A stretch of 13,716 nucleotides of DNA from Candidatus Latescibacterota bacterium (GTDB taxonomy: Bacteria > JAAXHH01 > JACQVL01): contig JACQVL010000159.1 of NCBI GenBank assembly GCA_016209865.1, forward strand, positions 1-13,716, given 5' to 3'. A program made the position numbers and the translations under genes. Of the stretch, positions 1 through 13,716 are shown piece by piece; the stretch's first letter is position 1, and each line of letters starts with the position of its first letter. The notes below the pieces were generated by a model. It was not told the DNA's origin. It made no database searches and saw only the letters and a list, made by a program, of their open reading frames with translations.

Positions 1-86
1 CCGTAGGGGCGATCCTTGTGATCGCCCGCATCGGGGCGAATACAAGATTCGCCCCTACAGGTCTTTACCGATTTTGGTCGTCAAAA
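1..86. repeat. Dispersed palindromic element, copy A (cut at the contig edge)
   Basis: Nested inverted repeats are visible. The outer arms GTAGGGGCGA (3-12) and TCGCCCCTAC (49-58) enclose two hairpins, GGGCGATC/GATCGCCC (7-14, 20-27) and GGGGCGAAT/ATTCGCCCC (33-41, 47-55). The right flank, CAGG..TTACC..TTTGGTCGTCAAAA to about 86, matches the flank of the copy at 4931-4987. Bases 1-40 are identical to 13677-13716. There is no coding potential. It is probably a MITE-like or REP-like non-autonomous repeat. Confidence 0.85.
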
Positions 87-101
87 TTCATTAGGGACAT
101 G

Positions 102-115
102 TTCGCGGGAATGAC
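102..115. repeat. Half of a REP-like hairpin
   Basis: TTCGCGGGAATGAC is identical to the right half of the complete hairpin at 13562-13586. The left half is missing. It is likely a truncated copy left beside the palindromic element. The rest of 87-227 is AT-rich and shows no gene or other recognisable structure. Confidence 0.5.
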
Positions 116-227
116 CGGCTTTAGTTAGAGAATAAAGAAGTGTACGTTATTTTCGTGCTCCTGTCAACAGTTTTTTCGTCATCACGTGGATCGGGTGAGC
201 CGGGCCTCGCGTTCCCCTAATTTCTCG

Positions 228-256
228 TTGACAACCTCCCATCGAGCGTCTATGTT
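228..256 (+). promoter_or_regulatory. Sigma-70-type promoter for the SPOR/PBP operon
   Basis: A perfect -35 hexamer TTGACA (228-233) is followed by a 17-nt spacer and TATGTT (251-256, four of six bases matching TATAAT). Transcription would start near 263. That rules out the GTG at 186 and the ATG at 252 as starts for the following gene and leaves a leader of about 64 nt before the ATG at 327. Confidence 0.6.
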
Positions 257-326
257 ATGGAGCCAGGGGCACGGCAGGCTGTGTCCCTGGTTGTGTGAGG
301 CTGGAACAACCTGGATCGCCACCACC

Positions 327-1319
327 ATGGTCTACCTTATCCGCTTGCTGTTCGTGAGACTCGCCGGGACGTTGTTCTGCTTCGTGATGATCACCTTCGG
401 GCTCCTGTATGTGGTGTACACGGCAGGCTACCGGGGGGTGTACGACGGAGGGTGGATCATCGCGGCGGCGTGCGGGGCGTACGTCCTCGTCTCGGCGGGG
501 GCTAACCGGGTCGGTCAGCGTCGGGTCCAGACGTTGCAGGCTGTCGCGCGTCAGGCGCTCCAGGCCGGACAGATGGAGCAGGCGCAGCACGCGATGCGGC
601 TGGCACTCCGATGGCTCGATGCTGGCTGGGTCGTGCCGTCGACGAGAGGCTGGCTGCGGCATGACCTCATCGTCGCATCGTCGGCCGCAGGGTTTTCCCC
701 GGATGAGCGCCCCCAGACGACGCCCGGTTCCGTGCCAACTCGACCGTCTCGACGGTTCCCGACGGTCACCCCTGTCCATCTGGTTTCCCGGCTCTCGGCT
801 GCGCTGTCCGGGATGCGCCCGGCCCTCGCCCGGACCGCCCCCTCGTTCTGGCCTGGCCATCTTCCGCGCCGATGGCGCCGCCGGATGCGATGGATGGTCG
901 GAGGGACGGCCCTCATCGTCGGGGCGGCGTTGACGAGTGTCTGGCTGGTCCAGAGCCGGGAGGAGCCGAACCTGTTACCTCTCCAGACCGCGCATGTCGC
1001 GGCCTATGTATCGAGCAACCCGTTCACGATCCAGGCCGGCGCGTACCGCACGCAGCACGAAGCGGAAGAGGTCGTCCGAGCCATCCGGCAGCAGGGAGAA
1101 CCGGCCTACTGGCGGAAAACGACGACGAAGAACCAGGGGGTGTTTTTCCAGGTGAGGGTCGGAGATTTTTCGACGAAACGAGCAGCGATGAAATACTGCC
1201 GGACCCGCATCCAGCGGGAGGTGCTCCCGCGCGAGGCGTTCGTGACTTTCTTCGAGGGTGGGTTCGTCACGCTCGACCCGGTTCTCCCTCAATCAGCCCG
1301 GAACGGGGCACCGCGATGA
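327..1319 (+). CDS. Membrane protein with C-terminal SPOR domain
   Basis: A 330-residue inner-membrane protein. Two hydrophobic helices lie near the N-terminus (about 7-33 and 42-60). An Ala/Gln-rich helical stretch follows (65-98), then a Pro/Arg-rich linker, a third membrane helix (about 190-208), and a periplasmic SPOR-like domain (about 231-305; begins PFTIQAGAYRTQHEAEE and includes FFQVRVGDFSTKRAA). SPOR domains bind glycan strands stripped of stem peptides and concentrate at division sites. The reading frame stays open up to a GTG at 186, but a promoter at 228-256 makes the ATG at 327 the better start, although no strong ribosome binding site precedes it. Its stop overlaps the next start (ATGA), so it is coupled to the downstream gene and to the PBP. 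The likely role is recruiting or regulating the peptidoglycan synthase. The SPOR call is fairly secure; the exact start is less so. Confidence 0.75.
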   Translation: MVYLIRLLFVRLAGTLFCFVMITFGLLYVVYTAGYRGVYDGGWIIAAACGAYVLVSAGANRVGQRRVQTLQAVARQALQAGQMEQAQHAMRLALRWLDAGWVVPSTRGWLRHDLIVASSAAGFSPDERPQTTPGSVPTRPSRRFPTVTPVHLVSRLSAALSGMRPALARTAPSFWPGHLPRRWRRRMRWMVGGTALIVGAALTSVWLVQSREEPNLLPLQTAHVAAYVSSNPFTIQAGAYRTQHEAEEVVRAIRQQGEPAYWRKTTTKNQGVFFQVRVGDFSTKRAAMKYCRTRIQREVLPREAFVTFFEGGFVTLDPVLPQSARNGAPR

Positions 1320-2146
1320 GTTGGCGCTCGCTGTCCCCGCTCACCGTCGTCCTGGGTGGCCTGCTGGTCTTCCTTCTGATAGAGTTCCGGCTGAACTTCC
1401 TCGAACGAGGGATGGGGGCGTACCTGGATTACCACAACCCGGAACGGCCCCGGCTGGCCAAGTTCGTCCAGCAGGAAACGCGGAACATCGAGGCCCGGCA
1501 GAAGCTGGAGACATTGCTCGACCAGCGGGCCCACCGCGCGGAGCCCCGCGAGCCAGCCCCGGCCGCCGTCGCGCCGTCGGAGTTCGTCGAGCTGGAGGGC
1601 GGACAGAAGCTGGTGATGACCCGCGCCCGGTTCCTCGACGCCTACCAGAAGCTGGAGCAGACTCCTCGCGCGCTGCCGCCATCGAGCGAGTGGGACGCCG
1701 CCCTCCGGCATGACCGGTGGGGGAAGACGATCCTGACCCGGGGAGGATGGTTCCGGAAGAACCGGCTGTTCTTCGTCGACGACCAGAACAAGGTGCTGAG
1801 TGAGGTGTCGCTTTCCACCGAGCAGTTTGCGCTGCTCAGGGCGTACGGCGCGGCCGATCTCTCGCAGATCGACCGGCCGCATATCCAGGTGTACCCGCCC
1901 CAGACGTTCTTCGCTGCCCTCCGGACGCTGCCCGAACCGATCCGCGACCAGGCCATGAACCGGGAAACGCTCTCCGACGTCGAAGACCGCGCCATCCGGG
2001 TCGGCGTCTCGGATGCCAGCGCGGACGGGCTGATACAGGTCATCGTCGAAACGTTCGGGGATGACCAGTTAGACTATACCTCGATCACCCTGTCCGAAGA
2101 GACGATGCAGGCACTCTTACAAGCGCTCGGAGGGGTCAGTCGATGA
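1316..2146 (+). CDS. Unknown single-pass membrane protein in PBP operon
   Basis: A 276-residue protein I do not recognise. It has one N-terminal membrane anchor (about residues 8-24) followed by a charged, probably periplasmic region. Residues about 50-70 are helical (KFVQQETRNIEARQKLETLL), followed by an Ala/Pro-rich linker near 71-85 and a folded-looking C-terminal half containing WGKTILTRGGWFRKNRLFFVDD. It overlaps its neighbours by 4 nt at both ends (ATGA and ATGA), so it is almost certainly co-translated with the SPOR protein and the PBP1A-type enzyme. From context it could be an accessory factor or activator of that synthase, analogous in position but not in sequence to Lpo-type activators. 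That is inference only. Codon use and GC content match the neighbouring genes. Confidence 0.75.
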   Translation: MSWRSLSPLTVVLGGLLVFLLIEFRLNFLERGMGAYLDYHNPERPRLAKFVQQETRNIEARQKLETLLDQRAHRAEPREPAPAAVAPSEFVELEGGQKLVMTRARFLDAYQKLEQTPRALPPSSEWDAALRHDRWGKTILTRGGWFRKNRLFFVDDQNKVLSEVSLSTEQFALLRAYGAADLSQIDRPHIQVYPPQTFFAALRTLPEPIRDQAMNRETLSDVEDRAIRVGVSDASADGLIQVIVETFGDDQLDYTSITLSEETMQALLQALGGVSR

Positions 2147-4149
2147 CGGCCTCTCTGCTTCGGCGGCTGTTCTACGCGGTCGGCGGCCTGCTCGTCCTCG
2201 CCGGGATCGGCCTGCTTGTCCTGTTCTTCACGATCATCCCGACCATCCCCCAGCTTCCCGACCGGCTCGACGAGATCTTCGGACAGCCGACGGAGGTGTA
2301 CGGGATCGGCCCGTCCGGCGAACCGGTGCTGGTGGCCACCTTCGGCGGCCGGATGCGGGTGCCGCTCGACCAGATGGCGGACGAGTTCAAGCACGCTCTC
2401 CTGGCCGTCGAAGACGACCGGTTCTACGAGCACCACGGGGTGAACAAGCTGGCGACGGTGCGGGCGTTGATCAGCAATCTCCGGTCTCGGGATCTCGTCG
2501 GTCAGGGGGCGAGCACGATCACCCAGCAACTGGCTCGCAACCTGTTTTTCTCGTTCGAGAAACGATGGAAACGCAAGCTGCGCGAGATGTTGGCCTCCTT
2601 TCAGATCGAAACCCGGTTCTCGAAGGATGAGATCCTGAGCGCGTACTGCAACCATATCTATTTCGGGGCGAATGCATACGGGATCGAGTCGGCGGCGCAG
2701 ACGTACTTCGGCAAGCACGCGAGTGAACTGCTCCTGGGTGAAGCCGCGTTGTTAGCCGGACTTCCCCAGGCGCCGAGCGTCTACGACCCGTACAAGAACA
2801 TGCCCTTAGCGTTGGAGCGCCGGCGGGTCGTGCTCGACCGGATGGCGGTCAACGGGTACATCACCCCGGAGCAGGCGCGCCAGGTGGCCGACGAGCCGGT
2901 CGTCCTGAAGGGGACGGCCGTCGGCCCCGCCCGCGGTCCGTACTTTATCGACTACGTCCGGCACGTGATGATCGAGCGGTACGGCGTGGACCTGGTCGAT
3001 TACGGCGGGCTGAAGATCTATACGACGATGGACATCCGGCTTCAGGAAGCGGCCCAAGAGGCGGTGAAGGAGAAATTAGCGGAGCTGGATGAGGCGGTCG
3101 GGGACAGCGTGTTTCAGACGATCAGCTTGGAGCAGAAGAAGAACGCCCTCCAGGCCGCTCTCGTCGCCATCGAGACGAAGACCGGGGCCGTCCGGGCGAT
3201 CGTCGGCGGGCGGGATTTCGCGGTCAGCGAGTACAACCGGGCGGTCCAGAGCAACCGGCATCCTGGCTCCGGGTTTAAACCGGTGATCTACTTAGCCGCC
3301 GTCGACCGGCTCGGGTATATGCCGAACACGGTCGTCGTGGACGAACCGGTGTCGTTTCCCACCGGGGACGGAGAGGCGGTCTGGGAGCCGCAGAACTTCA
3401 GCCGGGACCATCAGGGGGAGGTCATCCTGAAGAAGGCGCTGATGCGGTCGCTCAACGTCATCTCCGCGAAACTGATCGATGAACTCACCCCCCCCGCCGT
3501 GGTCGACTACGCCCGCCGGCTGGGCATCACGAGCAAGCTGCCGCCGCTCCTGTCCTTAGCGCTCGGGACGGCGGGGGTGTCTCCGTTGGAGATAGCGGCG
3601 GCGTATGCGGTGTTCGCCACCGAAGGGATCTACCGTCCTCCGTTCGTCATCGCCCGGGTGGAAGACTCCCGCGGCCGGGTGCTGGAGGAGACGAAGGGCC
3701 AGAGCAAGCGGGTGGTGAGCGAACAGTCCGCCTACCTGGTGCTCGACATGATGCGGGGAGCGGTCGAAGGGGGGACGGCCTTTACGGTCAGACAGCTCGG
3801 GTTCGACCGGCCATGCGCGGGGAAAACGGGGACGACGAGCGATTCCAAGGATGCGTGGTTTAACGGGTTTACCCCGACCCTCGCCACCTCGGTCTGGGTC
3901 GGGTACGACGACGCCCGGCCGTTGAAACGGATCAAAGGCCGGGAGATGACCGGAGCAGCCGGCGCGATTCCGATCTGGGTGGAGTTCATGAAACGCGCCA
4001 CCGAGCAGGAGTCCAAACGGGATTTCCCCGTCCCGCTCGGGATCGAATTCCTGACGGTGAATTCAAAGACCGGGGCGGCGGCCACCCCGGCGGACACAGT
4101 GGCCGCCTTGCGCGTCGCCGTCCGCGGCGCGACGCCGGTGACGCAGTGA
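2143..4149 (+). CDS. Class A penicillin-binding protein (PBP1A family), bifunctional
   Basis: A 668-residue peptidoglycan glycosyltransferase/DD-transpeptidase that polymerises lipid II and crosslinks stem peptides in the periplasm. It has a short cytoplasmic tail and a membrane helix (about 10-33). The GT51 domain shows EDDRFYEHHG with catalytic Glu90, GASTITQQLARNLF, RKLREM, YCNHIYFG and LLAGLPQAPSVYDP. The transpeptidase domain has all three motifs: SGFK (Ser376, Lys379), SLN (436-438) and KTGT (561-564). All active-site residues are intact. The length is somewhat shorter than E. coli PBP1a and close to compact PBP1A forms in other phyla. The start overlaps the previous stop and is preceded by a strong GGAGGGG site at 2129-2135. 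It is the third gene of the SPOR/unknown/PBP operon. The gene to its right is convergent, 23 nt away, with no obvious terminator between them. Confidence 0.97.
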   Translation: MTASLLRRLFYAVGGLLVLAGIGLLVLFFTIIPTIPQLPDRLDEIFGQPTEVYGIGPSGEPVLVATFGGRMRVPLDQMADEFKHALLAVEDDRFYEHHGVNKLATVRALISNLRSRDLVGQGASTITQQLARNLFFSFEKRWKRKLREMLASFQIETRFSKDEILSAYCNHIYFGANAYGIESAAQTYFGKHASELLLGEAALLAGLPQAPSVYDPYKNMPLALERRRVVLDRMAVNGYITPEQARQVADEPVVLKGTAVGPARGPYFIDYVRHVMIERYGVDLVDYGGLKIYTTMDIRLQEAAQEAVKEKLAELDEAVGDSVFQTISLEQKKNALQAALVAIETKTGAVRAIVGGRDFAVSEYNRAVQSNRHPGSGFKPVIYLAAVDRLGYMPNTVVVDEPVSFPTGDGEAVWEPQNFSRDHQGEVILKKALMRSLNVISAKLIDELTPPAVVDYARRLGITSKLPPLLSLALGTAGVSPLEIAAAYAVFATEGIYRPPFVIARVEDSRGRVLEETKGQSKRVVSEQSAYLVLDMMRGAVEGGTAFTVRQLGFDRPCAGKTGTTSDSKDAWFNGFTPTLATSVWVGYDDARPLKRIKGREMTGAAGAIPIWVEFMKRATEQESKRDFPVPLGIEFLTVNSKTGAAATPADTVAALRVAVRGATPVTQ

Positions 4150-4172
4150 TCCCCTGCAATCTCCCCTTCCTG

Positions 4173-4910
4173 TCACACTTTTCTATTGCGAGTCAGAATC
4201 ACCCGCCTGACCACCGCCACCAGCGTCCACGCTAAGATATGCACGTCGAGCCACAACGACCAGCGCTGAATGTAGTCGATGTCGAGTTGCACCTTCACCC
4301 GCACATCGTCTAAGGACACGTCGTATTTATGGTCGGTGTGAATCTGCGCCCAGCCGGTAATGCCTGGCTTGGCCAGGAGTCGAGCCTCATAATCTGGCAC
4401 CTCGTGGCGCAAACGCTCGACGAAATACGGCCGCTCCGGGCGCGGTCCGACTAAGCTCATCTCCCCGCGCACGACGTTCATCACCTGAATCGTCTCGTCC
4501 AGCCCGAACCGGCGCATCAGCCGTCCCATCCGGGTGGCCCGCGGGTCGGGGTTCGTCGCCCAGACCGGCCCGGTCGTGTCCTCCGCTCCCTGGATCATGG
4601 ATCGCAGCTTGTAGAGGATGAATTCCCGTCCCCCCTGACCGATGCGGACCTGCCGGAAGATGACCGGCCCGCGCGAGTCGAGTTTGATCAAGATGGCCAG
4701 GATGCCCCACACGGGCAGCAGAATGGGCAAGGCAAGGCATGACAGCCCGATATCCATCCCCCGCTTCACGATCGCCCATCCCCCCGACGGGGTGGGCCGG
4801 AGCGGCCCGGCGTGGTCCGCGGCCGCGTCCATGCCCGGCGACCGGGGAACGGAGGAACGGGGTGGATGGTGGGACTGCAGACGGCGCCCTGTATGCTGAG
4901 ATGATCGCAC
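4173..4910 (-). CDS. WcaJ/RfbP-type undecaprenyl-phosphate sugar-1-phosphate transferase
   Basis: A 245-residue bacterial sugar transferase (Bac_transf family). It moves a sugar-1-phosphate from a nucleotide sugar onto undecaprenyl phosphate, the first step of exopolysaccharide, capsule or O-antigen synthesis. Visible features are a Pro-kinked hydrophobic re-entrant helix (about 52-76), GPVIFRQVRIG, the KLRSM segment (101-105), the Asp-Glu pair in RFGLDETIQ (138-139), MSLVGPRPE (151-159), KPGITGWAQI (181-190), and a C-terminal LDIDYIQRWSLWLD. This is the single-domain form without the N-terminal membrane bundle of full WcaJ. The start is a GTG with a fitting GAGG site 7 nt upstream. An ATG at 4830-4832 (27th codon) is possible but has no ribosome binding site. 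No other polysaccharide gene is adjacent, so the product cannot be named. Confidence 0.93.
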   Translation of the reverse strand: MRSSQHTGRRLQSHHPPRSSVPRSPGMDAAADHAGPLRPTPSGGWAIVKRGMDIGLSCLALPILLPVWGILAILIKLDSRGPVIFRQVRIGQGGREFILYKLRSMIQGAEDTTGPVWATNPDPRATRMGRLMRRFGLDETIQVMNVVRGEMSLVGPRPERPYFVERLRHEVPDYEARLLAKPGITGWAQIHTDHKYDVSLDDVRVKVQLDIDYIQRWSLWLDVHILAWTLVAVVRRVILTRNRKV

Positions 4911-4930
4911 CGAAGGTCCTCAACCGGAAT

Positions 4931-4987
4931 TGTAGGGGCGAATCATGATTCGCCCCTACAGGCGTTACCCATGTTTGATCGTCAAAA
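4931..4987. repeat. Dispersed palindromic element, copy B
   Basis: Bases 4931-4960 form a perfect 30-bp palindrome without a loop (half-site TGTAGGGGCGAATCA). It is followed by a flank ending TTTGATCGTCAAAA (to 4987) that matches copy A. The left flank seen at the right contig end is absent, so this copy is shortened. It separates the divergently spaced ends of the sugar transferase gene and the ADP-ribosylglycohydrolase gene. A hairpin here could affect transcripts, but no U-tract follows on either strand. Confidence 0.88.
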
Positions 4988-5017
4988 GAATATACGGAAA
5001 AAGTCCTCTCAGAAGAT

Positions 5018-6067
5018 TTATGATGAGAGCCTGATACTCCGACAGAGCTCCCGCGCCAGGTCCCGGATGGGCGGTTCCGGGTTCGCCTGTTCGACCGACT
5101 CGACCCAGGCAGTCGGGATGGCGTCCACTCCCTTGAGCGTCCCGGCCACGATCCCAACCGTCCCGGCGATCGTATCGTTGTCCCGGCCAAAATTCACGGC
5201 GAGCGGGATGGCCTCCGCCGGCTCTCCACCCGCCCATTGCAGGATGCCGAGCGCGACCGCCAGGATTTCCGCCGGGTCACAGGGCGTGGCGCGGGGCAGC
5301 GTGTTCTGGAATTTCTCGATCAACTCCCGTCCGGTCTTCGACTGGCGGGCGACGTCGAGCGCCCGTTCGACATGGCGCAGGCAGACTCGCCCGAAGATCG
5401 GCCGCGTCCCCAGGTGGTACGGGTCGTCGTACACCCCCGCGATGACTCGATCCATCCGTCCGGTCGCGGTCATCGACCGGCTGACGAGGGCGGTGAGCAT
5501 GGCGGTCGCGTCCCGAGCATAGCCGAGATCGAAGAACGCCAGTTCAAACGCTCGCCGGTACGCCGTCCGCGGAGCGCCGGGGAAGAGGAACCCCAGCGGG
5601 GGCAGGGTGATCAGCCCGCCGCAGACGACTTCTCCCCCGTAGAAACTCTGGAGCCGGACGGTGCGCCGCGGCCCGGTCCTGGACAGGAAGCCGCGACTGA
5701 CATCCGCCCATTCCTGAAACCATGCCTGCTCGAGACTCCCCGGTGTTGCAGCCCGGTGCCGGCGGATGAACTCGGTCGCCAGGCTTCGGCCGGTGAGCCG
5801 GCGGCCGTGACGGATGAGGAGGCTGGCGACGATCAGCTTCAACCGGGTATCATCCGTGTACGTGCCCGCGCGGGCGTTCCGCTTCCAGACGTAGGCCGGG
5901 CCGGGCGGACGATGGTACGGGAGCAGCGACGCGATCCACCCGTGATGCTTCTCGATCTCCGAGTGGTGGAGCATCTCGACCGGGCCGCCCATCGCGTCCC
6001 CGATCGCGGACGCGATCAGGCCGCCGTAGACGTGCTTGAAGAGAGGGGCCTCGTCAACGGTCGTCAC
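5018..6067 (-). CDS. ADP-ribosylglycohydrolase (ARH/DraG family)
   Basis: A 349-residue all-helical hydrolase of the DraG/ARH family, which removes ADP-ribose from proteins or small molecules using a binuclear metal centre. The N-terminal family signature (YGGLIASAIGDAMGGPVE, residues 14-31), the first metal-binding motif TDDT (71-74) and the C-terminal motif DNDT in FGRDNDTIAGTVG (residues 293-305) are all present, so it should be active. The start is GTG, overlapping the upstream stop by 4 nt (GTGA), so translation is coupled to the MEMO-family gene. The substrate cannot be inferred. No ADP-ribosyltransferase and no nitrogenase gene is in the window, so a nitrogenase-specific DraG role is not supported. 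It is the last gene of the zinc finger/MEMO/hydrolase operon. Confidence 0.92.
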   Translation of the reverse strand: MTTVDEAPLFKHVYGGLIASAIGDAMGGPVEMLHHSEIEKHHGWIASLLPYHRPPGPAYVWKRNARAGTYTDDTRLKLIVASLLIRHGRRLTGRSLATEFIRRHRAATPGSLEQAWFQEWADVSRGFLSRTGPRRTVRLQSFYGGEVVCGGLITLPPLGFLFPGAPRTAYRRAFELAFFDLGYARDATAMLTALVSRSMTATGRMDRVIAGVYDDPYHLGTRPIFGRVCLRHVERALDVARQSKTGRELIEKFQNTLPRATPCDPAEILAVALGILQWAGGEPAEAIPLAVNFGRDNDTIAGTVGIVAGTLKGVDAIPTAWVESVEQANPEPPIRDLARELCRSIRLSS

Positions 6068-7311
6068 CGTAAGACCATACTCGCGAACGTGACCGCCTGC
6101 TGAGTCGCCGTATCGACCGCCTGATCATACTTGATCAAACGCCCTTCGTGCGCGCCGGCCACGGAGAGGAGGGTGTAGATCGCCGGGTATCCGCAGATTC
6201 GGCGGCGATCCCGGTCGTCACAGATATCCTGGAAAAAGGCGTCGGCATCCACCCGTTCGACCTGCTCGAGCATCCGGAGGTCGGCCGACCTGACCCAGTC
6301 GAGGAATGTCGTGGTCAGGGGGTCACGGTCGCCAAACCGGATGCCGATGTGGGCCAGGTCGACGCCCGCGATTACGCAGACCCGTTTGCCGCTCGACGCG
6401 ATGGCCTGTTCGAGTGCCTGGACGAACCCCTGGAAGGACGGGTGCTCTGCGGGCGGGGTGCCAGCGATCACCATCTCGTGGAACGACCCGCAGAGGATCG
6501 GCACGATCATCGGGCTATACCGGCCGTTCAACAGGTACTGGAGGAAGACGACCTGAAATTCGATCGAGTGTTCGTGTTTGTGGAGGAATTCATCGTCGAG
6601 TACGTCGAATGGACACGCCTGCTGCACCGCCGCCACGAACTCCCGATCCGTCCGCATCGTGCCGAACGGGGTGACAAAATCCTTCGTCGTCATCGTAAAC
6701 AGATGGCGCGATCCCGCATGGCCGATGCCTAAGATGATGAAAAGGTCGGCATCGAGACGCGCGGCCAATTCCCGGTACGCCCAGGCGTAGCAGGGGCCGC
6801 CCCGGTAGAAATCGATGTGCGGGGCGATCAGCCCTTTAATCGGCCCATCGGCCGCCGGGGCGGTCAGTCCCGGCCCGTCGGGCGCGGTAAAAAACCCGTC
6901 GAACTGCACCCGTAGGCGGTCCGGGTCGACCTCGTAGACCATCCCGGCATGGGCGGCGACACGCACGGTCGAGCGTTTGAACGTGTCCTCGATCTGCTGC
7001 CGGGCCTGGACGAACCGCTCGCTCTCCAGCATCAGACAGTCGTCGAGTTGGGCGATCAACGCGTGGAGGTGTTCGCCGGGGAGAACAGACCCGAACTGCC
7101 GGGTGTACGCCGTCTGGATGTCGAGCACGGAGTGCTGACCGTCGAACAGGGAGAGCAGGAACAACACCGGCGGCGGCACGAACAGGGTCTGCTCGGCCAG
7201 GTGGGTGGGATCCCGGAGGCAGACGACCTGCCGCCCTTTGTACTCGATCGGGAACATTTCCACGTTCCGGATTTTGGGATACTCAAGAGGCTGTCGAGCC
7301 GCGTCGCTCAT
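6064..7311 (-). CDS. MEMO-family protein (AmmeMemoRadiSam system protein B) with PqqD/RRE-like N-terminus
   Basis: A 415-residue two-part protein. Residues about 20-105 (QVVCLRDPTHLAEQTLFVPP, LSLFDGQHSVLDIQ, LIAQLDDCLMLES) resemble a PqqD-like winged helix, the fold used as a RiPP recognition element. Residues about 155-415 form a MEMO domain related to aromatic-ring dioxygenases. The putative metal or active-site residues are conserved by alignment from memory with human MEMO1: His165 (APHIDF), His248 (EHSIE), His321 (VDLAH) and Cys373 (RRICGYP). The frame stays open to an ATG at 7575, but that N-terminus is low complexity and overlaps the zinc-finger gene. The ATG at 7309-7311 has a GAGGAA site 5 nt upstream and is chosen. 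The usual partners AmmeA (AMMECR1) and the AmmeMemoRadiSam radical SAM are not beside it. The start overlaps the upstream gene by 29 nt. Function is unknown. Confidence 0.88.
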   Translation of the reverse strand: MSDAARQPLEYPKIRNVEMFPIEYKGRQVVCLRDPTHLAEQTLFVPPPVLFLLSLFDGQHSVLDIQTAYTRQFGSVLPGEHLHALIAQLDDCLMLESERFVQARQQIEDTFKRSTVRVAAHAGMVYEVDPDRLRVQFDGFFTAPDGPGLTAPAADGPIKGLIAPHIDFYRGGPCYAWAYRELAARLDADLFIILGIGHAGSRHLFTMTTKDFVTPFGTMRTDREFVAAVQQACPFDVLDDEFLHKHEHSIEFQVVFLQYLLNGRYSPMIVPILCGSFHEMVIAGTPPAEHPSFQGFVQALEQAIASSGKRVCVIAGVDLAHIGIRFGDRDPLTTTFLDWVRSADLRMLEQVERVDADAFFQDICDDRDRRRICGYPAIYTLLSVAGAHEGRLIKYDQAVDTATQQAVTFASMVLR

Positions 7312-7519
7312 CGCGTTCCTCATCGTCATCCTGTCGGGATGGATGACGGGGGGTTGGGTCGAGGACATCCGCCGTCGTCTCGCAGTCAAGACAACAGAAC
7401 GTCTCCGGGTCGACGCAGTCGAGATGGAATGTCCGGGCGCAGAGCGGGCAGACACAGGCGTCAGACTCGATGACGATCTCACCGCATCCGGGACATTCGG
7501 CGACCAGGTTGTCTGGCAT
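7283..7519 (-). CDS. Small cross-brace zinc-finger protein (RING/PHD-like)
   Basis: A 78-residue protein. Its first 47 residues carry CPGC (Cys9, Cys12), CVCPLC (Cys22, 24, 27), FHLDC (His32, Cys35) and FCCLDC (Cys42, 43, 46). Taking Cys9/12, Cys24/27, His32/Cys35 and Cys43/46 gives C-x2-C-x11-C-x2-C-x4-H-x2-C-x7-C-x2-C. That is a C4HC3 layout able to bind two zincs as in RING, PHD or prokaryotic RING domains. The tail (about 55-78) is disordered and highly charged (DDDEERDERR). The ligand density in this frame, absent from the opposite strand, argues that it is real. Its 3' end overlaps the MEMO gene by 29 nt. No clear ribosome binding site precedes the ATG. It could be a protein-interaction adaptor or simply a zinc ribbon; E3 ligase activity cannot be claimed. 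Confidence 0.72.
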   Translation of the reverse strand: MPDNLVAECPGCGEIVIESDACVCPLCARTFHLDCVDPETFCCLDCETTADVLDPTPRHPSRQDDDEERDERRGSTAS

Positions 7520-7537
7520 AGGCGGTGCTTCGGTGTA

Positions 7538-7575
7538 ATGATGAAGGATGAATGATGACTTGATGAATGATGCAT
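7538..7575. repeat. 7-bp-period tandem array (ATGATGA/AGGATGA)
   Basis: Three contiguous heptamers, ATGATGA (7538-7544), AGGATGA (7545-7551) and ATGATGA (7552-7558), are followed by CT and a further TGATGAATGATG ending near 7572. The array lies between the 88-aa gene and the zinc-finger gene. Translated on the minus strand it gives the His/Ser-rich false N-terminus of the MEMO frame. Its period matches the arrays at 9970 and 13534, though the unit sequence differs. Confidence 0.7.
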
Positions 7576-7617
7576 ATCACACTGAAGATTTAATTTACCC
7601 TCGAAGACTGAGAGGTG

Positions 7618-7884
7618 TCAAGCGTTTTCTCGATCAAGCCGGTACGCGTCGAGCGCTTCACGGATGGCGGGAATGACGAAGACATCGTCAAGGGGGAACG
7701 GCGCGAGCGCCCGCGCGAAGACCGCGATCTTGGCCTGGGGAGTGAGCCGTTTGTTGATGATCAGATGGTCCCCGTCCCGGTACCGGCAGAGGCCGCCCTC
7801 TCGTTCGAGGTCGGCGTAGCGGACCTGGATGGACAACCGTTCAGCAAGGGCCTCGAACTCCTGGAGCAGCGCCGCGTCGTCCAT
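7618..7884 (-). CDS. Conserved-looking small protein of unknown function
   Basis: An 88-residue soluble protein I do not recognise with certainty. The start is the ATG at 7882-7884, 7 nt after a strong GGAGGT site. The frame could extend 11 codons further upstream, but the ribosome binding site decides. It is mostly helical, with a central GGLCRYRDGDHLIINKRLT that reads as paired beta strands, then a helix (AKIAVFARALAPF) and DDVFVIPAIREALDAY. The pattern 'cofactor-like beta hairpin, IxxN, helix' loosely recalls the core of ImmA/IrrE-like domains, but no HExxH zinc motif is present, so a peptidase is not supported. It is first in the leftward gene series, 98 nt upstream of the zinc-finger gene. 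Whether the two share a transcript is unclear. Confidence 0.7.
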   Translation of the reverse strand: MDDAALLQEFEALAERLSIQVRYADLEREGGLCRYRDGDHLIINKRLTPQAKIAVFARALAPFPLDDVFVIPAIREALDAYRLDRENA

Positions 7885-7928
7885 CGTCCCACCTCCATGA
7901 CGGTGAGCATGGAGCACCTAAAAAACCC

Positions 7929-7957
7929 TTGACAAAGCTCCGACACCCCGGTTAATT
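7929..7957 (+). promoter_or_regulatory. Probable promoter for the tRNA genes
   Basis: TTGACA (7929-7934, perfect -35) is followed by a 17-nt spacer and the AT-rich TTAATT (7952-7957) as a weak -10. This would start RNA about 45 nt before tRNA-Gly. It is placed well for the tRNA-Gly/tRNA-Cys/yggX/radical SAM series. The -10 matches only three of six consensus bases. Confidence 0.55.
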
Positions 7958-8011
7958 TAACACGAGCAGGACAGAGAGGCAATAGAAACTTGATGTCTTC
8001 CTGTCACCATC

Positions 8012-8083
8012 GCGGGAGTAGCTCAGTGGTAGAGCATCACCTTGCCAAGGTGAGGGCCGCGGGTTCAAGCCCCGTCTCCCGCT
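8012..8083 (+). tRNA. tRNA-Gly (GCC)
   Basis: A full cloverleaf. Acceptor arms GCGGGAG (8012-8018) and CTCCCGC (8076-8082), D-stem GCTC/GAGC, anticodon stem TCACC/GGTGA with loop TTGCCAA (anticodon GCC at 8044-8046), T-stem GCGGG/CCCGT with loop TTCAAGC, and discriminator T8083. CCA is not encoded. It is separated by 11 nt from tRNA-Cys and likely cut from one precursor. Confidence 0.97.
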
Positions 8084-8094
8084 TCTCGATGGTG

Positions 8095-8166
8095 GGCGGC
8101 ATAGCCAAGTGGCTAAGGCAGAGGATTGCAAATCCTCGATCCCCGGTTCAAATCCGGGTGCCGCCT
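8095..8166 (+). tRNA. tRNA-Cys (GCA)
   Basis: A full cloverleaf. Acceptor arms GGCGGCA (8095-8101) and TGCCGCC (8159-8165), anticodon stem GAGGA/TCCTC with loop TTGCAAA (anticodon GCA at 8128-8130), and T-arm CCCGGTTCAAATCCGGG. Discriminator T8166; CCA is not encoded. The U73 discriminator is the usual identity element of tRNA-Cys. Confidence 0.97.
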
Positions 8167-8196
8167 TCGATGTGTCCGTGTTGAACGATCATGGCA

Positions 8197-8231
8197 CCGG
8201 GCTTCCTCGACTCAGGCAGCCCGGTTTTTTT
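8197..8231 (+). terminator. Rho-independent terminator after the tRNAs
   Basis: Stem CCGGGCT (8197-8203) pairs with AGCCCGG (8218-8224), extended by CCT/AGG after a one-base mismatch on each side, with loop CGACTC. Seven T follow (8225-8231). It ends the tRNA transcript, yet the ribosome binding site of yggX begins only 3 nt after the T-run. I see no separate yggX promoter between the tRNA and this hairpin, so partial readthrough may feed yggX. Confidence 0.9.
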
Positions 8232-8246
8232 ACAGGAGGTTCCACG

Positions 8247-8525
8247 ATGGCCAGAATGGTACAGTGCGTGAAGATTGGCAAGGAATTGCCGGGACTGGAT
8301 TTCGTGCCGTTCCCGAATGAGCTTGGCCAGCGGATCTACGACAACGTGTCGCAGCAAGCCTGGCGGATGTGGCTCGACCACTCGGTCATGCTCATCAACG
8401 AGTACCGGCTGAACTTAGCGACGAAGGAAGCCCAGCAGTTCTACGATGAACAGTTGGAAGCGTTCTTCTTCGGCGAAGGCTCCCAACTGCCTCCCGGTTA
8501 CGTCCCGCCCAAAGCCAAGTCATAA
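8247..8525 (+). CDS. yggX: Probable Fe(2+)-trafficking protein YggX
   Basis: A 92-residue cytoplasmic protein matching the YggX family along its whole length, with the usual family size. It begins MARMVQCVKIGKELPGLDF with the conserved Cys7, then ELGQRIYDNVSQQAW, W..WLDHSVMLINEYRLNL, and the FFFGEGS..PPGYVPP tail. In enterobacteria YggX protects iron-sulfur enzymes from oxidative damage and has been linked to iron handling; the exact chemistry is debated. The start follows a strong AGGAGG site (8234-8239). It sits immediately downstream of the tRNA terminator and 2 nt before a radical SAM gene, so a link between iron-cluster protection and an oxygen-sensitive Fe-S enzyme is plausible. That link is inference from position. 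Confidence 0.96.
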   Translation: MARMVQCVKIGKELPGLDFVPFPNELGQRIYDNVSQQAWRMWLDHSVMLINEYRLNLATKEAQQFYDEQLEAFFFGEGSQLPPGYVPPKAKS

Positions 8526-8527
8526 CG

Positions 8528-9967
8528 ATGCGATGTCCCGGCGATCTCCTGCTCATCTCGTCCTACGAGCTCGGCCATCAGCCGCTCAGTCTCGCCTCCC
8601 CGCTCGGGTTCCTGTCCCGCGCCGGGTATGAGGCGACGGGCCTCGACGCGGCAGTCGAGCGGCTGCCGGAGCCGCTCCTCACCCGCGCCCGGTTCGTCGG
8701 GATCGCCGTCCCGATGCACACCGCCATGCGACTCGGCCTCCGGGTCGCCGAGCGGGTCCGGGCGGTGAACCCGGCCGCGCATCTGTGCTTCTACGGCCTG
8801 TATGCGTCCCTCAACGCCGGGTATCTCCTCCAGCACGTCGCGGATTCTGTCATCGGCGGGGAGTACGAACAGCCGCTCGTCGACCTCATCCGGGCGCTCG
8901 ACGCGGGCGATTCCCGGCCGGTCGACGGGGTGACGGATCGACAGCATCGCTCGGTCCCCGTCTTGCGGCGCCTTTCGTTTACCCGGCCCGATCGGCACCG
9001 GCTACCCGAACTGAAATGCTACGCCCATCTGGACACCGGCGAAAAGAAGGTGATGGCCGGGTACGTCGAGGCCAGCCGGGGATGCCGCCACACCTGCCTG
9101 CACTGCCCGATCACTCCGGTGTACCGCGGCCGGTTCTTCATCGTCCCGGCTGAGGTGGTGCTCGACGACATCCGGCACCTCATCAGCCTGGGCGCGCGGC
9201 ACATCACGTTCGGCGACCCGGATTTCCTCAACGGGCCGGGTCATGCCCTGCGCCTCGCCCGCGCGCTTCACCGCGCCTTCCCAGACGTGACTTTCGACAT
9301 CACGACCAAAGTCGAGCACATCATCGAGCATGCCGGCCTCTTCCCGGAACTGAAATCCCTCGGCTGCGCGTTCGTCGTGTCCGCCATCGAGTCGGTCAGC
9401 GACCTGGTGCTCGAACGGCTTGAGAAAGGGCATGACCGGGCGGACATCGTGCGCGCCCTGGACATCCTCGACGACGCGGACATCCCGATGCGGCCGTCCC
9501 TGGTCGCGTTCACCCCATGGACGACCATAGACGATTACTTGACGATGCTGGAGTTCATCGAGACACGCTGTCTGATCGATCACATCGATCCGGTGCAGTA
9601 CACCATCCGACTCCTCGTCCCGCCCGGTTCCGCCCTGCTCGACCGGCCGGAGACGCTGACCTGGCTCGGCCCGCTCGATGAGGCGGCGTTTTTCTACCGG
9701 TGGGATCATCCGGACTCCCGCATGGACGCGCTCCATCGCCGGGTGAGCCGGCTGGTGGAAGACGCCGTCCGCGCGAACGAAGACCCTGCCGTGACGTTCT
9801 CCTGGATCAAATCCCTGGCGGACGCGACGGCCGGCGTCTCCCCCTTAGCCTCGCTGTCCCCCGTCTCCCTCACACGCCGCCGCATTCCCCGGCTGACCGA
9901 ATCGTGGTTCTGCTGAGCAGAGCCGACGGAAGGTCAGTTTGGCCTTCTTACAGGAACGGGGATATAG
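8528..9967 (+). CDS. Radical SAM protein, probable selenoprotein with Cys-Sec-Ala-Glu-Pro tail
   Basis: Read conventionally this is 462 residues ending WFC at TGA 9914-9916. Reading that TGA as selenocysteine gives Cys462-Sec463-Ala-Glu-Pro and stops at TAG 9965-9967, for 479 residues. The CUAEP motif matches the family I know as CUAEP/CCAEP-tail radical SAM (seleno)proteins. The N-terminal part (about 7-120) looks like the Rossmann-type B12-binding domain of such radical SAM enzymes but lacks the DxHxxG base-off ligand motif, so cobalamin binding is doubtful. The radical SAM core has CRHTCLHC (Cys186, 190, 193) for the 4Fe-4S cluster that cleaves S-adenosylmethionine. A SECIS-like hairpin follows the TGA. 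The substrate is unknown. Its start is 2 nt after the yggX stop, so it is likely co-transcribed. The 462-residue form is the alternative if the genome lacks Sec machinery. Confidence 0.85.
9914..9949 (+). promoter_or_regulatory. Sec codon TGA with bacterial SECIS-like hairpin
   Basis: After TGA (9914-9916) a hairpin forms: GAAGG (9929-9933) pairs with CCTTC (9943-9947), extended upward by a T-G wobble and C9935-G9941. The five-base loop AGTTT (9936-9940) has a G at its second position. The loop begins 20 nt after the TGA. This agrees with the bacterial SECIS rule of a short stem, a G in the first two loop bases, and about 16-37 nt from UGA to the loop. It would recruit SelB. Confidence 0.75.
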
Positions 9968-9969
9968 AA

Positions 9970-9997
9970 GGCAGTAGGCAGTGGGCAGTAGGCAGTG
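9970..9997 (+). repeat. Left heptamer array of the four-helix-bundle cassette
   Basis: Four contiguous 7-bp units in alternating form: GGCAGTA (9970-9976), GGCAGTG (9977-9983), GGCAGTA (9984-9990) and GGCAGTG (9991-9997). It starts 2 nt after the TAG stop of the radical SAM gene. It is inverted relative to the array at 10446-10474. Confidence 0.93.
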
Positions 9998-10037
9998 GAC
10001 GGGGGAACGGTTGTCTGTTTACGAGCCTGTGGTTAAG

Positions 10038-10412
10038 TCAAGAGTTTTGGAGAGAACGAATAAGACGATGGAGCATCTTGCCTAATCGGTTACAATGGTT
10101 CAATGCTGGAAGAACTTCAACTTCTTGGATCAATTTAATCCGGTTAGCGAGTAGAAGATGAGTTTCCAGTTCCTTAAGGGAGCCCTGTGCGATTCTGAGA
10201 AATTGAATATACTCTCCTCTGTTCTCCCTACCATAACCTTCAGCAATATTCGCCGGAACCGAGCTTACTGCTCGCCGAATTTGAGAGGTCATGCCGAATA
10301 ATTCCTCTTTCGGAATACGCTTGGTCAGCAAATAGCAGGCTTCCGCCAGATCCATCGCCTCTTGCCAAACCCTCAAATCTCGGTACGATTGAATCGAGCG
10401 TTCGCCCATCAT
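10038..10412 (-). CDS. Four-helix-bundle protein (23S rRNA intervening-sequence protein / S23 family)
   Basis: A 124-residue protein. The family hallmarks are SYRDLRVWQEAMDLAEACYLL, PKEELFGMTSQIRRAVSSVPANIAEGYGRE and YIQFLRIAQGSLKELETHLLLANRI. Members form pentameric four-helix bundles. They occur as the ORF of intervening sequences in 23S rRNA genes, are scattered elsewhere in genomes, and resemble the Avd accessory protein of diversity-generating retroelements. Biochemical function is unknown; nucleic-acid binding is suspected because of the basic surface. The start at ATG 10410-10412 (or the adjacent ATG 10407-10409) follows AAGAGGACAGGA; the frame also opens at a GTG inside the right heptamer array, which is unlikely. 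GC content is clearly lower than in neighbours, suggesting transfer. No reverse transcriptase or variable repeat is in the window, so a retroelement is not supported. Confidence 0.93.
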   Translation of the reverse strand: MMGERSIQSYRDLRVWQEAMDLAEACYLLTKRIPKEELFGMTSQIRRAVSSVPANIAEGYGRENRGEYIQFLRIAQGSLKELETHLLLANRIKLIQEVEVLPALNHCNRLGKMLHRLIRSLQNS

Positions 10413-10445
10413 TCCTGTCCTCTTATAAGGAACAGATGTTTTCCC

Positions 10446-10474
10446 CACTGCCCACTGCCCATCTGCCCACTGCC
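10446..10474 (-). repeat. Right heptamer array of the four-helix-bundle cassette
   Basis: CACTGCC occurs at 10446-10452, 10453-10459 and 10468-10474, with one degenerate 8-bp unit CATCTGCC (10460-10467) between. Read on the minus strand it is GGCAGTG repeated, the inverted counterpart of 9970-9997. It ends 5 nt before the stop codon of the dehydrogenase gene. Confidence 0.92.
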
Positions 10475-10479
10475 CGCTT

Positions 10480-11577
10480 TTATCTCATCTCAATCCCCAC
10501 CCGGATCGCCTTGCCCTGCCGGGCGAACTCGAACGCCTCGTTGATTCGCTCGAACGGGAACACGTGCGAGATGATCCGATGGAACGGGTACTTGTGCTGC
10601 GTCCGTTTGAGGAAGTCGAGGGCGCGGGGCATGACCCACGGCTCGTAGACGACCAGCCCGATGATCGTCTTGCTCTCCCGGACGGCCCGGCCGGGGTCGA
10701 TCTCCGCCACCGTCCCCAAGTTCACGTTCCCTATCCACAGGTACCGGCCGCCCACCCGGAGCATCAACAGCCCCTCCTGTAGCACCTGCGGGACGCCCGT
10801 GAACTCGGCCATCACATCCGGCCCTCGGCCTGCCGTCCATTCCCGCACCCGGGCGATCCGCTCGTCCGCGTCCGCCTCTGCCGCGTTCAGCAGATGGTCG
10901 GCCCCGAACGCGCCCGCCAGTTCCAGCCGCTCCGGGATACGGTCGATGACGATCACCCGTCCGGCGCCCATCTCCCGCGCGATCGCCGTCGCGTACAGGC
11001 CGAGCCCGCCCACCCCTTGGATGACGATCGTATCCCCCAAGGTGATCCCTAACCGGTGCAGGCCGTAGATCACCTCAGAGAGGGCGCAGTTCGTCGGGGA
11101 GACGAGCTGGTCTGGCAGTTCATCGGGCACGGTGAACACCCAGTGTCCGGGTTTCATGTAATAGTACTCTCCGTACGCGCCGTTGAAATGGGGTGGGGTC
11201 TCGCTCGACACCCCGAGCCAGTCGCGGTACCGGTTCAGGCAGCCGGGCACGTGCGTCAGGCACGCCCAGCACGTCCCGCACGGCCGGAAATACGAGAACA
11301 CCACCCGGTCGCCGACGCGCAGCGGGTCTCCCGCGCTGTCCGTCGTCACCCGGTCGCCCAGGGCGTAGACCGATCCCACCATCTCATGGCCCATGATCTG
11401 CGGGAACGCCAGCGTGGTCTTCGGCCCGCCGCCCCGCAGGAAGTGCAGGTCCGACCCGCAGATGTTCGCCATGGAGATTTTGACGAGGAGATCGTCCGGC
11501 CCGACGTCCGGGATGAGGTAGTCCCGGAATTCCATCGGTTGATTGAAGCCGTTGATGACGGCCGCTTTCCCGGTCAT
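10480..11577 (-). CDS. Zinc-dependent medium-chain alcohol dehydrogenase family protein
   Basis: A 365-residue NAD(P)-dependent oxidoreductase of the zinc MDR superfamily. It has the catalytic-zinc set NICGSDLH (Cys40), GHE (63-65) and TNCALSE (Cys164), plus the structural-zinc cysteines CGTCWACLTHVPGC (100, 103, 106, 113; the last spacing is one residue shorter than usual). The Rossmann nucleotide loop is GVGGLG (188-193), followed by a candidate acidic Asp in VIVIDR that favours NAD(H). The substrate is unknown. The start has a good AAGGAG site 8 nt upstream, which overlaps the region just after the stop of the preceding peptidase-fusion gene. The 15-nt gap indicates one operon. It converges on the radical SAM gene across the heptamer cassette. 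Confidence 0.94.
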   Translation of the reverse strand: MTGKAAVINGFNQPMEFRDYLIPDVGPDDLLVKISMANICGSDLHFLRGGGPKTTLAFPQIMGHEMVGSVYALGDRVTTDSAGDPLRVGDRVVFSYFRPCGTCWACLTHVPGCLNRYRDWLGVSSETPPHFNGAYGEYYYMKPGHWVFTVPDELPDQLVSPTNCALSEVIYGLHRLGITLGDTIVIQGVGGLGLYATAIAREMGAGRVIVIDRIPERLELAGAFGADHLLNAAEADADERIARVREWTAGRGPDVMAEFTGVPQVLQEGLLMLRVGGRYLWIGNVNLGTVAEIDPGRAVRESKTIIGLVVYEPWVMPRALDFLKRTQHKYPFHRIISHVFPFERINEAFEFARQGKAIRVGIEMR

Positions 11578-11592
11578 GGTCGTGCTCCTTTC

Positions 11593-13533
11593 TTAGACGC
11601 GTTCACCGTTCACCGTCGCGAACGCCGGACGCCAGGTCGCGTCATCCGCGCGCTCGATGACGAGCAGGTCGGCCGCCAGTCCTTTGCGGATCAGTCCCCG
11701 GTCGGCCAGACCGAACGCGGCCGCGGTGGCCGCGGTCATCCGCTGAACGAGGCGGGCGACCCGTTCGAGCGGCGCGCGCTGGGTCAGATCGGCGAGCAGG
11801 ATGAACCCATCGTCGCACACAGGGACGAACCCATCCACCATCTCAACGGCGTCCAGGACAGGATATCCGCCCGTGCGGAGAGGACTGTCAGCGACCCGTC
11901 CGGTGACGGTCACTCCCGACCCGGTCGCCTGTTCCATCGCCCGCTGGACGCGATCCAGGTCGGTCAGTCCATCGGTCAGTCGGAGCAGAAACCGCGCTCC
12001 GAAGGTCCGATTGATGGCGGCAGTCGCTGTCACGTACGAGTCGATCTGTTCCTCGTTGATCTCCAGGATGACCGTCCGTCCGAACCATCCGGCGACCCGT
12101 CCGATGCCGCTCAGGTGCGCCACCGGAGGGTTCGGCTCACGGAGATGCAGGCCGAGGAGACCCGCCGCAAGGGCGTTTCCGCAGGATAGCAGATGATCGG
12201 CCTCTGTCGCGGCCCGGTCGAGTTCCGCGATCAGGCCGGCGCGGCACGACAGCCGCTGCTCCTTCAACCGTCGCATCATCTCGCGCAGGGCATCGGTGGC
12301 GGTCGGGATGGACACCAGCGTCGTCGTGAACCCGCGCCGGGCTTCGTCTCGACTCCCGCCGTCGAGCAGGGCCGCGACCGTGAGCGCCGGAACCGGCCGG
12401 ATCAGGCCGGGGAGGATGACGAGCCGGTTGCCGTCGATCATCTCCATCGCGCCGAAGAGCTGCAGGTCGCCGTAGTCGGCGATCCACCCGTTCGTCGTCC
12501 ATCGCGCGGGTCGGTCGTCGACGAGCCGGTCGGTCCGGTCCACGTTCACGCCCAGGTCGGCCACGATGGGCGGCAGGCCGGTCCCGTCCAGGACCGTCGC
12601 CCCCCGGATGAGCAAGTCGAACCCCTCGCGGCCGTTCAAGGGGAGCGACTCGTAGACCGCCGCGTCAGCCTGATCGACCGTTCCGTTCGCTAAGGCGTCG
12701 AGGCCGGCCAGCAGGCCGACGACGTTCAGCTTGACGAGGGTCGGCTCCGGGGTGATGCCCGGCCAGCCGCCGGATTCGACGAGGACGCTGCTCGTCCCCC
12801 ACATCGTCATCGAATCCCCGAACGCGGGCGGGTTGAACGGGTCGTCGTACCGGGCGACGTGGCCGGGGACGAACCGGGCGACGGCGTCGTGGATGACGGT
12901 GGCTACCTTCTTCGCCCGGAGCCGTCTCGCGTCCGTACTGTCGAGCGCGTCGTACGGAGCGGACAGCAGGGAGATGGCGGCGATCCGTTTCGTCTGGCCG
13001 ACGGTGATGCGGGCGCTCTGGTTATGGAGGTTGAACCCGATCTCCGGCTGGAACCGGTCGCGCACGGCTTTGAGGGTCCGGCCTTCCGGGGTCTGGAGCC
13101 GCTGAGCATCCCGGTTGATGTCGATTCCCTGCGCGTTCCGGCGGTCACGCCGGGCCGCTCCGTCCGGGTTGAGCATCGGGATGGCTAACAGGGTGAGCCG
13201 GTCGAGGATGCGTGCCGCCCACGGGACGTCCCGGTGGGTGAGCAGGTAGGCGAGCACGTCGAGCAGGCCGCCGGTCGCCGTCGGCTCGTCCCCGTGCATC
13301 TGCGACCAGAGGAGGACGGGGAACGGGCCGTGGCCGGCGGTAACGAGGGTGATAGCGCGTCCTTCGACCGAGTGGCCGACGACCTCCGCGCGTGCCAGGC
13401 CGGGGGCGAGGGCGACGATCCGTTGGATCGTGGCGATCACCTCATCGTGGGAGAGCAGGGAGAGCCCCTGGCGGGAGAGGTGATCGGTCTCCCAGGCGTT
13501 CCAGAGGGCGGGGAGGTCAAGAGCGGAAGACAT
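11593..13533 (-). CDS. M14 zinc carboxypeptidase fused to amidohydrolase-like domain
   Basis: A 646-residue fusion. Residues about 25-290 are an M14 metallocarboxypeptidase with zinc ligands His80/Glu83 (MHGDE) and His170 (NLHNQ), the substrate-binding segment NPDGAARRD..GIDINRD (122-142), and catalytic Glu253 (SVLVESGG). All are intact. Residues about 303-646 begin like an amidohydrolase (GREGFDLLIRGATVLDGTG) and end like one (RGLIRKGLAADLLVI...VNGERV). At the expected metal site after LVILPGLI, however, the usual HxH is replaced by RPVP, so this half is probably not a canonical metal-dependent hydrolase. No signal peptide is evident. The start ATG abuts a heptamer array and lacks a ribosome binding site, so the native 5' region may have been altered. 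It is the first gene of the operon with the dehydrogenase. A role in trimming acidic or modified peptides is possible but unproven. Confidence 0.88.
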   Translation of the reverse strand: MSSALDLPALWNAWETDHLSRQGLSLLSHDEVIATIQRIVALAPGLARAEVVGHSVEGRAITLVTAGHGPFPVLLWSQMHGDEPTATGGLLDVLAYLLTHRDVPWAARILDRLTLLAIPMLNPDGAARRDRRNAQGIDINRDAQRLQTPEGRTLKAVRDRFQPEIGFNLHNQSARITVGQTKRIAAISLLSAPYDALDSTDARRLRAKKVATVIHDAVARFVPGHVARYDDPFNPPAFGDSMTMWGTSSVLVESGGWPGITPEPTLVKLNVVGLLAGLDALANGTVDQADAAVYESLPLNGREGFDLLIRGATVLDGTGLPPIVADLGVNVDRTDRLVDDRPARWTTNGWIADYGDLQLFGAMEMIDGNRLVILPGLIRPVPALTVAALLDGGSRDEARRGFTTTLVSIPTATDALREMMRRLKEQRLSCRAGLIAELDRAATEADHLLSCGNALAAGLLGLHLREPNPPVAHLSGIGRVAGWFGRTVILEINEEQIDSYVTATAAINRTFGARFLLRLTDGLTDLDRVQRAMEQATGSGVTVTGRVADSPLRTGGYPVLDAVEMVDGFVPVCDDGFILLADLTQRAPLERVARLVQRMTAATAAAFGLADRGLIRKGLAADLLVIERADDATWRPAFATVNGERV

Positions 13534-13550
13534 AGTGGTCAGTGGTCAGT
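13534..13550. repeat. Short 7-bp-period array (AGTGGTC) at the 5' edge of the M14 gene
   Basis: Two complete units, AGTGGTC (13534-13540) and AGTGGTC (13541-13547), plus AGT. It touches the start codon of the M14 fusion gene, where a ribosome binding site would be expected. This is the third unrelated sequence with a 7-bp period in the gaps of this window. Confidence 0.65.
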
Positions 13551-13561
13551 GAAAACAAAAT

Positions 13562-13586
13562 GGATTCCCGCTTTCGCGGGAATGAC
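13562..13586. repeat. REP-like hairpin
   Basis: ATTCCCGC (13564-13571) and GCGGGAAT (13576-13583) form an 8-bp stem with a TTTC loop, flanked by GG and GAC. The right half recurs at 102-115. It resembles the short intergenic palindromes common in environmental genomes. Confidence 0.8.
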
Positions 13587-13603
13587 AACAAGTCGTTCTG
13601 CAT

Positions 13604-13716
13604 GATTATCAAAACAGGTTCATCCGACATTTTTACGGATCACGCTGATGAGAGTTTGATGATCAAAACAGGGCATCCGTAGGGGCGATCCTTGTGATCG
13701 CCCGCATCGGGGCGAA
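13604..13716. repeat. Left arm(s) of the dispersed palindromic element, copy C, at the contig end
   Basis: An arm sequence, GATTATCAAAACAGG..CATCCG (13604-13626), is repeated directly with few changes at 13658-13679 (GATGATCAAAACAGGGCATCCG). The palindromic core follows from 13679 to the contig end. Bases 13677-13716 equal 1-40. Joined to 1-86, the whole element would be roughly 110 bp with imperfect inverted arms: TTTGATGATCAAAACAGG left, and the complement of the TCGTCAAAA flank right. Confidence 0.8.

Follow-up and report, generated by a model that had tools for sequence, protein, structure and literature searches.

The in-frame TGA at 9914-9916 of the window, the 13,716-nt stretch of Candidatus Latescibacterota DNA analysed here, is almost certainly read as selenocysteine, carrying a radical SAM gene into a Cys-Sec-Ala-Glu-Pro tail. 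Taken together, decoding as Sec and membership of the NCBIfam family NF040546 (CUAEP/CCAEP-tail radical SAM (seleno)protein) can be held with very high confidence. The family is already named in NCBI and the window gene is a new member of it; what is new in the present analysis is the covariation of a SECIS hairpin, the kinship with ArsL, and the recurrence of iron and Fe-S genes, rather than arsenic genes, as neighbours. The features of the gene itself are:

8528..9967, + strand: CUAEP-tail radical SAM selenoprotein gene (NF040546 match, read-through translation, homologues)
9905..9928, + strand: tail motif codons W-F-C-Sec-A-E-P-T (invariant W, F, C, C/U, E and P in 32 homologues; synonymous-only A-E-P codons)
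9914..9916, + strand: UGA selenocysteine codon, residue 463 (TGA in 33/48 homologues, Cys codon TGC or TGT in 15/48)

Reading frame and family membership

Read-through from the ATG at 8528 to the TAG at 9965-9967 gives a 479-aa protein with the C-terminus WFCUAEPTEGQFGLLTGTGI. The codons from 9905 onward are TGG TTC TGC TGA GCA GAG CCG ACG, and the sequence agrees with the first-pass annotation that Ala-Glu-Pro and 13 more codons to TAG follow the TGA in frame. The ordinary ORF, 8528-9916, specifies 462 aa and ends in ESWFC. It had also been claimed that conventional annotation would cut the protein one residue before its Cys-Sec pair. The truncation is real: in Thermomicrobium roseum DSM 5159 the CDS of WP_012643191.1 (locus L061, 7953-9389), named CUAEP/CCAEP-tail radical SAM protein, stops at the TGA and is thus cut short before its Sec, an example of how gene callers still shorten members of this family. 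The position of the cut was misjudged; since the ordinary ORF ends after Cys462, a cut-off annotation retains that residue and loses Sec463 and everything downstream.

The read-through protein scores 713.8 bits against the NF040546 model, over the equivalog cut-off of 500, in the search that the first-pass annotation had proposed. The 462-aa form scores 693.4 bits, so the tail itself is recognised by the model and is worth 20 bits. On read-through, the C-[U/C]-A-E-P motif that defines the family is present as WFCUAEPT. The homologues with CCAEP in place of CUAEP that the same annotation proposed to look for also exist: the 48 family members compared divide into 33 Sec forms and 15 Cys forms. 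This set comprises the window gene, 12 phylum relatives, T. roseum and 34 loci from named genomes, where 36 loci were found and the 34 that reach the tail have either TGA (19) or a Cys codon (15). The 12 phylum relatives that carry the gene, in a small phylum from which 16 genomes were compared, are all of the Sec form. A tree built without the tail requires at least three Sec/Cys state changes, so that exchange between the two residues has been repeated.

The tail consensus across the family is W-F-C-[U/C]-x-E-P, and no variation is seen at W460, F461, C462, C/U463, E465 or P466 among 32 aligned homologues with 39-59% identity to the window protein. That the TGA is instead a true stop, with the protein ending at Cys462 and the downstream similarity a remnant, is very improbable. 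Such a stop would suit the T. roseum annotation, and the 462-aa form alone still matches the family model well over its cut-off; but across 23 distinct Sec tails all variation in the A-E-P codons past the TGA is synonymous (Ala as GCA, GCG or GCT, Glu as GAA or GAG, Pro as CCN), the Cys homologues run on through the site, a covarying SECIS lies downstream, and the genome has a full Sec machinery and a second Sec gene, selD.

A covarying hairpin downstream of the UGA

9929..9947, + strand: putative bacterial SECIS hairpin (covariation, loss in Cys forms, fit to published model)

The hairpin lies 19 nt after the UGA. Its 7-bp stem pairs 9929-9935 with 9941-9947 around the loop AGUUU (9936-9940), which an inner A-U pair can narrow to GUU. 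Across 20 distinct Sec tails, a count that leaves out three distinct tails with a loop one base shorter and three near-copies, the stem pairs in 93.6% of cells, and two-sided changes are seen at six of the seven stem pairs, with 30 such cells compared with 10.3 in shuffles. Sliding the stem partner by one column halved the pairing. The closing C-G pair and the G at loop position two are invariant in the Sec-tail alignment.

When all distinct tails are counted, including those with the shorter loop, 163/182 positions are paired in the Sec forms versus 41/105 in the Cys forms, and the mean fold z is −2.0 and +0.26, respectively. By this comparison, the hairpin is lost in the Cys forms. In close relatives the residues after AEPT become ASRKGSF while the hairpin is kept. 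The window hairpin has an MFE of −11.1 or −13.0 kcal/mol, depending on the stretch folded, and taken singly its z of −1.18 is unremarkable; the support for a SECIS is thus comparative, from the alignment of the family rather than from the window hairpin alone. The published bSECIS model specifies a small apical loop, a G in the first two loop positions, a spacing of 16-37 nt and an MFE of −7.5 kcal/mol or lower (PMC13188914), and the window hairpin has all of these properties. SelB carrying Sec-tRNA-Sec would bind this hairpin right after the UGA and insert Sec463 to give the 479-residue protein.

Selenocysteine machinery

The genes selA, selB, selC and selD, which the first-pass annotation had named as a check on its reading, were all found in the genome of the window (3.75 Mb, 83% complete), with tRNA-Sec (anticodon tca) on contig C14, ∼80 bases after selB. 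The family model, the Cys homologues and the Sec machinery all favour the proposed read-through into a CUAEP tail, and we strongly infer from these sequence data that Sec is inserted in vivo. The selD of this genome is a selenoprotein gene too, with an in-frame TGA in the active site FSHGAGUACKL (L136, G000:C19:20500-24000).

Both selB and tRNA-Sec are over the cut-off in 11 of the 12 phylum relatives with a CUAEP gene, and neither was detected in G007, an 87% complete assembly that carries the gene. Among the genomes searched, selB is over the cut-off in 13/18 Sec-form MAGs, and so not found in the other five, versus 8/14 Cys-form genomes. A strict rule, in which presence of selB means the Sec form and absence the Cys form, fails on these numbers. 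The gaps in the Sec-form MAGs may reflect assembly incompleteness.

Gene neighbourhood

8247..8525, + strand: yggX-type Fe(2+)-trafficking / oxidative damage protection gene (Pfam Iron_traffic, 7.6e-39)

The yggX gene ends 2 nt before the radical SAM gene begins and is probably its operon partner. The two adjoin in 12/12 phylum relatives carrying the CUAEP gene, at several Chloroflexota loci and in Rubrobacter; in KSB1, yggX is near the CUAEP gene but on the opposite strand. At other CUAEP loci NfuA takes the place of YggX (9 scanned neighbours), and the two were not seen together at any locus examined. The remaining recurrent neighbours include DUF169 (9 scanned neighbours), an ATP-grasp ligase (8 loci) and a formyltransferase (6). 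The 25 commonest Pfam and NCBIfam families of the neighbours include no arsenic genes, and no conserved thioredoxin-like partner is among the recurrent neighbours. The linkage to yggX or nfuA provides a physiological lead, pointing to iron and Fe-S stress.

The yggX gene is single-copy in the phylum and is also present in G008 and G014, both of which are without the CUAEP enzyme, so it is not exclusive to the enzyme. These two relatives, from the same order, keep selB as well and mark loss or gain of the enzyme; tRNA-Sec over the cut-off is kept in G008, which belongs to the main genus, and none is over the cut-off in G014.

The ATP-grasp genes form a coherent subgroup of amino-acid ligases found beside CUAEP genes in Ignavibacteriota, Chloroflexota, KSB1 and Actinomycetota (L030, L033, L039, L041, L050, L053, L055 and L057). 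Their mutual identity at these eight loci is 35-57%, compared with 21-30% to the ATP-grasp genes of ArsL clusters, and their presence hints at a peptide or conjugate product. An ATP-grasp ligase was considered as an obligate partner and is not counted as one, since the window genome has the gene elsewhere, unlinked to the CUAEP gene, and G008 and G015 have it although they are without the enzyme.

An ∼80-nt intergenic palindromic repeat (GGCAGTAGGCAGTGGGCAGT...) is found at about 30 sites in the window's genome. In the window its arms lie at 9970-10010, 3 nt past the selenoprotein stop, and at 10444-10475, and they are split by a 23S_rRNA_IVP (four-helix bundle) gene at 10038-10448 on the − strand. 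The genome's two other PF05635 genes have no such arms nearby.

Predicted fold and proposed role of the Cys-Sec tail

9083..9106, + strand: CX3CX2C radical SAM motif, C186-x3-C190-x2-C193 (CRHTCLHC; invariant in 32 homologues and in ArsL; Pfam Radical_SAM 4.9e-14)

The protein has both the motif and the domain of the radical SAM superfamily. Its AF2 model (pLDDT 92.2) predicts a B12-type N-terminal Rossmann domain followed by a radical SAM partial barrel, and the closest solved folds are AprD4 (Z 27.9), MgmA (Z 26.8), OxsB (Z 26.3) and TsrM (Z 25.3). After a loose linker, residues 451-460 have a pLDDT of ∼85, falling to ∼59 for residues 461-470. The invariant cysteines of the 32 aligned homologues are limited to C186, C190 and C193 and the tail pair (Cys or Sec at 463). 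The protein is predicted to bind a single [4Fe-4S] cluster through C186/C190/C193 and to bear Cys462-Sec463 on a C-terminal arm.

An ArsL-like mechanism is proposed because the sister enzyme ArsL has the same single-cluster core and a Cys-Cys tail. Reductive cleavage of SAM would give a radical (3-amino-3-carboxypropyl, the species proposed for ArsL) that is then transferred to a soft, thiophilic acceptor. The Cys-Sec or Cys-Cys tail would either hold this acceptor or itself be the acceptor, and the neighbouring iron and Fe-S genes (YggX in the window, NfuA elsewhere) would supply or repair the cluster of the enzyme. Our best, though tentative, suggestion is that a soft atom is held by the Cys-Sec tail or that the tail itself accepts the radical; the placement of the tail in the active site and the type of reaction are what we infer by homology. 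The missing arsenic genes in the CUAEP context make it probable that the acceptor is not arsenic. They also count against ArsL-like chemistry itself (none in the 25 leading families), as do the lack of a third tail Cys and the low pLDDT of residues 461-470. More doubtfully, the family may catalyse a radical reaction, so far undescribed, that forms a carbon-heteroatom bond. The Cys-Sec or Cys-Cys tail would offer a soft element, which might be selenium, arsenic or an iron-sulfur species, to a SAM-derived radical in an iron/Fe-S-linked pathway. If true, this would be chemistry like that of ArsL but beyond arsenic metabolism. The occurrence of a Cys-Sec tail in the sister family of an enzyme that makes C-As bonds offers a concrete and testable hypothesis for the purpose of the tail.

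A purely redox role for the tail is about as likely as the acceptor role, and is put forward just as tentatively. The Cys-Sec pair would then be a redox or hydrogen-donor site that works without a metalloid: it would form a selenenylsulfide, supply a substrate radical with an electron or H atom, or resolve the catalytic cycle. Vicinal Cys-Sec and Cys-Cys pairs are classic redox pairs, and the tail is of this type; the neighbours are oxidative-damage and Fe-S repair genes, not arsenic genes, and the closest solved fold, AprD4, is a radical SAM dehydratase. However, ArsL, whose Cys-Cys tail occupies the corresponding position in the protein, makes C-As bonds, and a redox site finds no conserved thioredoxin-like protein among the recurrent neighbours.

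NfuA restores the sacrificed cluster of lipoyl synthase. It is conceivable, although unlikely, that an Fe-S or iron species is what the CUAEP enzyme modifies or salvages, or that the enzyme inserts sulfur or selenium, with NfuA or YggX likewise restoring a sacrificed cluster and the tail ligating a second cluster or the transferred chalcogen. The position of YggX directly upstream in the window's phylum, Chloroflexota and Rubrobacter is consistent with this, as is NfuA at the other loci, but the invariant set contains no extra Cys for an auxiliary cluster, and YggX is kept in the two relatives without the enzyme.

Comparison with known systems

The solved structures AprD4, MgmA, OxsB and TsrM have the B12-type radical SAM fold in common with the window protein at an identity of only 14-18%, and we know of none with a Cys-Sec tail. 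No paper in the literature searched mentions the CUAEP/CCAEP-tail family or NF040546, although the Haft selenoprotein papers may discuss it. A 2026 inventory that covers 119 families of prokaryotic selenoproteins (PMC13188914) does not include the CUAEP/CCAEP-tail family. That inventory lists other radical SAM enzymes as selenoproteins, the ArsS-type radical SAM selenoprotein (TIGR04167) and TrsS (NF045646); these are different families and are absent from the 18 NCBIfam matches of the window protein.

The next-best NCBIfam match is the ArsL model NF040542, at 314.7 bits. ArsL and the CUAEP family, its sister, are 32-37% identical and split with full support (100/100) in the tree built without the tail. 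Both have the CX3CX2C, T(K/R)V(E/D)HI, FxPWT and DPxQ motifs and a C-terminal Cys-Cys pair, and the CX3CX2C set and the tail pair are the only cysteines common to all. ArsL, of arsinothricin biosynthesis, forms C-As bonds, for which transfer of 3-amino-3-carboxypropyl to arsenite is proposed. Its RCCLKC tail, which presumably binds arsenic, has a third Cys that the CUAEP tail lacks, whereas the CUAEP family has ∼40 residues more linker ahead of the tail and, unlike the four ArsL sequences compared, includes Sec forms.

The NF040542 score and the common core motifs and Cys-Cys tail might suggest that the window enzyme is itself an arsinothricin-type ArsL acting on inorganic arsenite. We consider this improbable: the score is under the ArsL cut-off of 450 bits, the C-terminus is not RCCLKC, the clades are separate, and the ars genes (arsM, arsN1, arsR) carried by annotated ArsL loci are missing among the recurrent CUAEP neighbour families. 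With NF040546, by comparison, the window protein agrees over the whole length and in the CUAEP tail, in a family whose model name already implies Sec and Cys variants. There is no essential difference; the window gene is a member from a small phylum, with yggX as its probable operon partner.
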